This document shows, piece by piece, positions 1 to 41,127 of a DNA stretch of 41,127 nt (positions are counted from its first letter, which is position 1; the number at the start of each line of letters is the position of its first letter). The stretch is from positions 1-41,127 of the forward strand of contig JAAEET010000011.1 of NCBI GenBank assembly GCA_013415565.1, in the 5' to 3' direction. Both the position numbers and the translations under genes were made by a program. The DNA is from Methanomicrobiales archaeon. Lineage in GTDB: Archaea; Halobacteriota; Methanomicrobia; Methanomicrobiales; Methanospirillaceae. The notes under the pieces are model-generated. The model did not search any database and had not been told where the DNA came from. It saw only the letters and a list, made by a program, of their open reading frames with translations.

Positions 1-2061
1 AGCCCTGGTCCGGGCTTCTGCAAGGGAAGTGGCCGAACTGTTGGGCGGGCTCGGGATATCCAGCTTCCTCAGGAGCTCGCTGAACCGATCGCGGTCTTCG
101 GCAATGTCCATGGAATCCGGGCTTGTTCCGAGGATCCGGGTCTTTATCCCGAGCTTCCGGATCTCCTCGTGGATCGGGACGGCCAGGTTCACGGCGTTCT
201 GGCCGCCGAACTGGACCATCACCCCCGTGTACCGGTCCTTTTTCAGGACATTCATGATGTCCTCAAGGGACATCGGCTCGAAGAAGAGCCGGTCCGAAGT
301 GTCGAAATCGGTGGAGACGGTCTCGGGGTTGTTGTTCACGATGTGGACCTCGACCTCCTCCTCCCGGAGCGCCTTGACGGCATGCACCGTGCAGTAATCG
401 AACTCGATGCCCTGGCCGATCCGGATAGGGCCGGACCCGAGGATGAGTACTTTTTCCCGGTCGCTTGCCGGGATCTCGCACTCGTCGTCCCGGGTGGAGT
501 AGAAGTAGGGAGTCTTTGCCGGGAACTCCGCGGCACAGGTGTCCACCATCTTGTAGACGGGATCCCCGCAGAGGGCATCGATCCCGTCCGGGCTCATCCC
601 GGCAAGCTCGGCGATTTCCGTGGTGGTGAACCCGTAGCTCTTTGCCCTGACGATATCGTCCGGCTCCGGGCAGTCGCCGAGGCGCTGATCGAGGTCCACG
701 ATGTTCCGGACCTTCTCAAGGAAGAAGGGGGCGATGTGGGTGAGACCCTGGATCTCCTCCAGGGTGAATCCGGCCCTGAAGGCATCGAAGAGCGTTCCGA
801 ACCGCTCGTCGGTCGGGCGGGAGAGGATCATCCGGATCTCGCTCGGGCTGGTATGATGGTCGACATCTGTATCAAGTGACCGGAGAGCCTTCTTGAACGC
901 TTCCTCGACATTCCTCCCGATAGCCATCACCTCGCCGGTGCTCTTCATGGCGGTGGTGAGAGACCGGTCGGCCTTCTTGAACTTGTCAAACGGCCAGCGG
1001 GGCACCTTGACCACGATGTAATCGATGGACGGTTCGAATGAGGCGGGGGTCGACCCGGTCACCGAGTTGGTGATCTCATCCAGCCGGAGCCCGATGGCGA
1101 TCTTTGCCGCCACCCGGGCGATGGGATAACCGGTAGCCTTCGAAGCAAGCGCACTGGAGCGGGAAACCCGCGGGTTCACTTCGATGACCCGGTACTCTCC
1201 GTCCTGGTAGGCGAACTGGATGTTGCACCCGCCCTGGACATCGAGGGCCCGGATGATCTTGATCGAGGCGCTCCGCAACATCTGGAACTCGTCATCACGG
1301 AGTGTCAGGATCGGCGCCACCACCACACTCTCTCCCGTATGGATCCCCATGGCATCCACGTTCTCCATACCGCAGATGATAATGCAGGTATCGGCGGCAT
1401 CCCGCATCACCTCGAACTCGATCTCCTTCCATCCCACCACGCTTTCCTCAACGAGGACCTGATGGATCCGTGAGCGGGTGAAACCAATCTCCACGATCCG
1501 TGCCAGCTCATCCCGGGTATGGGCGATCCCTCCGCCGGAGCCGCCCAGGGTGTATGCCGGCCGGACGATGGCCGGCAGACCGACCGTCTCCAGCGCCTCT
1601 TCGAGCTGATCGATGCGGGTGAGGATCATGCTCTTTGGCACCGGCTCTCCGATACGCTCCATGAGGGAGCGGAACTTCTCCCGGTCCTCCCCCTGGTAGA
1701 TGGCTTCGAGCGGGGTGCCGAGGATCTCGACATCCTTGAGCGCACCCCGTTCGGCGAGCTCTGCGGTCATGTTCAGCCCGGTCTGGCCGCCCATCCCCGA
1801 GAGGATGCCATCCGGCTTCTCCTTCTCGATGATCTTCTCGATGATATCGGCCTTGATGGGCTCGATATAGATGACGTCTGCCATCTCGGGATCGGTCTGG
1901 ATGGTGGCAGGGTTGGAGTTGACCAGGACAACCTTGACTCCCTCCTCCCTGCATGCGCGGCAGGCCTGCGAGCCTGAGAAATCGAACTCTGCAGCCTGCC
2001 CGATCTGGATGGGACCGGATCCGATCAGCAGGACCTTCCGGATGTGCTGCTTGCGGGGCAT
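1..2061 (-). CDS. carB: Carbamoyl-phosphate synthase large subunit, C-terminal part beyond window
   Basis: This is the ammonia-using, ATP-dependent large subunit that makes carbamoyl phosphate for arginine and pyrimidine synthesis. The first 687 codons are present; the usual protein is about 1,070 residues, so about 380 C-terminal residues lie past the left edge. The N-terminus reads MPRKQHIRKVLLIGSGPIQ, followed by IGQAAEFDFSGSQA, the classic CarB opening. A GGQTGLN motif of the first ATP-grasp half follows. The ATG overlaps the carA stop by one base (TGATG), so the two subunits are translationally coupled. No frameshift was seen. The assignment is secure. Confidence 0.97.
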   Translation of the reverse strand, partial: MPRKQHIRKVLLIGSGPIQIGQAAEFDFSGSQACRACREEGVKVVLVNSNPATIQTDPEMADVIYIEPIKADIIEKIIEKEKPDGILSGMGGQTGLNMTAELAERGALKDVEILGTPLEAIYQGEDREKFRSLMERIGEPVPKSMILTRIDQLEEALETVGLPAIVRPAYTLGGSGGGIAHTRDELARIVEIGFTRSRIHQVLVEESVVGWKEIEFEVMRDAADTCIIICGMENVDAMGIHTGESVVVAPILTLRDDEFQMLRSASIKIIRALDVQGGCNIQFAYQDGEYRVIEVNPRVSRSSALASKATGYPIARVAAKIAIGLRLDEITNSVTGSTPASFEPSIDYIVVKVPRWPFDKFKKADRSLTTAMKSTGEVMAIGRNVEEAFKKALRSLDTDVDHHTSPSEIRMILSRPTDERFGTLFDAFRAGFTLEEIQGLTHIAPFFLEKVRNIVDLDQRLGDCPEPDDIVRAKSYGFTTTEIAELAGMSPDGIDALCGDPVYKMVDTCAAEFPAKTPYFYSTRDDECEIPASDREKVLILGSGPIRIGQGIEFDYCTVHAVKALREEEVEVHIVNNNPETVSTDFDTSDRLFFEPMSLEDIMNVLKKDRYTGVMVQFGGQNAVNLAVPIHEEIRKLGIKTRILGTSPDSMDIAEDRDRFSELLRKLDIPSPPNSSATSLAEARTRA

Positions 2062-3116
2062 CAGGAGAGCCTCCTGAACATGGTGTCGAAGAATGGTATC
2101 TCGGTATCCCGCGGTCCCCCGTGAGCTTCGGGATGGAACTGAACACAGGTGACGTCGAGATAGGCATTCTCGAATCCTTCAAGGGTGCCGTCGTTTACAT
2201 TCGCATAGAGTATCCCGCATCCCTCGGGGAGCGAATCTGCGGCAACGGCAAACCCGTGGTTCTGGGTGGTGATGTAGATGCTTCCGTCCTTGTACCTGAC
2301 CGGCTGGTTGCTGCCCCGGTGGCCGAACTTCATCTTGTAGGTCGATCCCCCGAGGGCGAGACCGCAGACCTGGATGCCCATGCAGATACCGTAGATGGGA
2401 AGATTCCCGGCGAGATCGCTGACACAGCGGATGGCGTCTTTCGCCTGGAGCGGATCGCCCGGGCCATTACTGATGAAGAGCGCATCGGGACGGCAGGCCT
2501 CGACCTGGTCGGCGGTAGTGTTGTGGGGAAAGACATGGATATCGGCGTTCCGGGCCTTGAGCGAGAGGATCATGTTCTTCTTGATCCCGAGATCGATCAC
2601 CGCGATCCTCTTCCCCGATCCCTCGATGTGGTACGGCTGCCGGCACGAGACCGCAGGAATGAGCTCCCGGTCCGAGATAGGAGTGACCTTTCGTGCGCAT
2701 TCGACGGCATATTCCCCGTTGTCATCACCCACTACGAGGGCCGCCCTCAGCGTTCCCTCCCGTCTGGTCTTGATGGTGAGCATCCGGGTGTCGACACCCT
2801 GGATGCCGAGGAGCCCCTGTTCTTCAAAATAATCGATCACCGAGGGTTGCGCTTCGGGGGTGGTACAGATCTCGCGGGTTACACACCCCAGCGCCCACAC
2901 CCGCGGATGCTGGAAATTCAGCCGGTCAACCCCGTAGTTCCCGATGGTCGGAAAAGTGAACATCAGGATCTGCCCGTGGTAACTCGGATCGGTGAGTGCC
3001 TCCATGTAGCCGGACATCTGGGTGGTAAAAACCAGTTCGCCCGAGCATTCACCATCCGATCCAAAACCATCACCTACTACGTAGGTGCCATCCTCTAGAC
3101 CCAGAACCGCCTTCAT
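2061..3116 (-). CDS. carA: Carbamoyl-phosphate synthase small (glutaminase) subunit
   Basis: This class I glutamine amidotransferase subunit hydrolyses glutamine and passes ammonia to CarB. It has 351 residues, normal for CarA. The N-terminal CarA domain begins MKAVLGLEDGTYVVGDGFG. The glutaminase domain holds the nucleophile Cys245 in YGICMGIQ and the His328/Glu330 pair in VQFHPEAHGG. An in-frame ATG 20 codons upstream (3176) exists, but the ATG at 3116 is preferred: CarA proteins normally begin at MKAVL, and a TATA-like element lies about 28 bp before it. The gene leads a carA-carB operon that runs off the left edge. Confidence 0.97.
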   Translation of the reverse strand: MKAVLGLEDGTYVVGDGFGSDGECSGELVFTTQMSGYMEALTDPSYHGQILMFTFPTIGNYGVDRLNFQHPRVWALGCVTREICTTPEAQPSVIDYFEEQGLLGIQGVDTRMLTIKTRREGTLRAALVVGDDNGEYAVECARKVTPISDRELIPAVSCRQPYHIEGSGKRIAVIDLGIKKNMILSLKARNADIHVFPHNTTADQVEACRPDALFISNGPGDPLQAKDAIRCVSDLAGNLPIYGICMGIQVCGLALGGSTYKMKFGHRGSNQPVRYKDGSIYITTQNHGFAVAADSLPEGCGILYANVNDGTLEGFENAYLDVTCVQFHPEAHGGPRDTEIPFFDTMFRRLS

Positions 3117-3139
3117 CGTTCCATACCTATTGGGAGTGA

Positions 3140-3151
3140 ATAGTTTTAATA
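3140..3151 (-). promoter_or_regulatory. Putative TATA box of carAB
   Basis: On the minus strand the sequence reads TATTAAAACTA, centred about 28 bp upstream of the carA ATG. That spacing would put transcription start within a few bases of the start codon, giving a nearly leaderless mRNA. The call is by eye. Confidence 0.5.
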
Positions 3152-3199
3152 GGTAGCGTAGCGGTGGAGAAGCCATGAAATTCCCCCTTTTGCCAGCGA

Positions 3200-3400
3200 C
3201 CGGTTCCCTGACGGGTGATTCATGGTTCCCCTTGAAAAATCAAAGGGTATTAAACAGGTATATTGAATGAAAAACTTCTATTCAGTGTTAAAATTGAATA
3301 AAATGAGAAATTTAAATTTAAATCGAGAAAAAAAAGGAAATTAGCGATTCATTCTCCAAATAATAAATTTTAAGTTGAGGAAAATCCCAAATTATGAAGC
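3200..3400. other. AT-rich divergent intergenic region between carA and the arginine decarboxylase gene
   Basis: This stretch is far richer in A and T than its surroundings. It contains ATTGAAT-like words on both strands (for example at about 3260 and 3293), a TTTAAATTTAAAT run near 3310, and a TATA-like ATAAATTTTAA at 3364-3374, about 30 bp before the ATG at 3401. No reading frame or structured RNA was recognised. It probably holds promoters and operators for the two divergent genes, both of which take part in arginine metabolism. Confidence 0.45.
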
Positions 3401-3949
3401 ATGGTTGTCCCGACGAAGGTCTTTTTTACGAAGGGGGTGGGTGTTCATAAAGACCGGCTCGCCTCCTTTGAACTCGCGCTCCGAAAAGCATCGATTGAGA
3501 AGTACAACCTCGTGTACGTCTCGAGCATCTTTCCTCCCAACTGCAAAATGGTCACGGTTGATGAAGGGATCAGCAAGCTCGAGCCAGGGACGATCACCTA
3601 TTGCGTGATGGCAAAGAACGAGACCAGTGAACCGAACCGCCTGATCTCCGCGGCCATCGGACTGGCACTTCCCAAGGAGCCCCATGAATACGGGTACCTT
3701 TCCGAACATCACGCTTATGGAGAGACTGCGGACAAGACCGGGGATTATGCTGAGGATCTTGCGGCCACCATGCTTGCCACCACGCTCGGCATCGAGTTCG
3801 ATATCAACAAGGCATGGCAGGAGCGGGAACAGATCTACAAGGCAAGCGGCAAGATTATCAAGACCACCAACATCTGCCAGTCTGCCATGGGAGACAAGAA
3901 GGGGCTGTGGACGACGGTGCTCGCTGCAGCCGTCTTTGTGATCGACTGA
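3401..3949 (+). CDS. pdaD: Pyruvoyl-dependent arginine decarboxylase
   Basis: This enzyme converts arginine to agmatine, the first step of archaeal polyamine synthesis. Agmatine is also needed for agmatidine modification of archaeal tRNA-Ile. It has 182 residues, close to the family length. The self-processing site is visible as [11 protein letters not shown]: cleavage between Ser41 and Ser42 would turn Ser42 into the pyruvoyl cofactor. The family-typical EHHAYGET segment and a C-terminal [17 protein letters not shown] strand are present. The ATG follows an AT-rich promoter with no clear Shine-Dalgarno sequence, consistent with a leaderless transcript. It is divergent from carAB. Confidence 0.95.
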
Positions 3950-3960
3950 CTCCTGGATTC

Positions 3961-3990
3961 ATTTCATACTTTTTCTCTGTGTTTTACTCC
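3961..3990 (+). terminator. T-rich terminator after arginine decarboxylase
   Basis: The sequence ATACTTTTTCTCTGTGTTTTAC follows the stop codon within about 30 bp. Runs of T on the coding strand are the usual intrinsic termination signal in archaea. Confidence 0.5.
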
Positions 3991-4076
3991 GTTCCGCTCC
4001 AATAAGGCCCGTATCGCTCGCAAAGAGGATGAAAAAGGCGTAAAAATTAAATAGCGATGAACCCCATCCTCACGTA

Positions 4077-4829
4077 ATGACGGCCAGCCGCATCGCGTGT
4101 ATGCTCATCGTACTCATTCTTGTCTTCCTGACCATCCTTGCAGGATGTATCAAACCTCCTGATGGAAGTTCATCCGGATCCTCCGGGGGATCGAGCTGGT
4201 TCTCCGGCGGAAACAAAGAGACATCGGGGAGCGGAGGTGGGAATACCGGAACAGCAGGGGGTGCCGGAACAAGCCAGACGCCTTCGCCGACACCAACCAG
4301 TTACCTGACACCGGCGACGCCGTTCCCGGTGGAGACTCCTCCGCCCACAACCTCCTCATACACCCGGCTCCCCGACCCGACTCCCGAAGTACCCGACTAC
4401 GTTGCGATCTTCTACGATACCCTTGCGTTCAAACAGAACAAAACCGCGTACAGCTACCAGCTCGAACGCCCACCGATGGTCATCGAGATGTGCATCAAGC
4501 CCAACATGACCACCCGGACGATTTGGTACGAGAGCCGCGTGGGAGAACGGGAAGAGAAGACCGAGACCATCACCAGTATCAGTCCGGCAGCCTGGTTCGA
4601 GGTCACGGTCCGTGACCAGCCGAGCGGAACGATCGTAGCCCGCGAGGGCTTTGCGAGATCCTACAGCGTGGAGACGGCCAAGAAGCTGACGCTCCGATCG
4701 CCGGGAACCTATCTGATCGAGTTCGGTGGCAACGATCTCTCGGCTGAGATCCAGATCAGGGTGCCGGAAACCGGGAGCCAGACCGGCAAGCCGCTCAGTA
4801 ATATGTCCTGCGGGACCCTCCTCATCTAA
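4077..4829 (+). CDS. Predicted lipoprotein with Gly/Ser/Thr/Pro-rich linker, function unknown
   Basis: The 250-residue product starts with a hydrophobic signal segment ending in a lipobox, ILAGC, with Cys24 as the likely lipidated residue. Residues 28-100 are a low-complexity spacer rich in Gly, Ser, Thr and Pro. The C-terminal 150 residues look like a compact extracytoplasmic domain of beta strands containing one pair of Cys and Met-rich segments (MCIKPNM). No enzyme motif is seen. A TATA-like AAATTAAATA lies about 28 bp before the ATG. Its stop codon overlaps that of the convergent mobA by three bases. It is a surface-anchored protein of unknown role. Confidence 0.8.
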   Translation: MTASRIACMLIVLILVFLTILAGCIKPPDGSSSGSSGGSSWFSGGNKETSGSGGGNTGTAGGAGTSQTPSPTPTSYLTPATPFPVETPPPTTSSYTRLPDPTPEVPDYVAIFYDTLAFKQNKTAYSYQLERPPMVIEMCIKPNMTTRTIWYESRVGEREEKTETITSISPAAWFEVTVRDQPSGTIVAREGFARSYSVETAKKLTLRSPGTYLIEFGGNDLSAEIQIRVPETGSQTGKPLSNMSCGTLLI

Positions 4830-5434
4830 TCCGTTTTTCCGGCAGGATCTTCCGGGGATACCGCTGCAAGATCCTCGAGTTTGTTGATATTGGTGAAGGT
4901 AATGAGATCCGGATCCGCCGGCCGAAGCCGGTCGACCGGAAACAGGCGGGAGTTGAGGCTCCTCACCATGTCCCTGAGCGAGAGGGACCCGTGATCCCCG
5001 AGATAGTGCAGGAGCGGCTCCTTCCGGTATACGGCATGGAGCGGCTCAAGCATCTCGCTATCCCATGAGGGTATCACTGCATCATAGTCTCCGAGCGCAT
5101 CGAAGAGCTCCTCGACAACCCGGGTACTCACGCAGGGCATATCGCAGGCACAGACGAACAGGAGATCTCCGCGGGAGGCGAGCACCCCGGCATGGATACC
5201 TCCGATAGGCCCGAGTCCCTTCTTGATATCGGCGACGCACCTGACCCCTTTGAGATCGGAAAAGCGACCGCATTGTTCGGCATTCCTGGCCACCAGCACG
5301 ATCTCGTCCACCACAGGAAGGAGTGAACAGACCAGTCGCTCGATGAAGGTCTTCCCCTCGAGGCGGAAGAAGTACTTTTCCCGGCCGTTGGCCCGTCGTG
5401 CTTCTCCTCCAACCAGGACGATTGCCGACCTCAC
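4826..5434 (-). CDS. mobA: Molybdenum cofactor guanylyltransferase (MobA family)
   Basis: MobA proteins attach GMP to molybdopterin to make the dinucleotide cofactor used by formate dehydrogenase and formylmethanofuran dehydrogenase. The 202-residue product begins VRSAIVLVGGEARRANG; REK follows, which is the nucleotide-binding loop (LxGGxxxRMGxxK in the family, here degenerate). It continues with GLGPIGGIHAG and CDMPCVS, where the Asp would bind metal. The start is a GTG that overlaps the panE stop by four bases (GTGA). Longer readings extend into panE and were rejected. It is the last gene of a helicase-ogt-panE-mobA operon. The family is clear; the exact nucleotide substrate is inferred. 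Confidence 0.88.
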   Translation of the reverse strand: MRSAIVLVGGEARRANGREKYFFRLEGKTFIERLVCSLLPVVDEIVLVARNAEQCGRFSDLKGVRCVADIKKGLGPIGGIHAGVLASRGDLLFVCACDMPCVSTRVVEELFDALGDYDAVIPSWDSEMLEPLHAVYRKEPLLHYLGDHGSLSLRDMVRSLNSRLFPVDRLRPADPDLITFTNINKLEDLAAVSPEDPAGKTD

Positions 5435-6357
5435 CGGACATCGCTCCCTTCGGTATTTTCTTCCCGGAACCGGATCAGGTCCGTGATGCACCGGTTGCAG
5501 GGGGTCGGAATCCCATGGAGCGCACCGCGTTCGACAATGGCGCCGTTCAGGAACCCGATCTCGGTTTTCCTGCCCCGTTCCAGGTCCTGGAGCATCGAGG
5601 ATCGGTGATCCGCCGTTGCCGGGATCTGGACGCCACGGAGATGAGACAGGTACTCCTCGGCGGTCTTCCAGGGAAATGAGGCGCCCTCGGCGATTGCCAC
5701 GGCGAATGCTTCCCGGATGATACACCGGATAACATCCCAGGTGTGGACCGAGATGAGCCGGCCATAGGCGACCCCCATCAGGGCCCCGACCGGGTTCAGG
5801 GCCGAGTTGTACATGGTCTTTGCCCAGAGTTCAGACCTGATGTCAGGGCTCTCTTCCACGGGAATCCCCGCCTCCCGCACCAGGCTCACCAGGCCGGTGA
5901 CCGCAGGATCCGGCCCCTTCGGGAAGCGTCCGAGTTTCATCACGCCACCTTCGACCGTGACATGGACTGCACCGGCACCCTGCCACTCAAACCCGGTGAT
6001 GATCATCCCCCCGATGACGCTGTCGGTATAGGCGGAAATAATCTCCTCGTTCCCGATCCCGTTCTGGAGGCTTACCACCTCACGACCTCCGATGGTATCG
6101 GCATACAACCTGCAGACCTCCCGGGTATCGATCGATTTGGCGGTGATGAAAATATAGTCCCAGTCCTGGTCAGGGGGCTCTTGCCCGCAGGAAAATCTGA
6201 CGGTATGGTCTCCCCACAGGCCTGTGAGCCGGAATCCGTTTTTCCGGATGATCTCGGCATGGGAAGACCGGCAGACGGCATACACTCCGGCGACCCTTGA
6301 GAGCCGTGCGGCAACCGGGAGACCGACTGCCCCTGCACCGAGCACCAGGATCTTCAT
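5431..6357 (-). CDS. panE: 2-dehydropantoate 2-reductase (ketopantoate reductase family)
   Basis: This NAD(P)H-dependent enzyme reduces ketopantoate to pantoate for coenzyme A synthesis. Its 308 residues match the family. The Rossmann fold opens with KILVLGAGAVGLPVAARL. The catalytic-lysine region reads ITAKS, the mid-domain motif is SLQNGIGNEE, and a second conserved lysine sits in ELWAKTMYNSALNP. The ATG directly follows the ogt stop (TGAATG). Close PanE/ApbA relatives with other substrates exist, so the family is certain and the substrate likely. Confidence 0.9.
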   Translation of the reverse strand: MKILVLGAGAVGLPVAARLSRVAGVYAVCRSSHAEIIRKNGFRLTGLWGDHTVRFSCGQEPPDQDWDYIFITAKSIDTREVCRLYADTIGGREVVSLQNGIGNEEIISAYTDSVIGGMIITGFEWQGAGAVHVTVEGGVMKLGRFPKGPDPAVTGLVSLVREAGIPVEESPDIRSELWAKTMYNSALNPVGALMGVAYGRLISVHTWDVIRCIIREAFAVAIAEGASFPWKTAEEYLSHLRGVQIPATADHRSSMLQDLERGRKTEIGFLNGAIVERGALHGIPTPCNRCITDLIRFREENTEGSDVR

Positions 6358-6843
6358 TCAGCCTGCCTCATGTGAATGTGAAAAGTCGTCTTCTGCGGTG
6401 AAACGTTTTTTGTTCTTCCGCTCCATGTTCAGCAGCCGGATCTTTATCTCGGGATCGGGAGAAAACCCCCCCGGTCCGGACCGTGAGACCACCCGGTGAC
6501 AGGGAATGACGAGCGCGACAGGGTTTCGTGCCATCGCCTGCCCGACAACCCGGGGCCCGGTACCGGTCCGGGCAGCGATCTCGCCGTAGGTTGCCGTTTC
6601 ACCGTACGGAATCGAACGGACTTCCCGGTAGATTTCCGCATACAGCTCCCCGGGAGGAACAGCGCCGGGTCTCAGGAGCGAGAGGTCAACCGGTCTTCCC
6701 GAGAGGTACAACCGTATCAGGGATGGAACCGGACCCTCATCAGGCCGGGTCCGGGAGAACTGCACCCGGAACACGGTATCCCCGGACCACTCGACTTCTA
6801 CAAACCAGAACCCGAAGCGGGTGGAGCCGGTGATCACCGCCAT
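6358..6843 (-). CDS. ogt: Methylated-DNA--protein-cysteine methyltransferase
   Basis: This suicide repair protein transfers alkyl groups from O6-alkylguanine to its own cysteine. The 161-residue product carries the active-site motif IPCHRVV (Cys115), the DNA-binding helix IPYGETATYGEIA and the arginine-finger region GPRVVGQAMARNP. The chosen ATG at 6843 has a GGTG ribosome-binding element about 8 nt upstream; a longer in-frame start lies 12 codons earlier. It overlaps the end of the helicase gene by 10 bp, which pairs DNA repair with a helicase. The C-terminal tail after NMERKNKKR looks unstructured. Confidence 0.95.
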   Translation of the reverse strand: MAVITGSTRFGFWFVEVEWSGDTVFRVQFSRTRPDEGPVPSLIRLYLSGRPVDLSLLRPGAVPPGELYAEIYREVRSIPYGETATYGEIAARTGTGPRVVGQAMARNPVALVIPCHRVVSRSGPGGFSPDPEIKIRLLNMERKNKKRFTAEDDFSHSHEAG

Positions 6844-8840
6844 CGCTTCACCGCCGCGGTAAAGGAATCGATGCTGCATTCCGCCATCTCCTCGCGAATC
6901 CAGGGCGGCAGCCCGGTCCGGACCCGCGGCTCGAGGAACCTCTTCTCGCCAAAGACCAAAACCCCCCGGTCCTCAGGCGCACGAAGTACCCTTCCGATGG
7001 CCTGCTGGGCCCGGTTGAGCGCAGGCAGGGTATAGGAGATGAATTCACCGTCCGCCCCGAATTTGTGCCGATAGTAATCCATGGTCATCTGCCGGACGCG
7101 GTTGTAGGGGGCGAGGGGGAGGCCGACAACCATGGCTCCTCCGAGGAGTTCTCCCCGGTAGTCAAGCCCTTCGCTCCATTTCCCCCCGCAGACGGCAAAG
7201 AGGATGCCCGACGATCCCCGGGACGGGAGAGCGAGGAAGGTCTTCAGGAGTTCGCCGGCACCCCGCGCATCCTTGGGCTCGACAATGAGGTTCCGGGAGG
7301 CCAGTCTGTCCTCGAGGAGTGCGGCATAGGTCTCGAGGATCTGGTAGGAGGGAAAGTAGACCGCCAGGTTCCCCTTCAACCCGGCGAATGTGGTGATGTA
7401 CCGGGCGATGCGGTCGGTATTTTCCCGGTTCTGCCGCATGGAAAAGGCGGTGGTGATATCGCCGGCACAGAGCACCATGCGGTTGGTCCGGGGAAAGACG
7501 TTCGGAAGGGTGCAGGTGGCGACCGGCAACTCCCCGAAGTAGTACCTGCGGAAGCTCTCGACCGGGGAGAGTGTACCGGAAATGAGGATACAGCAATGGT
7601 GGGACCAGGCCAGCTCCCGGAGGCGGTCGGAGGGATCGATATTCCGAACTTCGAGGAGGATCTCCTCGCCGTCCCGCCGGTAGATGGTCAGAAATCCCGG
7701 GTCCGCTGCCGAGCAGGAGAGCCGGACCATGAACGCAGTGATGGTCTCGATCGCCGTGGTGGCGTACTCCCCTGCCGTCCGGTTCTTCTCCCTGATGTAC
7801 TCGGAGATCTGCATCAGGTCGTCGACCACCTCGCCCAGGTCACGGTAGAGCGAGCCCCGGACCACCATGCGGTCGAAGATGGAGGGGTCAAACCAGTCCT
7901 CGGCTTCATGGGAATTCCTGAGTCCCTGCATGAAGACGCCGATATTCCTGATAATCTGGGTGATGGCGGCCGCCTGCTTCAGGTGTTTCCGGAGCCCGAG
8001 AAGTTCCCGCTCTGCCTGTGCAAGAGCCGGGCCGGTGATGGCGACGTTCATCACCCCCTGCATCACCTCGCCGCAATTATGGGCCTCGTCGATGAGAAGC
8101 AGGACTTCGTGAGGCTCGATCCCGAGGGAGCCGTAGAGCTGGTTCCGGATATCGTCATCAAAGAGATGGTGGTAGTTGACCATTACCACATCGGATTTCT
8201 GGGCCGCGAGGAGGAGCATCTCGTAGGGGCAGACCCCGGCCCCGATCTCGCGGAGTTCGTGCGGCAGCACCCGTTCGCGGGAGATCTGGTCGGCCCGGGT
8301 CCGGAGAGCGGTCGAGGGAAGCATCCGGAGCGTGGTGCCGTCACCCCCGGCAAAGACCCTGCTCCTGATGAAGTAGGGGCAGAGGATGGGATGTTCCTCA
8401 TCGAGTTTCCTGATCTGCCGGATAATGACCGGGTCTTTGGAGGGGACCAGCTGTCCCTGTCCTGCCCGCTCCCGCATCAGCGACGTGGAGACAGACTTGA
8501 CCCCTTCGCAGCGGCGATAGACATCCCCCTCGCCGGAAAGGAGGCAGAGACTCCGTTTCCCGATGAGATAGGAGTAGGCAAGCGCTCGTTTCCGGCTCCT
8601 GACGAGCTCAAGTTCCCGGATAAAGGTGGTGAGCTGGCTGATGGTCCTGACGGCAACGATGATCTTTTTCCCGGCGCGCTCGGCGAGGAGGGCAGCGACC
8701 ACGCTCGACTTGCCGCTCCCGGTCGGCGCATCGATCATGGCAATGCCGCCGTCCCGGGCGACCCGGGCGGCAAGCTCGAGCATCTCCCGCTGGTGGGGGC
8801 GGTACGCTTCATACGGGAACCAGGCATCCAGCTCGTCCAT
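6834..8840 (-). CDS. XPD/Rad3-like superfamily 2 DNA helicase with iron-sulfur cluster
   Basis: The 668-residue product is an ATP-dependent 5'-3' DNA helicase of the XPD/DinG family. It shows Walker A APTGSGKS (residues 38-45), a DEAH box in LLLIDEAHNC (251-254), and motif VI in ALNRAQQAIGRVLR. Four cysteines at 99, 111, 154 and 204 lie between motifs I and II, in the arrangement of the XPD 4Fe-4S domain. The ATG at 8840 is chosen because the protein then starts directly at the family's YRPHQREM Q-motif region. Longer readings enter the divergent purB promoter. It is the first gene of the operon leading to ogt, panE and mobA. Confidence 0.93.
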   Translation of the reverse strand: MDELDAWFPYEAYRPHQREMLELAARVARDGGIAMIDAPTGSGKSSVVAALLAERAGKKIIVAVRTISQLTTFIRELELVRSRKRALAYSYLIGKRSLCLLSGEGDVYRRCEGVKSVSTSLMRERAGQGQLVPSKDPVIIRQIRKLDEEHPILCPYFIRSRVFAGGDGTTLRMLPSTALRTRADQISRERVLPHELREIGAGVCPYEMLLLAAQKSDVVMVNYHHLFDDDIRNQLYGSLGIEPHEVLLLIDEAHNCGEVMQGVMNVAITGPALAQAERELLGLRKHLKQAAAITQIIRNIGVFMQGLRNSHEAEDWFDPSIFDRMVVRGSLYRDLGEVVDDLMQISEYIREKNRTAGEYATTAIETITAFMVRLSCSAADPGFLTIYRRDGEEILLEVRNIDPSDRLRELAWSHHCCILISGTLSPVESFRRYYFGELPVATCTLPNVFPRTNRMVLCAGDITTAFSMRQNRENTDRIARYITTFAGLKGNLAVYFPSYQILETYAALLEDRLASRNLIVEPKDARGAGELLKTFLALPSRGSSGILFAVCGGKWSEGLDYRGELLGGAMVVGLPLAPYNRVRQMTMDYYRHKFGADGEFISYTLPALNRAQQAIGRVLRAPEDRGVLVFGEKRFLEPRVRTGLPPWIREEMAECSIDSFTAAVKRWR

Positions 8841-8895
8841 CACTAATAGTTGGTCAGGACTGTTTTTTATTGTTACAGAGGAGATATCTCTGGCT
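8841..8895. promoter_or_regulatory. Compact divergent promoter between helicase and purB
   Basis: Only 55 bp separate the two divergent start codons. The spacer contains AT-rich ACTAATAG and TTTTTTATTG elements, which could serve as TATA boxes in either direction, and a GGAG ribosome-binding element near 8879 on the plus strand. Confidence 0.45.
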
Positions 8896-10242
8896 ATGGC
8901 CATCCATCCCATCGAGTACCGGTACGGGACTCCGGAGATGCGGGCAGTCTGGAGCGAGGAGAATCGTTTTGCCTGCATTGTCCGGGCGGAAGTCGCGCTG
9001 GCCCGGGCCGGTTCAGATTTCGGGCTCGTGCCGCCGGTCGCAGCAGACATCATCGGGGAGTGCGCGTCCCGCGCCCGGCTCTCACGGGCAAAGGAGATCG
9101 AGGCGGAGATCAACCACGACATGATGGCGATCGTGAAGGCCATCGCTGAAGAATGCGGTGAGGCCGGGGGATGGATCCACTACGGGGCGACCTCGAACGA
9201 TATCCTGGATACCGCCACCGGCCTCCAGCTGAAGGAAGCGCTCGAGCTTATCGACGCAAAGCTGCGTTCGCTGCTCGCCGTGCTCCTGAAGAGGAGCCTC
9301 GCCACCCGGCACCTGGTCTGTGCGGCCCGGACCCATGGCCAGATCGGGGTTCCCACAACCTATGGTCTCCGGTTCGCCATCTGGGCGGCCGAGGTCGCCC
9401 GGCACCTCGACCGGCTGGAGGAGCTGGCACCACGGGTAGCGGTCGGGCAGCTGACCGGTGCGGTCGGGACACAGGCCGCTCTCGGTGCGAAAGGTATCGC
9501 GATCCAGGAGCGGATGATGGAGATCCTCGGTCTCACTCCCGTGGAGGTCTCAAATCAGGTAATCGCCCGGGACCGTTATGCGGAGTATTTCATGGTTCTG
9601 GCAAACGTGGCGACAACGCTCGACAAGATCGGGATCACGCTCAGGTCACTCCAGCGAAGCGAAATCGCCGAAGTCGAGGAGGCGTTTGGAAAGAAGCAGG
9701 TCGGATCGAGCACCATGCCGCACAAGCGGAACCCCATCAGGAGCGAACAGGTCTGCGGCCTGGCCCGTATCGTCCGCTCCGCGGTCGAGCCGGCGCTCCA
9801 GAACAACACCCTCTGGGATGAGCGGGACCTGACCAACTCGTCCTGCGAACGGGTCCTCTTCCCGGAAGCCACCACTCTCACCGATCATATCATCAGGCTG
9901 ATGACCACCGTGCTCGAAGGCCTCACCCTCCGCGAGGAGAACATCCGGAGGAACCTCCACATCCTCCACGGCATCAACATGGCCGAATCGGTCATGATCA
10001 GGCTGGCGGAGAAGGGTATGGACCGCCAGCAGGCGCACGAGTTCGTCCGGGAGGCCAGCATGGAGGCACTGGCGAGGGGAAAACCTCTCGACGAGGTCCT
10101 GGCTGAGAACACGAGCGTGACCGCGTGCCTCTCACGGAATGAGATCCGGGATCTCCTCGACCCGGAGAAGTACATCGGGACAGCATGGGAACAGGTTGAG
10201 CGACTGGAGAAGAGGCTTGCAGCCCGGTACCTGAAAGCATAA
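8896..10242 (+). CDS. purB: Adenylosuccinate lyase
   Basis: PurB catalyses two fumarate-releasing steps in purine synthesis (SAICAR to AICAR, and adenylosuccinate to AMP). The 448-residue length is standard. The signature GSSTMPHKRNP of the fumarase/aspartase superfamily is intact, with the catalytic-serine loop. EINHDMMAIVKA and GATSNDILDTATGLQL near the N-terminus and ARTHGQIGVPTTYG are family hallmarks. The ATG at 8896, reading MAIHPIEYRYGTPEMRAVW, fits family N-termini. It is transcribed alone, divergent from the helicase. Confidence 0.97.
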   Translation: MAIHPIEYRYGTPEMRAVWSEENRFACIVRAEVALARAGSDFGLVPPVAADIIGECASRARLSRAKEIEAEINHDMMAIVKAIAEECGEAGGWIHYGATSNDILDTATGLQLKEALELIDAKLRSLLAVLLKRSLATRHLVCAARTHGQIGVPTTYGLRFAIWAAEVARHLDRLEELAPRVAVGQLTGAVGTQAALGAKGIAIQERMMEILGLTPVEVSNQVIARDRYAEYFMVLANVATTLDKIGITLRSLQRSEIAEVEEAFGKKQVGSSTMPHKRNPIRSEQVCGLARIVRSAVEPALQNNTLWDERDLTNSSCERVLFPEATTLTDHIIRLMTTVLEGLTLREENIRRNLHILHGINMAESVMIRLAEKGMDRQQAHEFVREASMEALARGKPLDEVLAENTSVTACLSRNEIRDLLDPEKYIGTAWEQVERLEKRLAARYLKA

Positions 10243-10519
10243 GAGGACCCGGCTGCCGGACCAGGACGCCTCCCGGTGGGAAGTATCGACCGTTCCTGCC
10301 AGACTACCGGAAGGCCCCTTGCGGGTACGGCTTACCCAAATCCTCTGGAGAAAGGGCTGTACCTGCTGTCCAGGGCTATACGAAGACCTTTCACGGGGAA
10401 AGGGCCGGGAGTTTATATTCATCGCTGCGATGAGTATTCTTCCCGGGAATTCATATCATCCAGAAGGAAAAATATTTCGTGCTGACCTTTTACTGGTGGC
10501 TTAAAAGGGGCGCGTTTGC
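10243..10519. other. Intergenic region with promoter elements for the HAMP/roadblock cluster
   Basis: These 277 bp contain no convincing gene. Short plus-strand frames here lack a ribosome-binding site and recognisable composition. Two TATA-like elements are visible: GTTTATATTC at 10411-10420 and AAAAATATTT near 10470-10479. The second would place transcription start near 10500. AGGGG near 10506 is a plausible ribosome-binding site for the gene at 10520. Confidence 0.45.
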
Positions 10520-10975
10520 ATGGTGGAATCAGACAAGATCAGGAAGAAGGAAAGCTCCGCCGGAGAACTATTTCACATACCCATCTTTTACAGACTGATG
10601 GTCAGTATGCTCTTCGTTGCGGCAATTCCGATACTTTTGCTGAGTATCGTGGCTGTGGGAGGAACCCAGGCGATTATTGCCGTTCTCGGGATTGAAGGAA
10701 CCATTGTCCTCATCACCCTGATCACCATCACGGGGATTTTTATCTGCAGTTACTACCTTTCCCGGATCATTGCACGGCCAATCGTGCAGCTCTCGCAGAT
10801 TGCCGACGACCTCTCCCGGGGCGTCATCACTGAACCGGATTTACCGGTAGCTCGGAACGATGAAATCGGGAAACTCTCCCGTGCCTTCTCGAAGATGGTG
10901 AATACCTACCGTCTGCTTGATACCCTTGCCCAGGATCAACCGCCTGGAGGTTCGCGTGGATACAGTAAGGAATAG
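10520..10975 (+). CDS. Two-helix membrane protein with HAMP domain, no effector domain
   Basis: The 151-residue product has two hydrophobic segments (about 27-48 and 57-80) separated by a very short loop, so there is almost no extracytoplasmic sensor. A HAMP linker follows (about 81-131), beginning SRIIARPIVQLSQIADDLSRG and ending NDEIGKLSRAFSKMV. The protein stops about 20 residues later, where a kinase, cyclase or chemoreceptor signalling domain would normally begin. The stop codon directly abuts the GTG of the next gene, so the cluster is an operon. It may act as a membrane anchor or signal-transducing scaffold for the downstream roadblock proteins; this is inferred from context. Confidence 0.82.
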   Translation: MVESDKIRKKESSAGELFHIPIFYRLMVSMLFVAAIPILLLSIVAVGGTQAIIAVLGIEGTIVLITLITITGIFICSYYLSRIIARPIVQLSQIADDLSRGVITEPDLPVARNDEIGKLSRAFSKMVNTYRLLDTLAQDQPPGGSRGYSKE

Positions 10976-11383
10976 GTGGTACAGGTGTCGGAAAGCGTAG
11001 TGGTGATGCACGATACGGGCGATGATGCGGTCGCCAGGGCGGTGCCGGAACTGGATGATGTGCTCAAAATCAAGGGGGTCGGTACCGCCTTCCTGATCAG
11101 GAATGACGGTTCGGTCGTAACCATGGCCGGAGATCCCGAACCTGACATCGGCGGCCTGTCCGCCAGCAGTTTGCGTCTTGTTTTTGAATCAGGGATGATC
11201 GCAAACAGAATCCGGGACGGCCCCCTCTCCCAGATCTTTCTCGAGTTCGAGAACAGGGTCCTCATGATCCAGGAGGTAGACCAGGACGGGGTCATCGCCG
11301 TCATTGCCAGGCCTGATGCCAATATCGGGCGGATCAGCTACCATATGAAGAAACAGGGACAGCGACCGGTGCCGGCAGGATGA
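10976..11383 (+). CDS. Roadblock/LC7-like domain protein
   Basis: The product is 135 residues from GTG 10976, or 132 from GTG 10985. An AAGGA element just upstream fits either. The pattern LDDVLKIKGVGTAFLIRNDG, the central amphipathic helix and the C-terminal VIAVIARPDANIGRISYHMKK match the layout of small prokaryotic Roadblock/LC7 proteins, which pair with small GTPases or act as dimer platforms. The final ATGA overlaps the next start codon. No MglA-like GTPase is present in this window. The family call rests on pattern recognition and needs a profile search. Confidence 0.7.
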   Translation: MVQVSESVVVMHDTGDDAVARAVPELDDVLKIKGVGTAFLIRNDGSVVTMAGDPEPDIGGLSASSLRLVFESGMIANRIRDGPLSQIFLEFENRVLMIQEVDQDGVIAVIARPDANIGRISYHMKKQGQRPVPAG

Positions 11384-12219
11384 CACCGGCTATTCCACCC
11401 GGGACGCCGATCGGCCGGATCGAGACCTCACTGGACTGGCTCCTCTCGCATACCACCCGGTTCCAGGGAGCGATCCTGGTCCGGATATCCCGTGGCAGGG
11501 GACTCATCCTCATCGGATATGGCCGTCCCGCGGCCTTCTATTTCCGCCTGGGAAACCGGATCATCCAGGGAGAGGCCGCCCGGCGGCTCTTTGCAGAGCA
11601 TGAGTTTATCCAGGCCAGCCTGCACCGGTATACCGACCACGAGTTCCGGGAGGCGCTTGCCCTTGTGGGACCCGGGGCACGGGTCCCCGTTCCCGGGGAG
11701 GAGGAAGCAGAGGTGCCCCCGCTCATGGCCGGGTTCCCGGGAGAAGAGCGACAGCGACCTGGAAGAACATCCCGCAACCGGTCAGCAGGCCACCACGCCG
11801 GCCATCCTGATTATTTCGAACATGAATCAGTCATGGCAGGAGCCGGTCATCGTGGAGCCGCACCCCTCCGTGTGCCGGCGGGGGAGGACCTTCCTGAAGA
11901 TATTCTCGACCGGATCCTCACCACACCCGGGGTGAGCTCGGTTGCAGTATTCCGCGACGGCGCGATCGTCGATTCCAGGGGGGACGAGGTTCTCGAAAGC
12001 CTTGTGGAGCCGGCCGAGGAAGTCCTGCTGTCCGTCTTCGAGGTTCTCGCACTCCTGTCGACCGGCCCCCTTGTCCAGGTTACCATCCGGCTCCTCGGCC
12101 GGAATGTCACCATTGCACCGTACCATGACGGGTATCTCCTGGTCCTGACCAACCCCGGCGTCAACCTCGGGCAGATCAGGAAAATGATGCACGATGTTGC
12201 GCTCGCCGGGGCGGCATGA
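11380..12219 (+). CDS. Two-domain protein with C-terminal roadblock-like domain
   Basis: The 279-residue product has two domains joined by a hydrophilic linker (about 105-165). The N-terminal part (about 8-95), with FQGAILVRISRGRGLILIGY and an LGNRIIQGEAARRLF segment, resembles small effector domains of the PATAN/DUF4388 kind, tentatively. The C-terminal part (about 168-275), LPEDILDRILTTPGVSSVAV through NPGVNLGQIRKMM, repeats the roadblock layout of the preceding gene. It overlaps the previous stop by four bases (ATGA). It likely forms hetero-dimers with the upstream roadblock protein. Confidence 0.65.
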   Translation: MTPAIPPGTPIGRIETSLDWLLSHTTRFQGAILVRISRGRGLILIGYGRPAAFYFRLGNRIIQGEAARRLFAEHEFIQASLHRYTDHEFREALALVGPGARVPVPGEEEAEVPPLMAGFPGEERQRPGRTSRNRSAGHHAGHPDYFEHESVMAGAGHRGAAPLRVPAGEDLPEDILDRILTTPGVSSVAVFRDGAIVDSRGDEVLESLVEPAEEVLLSVFEVLALLSTGPLVQVTIRLLGRNVTIAPYHDGYLLVLTNPGVNLGQIRKMMHDVALAGAA

Positions 12220-12317
12220 AAGGACAGGATGGGGGACGCCCCGGCATCAAGGCGTAGCACCGGTTCCTGATACCGTACCTGAACGGCCGGGATTTCCGCG
12301 CCGGTGACGGTCCGGGC

Positions 12318-12334
12318 GTATCAAAAAAGAGGGG
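12318..12334 (-). terminator. T-run terminator after the FKBP gene
   Basis: On the minus strand CCCCTCTTTTTTGATA follows the stop codon of the FKBP-type isomerase by about 30 bp. The T6 run is a typical archaeal intrinsic terminator. It also separates this gene from the convergent roadblock operon. Confidence 0.5.
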
Positions 12335-12357
12335 TAGGGGCCGGATATACCCTTTTC

Positions 12358-13035
12358 TCACGCCTCTTCCGGTTCCTGCCGCCGGAAGGTTTCTACCAGG
12401 CTCACTTCGGTGATCTCGGGGATGAATTCCAGGGCCTCGTGCACGACACGGCTCCTCCAGAGCACCCAGCGCCGGTCGTAGTTGATCCCCGGCGGGAGAT
12501 CGATCGTGACAACGCCGTCGCTGAAACCGACCTCCATCTCTCTTCCGGCGAAGAGCCGGATCAGTCCCTTCACCTTCTCCTCGACACCGGTTACCTCGTC
12601 TTCGATCCTGAACCAGTAGTGGAGCTCCTTGCCCGCCAGCGGATGGTTGAAGTCGACCAGCACGCGGTTCCCGATGATGTCCACCACGGTGCCCTCGCCC
12701 TTGTCGGGTACCTTGATGGTCACGCCGACCTTCGGCTTCTCCGTGAAGGAATTCTTATTGAAAGCCTCGATCCGCTCTTTCTCGCGGGGGCCGAAGGCCT
12801 TCTCGGCCGGGATATCAACCTCGCCCTCGTACCCGATCTCCTTTCCTTCAAGGGTCTCGTCGAGGCCGAGGATGACGTGCTGGCTGCCAACCCGGACGAT
12901 AACCGGCCCGTAGAGGGCACCGGGACTGTGGATGCCGGAATCCCGCGCAACCTCCTCATCGGTGGTATCAAAGACGCCTCCGGCAACACTGCCGGTATAG
13001 CTGAGTACGACAAAATCTCCCTTCTCTATCGGCAT
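12358..13035 (-). CDS. FKBP-type peptidyl-prolyl cis-trans isomerase (SlyD-like, long archaeal form)
   Basis: This is a 225-residue folding helper. The FKBP domain starts MPIEKGDFVVLSYTGSVAGG and is interrupted by an insert-in-flap region (PAEKAFGPREKERIEAF). It resumes with NHPLAGKELHYWF, the usual end of SlyD-type FKBPs. About 75 extra C-terminal residues form the domain seen in longer archaeal FKBPs. The ATG at 13035 has a GAGGTG ribosome-binding element 8 nt upstream; longer readings run into the divergent gene. The call is strong; substrates are unknown. Confidence 0.92.
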   Translation of the reverse strand: MPIEKGDFVVLSYTGSVAGGVFDTTDEEVARDSGIHSPGALYGPVIVRVGSQHVILGLDETLEGKEIGYEGEVDIPAEKAFGPREKERIEAFNKNSFTEKPKVGVTIKVPDKGEGTVVDIIGNRVLVDFNHPLAGKELHYWFRIEDEVTGVEEKVKGLIRLFAGREMEVGFSDGVVTIDLPPGINYDRRWVLWRSRVVHEALEFIPEITEVSLVETFRRQEPEEA

Positions 13036-13049
13036 GGAATCTGCACCTC

Positions 13050-13083
13050 TGTCTATATAACAAAGAGAGGATGATAGATAAAC
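13050..13083. promoter_or_regulatory. Interleaved divergent TATA elements between FKBP and CYTH genes
   Basis: CTATATAA at 13053-13060 lies about 25 bp before the expected start of the plus-strand CYTH transcript. A minus-strand TTTATCTATC, centred near 13076, is well placed for the FKBP gene, whose mRNA needs room for its GAGGTG element. Each promoter would then lie inside the transcribed or initiation region of the other. Confidence 0.4.
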
Positions 13084-13104
13084 CTGTGGAAGGCTGATGA
13101 TGCG

Positions 13105-13632
13105 ATGCTCGAGGTAGAAATCAAGACCCGCGTGGAGGATCTCGGGAAGGTCAGGGAACGCCTGCTGCTCCTCCATGCCAGCCCGTCGGTCCGGATCCAT
13201 GAGCGGGATATCTATTATAATGCGCCCGACCGCGATTTCGGGATAACTGACGAGGCGCTCCGGCTGCGGTTCACCGAGGAAGGATGCCTGCTGACCTACA
13301 AGGGCCCGAAGATGAGAGAGTTCAAGCTCAAGGCCCGTGAAGAGCTGAATACGATTGTCGAATCAGGCAACGTCATGGGGTCGATCCTCGAGAGGCTGGG
13401 GTTCGTTGCCGTTGCCGAGGTGGAGAAGTGGCGGGAATACTACGAATACCGGGGAGCGCTGGTCTCGCTCGATGAGGTGAAGGGTCTCGGAACCTATGTC
13501 GAGATCGAAGCACCGTCAGGAGCAACCGGGCAAAATCCACAGGAATTCGTGATGGAGGTCGCAAAAGAGATCGGGGTGGAGGGAGAACCAATCCTCGCCT
13601 CCTATCTTGAACTTCTCCTCTCTAGACCGTGA
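13105..13632 (+). CDS. cyaB: CYTH-domain protein (class IV adenylate cyclase-like / triphosphate hydrolase)
   Basis: The 175-residue protein carries the CYTH signature ExExK at its N-terminus (EVEIK, residues 3-7). It continues with alternating charged strands, such as ALRLRFTEEGCLLTYKGPK and VSLDEVKGLGTYVEIE, that line the triphosphate tunnel. The family includes class IV adenylate cyclases, thiamine triphosphatases and inorganic triphosphatases. In archaea, activity as a cyclase is unproven, so the gene symbol is nominal. The end overlaps the convergent phosphoesterase gene by 11 bp. Confidence 0.88.
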   Translation: MLEVEIKTRVEDLGKVRERLLLLHASPSVRIHERDIYYNAPDRDFGITDEALRLRFTEEGCLLTYKGPKMREFKLKAREELNTIVESGNVMGSILERLGFVAVAEVEKWREYYEYRGALVSLDEVKGLGTYVEIEAPSGATGQNPQEFVMEVAKEIGVEGEPILASYLELLLSRP

Positions 13633-14263
13633 TCAGCTCGATTCCGATGGCTTTCGGCTCGGCGCCGAAATGGATCAGGGCGCCGTCCCCTGCTGCAGCC
13701 ATCCCGGGGTTCACCACTTTGACCCCCTCAACCTCTGCAACACCCCTTTCTTCGTGAATGTGTGCGCAGCAGACCAGGTCGAAGGCGGACAGGTGCTTTG
13801 CCACGCTCCTGCTCCCGACGTGGTTCCCCCCTGCACGGTCGAGGATCCCATAGGGCGGGGCATGGCTGATCAGCACGTTATGCAAAGCCCGCTCACGCTT
13901 GGCGATCACCGCCGACAGTATCTCGTCTATCTGTTGATCGGTCAGTTCGAACGGCGTGCCGAACGGGGTCGGGTTGGATCCCCCGATTCCGACAATGGAG
14001 ATCTTTCCGAGGCAAATATGGGCCGAGTGAAGACAGACGCATTCGGAATGCTCGAGGAATTCGACCATCTCCCGCGGATCGCAGTTCCCGGGCACGGCAA
14101 AGGTCGGGACATCGATCCGCGAGAGGAGGTCGGAAGCCGATTCTGCGGGACCCATATTGGTGATGTCGCCCGCAATAAAGACCGCATCCGGATTCAGGTC
14201 CAGAAATGCGTCCAGTTTTCCGTATTCCCCATGGAGATCTGCCAGGAGGAGGACGTTTTCCAT
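13622..14263 (-). CDS. Metallophosphoesterase (calcineurin-like)
   Basis: The 213-residue product has all the metal-binding blocks of calcineurin-like phosphoesterases in order: ADLHG (Asp9, His11), AGDIT (Asp33), PGNCD (Asn60), ISHAPP and CAHIHE. It is close to the archaeal MJ0037/YfcE-like group of small phosphodiesterases, whose natural substrates are not settled. The gene follows the radical SAM gene on the same strand with a 7-bp gap, suggesting co-transcription. It converges on the CYTH gene with an 11-bp overlap. Confidence 0.92.
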   Translation of the reverse strand: MENVLLLADLHGEYGKLDAFLDLNPDAVFIAGDITNMGPAESASDLLSRIDVPTFAVPGNCDPREMVEFLEHSECVCLHSAHICLGKISIVGIGGSNPTPFGTPFELTDQQIDEILSAVIAKRERALHNVLISHAPPYGILDRAGGNHVGSRSVAKHLSAFDLVCCAHIHEERGVAEVEGVKVVNPGMAAAGDGALIHFGAEPKAIGIELITV

Positions 14264-14270
14264 GCTCTAA

Positions 14271-15380
14271 TCATTCAGGTGGGAGACGAGAAAATCCTAT
14301 CTCCAGGGACCGCCAGGATCCGGTCAGCTTTCCCCTGAGGGCGAGCGATCCGAGCAGGTGGGAGAGCTCCCGGGAAAGCGGCCGCGGGGTCGATCGCGCG
14401 AGGGGGGTTCCGGGGAGGGGGAGAAACGAATGGGCATGGATCTTTCCGTGCCGGGCAATCCACCGCACGAGATCGGCCGTCATCCGCTGATCCTCATCGC
14501 TCTCGAAGGGGAATCCGACGATGATATCCACGACGGGGGTCAGGCCTGCCTCGGTGCAGCGGTCAACCGCGGCAACCACGTCGGCAGTCGTGTGCCCCCG
14601 GCCGATACGCTCGAGGACGGCATCGCTCCCGGACTGGGCGCCGAACTGGATGCCGGTATTGGCACAGTACCGGGTGACGAGACCGAGGGTCTCCTCGGTG
14701 ATAAATTCCGGCCGAACTTCGCTTGGGAAGGTGCCGAAGTAGACGGTGTTCGAAAGCGCCGAGAGGAGTTCCCTGATGCGGGCGGGATGGGGACACCTCC
14801 CATCCGATCCGTAGGCCAGTGCGTTTGGTGAGACGAACCGGGCATGCCGGTACCTCGACGCGTATCTCACGATGCTCTCCACGCTCCGGTGCCGCATGAC
14901 GGTGCCGAATATGCGGGGAGTCTGGCAGTAGGCGCAGGAGAACGGGCACCCCCGGGAGATCTCGACGTATCCCTTCATCCGTGAGAAGGCCGGGTAGGCA
15001 TCGAGGATGACGGTCGATGCCGGGGGAGTGAGACCTTCCCGGGTGGCGATTCCCGGGAGTGAGACCGGGTCCCCGTCCCTGATGCGGGAGAGGAGTTCCG
15101 GGAGCAGGTATTCACCCTCCCCGACGATCACGTAATCGGCATACCGGGTTACCTGCCTCCAGCAGGCGGTGGCATGCGGACCCCCGGCGACGGTGATGCA
15201 CTCCGCCTCTGCCATTTCCGGCGCAAGATCCCGGACATTCAGGGAATTGAGGCTGTAGCAGGTTACGTCTGCCCGCGGGCCGTCCGCAGGTTCGAGTGAG
15301 AACCCCTCCCGTTCGCAGGCAGCATAGAGTGCGGCATAGGTATTTCTCGTCGACGTTGTATACCGCCAGTTCACCTTCAT
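14271..15380 (-). CDS. B12-binding domain radical SAM protein
   Basis: The 369-residue protein has an N-terminal cobalamin-binding-like domain (about 1-125, with VAGGPHATAC and YVIVGEGEYLLPEL). A radical SAM core follows with the cluster motif RGCPFSCAYCQ and later motifs GIQFGAQSGSD and DIIVGFPFESDEDQ. It matches the archaeal family around MJ1487 (TIGR04013-like), whose substrate is unknown. Start ATG 15380 opens MKVNWRYTTSTRNTY, typical of the group. It is likely co-transcribed with the phosphoesterase gene 7 bp downstream. Confidence 0.9.
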   Translation of the reverse strand: MKVNWRYTTSTRNTYAALYAACEREGFSLEPADGPRADVTCYSLNSLNVRDLAPEMAEAECITVAGGPHATACWRQVTRYADYVIVGEGEYLLPELLSRIRDGDPVSLPGIATREGLTPPASTVILDAYPAFSRMKGYVEISRGCPFSCAYCQTPRIFGTVMRHRSVESIVRYASRYRHARFVSPNALAYGSDGRCPHPARIRELLSALSNTVYFGTFPSEVRPEFITEETLGLVTRYCANTGIQFGAQSGSDAVLERIGRGHTTADVVAAVDRCTEAGLTPVVDIIVGFPFESDEDQRMTADLVRWIARHGKIHAHSFLPLPGTPLARSTPRPLSRELSHLLGSLALRGKLTGSWRSLEIGFSRLPPE

Positions 15381-15429
15381 GTCCCGCCTTTCATCTCCTC
15401 CGGACAGGAAAAAAGGAACGGTCCCGGAA

Positions 15430-15846
15430 TTATCCCCGGGTCCGGTAGGGGATCAGCATGTCAAGGGTCTTGTAGGTCACCCCGGTATTGAGGGTTACCC
15501 ATCCCTCGAGCCGGTCCGTCTCTTTGGTGCCCTGGAAGATTACCTCGTCACCCTTGACCGGCTGAAGAGGCTTGGTCGTTACCACGCCGTCGGCTGTGGT
15601 GAACCGGAGCTCGATGCCGGTGACTGCGATCTGTCCTTCCCCTCCGGCAAAGCTGACCGTTACCGTGGCATAGATCGGGTCTTTCTGGTCCACTTCAATG
15701 GTGACGTGCTTCCCCTGAGGGAGGGTCTGGACCGGCCCGGGGGTTGCTACCGCTGCCCCCCTGTCCGGCAAAATATCGGTACATCCCGCGAGGAGGAGCA
15801 GGAAGATGGTGAAGAGAACCGCAGGAACGAACCAGGAGGTCTTCAT
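15430..15846 (-). CDS. Predicted small lipoprotein, function unknown
   Basis: The 138-residue product begins MKTSWFVPAVLFTIFLLLLAG with a lipobox Cys at position 22, followed by a short Pro/Thr-rich linker. The mature region is made of beta strands (KHVTIEVDQKDPIYATVTVSF and a TTADG turn), suggesting a beta-sandwich fold on the cell surface. The ATG at 15846 is preferred because it sets the signal peptide directly; a start nine codons upstream is possible. Similar small lipoproteins are common in Methanomicrobiales genomes. No specific role can be assigned. Confidence 0.78.
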   Translation of the reverse strand: MKTSWFVPAVLFTIFLLLLAGCTDILPDRGAAVATPGPVQTLPQGKHVTIEVDQKDPIYATVTVSFAGGEGQIAVTGIELRFTTADGVVTTKPLQPVKGDEVIFQGTKETDRLEGWVTLNTGVTYKTLDMLIPYRTRG

Positions 15847-15882
15847 GGAACAACCATCCGCACGAGATATCAAAAAAGCAGC

Positions 15883-16311
15883 TCATGCCGGAGGTTCAGG
15901 CAGAAGGTCGCCCTCGTACTCCACCGTCCCTTCGGTACCGTCAACAGTTACCCTGGTTCCCGTGCGAAGCCGGGCGATATCCACCGCAGGCTGGTCGACC
16001 ATGGGGATATTCCCGATGATCGCGCCGACGGCGATGATGGGATCGGCACGGGTATTGATGATCGCCGCCGGCGCTTTCCCGTTTCTCCGGAGTGCGTAGA
16101 GGACATAGGAGCCGACGGTCGATCCCTTCCCGTGGTCGAAGGCAAGGACGGTTCCTGCGATGCTCTGTCCTTCCAGCGGATGACCCTTCTCGACGATCGT
16201 GCCGGTCTCCGGATCGACCCCGGAGAGGAAGGTAATGGGGGCAGAACTCACCAGGAGCTTCCCTGCCCCGGTCCCCCGTGAGATCGCCCGCGCCCGGAAT
16301 AGCAAAATCAC
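15883..16311 (-). CDS. Phosphomevalonate dehydratase small subunit (DUF126 / aconitase X swivel domain)
   Basis: In the archaeal mevalonate route, phosphomevalonate dehydratase converts 5-phosphomevalonate to trans-anhydromevalonate phosphate; the small subunit is the aconitase-X swivel domain. The 142-residue product reads RARAISRGTGAG near the start, then PITFLSGVDPETGTIVEKGH and LAFDHGKGSTVGSYVLYAL, the hallmark of DUF126. The start is taken as GTG 16311 because family members begin a few residues before F-R-A-R/C. A TATA element (TTACTATTATACT on the minus strand) lies about 28 bp upstream. The large subunit is not in this window. Confidence 0.88.
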   Translation of the reverse strand: MILLFRARAISRGTGAGKLLVSSAPITFLSGVDPETGTIVEKGHPLEGQSIAGTVLAFDHGKGSTVGSYVLYALRRNGKAPAAIINTRADPIIAVGAIIGNIPMVDQPAVDIARLRTGTRVTVDGTEGTVEYEGDLLPEPPA

Positions 16312-16348
16312 ACCTAATAAATGTAGGGAAAACGAGTATAATAGTAAT
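16312..16348. promoter_or_regulatory. 37-bp divergent promoter with two opposed TATA boxes
   Basis: The plus-strand CTAATAAATG at 16314-16323 lies about 30 bp before the PAN ATG. AGTATAATAGTAA at 16335-16347, read on the minus strand, lies about 30 bp before the dehydratase GTG. Neither gene has room for a Shine-Dalgarno leader, so both transcripts are probably leaderless. Confidence 0.55.
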
Positions 16349-17506
16349 ATGGAAGAATCCATCCTCACTCCGGGGGGCGAGTCAGAGCTCACCTCCAAGC
16401 TGAAACTCCAGGATCTCGAGTCCCAGATCCTCGACCTTAAGGTCAGGAACGAGGAGCTCGGGCGGGAGGTCGCTTCGCTCCGGCGCGAGAACAACCAGCT
16501 CAAGAGGATGCCGCTCTTCGTTGCCGTTGTCGTCGATATTCTCAGCACAGGGGAGGTCTATCTCCGGCAGCAGGGCAACAACCAGGAATATATCACCCAC
16601 GTGAACGATGATCTCTTCCAAAAGCTCAAGCCCGGCACCAAGGTCGCGGTCAATAACGCCCTCTCCGTCGTGAGAATTGTCGGCAACATATTCGACTCAC
16701 GGGTCAGGGTCATGGAACTCGACGAATCGCCGGCGGTGACCTTTGAACATATCGGGGGTCTCGAGAAGGAAATCGAAGAGGTGCGGGAAGCTGTCGAATA
16801 CCCGCTCACCCGGCCGCACATCTATGAGCAGGTCGGAGTCGAGCCGCCCAAAGGGATCCTCCTGTACGGGTCTCCGGGGACCGGGAAGACCCTGATCGCG
16901 AAGGCCGTGGCTCACGAGGCGAAAGCGACTTTTATCCGGATGTCCGGGAGCGAGCTGGTGCATAAGTACATCGGTGAGGGCGCCCAGCTGGTCAGGGAGC
17001 TCTTCTCCCTCGCCCGGGAAAAATCACCATCGATCGTATTCATCGACGAGATCGACGCGGTCGGAAGTACCCGGACGAATGACGGGACTTCGGGAAGCGC
17101 CGAGGTACAGCGCACCCTGATGCAGCTTCTTGCCGAGATGGACGGGTTTGACACCCGCGGGGATGTCAGGATCATGGCCGCTACCAACCGGGTGGACATG
17201 CTCGATCCCGCCCTGCTCAGGCCCGGCCGGTTCGACCGGGTCATCGAGATTCCCCTGCCGGATGCGGCAGCCCGGCGGGAGATCCTGAAGATCCACTCCC
17301 GGAAGATGCGGCTCGAGGGGGTCGACCTCGACCGGATCGTAGAGATGACCGAGAACACCACCGGTGCCGAACTCCAGGCGGTCTGCCGTGAGGCCGGCAT
17401 GATGGCGGTCCGGCGGGAAGCCACCGGGGTCTCCCAGAACGACTTCGAGAAAGCGGTCCGGAAGGTCAAGGCCGAGGTGGTTCCCGACCTCCGGATGTAT
17501 ATCTGA
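16349..17506 (+). CDS. pan: Proteasome-activating nucleotidase, copy 1 (short coiled coil)
   Basis: This hexameric AAA+ ATPase unfolds proteins and feeds them to the 20S proteasome. Its 385 residues comprise a coiled coil (13-52), an OB domain (55-125) and the AAA+ module. The AAA+ module shows Walker A GSPGTGKT (174-181), Walker B SIVFIDEID (228-236) and arginine fingers near [10 protein letters not shown]. The C-terminus ends MYI, which fits the hydrophobic-Tyr-X motif that docks into the proteasome alpha ring and opens its gate. The ATG lies at a predicted transcription start. A second PAN gene lies 0.65 kb downstream on the opposite strand. Confidence 0.95.
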   Translation: MEESILTPGGESELTSKLKLQDLESQILDLKVRNEELGREVASLRRENNQLKRMPLFVAVVVDILSTGEVYLRQQGNNQEYITHVNDDLFQKLKPGTKVAVNNALSVVRIVGNIFDSRVRVMELDESPAVTFEHIGGLEKEIEEVREAVEYPLTRPHIYEQVGVEPPKGILLYGSPGTGKTLIAKAVAHEAKATFIRMSGSELVHKYIGEGAQLVRELFSLAREKSPSIVFIDEIDAVGSTRTNDGTSGSAEVQRTLMQLLAEMDGFDTRGDVRIMAATNRVDMLDPALLRPGRFDRVIEIPLPDAAARREILKIHSRKMRLEGVDLDRIVEMTENTTGAELQAVCREAGMMAVRREATGVSQNDFEKAVRKVKAEVVPDLRMYI

Positions 17507-17507
17507 T

Positions 17508-17524
17508 CTCTCCTTCTTTTTCTC
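17508..17524 (+). terminator. T-rich terminator after PAN copy 1
   Basis: CTCCTTCTTTTTCTCC follows the stop codon immediately. The pyrimidine tract with T5 is a plausible archaeal terminator. Confidence 0.45.
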
Positions 17525-17537
17525 CAACCCTGTGAAA

Positions 17538-17550
17538 CAGTTTATAAATC
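17538..17550 (+). promoter_or_regulatory. TATA box of the gene at 17586
   Basis: AGTTTATAAATCC is a near-consensus archaeal TATA box. It would start transcription near 17570 and leave AAGGTG (about 17572-17577) as a ribosome-binding site 8 nt before the ATG. Confidence 0.65.
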
Positions 17551-17585
17551 CACTGCCCGCGAATATCACTCAAGGTGCCTGCCAG

Positions 17586-18083
17586 ATGAATATCCTCTTC
17601 CTGCCAAAGGAGGGTGTGGCGCTCTACCGCGAACTCCTTGCATCGGAGACGAGCCGGGACGCCCTCCGGTTCTACCGGCCGAGGGAGACGCCATGCGGGG
17701 TGGAGATCACCGTGGCAACGCTCGGGGGCGCCCTTGCCCTTGCCTCAGACCTCCGCTGGTACGTGAGACGCTACATGCGGGGGGTGCTGTTCGAGATTGC
17801 ACCTGGAGTCTATAGTTCCCACCGCCTGGCCTGGGAAGTGTACTATGGCCGGGAGATCTCGCTGTCTGATTCCTGGGATTTCCGCCTCATCTACCGGGTG
17901 CGGGACGGTTTTGTGATCCGTGAAGAGCAGATCCTTCCCGGGTCAGAGCGCAGGTGCACGGGGCCGGCCGAGATCGAAGTCTGGTGCACCGAGGACGAAT
18001 ATCATGGCGGGAGCAGTGCGGTGGCCGGAGAAGAGGATGCGATGGGCGGTGAGGATGCCGCAGATTACGAGAGAGAAAGCTGA
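17586..18083 (+). CDS. Uncharacterised protein, resembles DUF5804
   Basis: The 165-residue protein of unknown function sits between the two PAN genes. Its N-terminal 110 residues look globular (VALYRELLASETSRDALRFY and a DLRWYVRRYMRGVLFEI segment) and resemble the archaeal DUF5804 family from memory. The C-terminal 45 residues are acidic and probably disordered. The start ATG has a GGTG ribosome-binding element and a strong TATA box at the right distance, which argues against the longer reading from 17532. Its position between two proteasomal ATPases hints at a link to proteolysis, but that is only context. Confidence 0.72.
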   Translation: MNILFLPKEGVALYRELLASETSRDALRFYRPRETPCGVEITVATLGGALALASDLRWYVRRYMRGVLFEIAPGVYSSHRLAWEVYYGREISLSDSWDFRLIYRVRDGFVIREEQILPGSERRCTGPAEIEVWCTEDEYHGGSSAVAGEEDAMGGEDAADYERES

Positions 18084-18159
18084 CGCCGGATGTCTGGGAT
18101 CCACCGGCAATTCCCCCGTGCGAGGGAAGCATTAACCCGGAAAAAAGGAAACCGGCACT

Positions 18160-19398
18160 TCACGCAAACATTGCGCCGAAGCTGCTGGTGAATTTCTGGC
18201 GGTCGAAATCAAGCCCGATCTTTTCGATGGCGCTGAGGAAATCGCTCCGGGTGATCGCTTCATGATCCTTCCGGATGGCAAACATCCCCGCCTCCATACA
18301 GATGGCCCGGAGGTCGGCCCCGTTTTTCCCGTCCGTGAGGAACGCGATCTCGCGGAGGTTGACCTCTTCATCGAGGTGCATCTTCCGGGTATGGACGTTC
18401 AGGATGGCAAGCCTCCCTTCGATATCCGGAAGGGGGATCTCGATGATCCGGTCGAACCGGCCGGGGCGGAGGAGTGCCCGGTCGAGGATATCGATACGGT
18501 TCGTGGCCCCGACGATCTTGACATCGCCCCGGCGTTCGAACCCGTCCATGCCGGCCAGGAGCTGCATCAGGGTGCGCTGAACCTCCCGGTCGCCGGAGGT
18601 CGTGGCCTCGGTCCGGGAGGCGCCGACGGCATCGATCTCGTCGATGAAAATGATGGTCGGGGACTTTTTCTTGGCAAGATCGAAGAGTTCCCTGACCAGC
18701 CGGGCACCCTCCCCGATATACTTCTGGACCAGTTCCGATCCCACCACCCGGAGGAAATAGGCGTTGGTCTCGTGGGCTACGGCCTTGGCGAGCAGGGTCT
18801 TCCCGGTCCCCGGAGGACCGTGGAGGAGCACGCCTTTGGGAGGTTCGATCCCGATCCGGTCAAAGACTTCGGGCTTCTTCAGCGGGAGTTCCACCGCCTC
18901 CCGGATCTCCAGGATCTGGCGGTCGAGGCCGCCGATATCGTCATAGCTCTCCTCGGGCGTCTCGACCACTTCCATGCCATACACGGCGGCATCATAGCTC
19001 TCCGGCAGGACATCGATGACTGCCAGCGACTGCTGGTTGAGTGTGCACCTGACTCCCGGCTTGAGGTTTTCGGGATCGATGCACATCGAACTCCGTACCA
19101 GGAACCGCGGCCCGGCGCTGCTCCTGACGATGACCCGGTTGGCATCGACCACGTCGGTGACCGTGCCGATGACCAGGGGAGGGCTCCGGAGCTGCTCGAT
19201 CTCGCTCTTGAGCTTGCGCACCTCCCGTTCGTACCGGATCTTCTGGGTCTCGATGTATCGCTTGTCCGACTCGACCTGGCGGAGCTGTTCACGGAGTTCC
19301 AGATTGCGTGTCTCCATGTTTGTCACGCGGTCGAGAAGGTATCGGCATAATTCCTCAGGATTCTGGGGCTCCTGCGGCTGCCGGGCGCTTTCTGCCAT
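18160..19398 (-). CDS. pan: Proteasome-activating nucleotidase, copy 2 (long coiled coil, no canonical HbYX tail)
   Basis: This second AAA+ proteasomal ATPase has 412 residues. It has a long coiled coil (about 24-72), an OB domain (74-135), Walker A GPPGTGKT (194-201), Walker [15 protein letters not shown] and [10 protein letters not shown]. Unlike copy 1 it ends GAMFA: the terminal MFA has Phe where the HbYX docking motif has Tyr. A GAGG ribosome-binding site lies 6-9 nt before ATG 19398. It is divergent from the MBF1 gene. The two PAN proteins could form separate or mixed hexamers, as proposed for other archaea with PAN-A and PAN-B. Confidence 0.94.
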
Positions 19399-19410
19399 CT
19401 TTTTCCTCAA

Positions 19411-19442
19411 TTAACTATATAGGGAAAAATGGCTATAAAGAT
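19411..19442. promoter_or_regulatory. Interleaved divergent promoters of PAN copy 2 and MBF1
   Basis: Two TATA-like words occur in 59 bp between the starts: CTATATAG (19415-19422) and CTATAAAG (19433-19440). The first suits rightward transcription to MBF1 (start near 19443). The second, read as CTTTATAG on the minus strand, suits PAN copy 2 (start near 19411) and leaves space for its GAGG element. Confidence 0.5.
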
Positions 19443-19457
19443 GTTTGCGAGTGGAAT

Positions 19458-19955
19458 ATGCAGTGTGAACTATGCGGCGCAAAGATCCAGGGGCAGCCAA
19501 AGACTGTCAGGATAGAAGGTGCCCTGCTGGATGTCTGTGCCCAGTGTGCAAAGTACGGGACCGAGGTGCAGAGACCAAAGAAAGCGGAAGGAAGGGGAAA
19601 GCCGGTTACCGGGAGGCCCGCCCCGGCCCCGGTACCGGCCCGTCGTCGTCGTGACGTTCTCGATCTGATCGAGGGCGAGATCGTCGAAGATTACGGGGAA
19701 CGGATCCGGACCGCCCGGATGGAGCGGGGCTGGAGCCAGAAGGATCTCGCCATGGAGCTCAAGGAGAAGGAGCTCCTGATCAAGAAGATCGAGAAGGGAG
19801 ACCTGATCCCGGAGGATGATGTCCGGATCAAACTCGAGCGGACCCTGCACATCCGGCTGATCGATACCGCCGAGGAGACATCGGAAAAAAAGAAAGGCGG
19901 CAGGGTCGTCCCGACGCTCGGGGACGTTATCTCCATCAAGAAAATTCACAAATAG
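19458..19955 (+). CDS. Archaeal multiprotein bridging factor aMBF1
   Basis: The 165-residue protein has a zinc ribbon with Cys3, Cys6, Cys27 and Cys30 (MQCELCG and CAQC), a basic Pro-rich linker (about 42-68) and a helix-turn-helix of the XRE/MBF1 type (about 78-135, YGERIRTARMERGWSQKDLA). A conserved tail PTLGDVISIKKIHK follows. Archaeal MBF1 associates with ribosomes and basal transcription. The ATG has only a weak ribosome-binding sequence. It is transcribed alone and followed by a CTCTTTTTCC terminator. Confidence 0.93.
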   Translation: MQCELCGAKIQGQPKTVRIEGALLDVCAQCAKYGTEVQRPKKAEGRGKPVTGRPAPAPVPARRRRDVLDLIEGEIVEDYGERIRTARMERGWSQKDLAMELKEKELLIKKIEKGDLIPEDDVRIKLERTLHIRLIDTAEETSEKKKGGRVVPTLGDVISIKKIHK

Positions 19956-19967
19956 TTCCTGCGGGAA

Positions 19968-19980
19968 CCCTCTTTTTCCA
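19968..19980 (+). terminator. T-run terminator after MBF1
   Basis: CCCTCTTTTTCC lies about 13 bp beyond the stop codon and ahead of the next promoter at 20003. Confidence 0.5.
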
Positions 19981-20000
19981 GATCCGCCAGGGGAGCTATG

Positions 20001-20011
20001 AATTTATATAG
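20001..20011 (+). promoter_or_regulatory. TATA box of the aromatic amino acid operon
   Basis: AATTTATATAG is a strong TATA match. Its centre at about 20006 predicts transcription start around 20030-20034, exactly where the ATG of a 15-codon reading frame lies. The first structural gene begins 240 bp downstream of the box, so the transcript has an unusually long leader for this genome. Confidence 0.65.
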
Positions 20012-20033
20012 CACCTGATAGAAACTGATACGC

Positions 20034-20081
20034 ATGCAAGGTGAGTGTTTTTTCACCGGTGAGTGTTTTTATCGCTCCTAG
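20034..20081 (+). CDS. Candidate leader peptide rich in Phe and Tyr
   Basis: The frame from ATG 20034 to TAG 20079-20081 reads MQGECFFTGECFYRS. Three Phe and one Tyr fall in two repeats of G-E-C-F-(F/Y), encoded by an 18-bp DNA repeat (GGTGAGTGTTTTT at 20040 and again at 20058). The ATG coincides with the predicted transcription start, so it would be translated as a leaderless message. The downstream operon makes Phe and Tyr. Its role as an attenuation leader is inferred; the frame and repeats are seen directly. Confidence 0.45.
   Translation: MQGECFFTGECFYRS
20040..20070 (+). repeat. Two direct 13-bp repeats, period 18 bp
   Basis: GGTGAGTGTTTTT occurs at 20040-20052 and 20058-20070. The period of exactly six codons keeps the candidate leader peptide in frame. 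GGTGA (20040-20044) can also pair with TCACC (20053-20057), and GTGAG of either copy can pair with CTCAC at 20087-20091, so competing RNA structures are possible. Confidence 0.7.
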
Positions 20082-20109
20082 CCCGGCTCACGCACGTTGC
20101 ATAACGGTT

Positions 20110-20196
20110 CTCCGGAATGCTGTTCCCGGAGCCGTGGCTGGTTCCAGCTGTCATGCTTATTTTGGTTATTTTAGTTATTTTGGCTATTTTGCCTGA
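20110..20196 (+). promoter_or_regulatory. Candidate attenuator: hairpins followed by U-rich tandem repeats
   Basis: CTCCGG (20110-20115) pairs perfectly with CCGGAG (20126-20131). A second small stem, GCTG-GTTC-CAGC, spans 20137-20148. Directly after it, four tandem 9-bp units of TTATTTTGG type (20157-20192) supply four T4 runs, the feature that drives intrinsic termination in archaea. In the frame ending at TGA 20194-20196 the same repeats read [12 protein letters not shown], so they could instead be the control codons of a second leader frame opening at GTG 20134 or further upstream. Which reading is right cannot be told from one sequence. Confidence 0.45.
20157..20192 (+). repeat. Four tandem 9-bp repeats (TTATTTTGG type)
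   Basis: Units are TTATTTTGG, TTATTTTAG, TTATTTTGG and CTATTTTGC, with no gaps. This is the only short tandem repeat seen in the window, and it sits 55 bp before the first gene of the aromatic operon. Confidence 0.85.
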
Positions 20197-20246
20197 TTTC
20201 CGTGAGCACATTCCCTGGAATGCGGCGCATGGAGGAGTGGTGTTGT

Positions 20247-21047
20247 ATGAGAGGAAAAGAAATCCGTCTGGAACGTATCATCGATCGAAACACCCGGAAG
20301 ACGATCATCGTCCCCATGGATCACGGGGTCACGAACGGGCCGATAGCAGGCCTGATCGATCTCGGTGAGGCCGTCGACCGGGTCGCGGAAGGAGGAGCGA
20401 ACGCGGTGCTCGGCCACGTGGGGCTTGCCCTGCACGGGCACCGGAAGAGCGGGAGGGATGTGGGGCTGATCCTGCATCTCTCGGCAAGCACGACAATCGG
20501 GCCGGACCCGAATGAAAAAGTGCTGGTCAATTCGGTGACCAATGCGCTCAAGATGGGTGCCGATGCAGTATCGGTACACATCAACATCGGAGCCGATTCG
20601 GAAGCCCGGATGCTTGCAGACCTCGGGGAGGTGGCGATCGAGTGCATGGAATGGGGCATGCCCCTCCTGGCCATGATGTATCCCCGCGGGAGAAAGATCG
20701 CCAACGAGCATAGTCCCGACCATGTCGCACTTGCGGCCCGGGTTGCCGCCGAGCTCGGTGCCGATATGGTAAAGACCGTGTATACCGGAGATCCCGACAG
20801 CTTCCGGGCCGTGACCCGGGGGTGCCCGGTCCCGGTGGTGGTGGCGGGCGGATCCAAGACCGACGATCGCTCGACCCTGGAGCTGATCGAGGGGGCCATG
20901 TCGGGAGGGGCGACCGGCATCTCCATCGGGAGAAATGCCTTCCAGCACCAGAACCCGGCCCGGTTCATCAGGGCGGCTGCCCTCATCGTGCATGAGGGCA
21001 GGAGCGCAGAAGAGGCATGTGAATTGTTGAAGAGGAATGAACCATGA
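20247..21047 (+). CDS. ADTH synthase (2-amino-3,7-dideoxy-D-threo-hept-6-ulosonate synthase), copy 1
   Basis: This DhnA-type aldolase makes the seven-carbon precursor that replaces DAHP in the archaeal shikimate route. The 266 residues include MDHG (Asp25), MMYPRG (Tyr145) and MVKTVYTGD (Schiff-base Lys176), the catalytic set known from MJ0400. Compared with MJ0400 and copy 2 it lacks the Lys of the HKG motif ([12 protein letters not shown]). The start at 20247 has GGAGG about 12 nt upstream and begins [14 protein letters not shown]; a longer reading from 20202 is less likely. It is the first gene of an eight-gene operon with overlapping ends. Confidence 0.9.
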
Positions 21048-21829
21048 TTGGAAAAGAGATCCGGATAGAGCGAATCATTGACCGGAATACCGGAAGGGCG
21101 GTAATCGTGCCCATGGACCACGGGTTCACCCTCGGCCAGATCGAGGGACTCATGGATATGACCCGGGTGATTTCGGACGTCAGCGAGGGCGGGGCGAACG
21201 CCATCGTCCTCCACAAGGGGATCGTGAAGCGGGGGCACCGGCGAAAGGGGAGGGACATCGGCCTGATCGTCCACCTTTCCGGGAGCACATCGCTCAATCC
21301 AGACCCGAACGATAAGGTTCTGGTCTGCACCGTGGAAGAGGCGGTGGCGCTGGGCGCCGACGGCGTCTCCATCCACATCAACCTCGGGGCACCGAATGAA
21401 TCAAAGATGCTCGAGGATGCCGCAGCCGTGGTGAGGGACTGCAAGAGATGGGGCATGCCCCTCCTGGTTATGATCTACCCGCGGGGAAAGGGGATCGATT
21501 CGTACTCACCCCAGTCGGTGGGGCACTGTGTCCGTGTTGCCGAGGAGCTCGGTGCCGACCTGATCAAGACCAACTACACCGGGGACCCGGTCAGCTTTGC
21601 CCGGATCGTGAAGGCCTGCTCGGTCCCGGTGTTCATCGCCGGTGGGGAAAAGGCGGGAGACCTCGAGACCCTTGCAGCGATCCGCGACTCGGTGAACGCC
21701 GGCGGAGCCGGCGTCTGCGTGGGGAGGAACGCCTTCCAGCGGGAGAATACCACGGCCTTCGTCCGGGCCCTCTGCCATGTCGTCCATGATGGATGGGACC
21801 CTGAACGGGCGCTTTCGGAGCGGTCATGA
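21044..21829 (+). CDS. ADTH synthase, copy 2
   Basis: This tandem paralogue of the preceding gene has 261 residues and starts [20 protein letters not shown]. It has the same catalytic set: Asp25 in MDHG, Tyr145 in MIYPRG and Lys175 in LIKTNYTGD. It retains [12 protein letters not shown], the form found in MJ0400, but its last third is more diverged than copy 1. It overlaps copy 1 and the next gene by four bases each (ATGA). Either both act as isozymes or one has shifted substrate, for example toward fructose-bisphosphate-type aldol chemistry. Confidence 0.88.
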
Positions 21830-22812
21830 AAGAGTTCTGGGTTGATATCCGCCCCTGGAAGAAGGAGCTTGCGACCGCTGCAATCGAGAGCGGAGCCGAC
21901 GTGATCGTTACGGAAGCGGCCGCACCGGTGAAAGCGCTTGGCAGGATGACGGTGGTCTCGGATGACGGGGATCTCATATGGGGGACTGATGTCGTCGAGG
22001 TCACCATAACGGGCACGGAAGGGATGGAAGAGGCGGAGGCCATGGCGAGGAAGGGATACGTGGTGGTGGAGACCGGTGACTGGCGGGTGATCCCCCTTGA
22101 GAACCTGGTCGCTGTCTCTGACCGGATCATCGCCGCGGTGCGATCGGAAGAAGAGGCCGACCTCGCCTTGACGGTGCTCGAGAAGGGAGTTCGTGGAATC
22201 CTCCTGAAGGAGCCGACCCCCGCCCTGATCAGGAAGGTCGGCACACGGGTCAGGGCCGGTACCGGAAGGACCGACCTGGTCCCGTTCACGGTCACCGCAG
22301 TCCGGCCGATCGGGATGGGCGACCGGGTTTGCGTCGATACCTGCTCCATGCTCACGGAAGGCGAGGGAATCCTTGTGGGAAACACTTCATCGGCGCTCCT
22401 GCTCGTCCAGGCAGAGACCCTCGAGAATCCCTACGTCAGTCCCCGGCCCTTCAGAGTGAACGCCGGTGCTGTGCATGCCTATACGCTCGTTCCCGGTGAG
22501 AAGACCGCCTACCTTTCGGATCTCTCTGCCGGGGACCATGTGCTTGCCGTAACACATGACGGTATCCTGCGGGATGCTGGGGTGGGCCGGGTGAAGATCG
22601 AGCAGCGGCCGCTGTTGCTGGTCGAAGCCGAGGCCGACGGCGTGAAGGCGAGCCTGGTGCTCCAGAATGCGGAAACGGTACGCCTGGTCGGGGCCGACGG
22701 GATTCCGATCTCGGTTGTTGCGCTTACCCCGGGCGACCGGGTGCTCGGCAGGGTGCTGCAGGCCGGCCGGCACTTCGGGATCGCCGTGAAGGAATCGATC
22801 ATCGAGAAGTGA
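21826..22812 (+). CDS. 3-dehydroquinate synthase II (archaeal AroB')
   Basis: This enzyme oxidatively deaminates and cyclises ADTH to 3-dehydroquinate, the second step of the archaeal route. The 328 residues begin [20 protein letters not shown] and hold the family blocks TCSMLTEGEGILVGNTSSAL, RPFRVNAGAVHAYTLVPG and YLSDLSAGDHVLAV. It is unrelated to bacterial AroB. Translational coupling to both ADTH synthase genes fits direct handover of ADTH. Confidence 0.96.
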   Translation: MKEFWVDIRPWKKELATAAIESGADVIVTEAAAPVKALGRMTVVSDDGDLIWGTDVVEVTITGTEGMEEAEAMARKGYVVVETGDWRVIPLENLVAVSDRIIAAVRSEEEADLALTVLEKGVRGILLKEPTPALIRKVGTRVRAGTGRTDLVPFTVTAVRPIGMGDRVCVDTCSMLTEGEGILVGNTSSALLLVQAETLENPYVSPRPFRVNAGAVHAYTLVPGEKTAYLSDLSAGDHVLAVTHDGILRDAGVGRVKIEQRPLLLVEAEADGVKASLVLQNAETVRLVGADGIPISVVALTPGDRVLGRVLQAGRHFGIAVKESIIEK

Positions 22813-22816
22813 CAGG

Positions 22817-23641
22817 ATGAAAGTCGGAATAATCGGTGGAACCGGAAAGATGGGACACCTCTTTGCCGGTGTCTTTGAACGGGCGGGGCATGAGGTCCGG
22901 GTGTGCGGGAGAACGACCGTGGTCACCTGCCAGGAACTGGCGCAGGAGTGCGACCTCGTCATGGTCTCCGTACCGATCCGGGACACCGTTGAGGTCATCC
23001 GCCGCATCGCCCCCCTTCTTTCGCCCGGGCAGGTCCTCTGCGACCTCACCTCGCTGAAAGTCGGACCGGTCACGGCCATGCTGGAATCGGCGGCATCGGT
23101 GATCGGGTTTCACCCGATGTTCGGCCCTGGTGTCCCCTCCCTCCGGGGCCAGACCATCGTCGCCACCCCCGTGCGGTGCACCACGGAGACCCTCCATGCG
23201 ATCCTCTCGATCTTTGAATGCGAGGGAGCCGGAATCACCATTTCAACTCCCGAGGAGCATGACCGGGTCATGGCGCTGGTGCAGGGCCTGACCCACAGCG
23301 TCACCCTCCTCGTGGCCGATACCATGCGGCGGCTCGCCATGACCCCGGAAGAGACCGCCCCCTTCATGAGCCCGGTCTACCAGATCGAGATGGGGCTGGT
23401 GGGGCGCCTCCTCTCCCAGGAGCCGGACCTGTACGGGGACATCCTCAGGCTGAACCCGTTCGTGCCGCCAATACTCGCGGCATACGCCCAGTCCCTCGCA
23501 GAGCTCAGGGAGATCGTTGATGCCGGGGATGCCGGGGCGTTCAGCACCCTCTTTGAGAGGAATGCAGCGCATTTCGGATCCTACTGCACCAGGGCGGCTG
23601 CGGAGACCGACTTCCTGATCCGGGCGATGGTGGACCGATGA
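22817..23641 (+). CDS. tyrA: Prephenate dehydrogenase
   Basis: This enzyme oxidises prephenate to 4-hydroxyphenylpyruvate for tyrosine. The 274 residues open with the Rossmann motif VGIIGGTGKMGHLFA. Family motifs are VSVPIRDTVEVI, CDLTSLK, GFHPMFGPG (with the catalytic His in the HPMFGP loop) and LTHSVTLLVADT. The gene has no chorismate mutase or ACT domain. It starts 4 bp after the previous stop and overlaps pheA by four bases. Confidence 0.95.
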   Translation: MKVGIIGGTGKMGHLFAGVFERAGHEVRVCGRTTVVTCQELAQECDLVMVSVPIRDTVEVIRRIAPLLSPGQVLCDLTSLKVGPVTAMLESAASVIGFHPMFGPGVPSLRGQTIVATPVRCTTETLHAILSIFECEGAGITISTPEEHDRVMALVQGLTHSVTLLVADTMRRLAMTPEETAPFMSPVYQIEMGLVGRLLSQEPDLYGDILRLNPFVPPILAAYAQSLAELREIVDAGDAGAFSTLFERNAAHFGSYCTRAAAETDFLIRAMVDR

Positions 23642-24435
23642 CGATCCTGGCGCTCGGTCCCGAGGGCACGTTCTCCCATGAACTCGCAGTCCGGGTCTTT
23701 CCCGGCCCGGTCATGCTGGTCCCCACCATCTCCGGGATTTTCTCCCAGGTCGAAGCCGGCGTCTGCGACGGTATCGTGCCGATCGAGAACAGCGAGGCCG
23801 GCGGGGTTGGCCCGACACTCGACGGGCTGCTGCAGCACGAGGTCTATATTACCGCCGAACTGTTCATGCCGATCCACCACTACCTCGTGTCAAGGGTTCC
23901 CCTGGATGAAATCGCGGTGCTCTATGCCCATCCGCAGACCCATGAACAGTGCAGCAGGTTCATCGATGAGCTGGGAGTGCCGGTGATCCACACCAGCAGC
24001 AATGCCGCAAGCGCCGAGTCAATGGCCGGTTCACCGGCATCGGCCGCCATCGTATCGCGGATGACTGCGGGGCTGCACCATCTGCCTGTCGTCACGGAGC
24101 ATGTGGAGAACAACCCGTCGAACACCACCCGGTTCGTGGTGATCTCGAACCGGCGGGGAGAGGAGCGGGACTGTACCAAGTGCAGCATCCTGGTCGATCC
24201 CGAACAGGACCGGGCCGGTCTTCTCTACGAGCTTCTCGGGATCTTCGCCACCCGGAATATCAACCTGACAAGGATCGAGTCACGCCCTTCAAAGCGGGGG
24301 ATGGGCCGGTACATCTTTTTCATGGATACGGACTACACTCCCGGATGGACCGATGCCCTCCGTGCGCTCCGGGAGAAGGCACGGTTCCGGGAGCTCGGGT
24401 GCTACCGGGAACTGGAGGTGCCCGCATGGACGTGA
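23638..24435 (+). CDS. pheA: Prephenate dehydratase with ACT domain
   Basis: This enzyme converts prephenate to phenylpyruvate for phenylalanine. The 265 residues comprise a catalytic domain beginning LALGPEGTFSHELA with IENSEAGGVGPTLD and the NPSNTTRFVV motif. A C-terminal ACT domain (about 180-260) carries the ESRPSK motif that binds phenylalanine, so feedback inhibition by Phe is expected. No chorismate mutase domain is fused. It overlaps tyrA and aroA, so the Tyr and Phe branch enzymes are encoded before the chorismate-forming enzymes. Confidence 0.96.
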   Translation: MTILALGPEGTFSHELAVRVFPGPVMLVPTISGIFSQVEAGVCDGIVPIENSEAGGVGPTLDGLLQHEVYITAELFMPIHHYLVSRVPLDEIAVLYAHPQTHEQCSRFIDELGVPVIHTSSNAASAESMAGSPASAAIVSRMTAGLHHLPVVTEHVENNPSNTTRFVVISNRRGEERDCTKCSILVDPEQDRAGLLYELLGIFATRNINLTRIESRPSKRGMGRYIFFMDTDYTPGWTDALRALREKARFRELGCYRELEVPAWT

Positions 24436-25691
24436 CCCTCGAAAAGGCGGAAGGAATCGGAATCACGGTCCGGGCTCCCCCGTCCAAGAGCTACACGCAC
24501 CGGGCCCTGATAACGGCGGCACTGGGGGAAGGGACGAGCATCCTTGAGCATCCCCTCGATGCCACCGATACCGCAATCACGGCGGGAGCTCTCGCCCAGC
24601 TCGGAATCCGGATCGATCGCGACGGGGAGAACCTGCGGGTGACTGGGTCGGGCGGGGCCCTGGACTGCCCCGGGAATACCGAACTCGGGATGGGGGATTC
24701 GGGGACCAGTTTCCGCCTCCTCACCTCGGTAGCACTCCTCTGCCGGAACCCCGTCGTCCTGACCGGGAGCGCCCGTATGAGAGAACGCCCGGTGGGAGGG
24801 CTGGTTACGGCCCTGAACGCGATCGGGGGGAGGATCCGGTACCTGGGATCTCCGGGATTCCCCCCGATCCTCATCGACGGTGAGCTCGCGGGAGGGACGG
24901 TCAGCGTCGAGAGCAGCGTCAGCAGCCAGTTTGCATCATCCCTCCTCCTTGCCGCTCCCTGTGCCCGGTCTGTCGTGGAAGTAGAAATCCCTCCCGGAGC
25001 CGTCTCACTGGCCTACCTCGACGTGACGGCAGATGTCATGGCATCGTTCGGGGTGAAGGTTCAGCGGGACGGCTACCGACGGTTCCAGGTCATCCCGGCC
25101 CGGTACCGGGCACGGACCTACCGGATCGAGGGTGACTATTCATCGGCCTCGTACTTCTTTGCCATGGCTGCCGCATGCGGGGGAAGGGCAACGGTGGAAA
25201 ACCTGGTCCCGGCATCGGTCCAGGGAGACCGGTGTCTGCTGGAAGCGCTGGCGGAGATGGGCTGCCGGGTAGGGTCCTCCGGTGATGCCGTCACGGTGGA
25301 AAGCGACGGCCGGCTCGAGGGAATCGAGCGGGACATGTCCGCCTCGCCCGATATCGTCCAGACGCTCTGCATGGTTGCGGCGCGGGCCGTCTCTCCCTCC
25401 CGGTTTACCGGGATCTCCCACCTGCAGTTCAAGGAAAGCGACCGTATCCGCGCAGTCCTCGGGATTATCCGGACCCTCGGCGGCGATGCGACCTGTGAGC
25501 AGGATGCCATCATCATCCGGCCGGCACATCTTCACGGCGGGATTGTTGATGCCGGAAATGATCACCGCACCGCGATGAGTGCGGCAGTGCTCGGTCTCGC
25601 GGTGGGGGGCGTCACCATCACGGGTGCGGAGTGCGTCAGCAAGTCTTTTCCGGATTTCTGGAAAATACTCCATGAGGTCGGACTGGTATGA
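24426..25691 (+). CDS. aroA: 3-phosphoshikimate 1-carboxyvinyltransferase (EPSP synthase)
   Basis: EPSP synthase joins PEP to shikimate 3-phosphate. The 421 residues show SKSYTHRALI with Lys21, MGDSGTSFRLL, RMRERPVGGLVTAL, ESSVSSQFASSLLLAAP, HLQFKESDRI and NDHRTAMSAAVLGLA, all blocks of the active site. The glycine-loop reads GDSGTSFRLL rather than the NAGTAMRPL of enterobacterial enzymes, as in divergent archaeal and class II-like forms. The ATG at 24426 overlaps pheA by 10 bp and fits the family N-terminus. Confidence 0.96.
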   Translation: MDVTLEKAEGIGITVRAPPSKSYTHRALITAALGEGTSILEHPLDATDTAITAGALAQLGIRIDRDGENLRVTGSGGALDCPGNTELGMGDSGTSFRLLTSVALLCRNPVVLTGSARMRERPVGGLVTALNAIGGRIRYLGSPGFPPILIDGELAGGTVSVESSVSSQFASSLLLAAPCARSVVEVEIPPGAVSLAYLDVTADVMASFGVKVQRDGYRRFQVIPARYRARTYRIEGDYSSASYFFAMAAACGGRATVENLVPASVQGDRCLLEALAEMGCRVGSSGDAVTVESDGRLEGIERDMSASPDIVQTLCMVAARAVSPSRFTGISHLQFKESDRIRAVLGIIRTLGGDATCEQDAIIIRPAHLHGGIVDAGNDHRTAMSAAVLGLAVGGVTITGAECVSKSFPDFWKILHEVGLV

Positions 25692-27067
25692 GGATCGTAC
25701 TGTGCGGGTTCCGGGGGACAGGGAAGACCGAGTGCGGCATTCTGCTGTCCCGGCTCATCAGTCTCCCATTTTTCGATACCGATGCGCTGATCGAGGAGCA
25801 GGCCGGGAAAACCATCCACGAGATATTTTCCGGGGAGGGGGAGGAGATCTTCCGGGACTACGAGCGGCAGGTCATTGCCACCCTTCCCGGAACGGGCTGC
25901 ATTATCGGGACCGGCGGTGGAGCGGTGATCGATCCCCGGAATGTGGAAGCGCTCCGACGGGGAAGCACGATGATTCTCCTCGAAGCCGAACCTGCAGCCA
26001 TCGAACAGCGGATCCGGGACACCACCCGGCCGCCGCTCACCACCCTCCCCCTCCGGGATGAAATCCGTCTCCTGCTGAAGGAGCGGAAGCCGTTCTATAC
26101 CCGTGCCGCCGATTTTTGTATCGATACGACCACCCGGAGCCCGAACGAGGTCTGCCTTGCCATACTGAGGATCCTCGCTGAGGGCACAGCCTCACCGGGT
26201 GCCGGGGCCCGGGCGGTCCGGTTCCTGGAGGCGTCCGGGATTCCGGAAAACGAGATCCGGGCCTTTGAGCAGGCAGCGGTAGGGGGGGATCCGAAGACGC
26301 GGCTGTTTGCCATCGCCGGGAACCCGTCAGTCCACAGCCGGAGCCCGGCACTCTTCTCCCGGCTCTTCGCCCACTACGGCCTGAACTGCCACTATACCCG
26401 CCTGCAGGCCCCCGATATTGTTCCGATACTCCGCCTCTGCCATGACCTCGATTTCCGGGCACTCTCGGTGACCATCCCCTTCAAGAGCAGCATCATGGAG
26501 CACCTGTCGGGCATCGAACCCGACGCCGGGGAGATCGGGGCGGTCAATACCGTGGTATGGTGCGGGGGAAGGAGTTACGGGTCCAATACGGACTGGATCG
26601 GCATCCGCGACGCTCTCACCGATGCCCGGGGATCGAAGGCGGTCGTGCTGGGTGCCGGCGGCGCCGCGGCAGCGGCGGTCTACGCGCTCAAAGCGCTCTC
26701 CATGGAAATCACCGTCCTCAACCGGACGGTCAGCACCGCGGAGGATCTTGCCGGGAGGTTCGGCTGCGAATCCGGACCCCCGGAAGCATTCGACCGGGCC
26801 GATCCCGACATCGTTATCAATGCCACTCCGGTCGGGATGGAGCCGGACACGCACAGCCCGCTGAAGAAGTCCCAGCTGAAACCGTCCATGACCGTCTTTG
26901 ACCTGGTCTACACCCCAGCCGAGACGCCGCTTCTCAGGCTCGCACGGACTGCCGGATGCAGGGTGATCCCCGGTACGGAGATGTTTGTCCGGCAGGCTGC
27001 CACGCAGTTCCGCCACTTTACCGGAATTTCAGCACCTCTTGACCTGGTGAGGAGCATGATGCCATGA
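25688..27067 (+). CDS. Fused shikimate kinase (P-loop type) and shikimate dehydrogenase
   Basis: One 459-residue chain catalyses two successive steps. Residues 1-165 are an AroK/AroL-type shikimate kinase: GFRGTGKT (7-14), [16 protein letters not shown], a GTGGG substrate loop (74-78) and the LID arginine in TRPPL. Residues about 205-459 are Aro[11 protein letters not shown], catalytic Lys266 in VTIPFK, Asp302 in SNTDWIG, NADP loop [15 protein letters not shown] and INATPVGM. The linker shows no decay, and no stop or frameshift is seen. Archaea usually use an unrelated GHMP shikimate kinase, so the kinase half may be of bacterial origin. Confidence 0.94.
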
Positions 27068-28062
27068 ACACGTTCGGAAAATCGTTCAGATGTACGACGT
27101 TCGGTGAGAGCCACGGTCCTGCGCTGGGCGTGGTCATCGACGGATGTCCACCGGGACTCTCTCTTTCGGAGAATGATATCCAGCCGGCACTCGACCGCCG
27201 GAGACCGGGCCGTGACCCCCTCACATCGCCGCGGGCCGAGCCCGACCGGGTAGAGATCCTCTCGGGGGTCTTCGAGGGCAGAACCACCGGGACGCCGATC
27301 GCGCTGATCATCCGGAACCGCGAGGCGAGGTCGTCCGATTATGACGAGCTCCGCGATGTCTATCGCCCTGGCCATGCCGATTACACCTACCAGATGAAGT
27401 ATGGGATCCGCGATCACCGGGGCGGGGGCCGGTCGTCGGGCCGGGAGACGGCTGCCCGGGTTGCAGCCGGGGCGGTCGCCGCCCGGATCCTCTCGGAAGC
27501 CGGGATTACCGTCGAAGGAACCATCGAGGAGATCCACGGAGTGAGCGATCCCACGGGACGTGAGGAGGAGATTCGCAGGGCCATGGCGGAAGGGGATTCT
27601 GTCGGCGGGATCATCCGGATCACGGCCCGCGGCGGTCCACCCGGCCTCGGCGACCCGGTGTTCGGCAAGCTCGATGCCCGGATCGCCGGGGCACTGATGA
27701 GCATCGGCGGGGTGAAAGGGGTCGAGATCGGGGACGGGTTCGCAGCCGCCCGGATGAAGGGAAGCGAGCACAACGACCAGATGGACAGCACCGGGTTCCT
27801 TTCCAACCACGCCGGGGGGATTCTCGGCGGCATCAGTTCCGGGGCAGATATCGTGGTCAGGGTGGGGGTGAAGCCGACCTCATCCATCAGAAAACCCCAG
27901 AAAACCCTGACGAGGGATGGCGAGGAGACGGTGGTGCGGATCGGGGGCCGGCACGATCCCTGCATCGTCCCCCGGGTGCTGCCGGTTGCGGAGGCGATGC
28001 TCTGCCTGGTCCTGGCAGATGCCCTGATCGAGCAGCAGAAGTACCGGCTATTTCAGGGTTGA
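27064..28062 (+). CDS. aroC: Chorismate synthase
   Basis: This FMN-dependent enzyme makes chorismate from EPSP. The 332 residues carry the signatures [33 protein letters not shown] and [21 protein letters not shown], plus [10 protein letters not shown] and [17 protein letters not shown] near the C-terminus. It overlaps the preceding fusion gene by four bases and closes the aromatic operon. At 332 residues it is slightly shorter than bacterial AroC (about 360), as is common in archaea. Confidence 0.97.
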
Positions 28063-28096
28063 AGGAGATACCCTGATCCACTCACAGGAGCAGCTT

Positions 28097-28489
28097 ATGA
28101 AAACAGGTCCACTCGTTCCGGTTGTTCTCCTCGTGCTCTCCCTGGTCGTACTCCCGGGATGCGTATCGGTCCCGGACCTCGCCGGCCCCGGACCGGGGAA
28201 GGAGGTATCGGGCGTTTCGGTAAACCTGGTCCGGTCAGGTGCGGACTTCTCCGTTTCACGGGGTTGTTTCTGGACGGTGACCGTCCAGGTCTATAATCAT
28301 GGTGAGGTCGAGGCCAGGAACGTAAATGTCCAGCTCGAACTGGTCGATGCCGGAACCGGCGCGGTCCGGGACACCATGGAGGTGTATGCCGGAACGCTCG
28401 CACCCGGGGAATCACGGTCGATCCTGGTTGAACTCGACGGGGACTGTATCAACGAGTATACGCTGAACGCGTACCCGGTCCTGCTGTAA
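28097..28489 (+). CDS. Small lipoprotein with CARDB-like beta-sandwich domain
   Basis: The 130-residue product has a signal segment ending VVLPGC (Cys22 lipidated). A single beta-sandwich domain follows, with the VQVYNHGEVEARNVNVQLEL pattern typical of CARDB-like adhesion or ligand-binding domains, and LAPGESRSILVEL near the end. Two cysteines (SRGCFW and DGDCIN) might form a disulfide. It lies 34 bp after aroC and may be read from the aromatic operon, but a functional link is doubtful. Confidence 0.78.
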   Translation: MKTGPLVPVVLLVLSLVVLPGCVSVPDLAGPGPGKEVSGVSVNLVRSGADFSVSRGCFWTVTVQVYNHGEVEARNVNVQLELVDAGTGAVRDTMEVYAGTLAPGESRSILVELDGDCINEYTLNAYPVLL

Positions 28490-28547
28490 ACAGGTTCAGG
28501 TACCTCCGGGGGTATCCTGCCCTGACCGGAAACCGGAGGGAAAACGG

Positions 28548-29435
28548 TTACCGGGGATTCTTCCCGGTCACCACCGGGTTGTCCGGGTAGGTGGTCCACT
28601 CGGTAAATGAACCTTCATAGATTTTCACTTTCGGGAATTTCAGGTAGAATTTGAAGAGCAGGAACTCGCAGGTCGCTTCCCTCCCGGTCCCGCAGGAACA
28701 AATGATGGTCATGTCCGGTGTAATCCCCCGCTCTTTCAGTACCGCCGCGATCTCTTCATCGGATTTCAGGAGCCGGGGGTTGTCGGGGTTCATGAATGTC
28801 TTCCACGGCATACTGACCGCACCGGGTATATGGCCGGGCTTGATCCAGGGCCCCTGGCCTTCATAGACCGGCGGCGGGCGGGCATCGAGGGTCATCACGT
28901 CGGGACGATCCTTCATGGCCCTGAATTCCTCGTACGTCACAAAGTAGTCGGAACGGACCGTGGCGGCGAAGTCGGACGGGGCAGCGGAGGGGAACTGCTG
29001 GCTGAGCGCCCGCTTCTCAGAACGCCACGCGTCAAGGCCTCCGTCCAGCACACAGACGTTGTTGTGCCCGAACCGGGCGAGGGTATACGCGGCGAAGGGC
29101 TGTTCGAGTCCGTCGCCGATGAAGGTGGTGCATGCGGTGAGGATCGGGCTTCCCGTGTATACCACGACCGGCTTGTCGGCGCGGAGGCCGAGCGTCCTGA
29201 AGAGAAGACCCGCGGCTTCGGGAGGGATCCATTCGGTGGGGAGTTTTTTTCCGTGGACCCGGAACAGCCCTTCGTTGACGTACATGGCACCGGGAATATG
29301 CCCTTTCACGTACTCGTGGATATTGGACTGCACATCGATGATCGAGAGGCCGGGGTCGCCGAGGTGATCGGCGAGCCACCCGGTGGAGACCCATCTTACG
29401 GGTCCGGGTCCTTCCGGATAGGGATACGTTTTCAT
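28548..29435 (-). CDS. Two-domain rhodanese (thiosulfate/3-mercaptopyruvate sulfurtransferase)
   Basis: The 295-residue protein has two rhodanese domains. The N-terminal one (about 10-140: IIDVQSNIHEYVKGHIPGAM) has no Cys at its active-site loop (VYTGSPILTAC) and is probably structural. The C-terminal one (about 150-285) has the loop IICSCGTGREATC, with the catalytic Cys. It likely moves sulfane sulfur, for instance for cofactor or tRNA thiolation. The ATG at 29435 has a GGGGGAAG ribosome-binding element. The earlier in-frame ATG (29483) sits inside a TATA-like TTTAAATG and was rejected. Confidence 0.92.
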   Translation of the reverse strand: MKTYPYPEGPGPVRWVSTGWLADHLGDPGLSIIDVQSNIHEYVKGHIPGAMYVNEGLFRVHGKKLPTEWIPPEAAGLLFRTLGLRADKPVVVYTGSPILTACTTFIGDGLEQPFAAYTLARFGHNNVCVLDGGLDAWRSEKRALSQQFPSAAPSDFAATVRSDYFVTYEEFRAMKDRPDVMTLDARPPPVYEGQGPWIKPGHIPGAVSMPWKTFMNPDNPRLLKSDEEIAAVLKERGITPDMTIICSCGTGREATCEFLLFKFYLKFPKVKIYEGSFTEWTTYPDNPVVTGKNPR

Positions 29436-29507
29436 CGGAACTTCCCCCTGGCGGGTATATGGTGCACTTCTGCCGGGGTTCATTTAAAGATATCGGAGAG
29501 GCCCGAA

Positions 29508-30137
29508 TCATCGGGCCAGTGCATCCATGAGCGCCCGGGCTTCCCGCACCGGAAACTGCCCTTCCGCAGTGGGTCTGCCTGCAGCACAGAAGAGGAATGA
29601 GGACCCGAACAGGGGAAGGATCAACCGGGCAAACCGGAACCGGGAGCCCATGATGCTGGTGATGACCGGGTGCTCCGAATGGAGGGTGAAGGAACAGAAG
29701 GAGAGCACGTCGTCAAGGGAACGGGGCCCGACAACGATCTTCGGGATGCCATACCTGCGGAGCCGGGACTCGATCTCCCGGAGTTCCTCCCCGGACGGCA
29801 TTGCTGCGGTATGAAACGAGGCGATGATCTCCTTCCCGAGCTCCCGGTATCCCGGGGCAGCGGCGCTGAACCGCTGTTCGATATCGACCATCGCTGCGAG
29901 GGAAAGCCAGGGCTCCATCAGAACCTCCCACTCCTTTATGCCGCCGGAGAAGGCACCCCCCTCGTCCCTGCTCCGGACGGTGAGGATGATCGGGAGCCTG
30001 CATTCGCGGACGGCCCGGCAGGAGGATTCGGGGAGGGTCGCGGGAAAGAGATCGAGCCGGAGTTCGATTGCGTCGGCACCCTCCGTCTCAGCTCCAGGGA
30101 TATCCATTGGATCAGCCACCGAGGCGACCAGCTGCAT
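29508..30137 (-). CDS. aroD: 3-dehydroquinate dehydratase, type I
   Basis: This enzyme dehydrates 3-dehydroquinate to 3-dehydroshikimate, the one core step not encoded in the operon at 20247-28062. The 209 residues contain IELRLD (Glu25, Arg27), SRDEGGAF (Glu59), catalytic His109 in ASFHTA and Schiff-base Lys133 in IPKIVV. The end carries GRPTAEGQFPV, the substrate loop. A minus-strand TATA-like GATATAAGGG lies about 28 bp before the ATG, so aroD has its own promoter and would not share the leader control of the operon. Confidence 0.96.
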   Translation of the reverse strand: MQLVASVADPMDIPGAETEGADAIELRLDLFPATLPESSCRAVRECRLPIILTVRSRDEGGAFSGGIKEWEVLMEPWLSLAAMVDIEQRFSAAAPGYRELGKEIIASFHTAAMPSGEELREIESRLRRYGIPKIVVGPRSLDDVLSFCSFTLHSEHPVITSIMGSRFRFARLILPLFGSSFLFCAAGRPTAEGQFPVREARALMDALAR

Positions 30138-30157
30138 ACGATGAGAGTGGATCGCAC

Positions 30158-30170
30158 ACCCTTATATCAC
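30158..30170 (-). promoter_or_regulatory. Putative TATA box of aroD
   Basis: The minus strand reads GGTGATATAAGGG, centred about 27 bp before the aroD ATG, which implies a very short leader. No copy of the Phe/Tyr repeats found before the aromatic operon is seen here. Confidence 0.5.
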
Positions 30171-30240
30171 CCGCTGGAGTCAGGGGCCGGGAGGGTATTG
30201 TGAGCTTTATTGCAGGATGCAGGAGATAGTACAGGGAGGC

Positions 30241-32799
30241 ATGAACCACCGGATTCCCGAACTGCTCGCACCGGCAGGATCACCGGATGCTCTCAGAGCC
30301 GCGGTGAATGCCGGGGCAGACGCGGTCTACATCGGGGGAAAACAGTTCGGGGCACGGGCATCCGCACCCAATTTCACCGATGACGAACTATCCGCGGGAA
30401 TCTCCTACGCTCACCTGCGGGGGGCACGGGTCTACGTGACCGTCAATACGCTCGTGCATGACCGTGAACTTCCGGCGCTCGCCCGCTACCTGGTCCTGCT
30501 CTACAGCATGGGCGCCGATGGGATCCTCCTCCAGGATGCCGGGGCGGCGGATCTGGCCCGGAGGCTGGTTCCCGATCTCTCCCGCCATGCATCCACGCAA
30601 TGCACCATCACCGACGGGGAAGGCGTGATGCATGCCCGCGAAGCCGGTTTTTCCCGGGTTGTTCTCGCCCGGGAACTCGGCATGGCGGAGATCGATGCCA
30701 TATTCGAAATACCCGGACCGGAACGTCCCGGCATCGAGATATTTTCCCACGGGGCGCTCTGCTATGCCTATTCCGGCCAGTGCCTTCTCTCGTCGGTCAT
30801 CGGGGGAAGGAGCGGAAACCGCGGCATGTGTGCCCAGCCGTGCAGGAAGCCGTACCGGCTGGTGACGGGGAAGACGGACCGCTTCGGACGGATCCATGGC
30901 GTGAAACCTGTCACGATCGGTGAAAGCTTCCTCCTCTCCACCCGGGACCTCTGCCTGTATCCGAAGCTCCGGGAAGTCCTGGAACGGCCCTTCGCCGCCC
31001 TGAAGATCGAGGGCCGGATGCGATCCCCGGAATATGTGGCCATCGTGGTCTCACGGTACAGGAAAGCACTCGATTCCCTTGCTGCGGGCTCATTCGTTCC
31101 CCTTCAGGAAGAGATCGAGGACCTGGAGGTCGCCTTCTCCCGCGGTTTCACCACCGGCTACCTGTTCGGCGATACGGGTCCTGCCCTGATGGGCCGGTGC
31201 CGGCCGGGCAACCGGGGGCTGTTTCTGGGGTCCGTGGTCTCCGCCCGGTCGGGTGAACTGCGGGTCGTCCCGGCAGCCCGGACGATCCCCGGGCCCGGCG
31301 ACGGACTGGTCGGGAGAGACCCGGTTACCGGCGAGGAGCAGGGATTCATCCTCCGTGGCGCGGGTGAATGGACGGGCCGGGAGCTGGTCTTCCGGCAGCA
31401 GACCGGGGTGCGCAGGGGGATGGATCTCTTCCTGACCCGGAGTGCACGCCTCGAACGGGAAGCGGCCATGATCCTGCAGGCAGCAGGTCCTCCAGGGAGG
31501 TTCCCCCTCACCATCGACATCACCCTGATCGTGGAACCCGGCCTCCCCCTGCTCATCTCGGGAACGATCCACATACCGGGAGGAACGGTCCTGACGGTCC
31601 GCCATGAAGGGGACGTTGTACCTGAACCGGCCCGGGAGCGCCCGACCACCGGGAAGGATATCGCCCGGCAGATCCGGAAGACCGGGGAGAGTGCATTCAG
31701 GGTGGGGGAGTTCTCCCTTGTTTATGCCGGGGGACTCTTCATCCCGGTAGGGAAGCTGAACGCGTTTCGCCGCGAATTTCTGGATCTTGCCCGGCAGGCG
31801 GTGCTCGCTGCCCGCCGCCCGGGACCCGGATCGGTGCTCGATGCGGAGGTGCGGATGGAGGAACTGGCAGGGGAGCTCTCCCGGCCCGTTCCGGGACCGG
31901 CAGCCACCCTGCCACGGCTTGCGGTCATCTGCGATGACGCTGAGAGCACCATCGCAGCACTCGCAGCCGGGTGTGACCGGGTACTCTTCGAGCCTTCCGG
32001 TGATTGTCTCAACCCGGGAGCGGAGATCATGACGGTGCTCACGGGTGCAGGTATCCCGGGAGCAGTCGTCTGGAAGTGGCCGCAGGTACCCCCTCCCGGG
32101 TTTATCACGCGGGAATGCCCTGCTCTCTCAGGTCTCCGGGAGGCGGGGCTTGCCGGGGTGATGGTGGAGGGTCCGGGGGCGGCCATGGCGATACGACAAA
32201 CTCATCCAGGACTGGAGGTCATTGGCGGTCCCGGGCTGAACATCTTCAACCACCGGGCCGTCAGGGCATACCGGGATCTCTTCTCCGGGATTACCCTCTC
32301 ACCGGAGCTCTCCCTCGGCGATATCGCGGAGCTTCTGCAGCGGAAGGCAGCCTCCTGCCCCGGCATGGAGACGGGGGTGCTCGTCCAGGGGAATCTCGAG
32401 GCCATGGTGACCGCCGACAACCTCTTCGATCTTGTTCCTGGCGGTGACATGTACGCTCAACACCGGTTCGGCCTTGAGGACGCAACCGGACGAATCTTCC
32501 CGGTCCACGTGGACTGTTCCGGGAGGAGCCATATCGCCAATGCGAACGAGCTCTGCCTCGTAGATTTCCTCCCGGACCTTGCCGCAAGCGGGGTCGACAT
32601 CGTCATCATCGACGCCCGGACCCGGGGATCCGTCTATACCCGTGATATGACGGCTCTCTACCGGGAAGCCCTGGAGGACACGGCCTGGATGAGCGGAGAA
32701 TCCGGGACCCCTCCCCCCGGCCTCAAGGAGCGGATCCGGAGGATGGCGAGGGGCGGGATCACTACCGGTCATGGTATCCGCGGCCTTGCGGAGAACTGA
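30241..32799 (+). CDS. Peptidase U32 family protein, long form (RlhA/DUF3656-like)
   Basis: The 852-residue protein starts MNHRIPELLAPAGSPDALRA. The N-terminal U32 barrel (about 1-330) holds TVNTLVHDRELPAL, EIFSHGALCYAYSGQCLLSS and GNRGMCAQPCRKPYR, the conserved cysteines that in RlhA-type proteins serve RNA hydroxylation. A middle DUF3656-like region follows (about 370-540). The C-terminal 280 residues look like a second, degenerate U32 barrel (FPVHVDCSGRSHIANANELC). A role in RNA hydroxylation is inferred from bacterial members. A GGGAGG lies very close to the ATG; a start at 30217 is possible. Confidence 0.88.
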   Translation: MNHRIPELLAPAGSPDALRAAVNAGADAVYIGGKQFGARASAPNFTDDELSAGISYAHLRGARVYVTVNTLVHDRELPALARYLVLLYSMGADGILLQDAGAADLARRLVPDLSRHASTQCTITDGEGVMHAREAGFSRVVLARELGMAEIDAIFEIPGPERPGIEIFSHGALCYAYSGQCLLSSVIGGRSGNRGMCAQPCRKPYRLVTGKTDRFGRIHGVKPVTIGESFLLSTRDLCLYPKLREVLERPFAALKIEGRMRSPEYVAIVVSRYRKALDSLAAGSFVPLQEEIEDLEVAFSRGFTTGYLFGDTGPALMGRCRPGNRGLFLGSVVSARSGELRVVPAARTIPGPGDGLVGRDPVTGEEQGFILRGAGEWTGRELVFRQQTGVRRGMDLFLTRSARLEREAAMILQAAGPPGRFPLTIDITLIVEPGLPLLISGTIHIPGGTVLTVRHEGDVVPEPARERPTTGKDIARQIRKTGESAFRVGEFSLVYAGGLFIPVGKLNAFRREFLDLARQAVLAARRPGPGSVLDAEVRMEELAGELSRPVPGPAATLPRLAVICDDAESTIAALAAGCDRVLFEPSGDCLNPGAEIMTVLTGAGIPGAVVWKWPQVPPPGFITRECPALSGLREAGLAGVMVEGPGAAMAIRQTHPGLEVIGGPGLNIFNHRAVRAYRDLFSGITLSPELSLGDIAELLQRKAASCPGMETGVLVQGNLEAMVTADNLFDLVPGGDMYAQHRFGLEDATGRIFPVHVDCSGRSHIANANELCLVDFLPDLAASGVDIVIIDARTRGSVYTRDMTALYREALEDTAWMSGESGTPPPGLKERIRRMARGGITTGHGIRGLAEN

Positions 32800-32847
32800 G
32801 GGAAAGCTATCAATTCTCCACCGCCAATATTCTCCCGTGTGACGAAA

Positions 32848-33516
32848 ATGGACAAGCCATTCATTCTCATCAACCTGAAGACCTACTCGGAAGGGGCAGG
32901 GCAGCGGGCCCATGCCATCGCCGATGCGGCTGTGCAGGTCGCCCTCGAGAGCGGCGCGATCATCGCGGTTGCACCATCGTACATGAATATCCACCCCCTT
33001 GCTGTTCACGCCGGCATCCCGGTCTTTGCACAGCATGTGGACGGTGCCGGACCGGGAGCCCATACCGGATTCATCACTGCTGAAGCCCTGAGGATGGCCG
33101 GGGCTGCGGGCTCACTGGTCAACCATTCCGAGCGTCGCCTCACCCTCGCCGATATCGACGCAGCAGTCACCGCGCTGCGGAGTGCCGGGCTCACCTCGGT
33201 CGTCTGCTCGAACAACGATCCGACGAGTGCGGCAGCGGCGGCGCTGGCGCCGGATTTCGTGGCGATCGAGCCTCCTGAACTGATCGGGAGCGGGGTCTCG
33301 GTCTCCAAGGCAAACCCGGATATCATCAGCCGCTCGGTCGAGGCAGTGCAGAAGGTAAATCCCGGAGTCCGGGTGCTTACCGGCGCCGGTATCCAGTCCG
33401 GCGAATGCGTGAAAATTGCCCGCGATCTCGGCACCGATGGTGTGCTGCTCGCCTCGAGCGTGGTCAAGGCCAAGGCCCCGATCGCCGTGCTCCGGGACCT
33501 GGTCTCGCTCATCTAG
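32848..33516 (+). CDS. tpiA: Triosephosphate isomerase, archaeal type
   Basis: This enzyme interconverts dihydroxyacetone phosphate and glyceraldehyde 3-phosphate. The 222-residue size is the short archaeal form. Catalytic residues are Lys11 (NLKTYSEG), His93 (VNHSERR) and Glu141 ([11 protein letters not shown]). The phosphate-binding end is LTGAGIQSG and [11 protein letters not shown]. The ATG at 32848 matches archaeal N-termini; a GTG three codons upstream is the alternative. Its end overlaps the convergent regulator by four bases. Confidence 0.97.
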
Positions 33517-34073
33517 CGTTCGATGATCAGGGATATGAGGTCATGCTTGGTGATGACTCCCCGCACCTTCCCCTCGTCCATGACCAGGACGGCATGGTGC
33601 TTCTGGAGGATCTTCACCACGGTCTCGATGTCCATGCCGGGTGGAACGGTGGGAAATCCCGGCTCGAGCACCTGGTGAACCGCCAGGTCGTGACCCTTTG
33701 CCGCCCCGCGGTCTTCCAACGCACTCACGATCGCGGTCTCCGAGATGCACCCGACCGGCACTCCGTTCTCGATTACCGGCAGCTGGGAGATGTTGCGTGC
33801 ATCCATGATCTCCACTGCCGTGGTGAGAGGATCCCCTGGTTCAACGAACAGGACCGGGGAATGCATCACCTGTGCTGCGGTCATCCGTGGTTTCCGGGCC
33901 TCGTTTAATACCCGCACGATCTTCTCGAGCGTGCTCACCCGGGGATCCACGCTCCCTGCCTCGATCCGCGCAACCATGGACTGGCTGATTCCTGCCAGCT
34001 CCGCCAGCGCTGCCTGACGGATGCCCAGCATTTCGCGTCGTGCTTTCAGCTCCTCCGGCGTAGGGATATGCAT
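33513..34073 (-). CDS. HTH (XRE-type) regulator with two CBS domains
   Basis: The 186-residue protein begins with an XRE-like helix-turn-helix (about 5-60: [20 protein letters not shown]). A CBS pair follows (about 68-186: [20 protein letters not shown] and [14 protein letters not shown]). CBS pairs bind adenosyl compounds, so it may sense energy or SAM-like ligands. This architecture is common in methanogens; targets are unknown. A minus-strand AATATTAAT element about 30 bp before the ATG could be its TATA box. It converges on tpiA. Confidence 0.92.
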
Positions 34074-34219
34074 TGGTTATTACTTCGGTGCATACAGGCA
34101 ATTAATATTCTTCCCGGGAGTCATAACAGGCGGAATGGGCCATGCGGGGAAAAAGGAACGGGAGTCGTCAGAATTACAACCAGATTGACAACGAATTGCC
34201 ATCAGGAAAACAGATCAGC
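34074..34219. other. Spacer between the HTH-CBS gene and RNase P RNA
   Basis: The minus-strand promoter of the HTH-CBS gene lies at its left end. At about 34205-34212 a minus-strand CTGTTTTCC follows RNase P RNA and may be its terminator. No gene was recognised. Confidence 0.45.
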
Positions 34220-34568
34220 AGAAGCGAGTGGGAGGAGTAAGCCCCCTTCTGTTCGGTGCGGCATTCAGCTTGGCGCCATACCCGGGTAGTCGTGCCTGAG
34301 CAGCCACAATACCCTGTTCTGGCTTGCACCCGCAGGGATTCGCCGTTTCATCGCATCCTGCCCGTCGGCTCAGCGGGTTATCTTGTGCGTTGCCGCACGT
34401 CTCGCCCGTGAGGGCTCGGCCGTATCATCGCTCGGGGCAGGCCGTGTCGTTTCTGTGCCAGTGCCGTGACTCTCGCCACCCATACTTGCGTATGGCTGCG
34501 TGCCCAGGTGGTGGGGGGACTTTCCTCAGCGGCCGGTCTCCCGGCCACCGTCAGCCGCACTCTCCCTC
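34220..34568 (-). ncRNA. rnpB: RNase P RNA
   Basis: This is the catalytic RNA that trims tRNA 5' ends. The two universally conserved core blocks are on the minus strand: GAGGAAAGTCC (34527-34517, 5' half of P4) and AGAAGGGGGCTTA (34250-34238, 3' half of P4). The ends can pair as P1: GAGAGTG near 34564-34558 with CACTCGC at 34230-34224, with one mismatch. A minus-strand TATA-like CTAAATATG (34592-34600) gives a start near 34570. The ends are estimated to about 10 nt. Size and P4 core fit an archaeal type A RNA. Confidence 0.93.
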
Positions 34569-34570
34569 TC

Positions 34571-34601
34571 CTATATATATTGGTCGTCCGACATATTTAG
34601 C
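34571..34601. promoter_or_regulatory. Interleaved divergent promoters of RNase P RNA and AMMECR1 gene
   Basis: CTATATATATTGG (34571-34583) is centred about 29 bp before the AMMECR1 ATG on the plus strand. CTAAATATG, read on the minus strand at 34592-34600, is placed for RNase P RNA. Start sites would be about 30 bp apart, so binding of TBP at one box probably competes with the other. Confidence 0.5.
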
Positions 34602-34604
34602 GTG

Positions 34605-35165
34605 ATGCATGCCCTCACCGAAGAGGAAGGAGCGCTGGCCGTGCGGGTCGCCCGGAGGGTCCTTGAGAACCATATCGGCAACCTGCAGGGGGACTGCCCT
34701 GCGCTTCCCCCGGTATTCCGGGATAAACGCGGAGTCTTCGTGACCCTGACCCGGGACGGTGAGCTCCGGGGATGTATCGGGTATCCCTACCCGACGCATT
34801 CCCTGGAGGAGGCCCTCTGCGACGCGGCGATCTCGGCCGCCGCCCGCGACCCGCGGTTCCCGCCCGTCCGGGCCCCGGAACTTCCGCTGCTGCGGATCGA
34901 GATCACCGTGTTGTCCCCTCCCCGGCCGCTCACCGGGGAACCCGAAGCCAGGCCTTCCGGGGTCGAGGTCGGGAAGCATGGCCTGATCGTCCAGGGCTAC
35001 GGCAGGAGCGGGCTTCTCCTCCCCCAGGTGCCGGTCGAATGGGGGTGGGACAGCCGGGAGTTCCTTGATCACACCTGCCTGAAGGCCGGGCTCCCTGCCG
35101 GGTGCTGGAAGCGGAAGGACGTACTGGTCTTCACCTTCGAAGGGCAGATTTTTGGCGAGGGGTAA
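34605..35165 (+). CDS. AMMECR1 family protein
   Basis: The 186-residue protein belongs to the AMMECR1 family conserved from archaea to humans. It has the invariant LRGCIG motif in GELRGCIGYPYP, followed by AISAAARDPRFPPV, LRIEITVLSPP and the C-terminal VEWGWDSREFLDHTCLKAGL. Its biochemical role is unknown; links to radical SAM chemistry or RNA metabolism have been suggested from gene neighbourhoods. The ATG is likely leaderless. It lies head-to-head with RNase P RNA and upstream of the archaeosine genes. Confidence 0.94.
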   Translation: MHALTEEEGALAVRVARRVLENHIGNLQGDCPALPPVFRDKRGVFVTLTRDGELRGCIGYPYPTHSLEEALCDAAISAAARDPRFPPVRAPELPLLRIEITVLSPPRPLTGEPEARPSGVEVGKHGLIVQGYGRSGLLLPQVPVEWGWDSREFLDHTCLKAGLPAGCWKRKDVLVFTFEGQIFGEG

Positions 35166-35220
35166 CCCGGTGCGCTACTTTCTTGCTCCATCCCACCCCT
35201 AGTATGGAAGAGAACTGTCC

Positions 35221-36675
35221 ATGCCCATCACCTTTGAAGTACTCGAAAAAGATATCGCCGGGAGGATCGGCCGTCTCTCTACCGGGAAGCGCACGGTCCG
35301 GACGCCTCTCCTGCTGCCGGTGATCAATCCCCACCTCCAGCCGGTCTCCCCGGCCGAGATGAAAGCGATGGGCGCAGACGGCATTATCACCAATGCCTAC
35401 ATTTTCTCCCGGAGCAGCGAGTACCGCGACCGGGCACTCTCCGAAGGCCTCCACGATCTGCTCGGGTTCGACGGCCTGATCATGACCGATTCCGGCTCGT
35501 TCCAGCTCTCTGTTTACGGCGAGGTGGAGATCGGGAACCTGGAGACCCTGGAGTTCCAGCAGGCGATCGGGAGCGATATCTGGGTGCCGCTCGATATCCC
35601 GACCTCCCCCGATGCCGGGAGGCAGCAGGCGGCGGAGGAGCTGGCCGTCACCCTGGCCCGCCTCCGTGAAGCGCGGGAGACCCTCGGCCCGGAAGCTCCG
35701 GTCGCCGGACCGGTCCAGGGGGGGATGTTCGAGGATCTCCGCGAACAGGCAGGCCGCGAGGTCGGGGAGATCGGGTTCTCCTTCTGCCCTATTGGAGCGG
35801 TGGTCCCCCTCATGGAATCGTACCGGTATTCGGAGCTGGTCCGGGTGGTGATGGCCGCGAAGAACGGCATTCCTCCCTCGTCCTGTGTCCACCTGTTCGG
35901 GGCGGGCCATCCCTCGATGTTCGCCCTTGCCGTTGCCATGGGCTGCGATGTCTTCGATTCCGCCGCCTATGCGCTGTACGCCAAAGACCGGCGCTACCTT
36001 ACCCCTTCAGGGAGTTACCGGGTCGACGAGCTTGCTGAACTCCCCTGTCCCTGCCCGGTCTGCCGGGGACACACCGCAACCGGACTCCGGGAGTCTCCTG
36101 ACCTGGTGCGGCTCCTCTCCCTCCACAACCTTGCCGTCAGCCTTGCCGAGATCTCCCGGATACGGCAGGCGATCACCGACGGCGTACTCTGGGAACTCGT
36201 GGATGAGCGGTGCCGGGGTCATCCCCAGCTCCTGCGGGCGTACCGCGATCTTCTCGCCCGGAACCGGGAGCTCGAACCATTCGACCGGAGCACCAAGCGG
36301 CGGTTCTTTTACCGGGGGAGCGAGAGCTGTCTCCGGACCGAAGTGGTCCGCTACCAGCAGCAGGTCGGGAGGATTGCGACCGGACATGAGGTGCTCGTCG
36401 CCATGGACGGGGTGAAACGGACCGGTTTTGACACCACCCTCTTCTTCAAACCCCCGTTCGGACCGTTCCCTCCCGAACTCCGGGAGACCTTCCCCATCGG
36501 GCAGAGCGAGATTCCCGACTGGGACGAAGACATGCTCGTACAGGGATGTGCAGGAATCCGGGTGCTGATGGAAGCGAATCCCCGGTCCAGGTATACGGTC
36601 TTTGCCCCGGAACGATGGCTGGCAATCGTGGAGCGGGAGCTTCCCGGATGCGAGGTGCGGTGTGACCGGGTTTGA
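35221..36675 (+). CDS. tgtA: Archaeal tRNA-guanine(15) transglycosylase
   Basis: This enzyme replaces G15 of tRNA with preQ0, the first step of archaeosine synthesis. The 484 residues comprise the catalytic TIM barrel (1-340) with nucleophile Asp90 in [41 protein letters not shown] and the zinc site CPCPVC. A C1/C2 region (about 345-484) follows. A C-terminal PUA domain, present in the about 580-residue Pyrococcus enzyme, is missing. The next gene, arcS, ends in a PUA domain and overlaps tgtA by 14 bp. Confidence 0.95.
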
Positions 36676-38293
36676 AGTGAAACGCCGGGACGGTCCGGCA
36701 CGTATCTCGCTTCTCACCACGCCGGACGGACCACTCCGCCTCCCGGCAGTGGCGGATACGCTCCGTCTCTTCCCCGATCTTGGCTGCCGGGAGTTCTCGA
36801 ACGTGCCGCTGGCTGCTCCCGAAGAATTCGCACGCCGTTATCATATTCGTGGATCAGGCCAGCCGGTAGCCATCCACCCGGCACTCGTCCCGGATGCATC
36901 CTCGGGCGACTGCGTCCTTGTCCCGGGGTGGCATACGGCACTCGCAAACCCGCGGGATTACGTGGACTGGCTCGTGCGGCTGAAAGAGTCCCTCCCCCCC
37001 GACACCGCCTGGTATGCACCAGGAGCGGCCCTCCCCTCGAATGTCCATATCCTCTGCTACTCCGGCTTTGACCTCTTCGATTACACTGCTGTTGACCTGA
37101 AGGCCGCCCAGGGGCTCTTCTGTCTCCCGGAAGGAGAATTCCCGCGGGAGGACATTGAGGAGGACATCTGCCGCTGTCCGGGCTGCCGGGAGTCCGATCT
37201 CCGGCTGCATAACCGGCTGGCCCTGGACCGGGAGCTGGCCCTGGTCAGGCAGTTCATCGGGATGCAGCAGATCCGCGAATTTATCGACGGCCGGGCGAGG
37301 TCGGTGGCTGCCCATGTGGCCATCCTCCGCCACCTTGACTCCCGCATCCGGTTCATGGAGGAGCGGACCGCGGTGGCCCGCAGCGTCCGGCTCGGTGCCA
37401 TGAGCGGCGACGCCCTGTCCCGCCCGGAAGTCAGGCGGTTTGCCGCCCGGGTGCTCGATCGATATATCCCCCCGGCCGGAAGCGTGGCCGTTCTCCTCCC
37501 CTGCTCCGCACGGAAGCCCTACTCCGTCTCGCAGAGCCATCGCAGGTTCGCCGGGGCCATAACCGGACGGGCAGTGGAACTGATCGTCACCTCGCCGCTC
37601 GGCCTTGTCCCCCGGGAGATAGAGCGGATCTATCCGGCCGCCCATTACGACATCCCGGTCACCGGACACTGGGACCGGGAGGAACTGGCTTTTACCGCCG
37701 GAATCCTTGCAGAATTTCTTTCCCGTCACCCCTTCCGGCGGGTTATCGCTCACCTGGAGGGCGGGGCGCTCGAAGCAGCCCGGATGGCTGCCGCAATCTG
37801 CGGAACGGAACTCGAGGTCACCGGGGAAGATCGCCCGGTATCGGATGCATCGCTCGCCCGCCTCAGCGATACCCTGGACGGTGAGCAGGCCGTCCGCCAT
37901 GATGTTGTACGAGGGACGCTCTCCTGGCAGTTTTGCGCAGATGTCGATACCCGCGGCATGACGGTCCGGTGGAAACCTCCCAATCTCTCGGTCAGGAAAG
38001 GGAGGGATCCGCTCTTCTCCATCGATCCCGGGACCGGTTTCCTGCGCCCGACATTCGAGGGATGGAATTTCCTCCCGGGACGATACCGGGTGGTCATCGA
38101 TGATTTCCCGGTGAAAGGGGATATCCTCGCTCCGGGGGTTGTCTCCGCCGATCCTCTCATTCGGGAGGGAGACGAGGTGCTGGTTGAAGGTCCGCAGGCA
38201 CGTGCCACCGGCAGAGCGGCGATGCCTGCCTTCGAGATGGAGGCTTCCCAGCGCGGCGTCGCCGTCAGGGTGCGTAAAGTATTGAAACAGTGA
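36662..38293 (+). CDS. arcS: Archaeosine synthase subunit alpha (ArcS)
   Basis: ArcS converts preQ0 at tRNA position 15 toward archaeosine. It adds lysine, and a radical SAM partner (RaSEA) completes the step in many archaea; no partner is in this window. The 543 residues comprise a degenerate TGT-like N-terminus with the zinc motif CRCPGC, the ArcS core with the signature [17 protein letters not shown], and a C-terminal PUA domain (about 465-543, [20 protein letters not shown]). The GTG at 36662 is preceded by a GAGGTG element and lies inside tgtA, so the two genes are coupled. An ATG 20 codons earlier is less likely. Confidence 0.94.
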
Positions 38294-38358
38294 CATCCCA
38301 TGAATATATTCACAAGTGTTGCGATGGAGTTATCAACGATGTACAGGGTGAACAGGAC

Positions 38359-39501
38359 ATGCCGTTTGTGATAGCCGTTCCGAAGGAACAGGCCGAAGGA
38401 GAAAAGCGGGTGGCAATCGTACCGGAAATCGTTTCCAGGCTCACGAAAGCGGGCCACGAGGTCCGGGTCGAGCATGACGCGGGAAGGAGCGCATACTATC
38501 CTGACGAGCTCTTTACGGCTGCAGGGGCGAAGATCGCCTTCAGCCGGACCGACCTCCTGACCGGTGCCCGTGTCGTCCTGCGTGTCCAGCCCCCGACCGT
38601 TGACGAAGTCGATCAGCTTGCGGAAGGCACCGTCGTCATCGGATTCATGAACCCGGGCCGGAACCCCGAGACAGTCATCCGGATGCGTGACCGGAAGATT
38701 ACCGCATTCGCCCTCGAACTGGTTCCCCGGATCACCCGAGCCCAGAGCATGGATGCCCTCAGTTCCCAGGCGACCGCCGCCGGGTACATGGCCACCATCC
38801 TGGGAGCGGCGAACTGCCCGAAGTTTCTCCCGATGCTGACCACTGCGGCGGGCACCATACGGCCGGCAACCGTGCTCATCCTCGGTGCCGGCGTTGCCGG
38901 CCTCATGGCCATCGCCACGGCACGGCGACTTGGCGCCATCGTCGAAGCATATGACGTCCGTCGCGCCGCAGGCGAGCAGGTCCGCAGCCTCGGCGCCCGG
39001 TTCATCGAGCTCGAGATCGATGCCGAGGCCACGGGCGGCTATGCCCGCGAGCTCACCCCCGAGGAGAAGGTAAAAGAGCAGGAGATGGTTTCTGCAGCAG
39101 TCGCACGGGCCGACATCGTCATAACGACTGCCAGCATCCCCGGCCGGAGAGCCCCCCTCCTCATCACGAAGGAGACCATCGCAACCATGCGGCCGGGCGC
39201 CGTCATCGTTGACCTGGCTGCCGAATCGGGTGGCAATTGCGAGCTGACGCAGCCTGGCATGACCGTACGGGAGCATGACGTCACGATCCTGGGTCCACTG
39301 AACCTCCCGGCCGGAATACCGTTCCATTCCAGTCAGATGTTTGCCAAGAACCTCTCCTCGTTTCTGGCACTTCTCTCCGACAAGGATGGAGCGCTCATCA
39401 CCGGGTTTTCCGATGAGATCCTGTCCGCGAGCCTCCTTGTCCACGCGGGCGAGATTACCCACGGGCCGACCCGCGAGCTTCTGAAAGGAGGGATGCCGTG
39501 A
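38359..39501 (+). CDS. pntAA: NAD(P) transhydrogenase alpha subunit, soluble NAD-binding part
   Basis: This is domain I of the proton-translocating transhydrogenase, which moves hydride between NAD(H) and NADP(H). The 380 residues begin MPFVIAVPKEQAEGEKRVAI. The mobile and catalytic regions are intact (RVQPPTVDEVDQLAEGTVVI, LSSQATAAGYMA), as is the NAD-binding loop ILGAGVAGLMAIATARRLGA. A GGGTG element precedes ATG 38359; the reading from 38290 is longer than the family. It is the first gene of a three-gene split operon like that of Rhodospirillum. Confidence 0.95.
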   Translation: MPFVIAVPKEQAEGEKRVAIVPEIVSRLTKAGHEVRVEHDAGRSAYYPDELFTAAGAKIAFSRTDLLTGARVVLRVQPPTVDEVDQLAEGTVVIGFMNPGRNPETVIRMRDRKITAFALELVPRITRAQSMDALSSQATAAGYMATILGAANCPKFLPMLTTAAGTIRPATVLILGAGVAGLMAIATARRLGAIVEAYDVRRAAGEQVRSLGARFIELEIDAEATGGYARELTPEEKVKEQEMVSAAVARADIVITTASIPGRRAPLLITKETIATMRPGAVIVDLAAESGGNCELTQPGMTVREHDVTILGPLNLPAGIPFHSSQMFAKNLSSFLALLSDKDGALITGFSDEILSASLLVHAGEITHGPTRELLKGGMP

Positions 39502-39809
39502 TGGAACTGACCATGTTCTGGACTGCACTCTATATCGTGATTCTTGCCGCTTTCACCGGATACGTCGTTATCAGCCGGGTCCCCGTGATCCTCCACACGC
39601 CCCTGATGAGCGGCTCGAACTTCATCCACGGGATCGTGCTTGTCGGCGCGATGGTCGCGCTCGGCCTTGCAGAGACGACGGGGGAAAAGATCATCGGGTT
39701 TGTCGCGGTCATCCTGGGTGCAGCGAATGTCACCGGCGGCTATGTCATCACCGAGCGAATTCTGCAGATGTTTGACCGCAGCAAGAAGAAGCCTGGAAAG
39801 GAGGGCTGA
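39501..39809 (+). CDS. pntAB: NAD(P) transhydrogenase alpha subunit, membrane part
   Basis: The 102-residue protein carries the alpha-side membrane helices of domain II. Three hydrophobic segments are clear (about 6-25, 40-58 and 63-84), with the conserved RVPVILHTPLMSGSNFIHG between the first two. GGAGG lies about 9 nt before ATG 39501; a GTG directly before it (39498) is an alternative. The ATG overlaps the last base of the pntAA stop. Confidence 0.94.
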   Translation: MELTMFWTALYIVILAAFTGYVVISRVPVILHTPLMSGSNFIHGIVLVGAMVALGLAETTGEKIIGFVAVILGAANVTGGYVITERILQMFDRSKKKPGKEG

Positions 39810-39811
39810 CC

Positions 39812-41127
39812 ATGGTCGACCTCTCCCTGGCAATCGAACCGGTCTATATCGCGACGATATTCTTCTTCATCATCGGTCTGCAGCGCATGAGCCACCCTCT
39901 TACCGCCCGGAGCGGGATCGTCTGGGCCGGTGCCGCAATGCTCATCGCCACGCTGGTCACCTTCCTGACCCCGAACATTACCAACCTCGCCCTGATTGCA
40001 CTCGGGATAGTCCTCGGCGGAGGCTTCGGTTATATTGCAGCAAAGCGCGTGGCGATGACCGATATGCCCCAGATGGTGGCAATCTACAACGGGATGGGCG
40101 GCGGTGCGGCTGCCGGGATCGCTGCCGTTGAGCTCCTCGGCACCACCACGCCGGCCACCGGAACCCTTGCCGTCATCGGGGGCCTCATCGGGGCAGTTTC
40201 ATTCTCCGGGAGTATCATCGCCTTCCTGAAACTCCAGGGATGGATGCGGCCGCGGCCGATCACCTTCCCGGGACAGCAGGTCGTCAACATGGCAGTCCTG
40301 GCCCTCGCGGTCATATCCGGCGTGCTCATCCTCTGGCAGCCGTCCTTTGTCCCGCTCTGGGCGACTGCCTATCTCCCGTTGTTCTTCATCCTCTCGCTTG
40401 GATTCGGAGTGCTGATGACGCTCCCGATCGGCGGGGCCGACATGCCGGTGGTGATCTCCATGTACAACGCTTTCACCGGGCTCGCGGTCGCACTCGACGG
40501 ATTCGCGTTTGCAACTCCCAACTACGCGATGGTCGTCGCGGGGGTCATCGTAGGCGCGGCGGGTTCGCTGCTCACGCTCCTGATGGCGCGGGCGATGAAC
40601 CGGTCGATCTCGAACATCCTCTTCGGGGCGTTCGGCGCGACCGAAGAGGCGGGGGCAGAGATCCAGGGTAGTATCAAGCCGATCGAGGCCGACGACGTGG
40701 CGGTTATGCTTGCCTATGCGGACCGGGCGATCATCGTTCCCGGGTACGGAATGGCAGTCGCCCAGGCCCAGCAGAAGGTCAAGGAGCTTGCCGACCTGCT
40801 CGTGAGCAGGGATGTCGAGGTGAAGTTCGCGATCCACCCGGTCGCCGGGCGGATGCCGGGTCACATGAATGTCCTTCTTGCCGAGGCAGGAATATCCTAC
40901 GATCTCCTGTTCGACCGGGACGAGATCAATCCGGAGTTTCCGGATACCGACGTAGTCCTCGTCATCGGTGCCAACGACGTCGTCAACCCTGCTGCACACC
41001 GGCAGGGAAGTCCTCTCTACGGTATGCCGATCCTCGATGTCGAACAGGCGAAAAATGTCATCGTCCTGAAGCGTGGCGAGGGGAGGGGTTTTGCCGGTAT
41101 CGAGAACGATCTGTTCTACCGGGACAA
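39812..41127 (+). CDS. pntB: NAD(P) transhydrogenase beta subunit, C-terminus beyond window
   Basis: This subunit carries the rest of the membrane domain and the NADP-binding domain III. About 438 codons are present and roughly 20-30 are missing at the right edge. Multiple membrane helices fill residues 5-265 with conserved MPQMVAIYNGMGGGAAA and GADMPVVISMYNAFTG. Domain III begins near 290 with IIVPGYGMAVAQAQQKV, then HPVAGRMPGHMNVLLAEA and VIGANDVVNPAA. It starts two bases after the pntAB stop, with GGAGG upstream. Confidence 0.96.
   Translation, partial: MVDLSLAIEPVYIATIFFFIIGLQRMSHPLTARSGIVWAGAAMLIATLVTFLTPNITNLALIALGIVLGGGFGYIAAKRVAMTDMPQMVAIYNGMGGGAAAGIAAVELLGTTTPATGTLAVIGGLIGAVSFSGSIIAFLKLQGWMRPRPITFPGQQVVNMAVLALAVISGVLILWQPSFVPLWATAYLPLFFILSLGFGVLMTLPIGGADMPVVISMYNAFTGLAVALDGFAFATPNYAMVVAGVIVGAAGSLLTLLMARAMNRSISNILFGAFGATEEAGAEIQGSIKPIEADDVAVMLAYADRAIIVPGYGMAVAQAQQKVKELADLLVSRDVEVKFAIHPVAGRMPGHMNVLLAEAGISYDLLFDRDEINPEFPDTDVVLVIGANDVVNPAAHRQGSPLYGMPILDVEQAKNVIVLKRGEGRGFAGIENDLFYRD

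Follow-up and report, generated by a model that had tools for sequence, protein, structure and literature searches.

A Phe/Tyr-sensing leader-peptide attenuator, entered by +1 ribosomal frameshifting, probably governs the shikimate/Phe/Tyr operon found in the window (the whole 41,127-nucleotide stretch of DNA that was analysed). The parts of this reading are not equally strong. It seems almost certain that a conserved leader rich in Phe and Tyr codons is under selection to be read, and it is very likely that the long frame of this leader is read by a +1 frameshift from a short upstream frame, ORF1. Regulation of the operon by Phe/Tyr supply through the leader has, in our view, an equally good claim. 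Translation, frameshifting, dependence on starvation and the output step are what we infer from sequence. The features concerned are as follows.

20003..20010, plus strand: TATA-like promoter element TTTATATA, its first base 31 nt upstream of the ORF1 ATG
20034..20081, plus strand: ORF1, MQGECFFTGECFYRS and a stop, with an 18-nt repeat; ATG 20034-20036, stop TAG 20079-20081 (zero frame)
20040..20044, plus strand: SD-like GGTGA, 5' of the Phe slip site
20049..20054, plus strand: Phe slip site TTT TTC (YUU-UUY), in 87/87 loci
20058..20062, plus strand: SD-like GGTGA, 5' of the Tyr slip site
20067..20072, plus strand: Tyr slip site TTT TAT (YUU-UAY), in 87/87 loci
20068-20070, plus strand: predicted slip target TTT of the Tyr site, the following codon being ATC from 20071
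20071..20196, plus strand: long frame of the leader (+1 relative to ORF1), with a predicted 53-aa trans-frame peptide
20110..20131, plus strand: perfect 6-bp stem CTCCGG/CCGGAG, partly kept in the genus
20137..20148, plus strand: small stem GCTGG/CCAGC
20158..20196, plus strand: Phe/Tyr run of 12 aa with four U4 runs; stop TGA 20194-20196
20198..20234, plus strand: hairpin past the leader stop, arms 20198-20204 and 20228-20234, the 3' arm overlapping the Shine-Dalgarno (SD) sequence
20231..20237, plus strand: SD sequence GGAGGAG of the first aro gene
20247..21047, plus strand: operon gene 1, 2-amino-3,7-dideoxy-D-threo-hept-6-ulosonate synthase (TIGR01949, above cut-off)
21044..28062, plus strand: remaining operon genes, by family matches

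The first-pass annotation had placed an aromatic amino acid operon with tyrA and pheA here, and both enzymes are indeed encoded: genes 2 to 5 specify a second ADH synthase, 3-dehydroquinate synthase II, prephenate dehydrogenase and prephenate dehydratase (the last two being good family matches with scores below the curated cut-offs), and genes 6 to 8 are aroA, a shikimate kinase-dehydrogenase and aroC. The two tandem ADH synthase paralogues that open the operon (20247-21829) are 53% identical and both exceed the TIGR01949 cut-off. When the whole window was scanned against Rfam, the leader had no match at the gathering threshold (T-box, riboswitch or Rfam attenuators), the sole match being an RNase P RNA of archaeal type on the minus strand (34226-34570).

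Relatives were sampled by fetching 130 loci with operon gene 1 as the query: 30 came from 60 genomes in which it had a match, 80 were the best of 527 from genomes of named species, and 20 were taken from across the phylum. Once identical or too short upstream sequences were dropped, 113 loci were classified, 105 of Methanomicrobiales type and eight from other orders (L123-L130). The original proposal of a leader peptide with Phe/Tyr codons before the aro operon is strongly supported: a leader is present in 102 of the 105 distinct Methanomicrobiales-type loci, 87 with two frames and 15 with one. The remaining three are L110, the one locus of the 105 with no leader; L049, left unclassified because its ORF1 and open frame lead to a poor aromatic end (4 F/Y/W of 14); and L011, dropped since its contig stops within the leader. 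L128 was also unclassified, and L106, with just 12 bases of upstream sequence, was dropped. The position of the leader before an aro gene is no independent argument, as the loci were fetched by that gene.

Some of these classes were defined by the features discussed below. The 87 two-frame loci were selected on condition that they show the frame relation and the aromatic end; where indicated, an unconditioned set of 88 distinct loci (79 initial and nine later) was used, chosen by the ORF1 pattern alone. The one-frame filter asked for no more than an ATG in frame and 4 or more F/Y/W in 14 codons, and yielded 14 loci, to which L107 was added by eye after failing the aromatic filter; two of the one-frame loci, L101 and L105, have weak aromatic runs (5). 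The tree has 101 rows (L084 omitted as short, L107 included as one-frame), and in it the closest relatives of the window are Methanoregulaceae records. Two records, L042 and L110, are labelled bacterial (Bacteroidales and 'bacterium') yet carry the archaeal gene, L042 with a full archaeal leader; mis-binning or mislabelling is the probable cause.

The Phe/Tyr run of the window lies in the +1 frame, begins 76 nt beyond the ORF1 stop and reads TAT TTT GGT TAT TTT AGT TAT TTT GGC TAT TTT GCC TGA. The four T4 runs that had been pointed out are there (starting at 20160, 20169, 20178 and 20187), but it had gone unnoticed that they are codons of this reading frame. In the window, eight of the last 14 codons of the leader frame are F/Y, where base shuffles give 3.8 (p 0.0015). 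The 101 loci average 6.8 F/Y and their shuffles 2.5, with p<0.05 in 95/101, and the other two frames hold 1.4 and 2.3 of 14. The leader stop was picked for aromatic content in these counts, so that a fairer test is one in which the identical choice is applied everywhere. When each stretch is scored by its most F/Y-rich open frame of 25 codons or more, and at least 5 of 14 is required, 96/101 leaders pass, against 3/101 antisense strands of the same stretches, 1/194 blocks of the window and 0/29 stretches upstream of the gene elsewhere (the eight other-order loci, L110 and 20 further stretches, L131-L150, one of which, L140, is the first 700 bases of a contig and serves as filler). The chance T-richness that the first-pass annotation had held up as an alternative source of Phe codons thus falls short of the run, which stands above shuffles, antisense strands and upstream controls. 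No leader was seen in other orders, in either the eight loci or the 20 further stretches. With the length condition removed, L141, L147 and L143 reach 7, 6 and 5 F/Y of 14 among those 20, short F/Y-rich frames occurring in some AT-rich stretches of this set.

The frame that carries this run is kept open from ORF1 onwards. In the unconditioned set, the +1 frame is open from ORF1 to the aromatic-rich end in 88/88 loci, is 37-98 codons long, ends 32-124 nt upstream of the first aro gene and has at least 4 F/Y/W in its last 14 codons in 88/88 loci (at least 5 in 85/88). Between the ORF1 stop and the leader stop of the 87 two-frame loci there are no stops in 3274 codons of the +1 frame, as against 152/3274 in the zero frame and 111/3187 in the third. 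Dinucleotide shuffles of this stretch, taken over 25 loci that each represent a cluster at 70% identity, put the probability of an uninterrupted +1 frame at 10^-17. In 46/87 loci the +1 frame has no ATG, GTG or TTG on its way from ORF1 to the run, and must therefore be entered within ORF1; 59/87 loci have no ATG at any point of the long frame. The middle of the leader shows no amino acid conservation in any frame (substitutions by codon position), and among 20 pairs of close relatives it has 82 non-silent against 41 silent single changes. As its amino acids vary freely, it seems to be the act of translating the leader, and not the peptide, that is under selection.

ORF1 itself, the Phe/Tyr short frame that was to be looked for in relatives, is conserved across the Methanomicrobiales and reads M(Q/R/C)GECFFAGECFY.. 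and variants. Its 18-nt repeat is present in two or three copies, and the in-frame indels that had been suggested as a check are found as in-frame insertions of this repeat in some genera. The TATA box and the ATG opening a Phe/Tyr frame had both been described correctly for the window, and each of the 87 two-frame loci was scored by its best match to TTTATATA: this is 8/8 in 26, 7/8 in 42, 6/8 in 14 and 5/8 in five, and in the 82 loci scoring at least 6 the distance from this match to the ATG is 29-36 nt. ORF1 is probably leaderless or nearly so. Palindrome-like elements (e.g. GGCTATGCTATATCTTAGCC) were noticed by eye near the promoter of some relatives, between the TATA box and the leader ATG in L115, L095 and L112 and upstream in L026-L058; they are possibly an operator for an additional transcription factor.

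Two slip-like sites, YUU-UUY and YUU-UAY, are both present within ORF1 in 87/87 two-frame loci. The P-site codon of these sites is never UUC or CUC, against 73 UUC and 51 CUC elsewhere in ORF1; in the window operon (seven of eight genes) UUU makes up 17/61 Phe codons and CUU 24/189 Leu codons. Once shifted by +1, a tRNA bound to UUU or CUU is able to pair again, with the overlapping UUU. The A-site codon is a sense codon, UAY or UUY, at both sites in these loci, and the Tyr codon of the Tyr site varies between TAT and TAC alone (67:20), a change that is silent in the zero frame and non-silent in the +1 frame. The SD-like element ahead of the Tyr site is GGTGA in 43 loci, CGTGA in 32 and something else in 12, and the 3' end of GGTGA/CGTGA lies 4 nt upstream of the Tyr-site P codon in 75/87. 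Among six genomes searched, a 16S 3' end GGATCACCTCC (UCACC, pairing with GGTGA) was detected in five and was not found in the MAG of the window itself. Given its single Phe and Tyr slip-like sites followed by a stop, ORF1 is probably not the main control peptide that it was at first taken to be.

The main rival to frameshifting is a start inside ORF1, because a +1-frame GTG lies there in 87/87 loci (and an ATG in 13/87): ORF1 would be a decoy or a separate frame, the long frame would begin at this GTG or ATG (GGTGAGTG), and the whole would be a classical attenuator. We consider this unlikely. It is the ORF1 ATG that stands where a start is expected relative to the TATA box; an internal start does not require the fixed zero-frame Phe and Tyr codons or the ORF1 stop, yet these are kept in 87/87 loci; and no start codon lies 5-9 nt downstream of either GGTGA of the window to be served by it. 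The one-frame relatives also argue against it. In place of the two-frame layout they have a single leader, started by an ATG and ending in a Phe/Tyr run (in Methanospirillum, Methanomicrobium, Methanogenium and others), and in the best candidates this ATG stands 29-37 nt past a more or less TATA-like match. Among culturable relatives, Methanospirillum hungatei has the one-frame leader, Methanoculleus and Methanocalculus the two-frame one. In alignments, which speak for frameshifting, L095 and L028 are one base shorter at the Tyr slip run than their near relatives L115/L091, and L107 is one base shorter at the first slip run than its sister L102. The layout has changed at least six times on the tree (101 rows), three of these changes being forced by well supported branches.

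Under the frameshifting reading, transcription would start at or just upstream of the ORF1 ATG. With ample Phe- and Tyr-tRNA, a ribosome would read ORF1 in the zero frame and exit at its stop. If it had to wait for Phe- or Tyr-tRNA at UUU-UUC or UUU-UAU, its P-site tRNA would move from (U/C)UU onto the UUU that overlaps it, a step aided by the SD-like GUGA a little way upstream, and the ribosome would proceed in the +1 frame into the Phe/Tyr run adjoining the operon. There it may cover U4 runs otherwise bound by the archaeal terminator aCPSF1/FttA, and/or open a hairpin over the ribosome-binding site of the first gene, the operon being expressed in either case. A shortage of either Phe or Tyr would thus send ribosomes into the second Phe/Tyr run and turn the operon on. 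That such starvation-induced ('hungry') +1 frameshifting is the primary sensor, with Phe-tRNA tested at one site and Tyr-tRNA at the other, is a step that we favour by a modest degree.

Both outputs are candidates and may differ among clades. At least two U4 runs occur within the Phe/Tyr run in 73/101 loci (four in the window); the minimal aCPSF1 site consists of two such tracts (PMC8716108), and FttA is likely to cause polarity in archaea according to PMC12548453. The count of U4 runs matches codon choice, 2.0 being observed and 2.06 expected from silent shuffling, with no excess beyond the preference for TTT and TAT. On the structural side, the strongest case is that of a hairpin covering the ribosome-binding site of operon gene 1, and Methanospirillum shows it most clearly. 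Many loci can be folded into a post-leader hairpin overlapping or abutting the SD sequence, with a median SD pairing of 0.59 across 101 loci. This hairpin is modestly stable (a mean z of -1.4, z < -1 in 56%), and in the window it is no more stable than shuffles (z -0.65). Consensus folds keep six pairs with no double changes in the Methanoculleus set, and four pairs with two double changes in the Methanoregula set. In six Methanospirillum sequences the end of the leader pairs with a segment alternatively able to pair with the SD sequence, giving two mutually exclusive helices in which 96% and 98% of pairs are kept with two double changes each; among 500 column shuffles, 31 and 11 reach as many double changes for the respective helix, and no excess of pair types is seen. 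Signs of such alternative structures are weak in the genus of the window and in other clades. Masking of the 5' side of the RNA frees the SD sequence in some clades, a result that does not fix the direction of control.

The model put forward in the first-pass annotation had ORF1 as the control peptide, the stems of 20110-20148 as antiterminator and terminator, and the U-rich tract as an intrinsic terminator. Both stems are exactly as it described them (CTCCGG/CCGGAG, perfect over 6 bp at 20110-20131, and GCTGG/CCAGC at 20137-20148), the stem-loop immediately 5' of the U-rich tract has a terminator-like score, and ORF1 is conserved together with its Phe and Tyr codons. The conserved hairpins looked for in relatives are found only in part, the two stems being partly kept within the genus (eight sequences) and less so in L009. 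Further, F/Y codons are enriched in one frame only, a pattern not expected of a plain U-tract, and the linking +1 frame is open throughout the ORF1-pattern set. Of the classical attenuator layout the Phe/Tyr leader stands, and a classical hairpin-plus-U-tract terminator is hypothetical; the model as a whole now appears very unlikely.

Two further explanations are more improbable still. The GTGAGTGTTTTT repeats, tandem 18-nt units in two or three copies right at the predicted transcription start, could be the DNA binding sites of a repressor, with the reading frames as by-products, but this leaves unexplained the open frame of 37-98 codons with its aromatic run and the restriction of Tyr-codon variation to TAT/TAC, and some one-frame relatives without repeats keep the run. 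Nor is the leader at all likely to be a small functional protein (e.g. of the membrane) with an aromatic tail: its reading frame is short, conserved and hydrophobic at its end, but its middle is unconserved in both sequence and length.

Similar leaders were sought at other loci. No His leader was seen at 10 hisG loci, fetched from eight genomes out of 14 matches; in five of the 10 a frame reaches 3 or more His of 14, but always at least 254 nt upstream and, judging by the sequence, inside the neighbouring gene. At 8/8 trpE loci every upstream frame had fewer than 3 Trp of 14. The trpE start of Methanomicrobiales is often ATGCC-NNNN-GA(A/C)TGG (8/8 loci), with a like mini-ORF in 22/30 further loci (the wrong frame being picked in a few rows). 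This mini-ORF, MPx(D/E)W, overlaps the trpE start in a different frame, its UGG lying on the apparent ATG/CTG start of trpE (loci L151-L158 and L169-L198, including L157:796 on contig C17 of the window's own genome); in L157, L158 and L186 there is no in-frame ATG, GTG or TTG ahead of the conserved TrpE N-terminus. A second slip cassette was searched for as a pattern over 41 genomes, one that misses some true loci (e.g. that of G022). It gave 28 matches in 19 genomes: 15 at the aro locus by coordinates, three unchecked and 10 elsewhere, four of the latter in G042, about 950 bases from 16S ends. As a reversed control pattern gave 22 matches, the 10 off-locus matches look like chance and were rejected.

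Attenuation by leader peptides is a textbook form of bacterial regulation, with pheL-pheA, trpL and hisL as its amino acid operons. As in these, a short leader frame rich in codons for the end products precedes a biosynthetic operon; here, by contrast, the leader is archaeal, with a nearly leaderless start and a two-frame layout that would need a +1 shift, and any terminator of bacterial type in it is hypothetical. Frameshifting has been described at pheL, where it is seemingly incidental (PMC5009743). No recognisable archaeal leader-peptide attenuator was met in the literature searched, which consisted of open-licence papers available in part; a study of small proteins in Methanosarcina mazei raises possible uORFs in general (PMC11456600). 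If the reading is true, this leader would, as far as literature searches show, be the first attenuator of leader-peptide type in Archaea, and its +1 frameshift the first with a regulatory role in a cellular gene of that domain. It would be a two-stage, frameshift-gated attenuator coupling translation to operon expression via amino acid supply, with frameshifting as the sensor, and the natural one-frame relatives would offer ready-made comparisons.

Recoding by archaeal ribosomes has been reported as -1 frameshifting in fucA1 and as apparent +1 frameshifting in the virus HSTV-2 (PMC8211752). The full-length relatives of fucA1 have one base less in the slip run; these cases differ from the present one in being a -1 shift in an enzyme gene, or a viral gene, and not regulatory leaders. 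The same review, of 2021, gives one -1 case, a suggested frameshift in a methanogen magnesium chelatase and virus cases, and in its section 7 names no +1 case in an archaeal cellular gene. The sites of aCPSF1/FttA termination (PMC8716108) resemble the leader in their minimal form of two U4 tracts; they differ in that the U runs are codons of a leader frame here, where termination is hypothetical.

Two bacterial systems come closer. In the autoregulatory +1 frameshifting of prfB (PMC5009743), the shift site is CUU_U, or UUU_U in a minority of species, and there is also an SD stimulator. The archaeal leader shares with it the short zero-frame ORF, the CUU_U/UUU_U site, the SD-like element upstream, the slow A-site codon and a remainder in the +1 frame. 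The A-site codon is UGA in prfB and a sense Phe or Tyr codon here, and the product is a regulatory leader as opposed to an enzyme or factor; with no stop codon in the A site, the leader works like the prfB entry but is not a member of the RF2 system. The closest logic among known systems is that of the ermC leader, in which frameshifting is induced by telithromycin (PMC5009743). There the signal is an antibiotic and the host bacterial, where the proposed archaeal signal is amino acid shortage; in ermC, as is proposed here, shifted ribosomes enter the spacer, open mRNA structure and permit initiation at the next gene.

Follow-up and report, generated by a model that had tools for sequence, protein, structure and literature searches.

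Four tandem 9-bp repeats that can be read as Tyr-Phe pairs lie directly upstream of an operon for aromatic amino acid synthesis in a member of the archaeal order Methanomicrobiales, which by its named relatives is a methanogen of the Methanoregulaceae type. The locus raises the question of whether this reading has meaning and, if so, how a ribosome would arrive at it. The window is the 41,127-nucleotide stretch of DNA that was analyzed; coordinates are positions within it, on the plus strand unless stated otherwise. The first controlled gene is the ADTH synthase aroA' (20247–21047; TIGR01949, 343 bits), and an NCBIfam scan assigned the rest of the operon (21044–28062) to a second ADTH synthase, DHQ synthase II, prephenate dehydrogenase, prephenate dehydratase, EPSP synthase, a shikimate kinase-dehydrogenase fusion, and chorismate synthase. 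The products are chorismate, prephenate, and precursors of phenylalanine and tyrosine. As is usual for an amino acid leader, the upstream reading frame is enriched in codons for the regulated amino acids, and the operon downstream makes those amino acids. Judged from a comparison of the sequence before the operon at 98 distinct loci, one of them that of the window, control of the operon by an aromatic leader peptide is very probable.

The aromatic end of the leader

Tandem Repeats Finder (TRF) places an array of period 9 at 20157–20191 (3.9 copies, 88% match, score 56), the top-scoring tandem array of the window. The frame of 20158–20196 translates to the Tyr-Phe run and closes with TGA at 20194–20196, 50 nt before the ADTH synthase start at 20247. 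One of the other frames is rich in Leu/Ile/Val, and the third is interrupted by TAG. Both TRF and translation bear out the earlier note as to where the array lies, its fourfold Tyr-Phe reading and its distance from the gene, and its description of the other two frames was also correct. That note lacked a translation start, the 15-codon zero-frame ORF, and the +1 frame relation described below.

The aromatic frame, which had been presented as one choice among three, proves to be the meaningful one. In the relatives, the most aromatic 14-codon stretch before any stop contains a mean of 7.2 Phe, Tyr, or Trp codons, compared with 2.6 in shuffles of the whole region and 3.9 in shuffles of the tail only, which preserve the tail's own dinucleotides and its U-richness. 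At least seven such codons are present in 63% of loci versus 6% of local shuffles. The run and stop at 20157–20196 represent a conserved F/Y/W-rich leader end: a run of this kind, followed by a stop, closes the leader frame in nearly all of the 96 usable loci. The stop usually falls 32–80 nt upstream of the first gene, with a few lineages (L074, L081, and L082) in which it is distant. On this comparison, the aromatic reading of the tail is under selection and is conserved across the Methanomicrobiales; the tail was absent from 20 upstream regions of other Halobacteriota classes. A Trp-rich leader before trpE was also considered, and none was consistent in 24 loci, a sample in which trpE does not necessarily head its operon.

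The repeat itself is a different matter. Variation in copy number by whole 9-bp units, which the earlier note had anticipated, is contradicted by the nearest relative (L084, 97% identical protein), whose tail aligns to that of the window without gaps and differs by substitutions. Across relatives the Tyr-Phe reading is kept, and between the window and this nearest relative no change by a whole unit is seen. In other clades the tails have no 9-bp period; they read FFSFYYRFYYWY, FGYYRYFWYRQ, or AAAFYRYFTWF before the stop, and further endings are FYQFFFSFFRFFWY and AAAFYRYFTWFIQF. Because these tails differ in sequence, neither the 9-bp period nor the T run is the conserved element, and the period is, by this comparison, a by-product of a Tyr-Phe-X codon pattern.

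The leader start and the proposed change of frame

A TATA box (TTTATATA, 20003–20010) marks the promoter of the leader and operon; in relatives its center lies 26–30 bp before the leader ATG, with a median of 28. The ATG at 20034 is conserved, sits 28 bp downstream of the box in the window, and opens a 15-codon zero-frame ORF (f0, 20034–20081) encoding MQGECFFTGECFYRS and ending at TAG 20079–20081. This ORF is kept in 80 loci as a 5' motif of about ATG-NNN-GGTGARTGTTTTTTCGCC-GGTGAATGTTTTTAY, 28 bp past the TATA box, and the pattern occurs at most once per genome among the genomes searched. The consensus peptide is MxGECFFxGECFYxx followed by a stop, 15 codons long and up to 26. When changes are inferred on the tree of the downstream gene, 41 of 98 in f0 are synonymous, against 24% expected (p = 7e-5), and the same count finds the +1 frame neutral within the motif region. 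TAG, TAA, and TGA replace one another at the f0 stop, and its position two codons past the Tyr codon is held in 64 of the 81 loci counted. The f0 peptide thus appears to be under purifying selection, although the synonymous excess could in part be nucleotide constraint.

The aromatic tail does not lie in this frame. It is out of frame with the ATG in all 80 motif loci (assigned automatically in 78, and by eye in L022 and L096). The +1 frame (f1, 20035–20196) is open from the motif to TGA 20194–20196 and, after a shift at the second of the units described below, would be read from ATC 20071. An independently chosen aromatic stretch falls in f1 in 78 of the 80 motif loci, with f1 open throughout. 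The stretch from the f0 stop to the tail holds no stops in f1, compared with 70 in f0 and 93 in f2 (1833 codons per frame), and f1 is open for 40 codons in 78 loci versus about 16 of 82 in dinucleotide shuffles. Of 81 loci, 55 have no ATG in f1. Except for the avoidance of stops, the middle part of f1 is free to change, and the tail differs about half as fast; freedom from amino acid constraint is what one would expect of a spacer and is no independent proof of translation. The Leu/Ile/Val frame was rejected as a coding gene, having only a sub-threshold Pfam match and f2 translations with no visible conservation.

What might carry a ribosome from f0 to f1 is suggested by a repeated unit within the motif, in which an SD-like xGTGAx is followed by a 3-nt spacer, a slip codon YTT and then T, and an A-site codon, which specifies Phe in unit 1 and Tyr in unit 2. 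In the window, unit 1 (20040–20054) consists of GGTGAG, TGT, the slip codon TTT, and the Phe codon TTC, and unit 2 (20058–20072) of GGTGAG, TGT, TTT, and the Tyr codon TAT. At least two complete in-frame units are present in 74 of 80 loci, compared with 0 of 4000 mononucleotide shuffles. The codons used are rare in the operon (GGT is 11% of Gly, TGT 16% of Cys, and TTT 28% of Phe codons), and the bases are therefore constrained beyond the peptide. The archaeal 16S end (TGGATCACCTCCT), which is complementary to GGUGA, was present in four of six relatives tested; the 16S end of the genome itself was not found in the assembly, and the anti-SD is thus read from relatives. Three 18-nt units, the first degenerate, replace the usual two in L005, L006, L007, L059, L087, and the Methanoregula group (L026, L052–L055, L062, L063, L066, and L067). 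The element that varies in copy number at this locus is this putative ECFFAR frameshift unit and not the 9-bp tail unit.

The unit resembles the bacterial release factor 2 (prfB) site, whose layout is AGGGGG-UAU-CUU-UGA. Both have a short zero-frame ORF that ends early, an SD-like element three bases before YUU-U, and a slow A-site codon. Unlike in prfB, the slow codon is Phe or Tyr and not UGA, there are two tandem cassettes, the product is a regulatory leader and not release factor 2, and the ribosomes are archaeal. The part played by the SD and the slow A-site codon in the RF2 frameshift has been described (PMC5009743). Slippage at the f0 stop codon itself is unlikely, as the codons ahead of the stop are diverse and not slippery.

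Natural variants bear on the route more directly. In the 15 loci without the motif, an ATG reads straight into the aromatic tail in frame, and it lies 25–31 bp past the TATA box where the spacing is measurable (for L068, L069, and L104, the leader ATG was taken as the internal one). By parsimony on the downstream-gene tree, the motif state changes six times. Alignment of L068 and L069 with L108 and L064 shows one base missing exactly at slip site 2 (in L068, CTTTATC has become CTTATC), and L080 lacks one base in the T run of slip site 1. These deletions place ATG and tail in a single frame and so mimic a +1 shift. They lend indirect support to a trans-frame product at both slip sites, and taken together the natural variants favor, without proving, an ATG start with +1 frameshifting over independent initiation in f1. 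We consider it probable that the tail is reached by a +1 frameshift.

The hairpin, the proposed mechanism, and its rivals

Directly 3' of the leader stop is a hairpin (20198–20234). Its 3' arm runs into the first bases of GGAGGAG (20231–20237), which by its position is the ribosome-binding site of the first operon gene. In most loci the hairpin begins 0–6 nt past the stop, and its 3' arm extends to the SD of the first gene or ends next to it, as expected of a translational attenuator. In the window's clade (13 relatives), 80.6% of cells pair, and covariation is 0.204 (1 of 500 shuffles), with slid partners giving 0.104 or less. Over 83 loci, pairing in the SD zone is 0.62 versus 0.49 with shuffled partners, a modest excess. 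The mean structure z is −1.84 at the post-stop hairpin and −0.55 before the U-rich tail, where structure is weak; the window's own hairpin folds with z = −0.7, unexceptional for its composition. A conserved hairpin followed by a U run, the hallmark of a transcription attenuator, was not found between leader and gene, where the SD and start codon follow the hairpin. One terminator-like match is present in the window, at 20134–20151. No riboswitch or leader RNA of Rfam matched the window at gathering score, archaeal RNase P being the sole match.

These features suggest the following scheme. Translation would begin at ATG 20034, on an mRNA that is nearly leaderless. With Phe-tRNA and Tyr-tRNA both charged, ribosomes would read MQGECFFTGECFYRS and stop at TAG 20079. 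If either tRNA is short, the ribosome would pause with a hungry UUC or UAU in the A site, and the SD-like GGUGA, located 3 nt upstream of the slip codon, would aid the slip of the P-site tRNA from YUU to UUU, a +1 shift as in bacterial RF2. The shifted ribosome would then read f1 to the Tyr/Phe run and stall there, covering the 5' arm of the hairpin past TGA 20194, so that GGAGGAG is freed and the operon is translated. Slipping, its response to starvation, and the opening of the hairpin by stalling are the three steps that we infer; the stop-free frame and the selection on codons bear only indirectly on whether the leader is translated and whether expression responds to starvation. The earlier note had offered ribosome stalling as one possible role of the repeats, and a stalling leader is indeed the explanation that best accounts for the conserved aromatic tail and stop-free f1. 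In our judgment, a starvation-gated +1 frameshift that feeds a translational attenuator offers the best explanation of the locus as a whole, a reading we favor with some reserve. The effect probably falls mainly on initiation of translation and not on transcription. More tentatively, and with slightly less than even confidence, a starvation-responsive shift at hungry Phe/Tyr codons could be the primary sensor, in which case two sensing steps would act in series.

The main rival to entry by frameshifting is that f1 is a separate ORF with its own start, GTG 20041, inside f0; its aromatic end would stall ribosomes and open the hairpin, and f0 would be a decoy or second leader. Of about 80 motif loci, 78 do have a GTG, or in eight loci an ATG, at this place in unit 1, and the G-to-A swap preserves a start codon. 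On a nearly leaderless mRNA, however, there is no room for an SD ahead of this GTG, and the ATG is 7 bases upstream. In L068 and L069, moreover, the frame opened by the GTG stops after 25 codons, short of the tail, which is there in frame with the ATG. A direct start would also leave unexplained why SD-like/slip units are repeated, why the f0 peptide is selected, why f0 stops early at a fixed place, and why deletions fall at the slip sites. We regard it as unlikely, although it deserves to be kept in mind. Somewhat similar weight attaches to transcription attenuation, an unlikely reading in which the U-rich tail would act as a U-tract terminator of the archaeal kind, whether intrinsic or dependent on FttA, with the position of the ribosome gating RNA polymerase. 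The tail has a median T fraction of 0.45 and prefers TTT to TTC (198:76) and TAT to TAC (218:27), against the operon's own genes, which favor TTC and TAC; because of this bias, some contribution of the tail to termination is possible. The aromatic codons nevertheless exceed what U-richness yields, TGG codons are common in the tails (42 counted), the longest T run does not exceed 4 in 62 of 97 loci, and structure is strongest at the hairpin that extends to the ribosome-binding site, away from the tract. Of the earlier note's view of the repeats as a terminator-like tract, the U-richness stands; termination as the main function does not, given the loss of aromatic codons in U-keeping shuffles, the TGG-bearing tails, a longest T run of 4 in the window's tail tract, and a hairpin placed after the stop. 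On the excess of codons and the placement of structure, we rejected a pure U-tract terminator as the sole function.

It is quite improbable that the 5' motif is a DNA operator, with direct repeats spaced 18 bp at the transcription start and bound by a repressor, and that the f0 peptide is incidental. The motif does lie beside the TATA box and contains direct repeats, and other lineages have a promoter palindrome, but changes in the motif track the f0 codon frame, the number of units shifts by exactly six codons, and loss of the motif coincides with fusion of the frames. Chance, or a functionless U-rich sequence of low complexity, would account for a tract that is T-rich and repetitive; conservation across an order, frame specificity, and values far above those of shuffles make this scarcely credible.

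Known systems and neighboring features

Leader-peptide attenuation of amino acid operons is a textbook bacterial mechanism. Like pheL-pheA and trpL, the leader described here has, shortly before the biosynthetic genes, a short ORF in which codons for the regulated amino acids abound, and starvation stalling would be the sensor. Unlike these leaders, it is archaeal and nearly leaderless, no conserved terminator/antiterminator pair was found in it, the regulatory hairpin reaches the ribosome-binding site, and the aromatic tail is not in the frame of the start codon. As in erm and cat translational attenuation, a ribosome stalled on the leader would open a hairpin and so unblock the ribosome-binding site of the gene that follows; the signal here would be amino acid starvation and not a drug, and the leader end would be reached by frameshifting. 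Frameshifting has been reported in Escherichia coli pheL and regarded as incidental (PMC5009743).

A change of frame during elongation would also be shared with archaeal programmed frameshifting, namely the −1 shift of Saccharolobus fucA1 and a possible +1 shift in the haloarchaeal virus HSTV-2. Those frameshifts make proteins, and none is described as a regulator of a biosynthetic operon or as an amino acid sensor (PMC8211752). Apart from the −1 fucosidase and frameshifting in some haloarchaeal viruses, the same review of archaeal recoding names selenocysteine and pyrrolysine, for which stop codons are read through, and, as a possible further case, magnesium chelatase (PMC8211752). A 2016 review knew of no functional, starvation-specific trans-frame product arising from hungry-codon frameshifting (PMC5009743). 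In our literature search, which covered subscription journals little, we found neither a description of this leader nor a described case of leader-peptide attenuation of an archaeal amino acid operon. One archaeal leader-peptide attenuator seems to be conserved here across a methanogen order. Should the +1 shift prove real, the locus would offer both a programmed +1 frameshift of cellular archaea and a functional use of hungry-codon slipping.

Promoter palindromes occur in two settings. One type (GTGCTACTATGTnACATAGTAGCAC) overlaps the aroA' promoter in other Halobacteriota classes (L145, L150, L153–L156, and L160). Another (TGCCATGctaTAGCATGGCA) lies between the TATA box and the leader ATG in some Methanomicrobiales (L023, L030–L032, L057, L064, L068, L069, L104, L108, and L112), and its carriers are mostly without the frameshift motif. 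Such a palindrome may be a repressor operator, present alongside the recoding leader or in its place.

Within the operon, the two tandem ADTH synthase paralogues (20247–21829) are 53% identical and open the operon in most relatives. The gene directly 5' of the leader encodes the multiprotein bridging factor aMBF1 (19458–19955; TIGR00270). Two paralogues of the proteasome-activating nucleotidase (PAN) are located near each other on opposite strands, at 16199–17506 (plus) and 18160–19410 (minus), and the archaeal RNase P RNA maps to 34226–34570 on the minus strand (RF00373, 196 bits).
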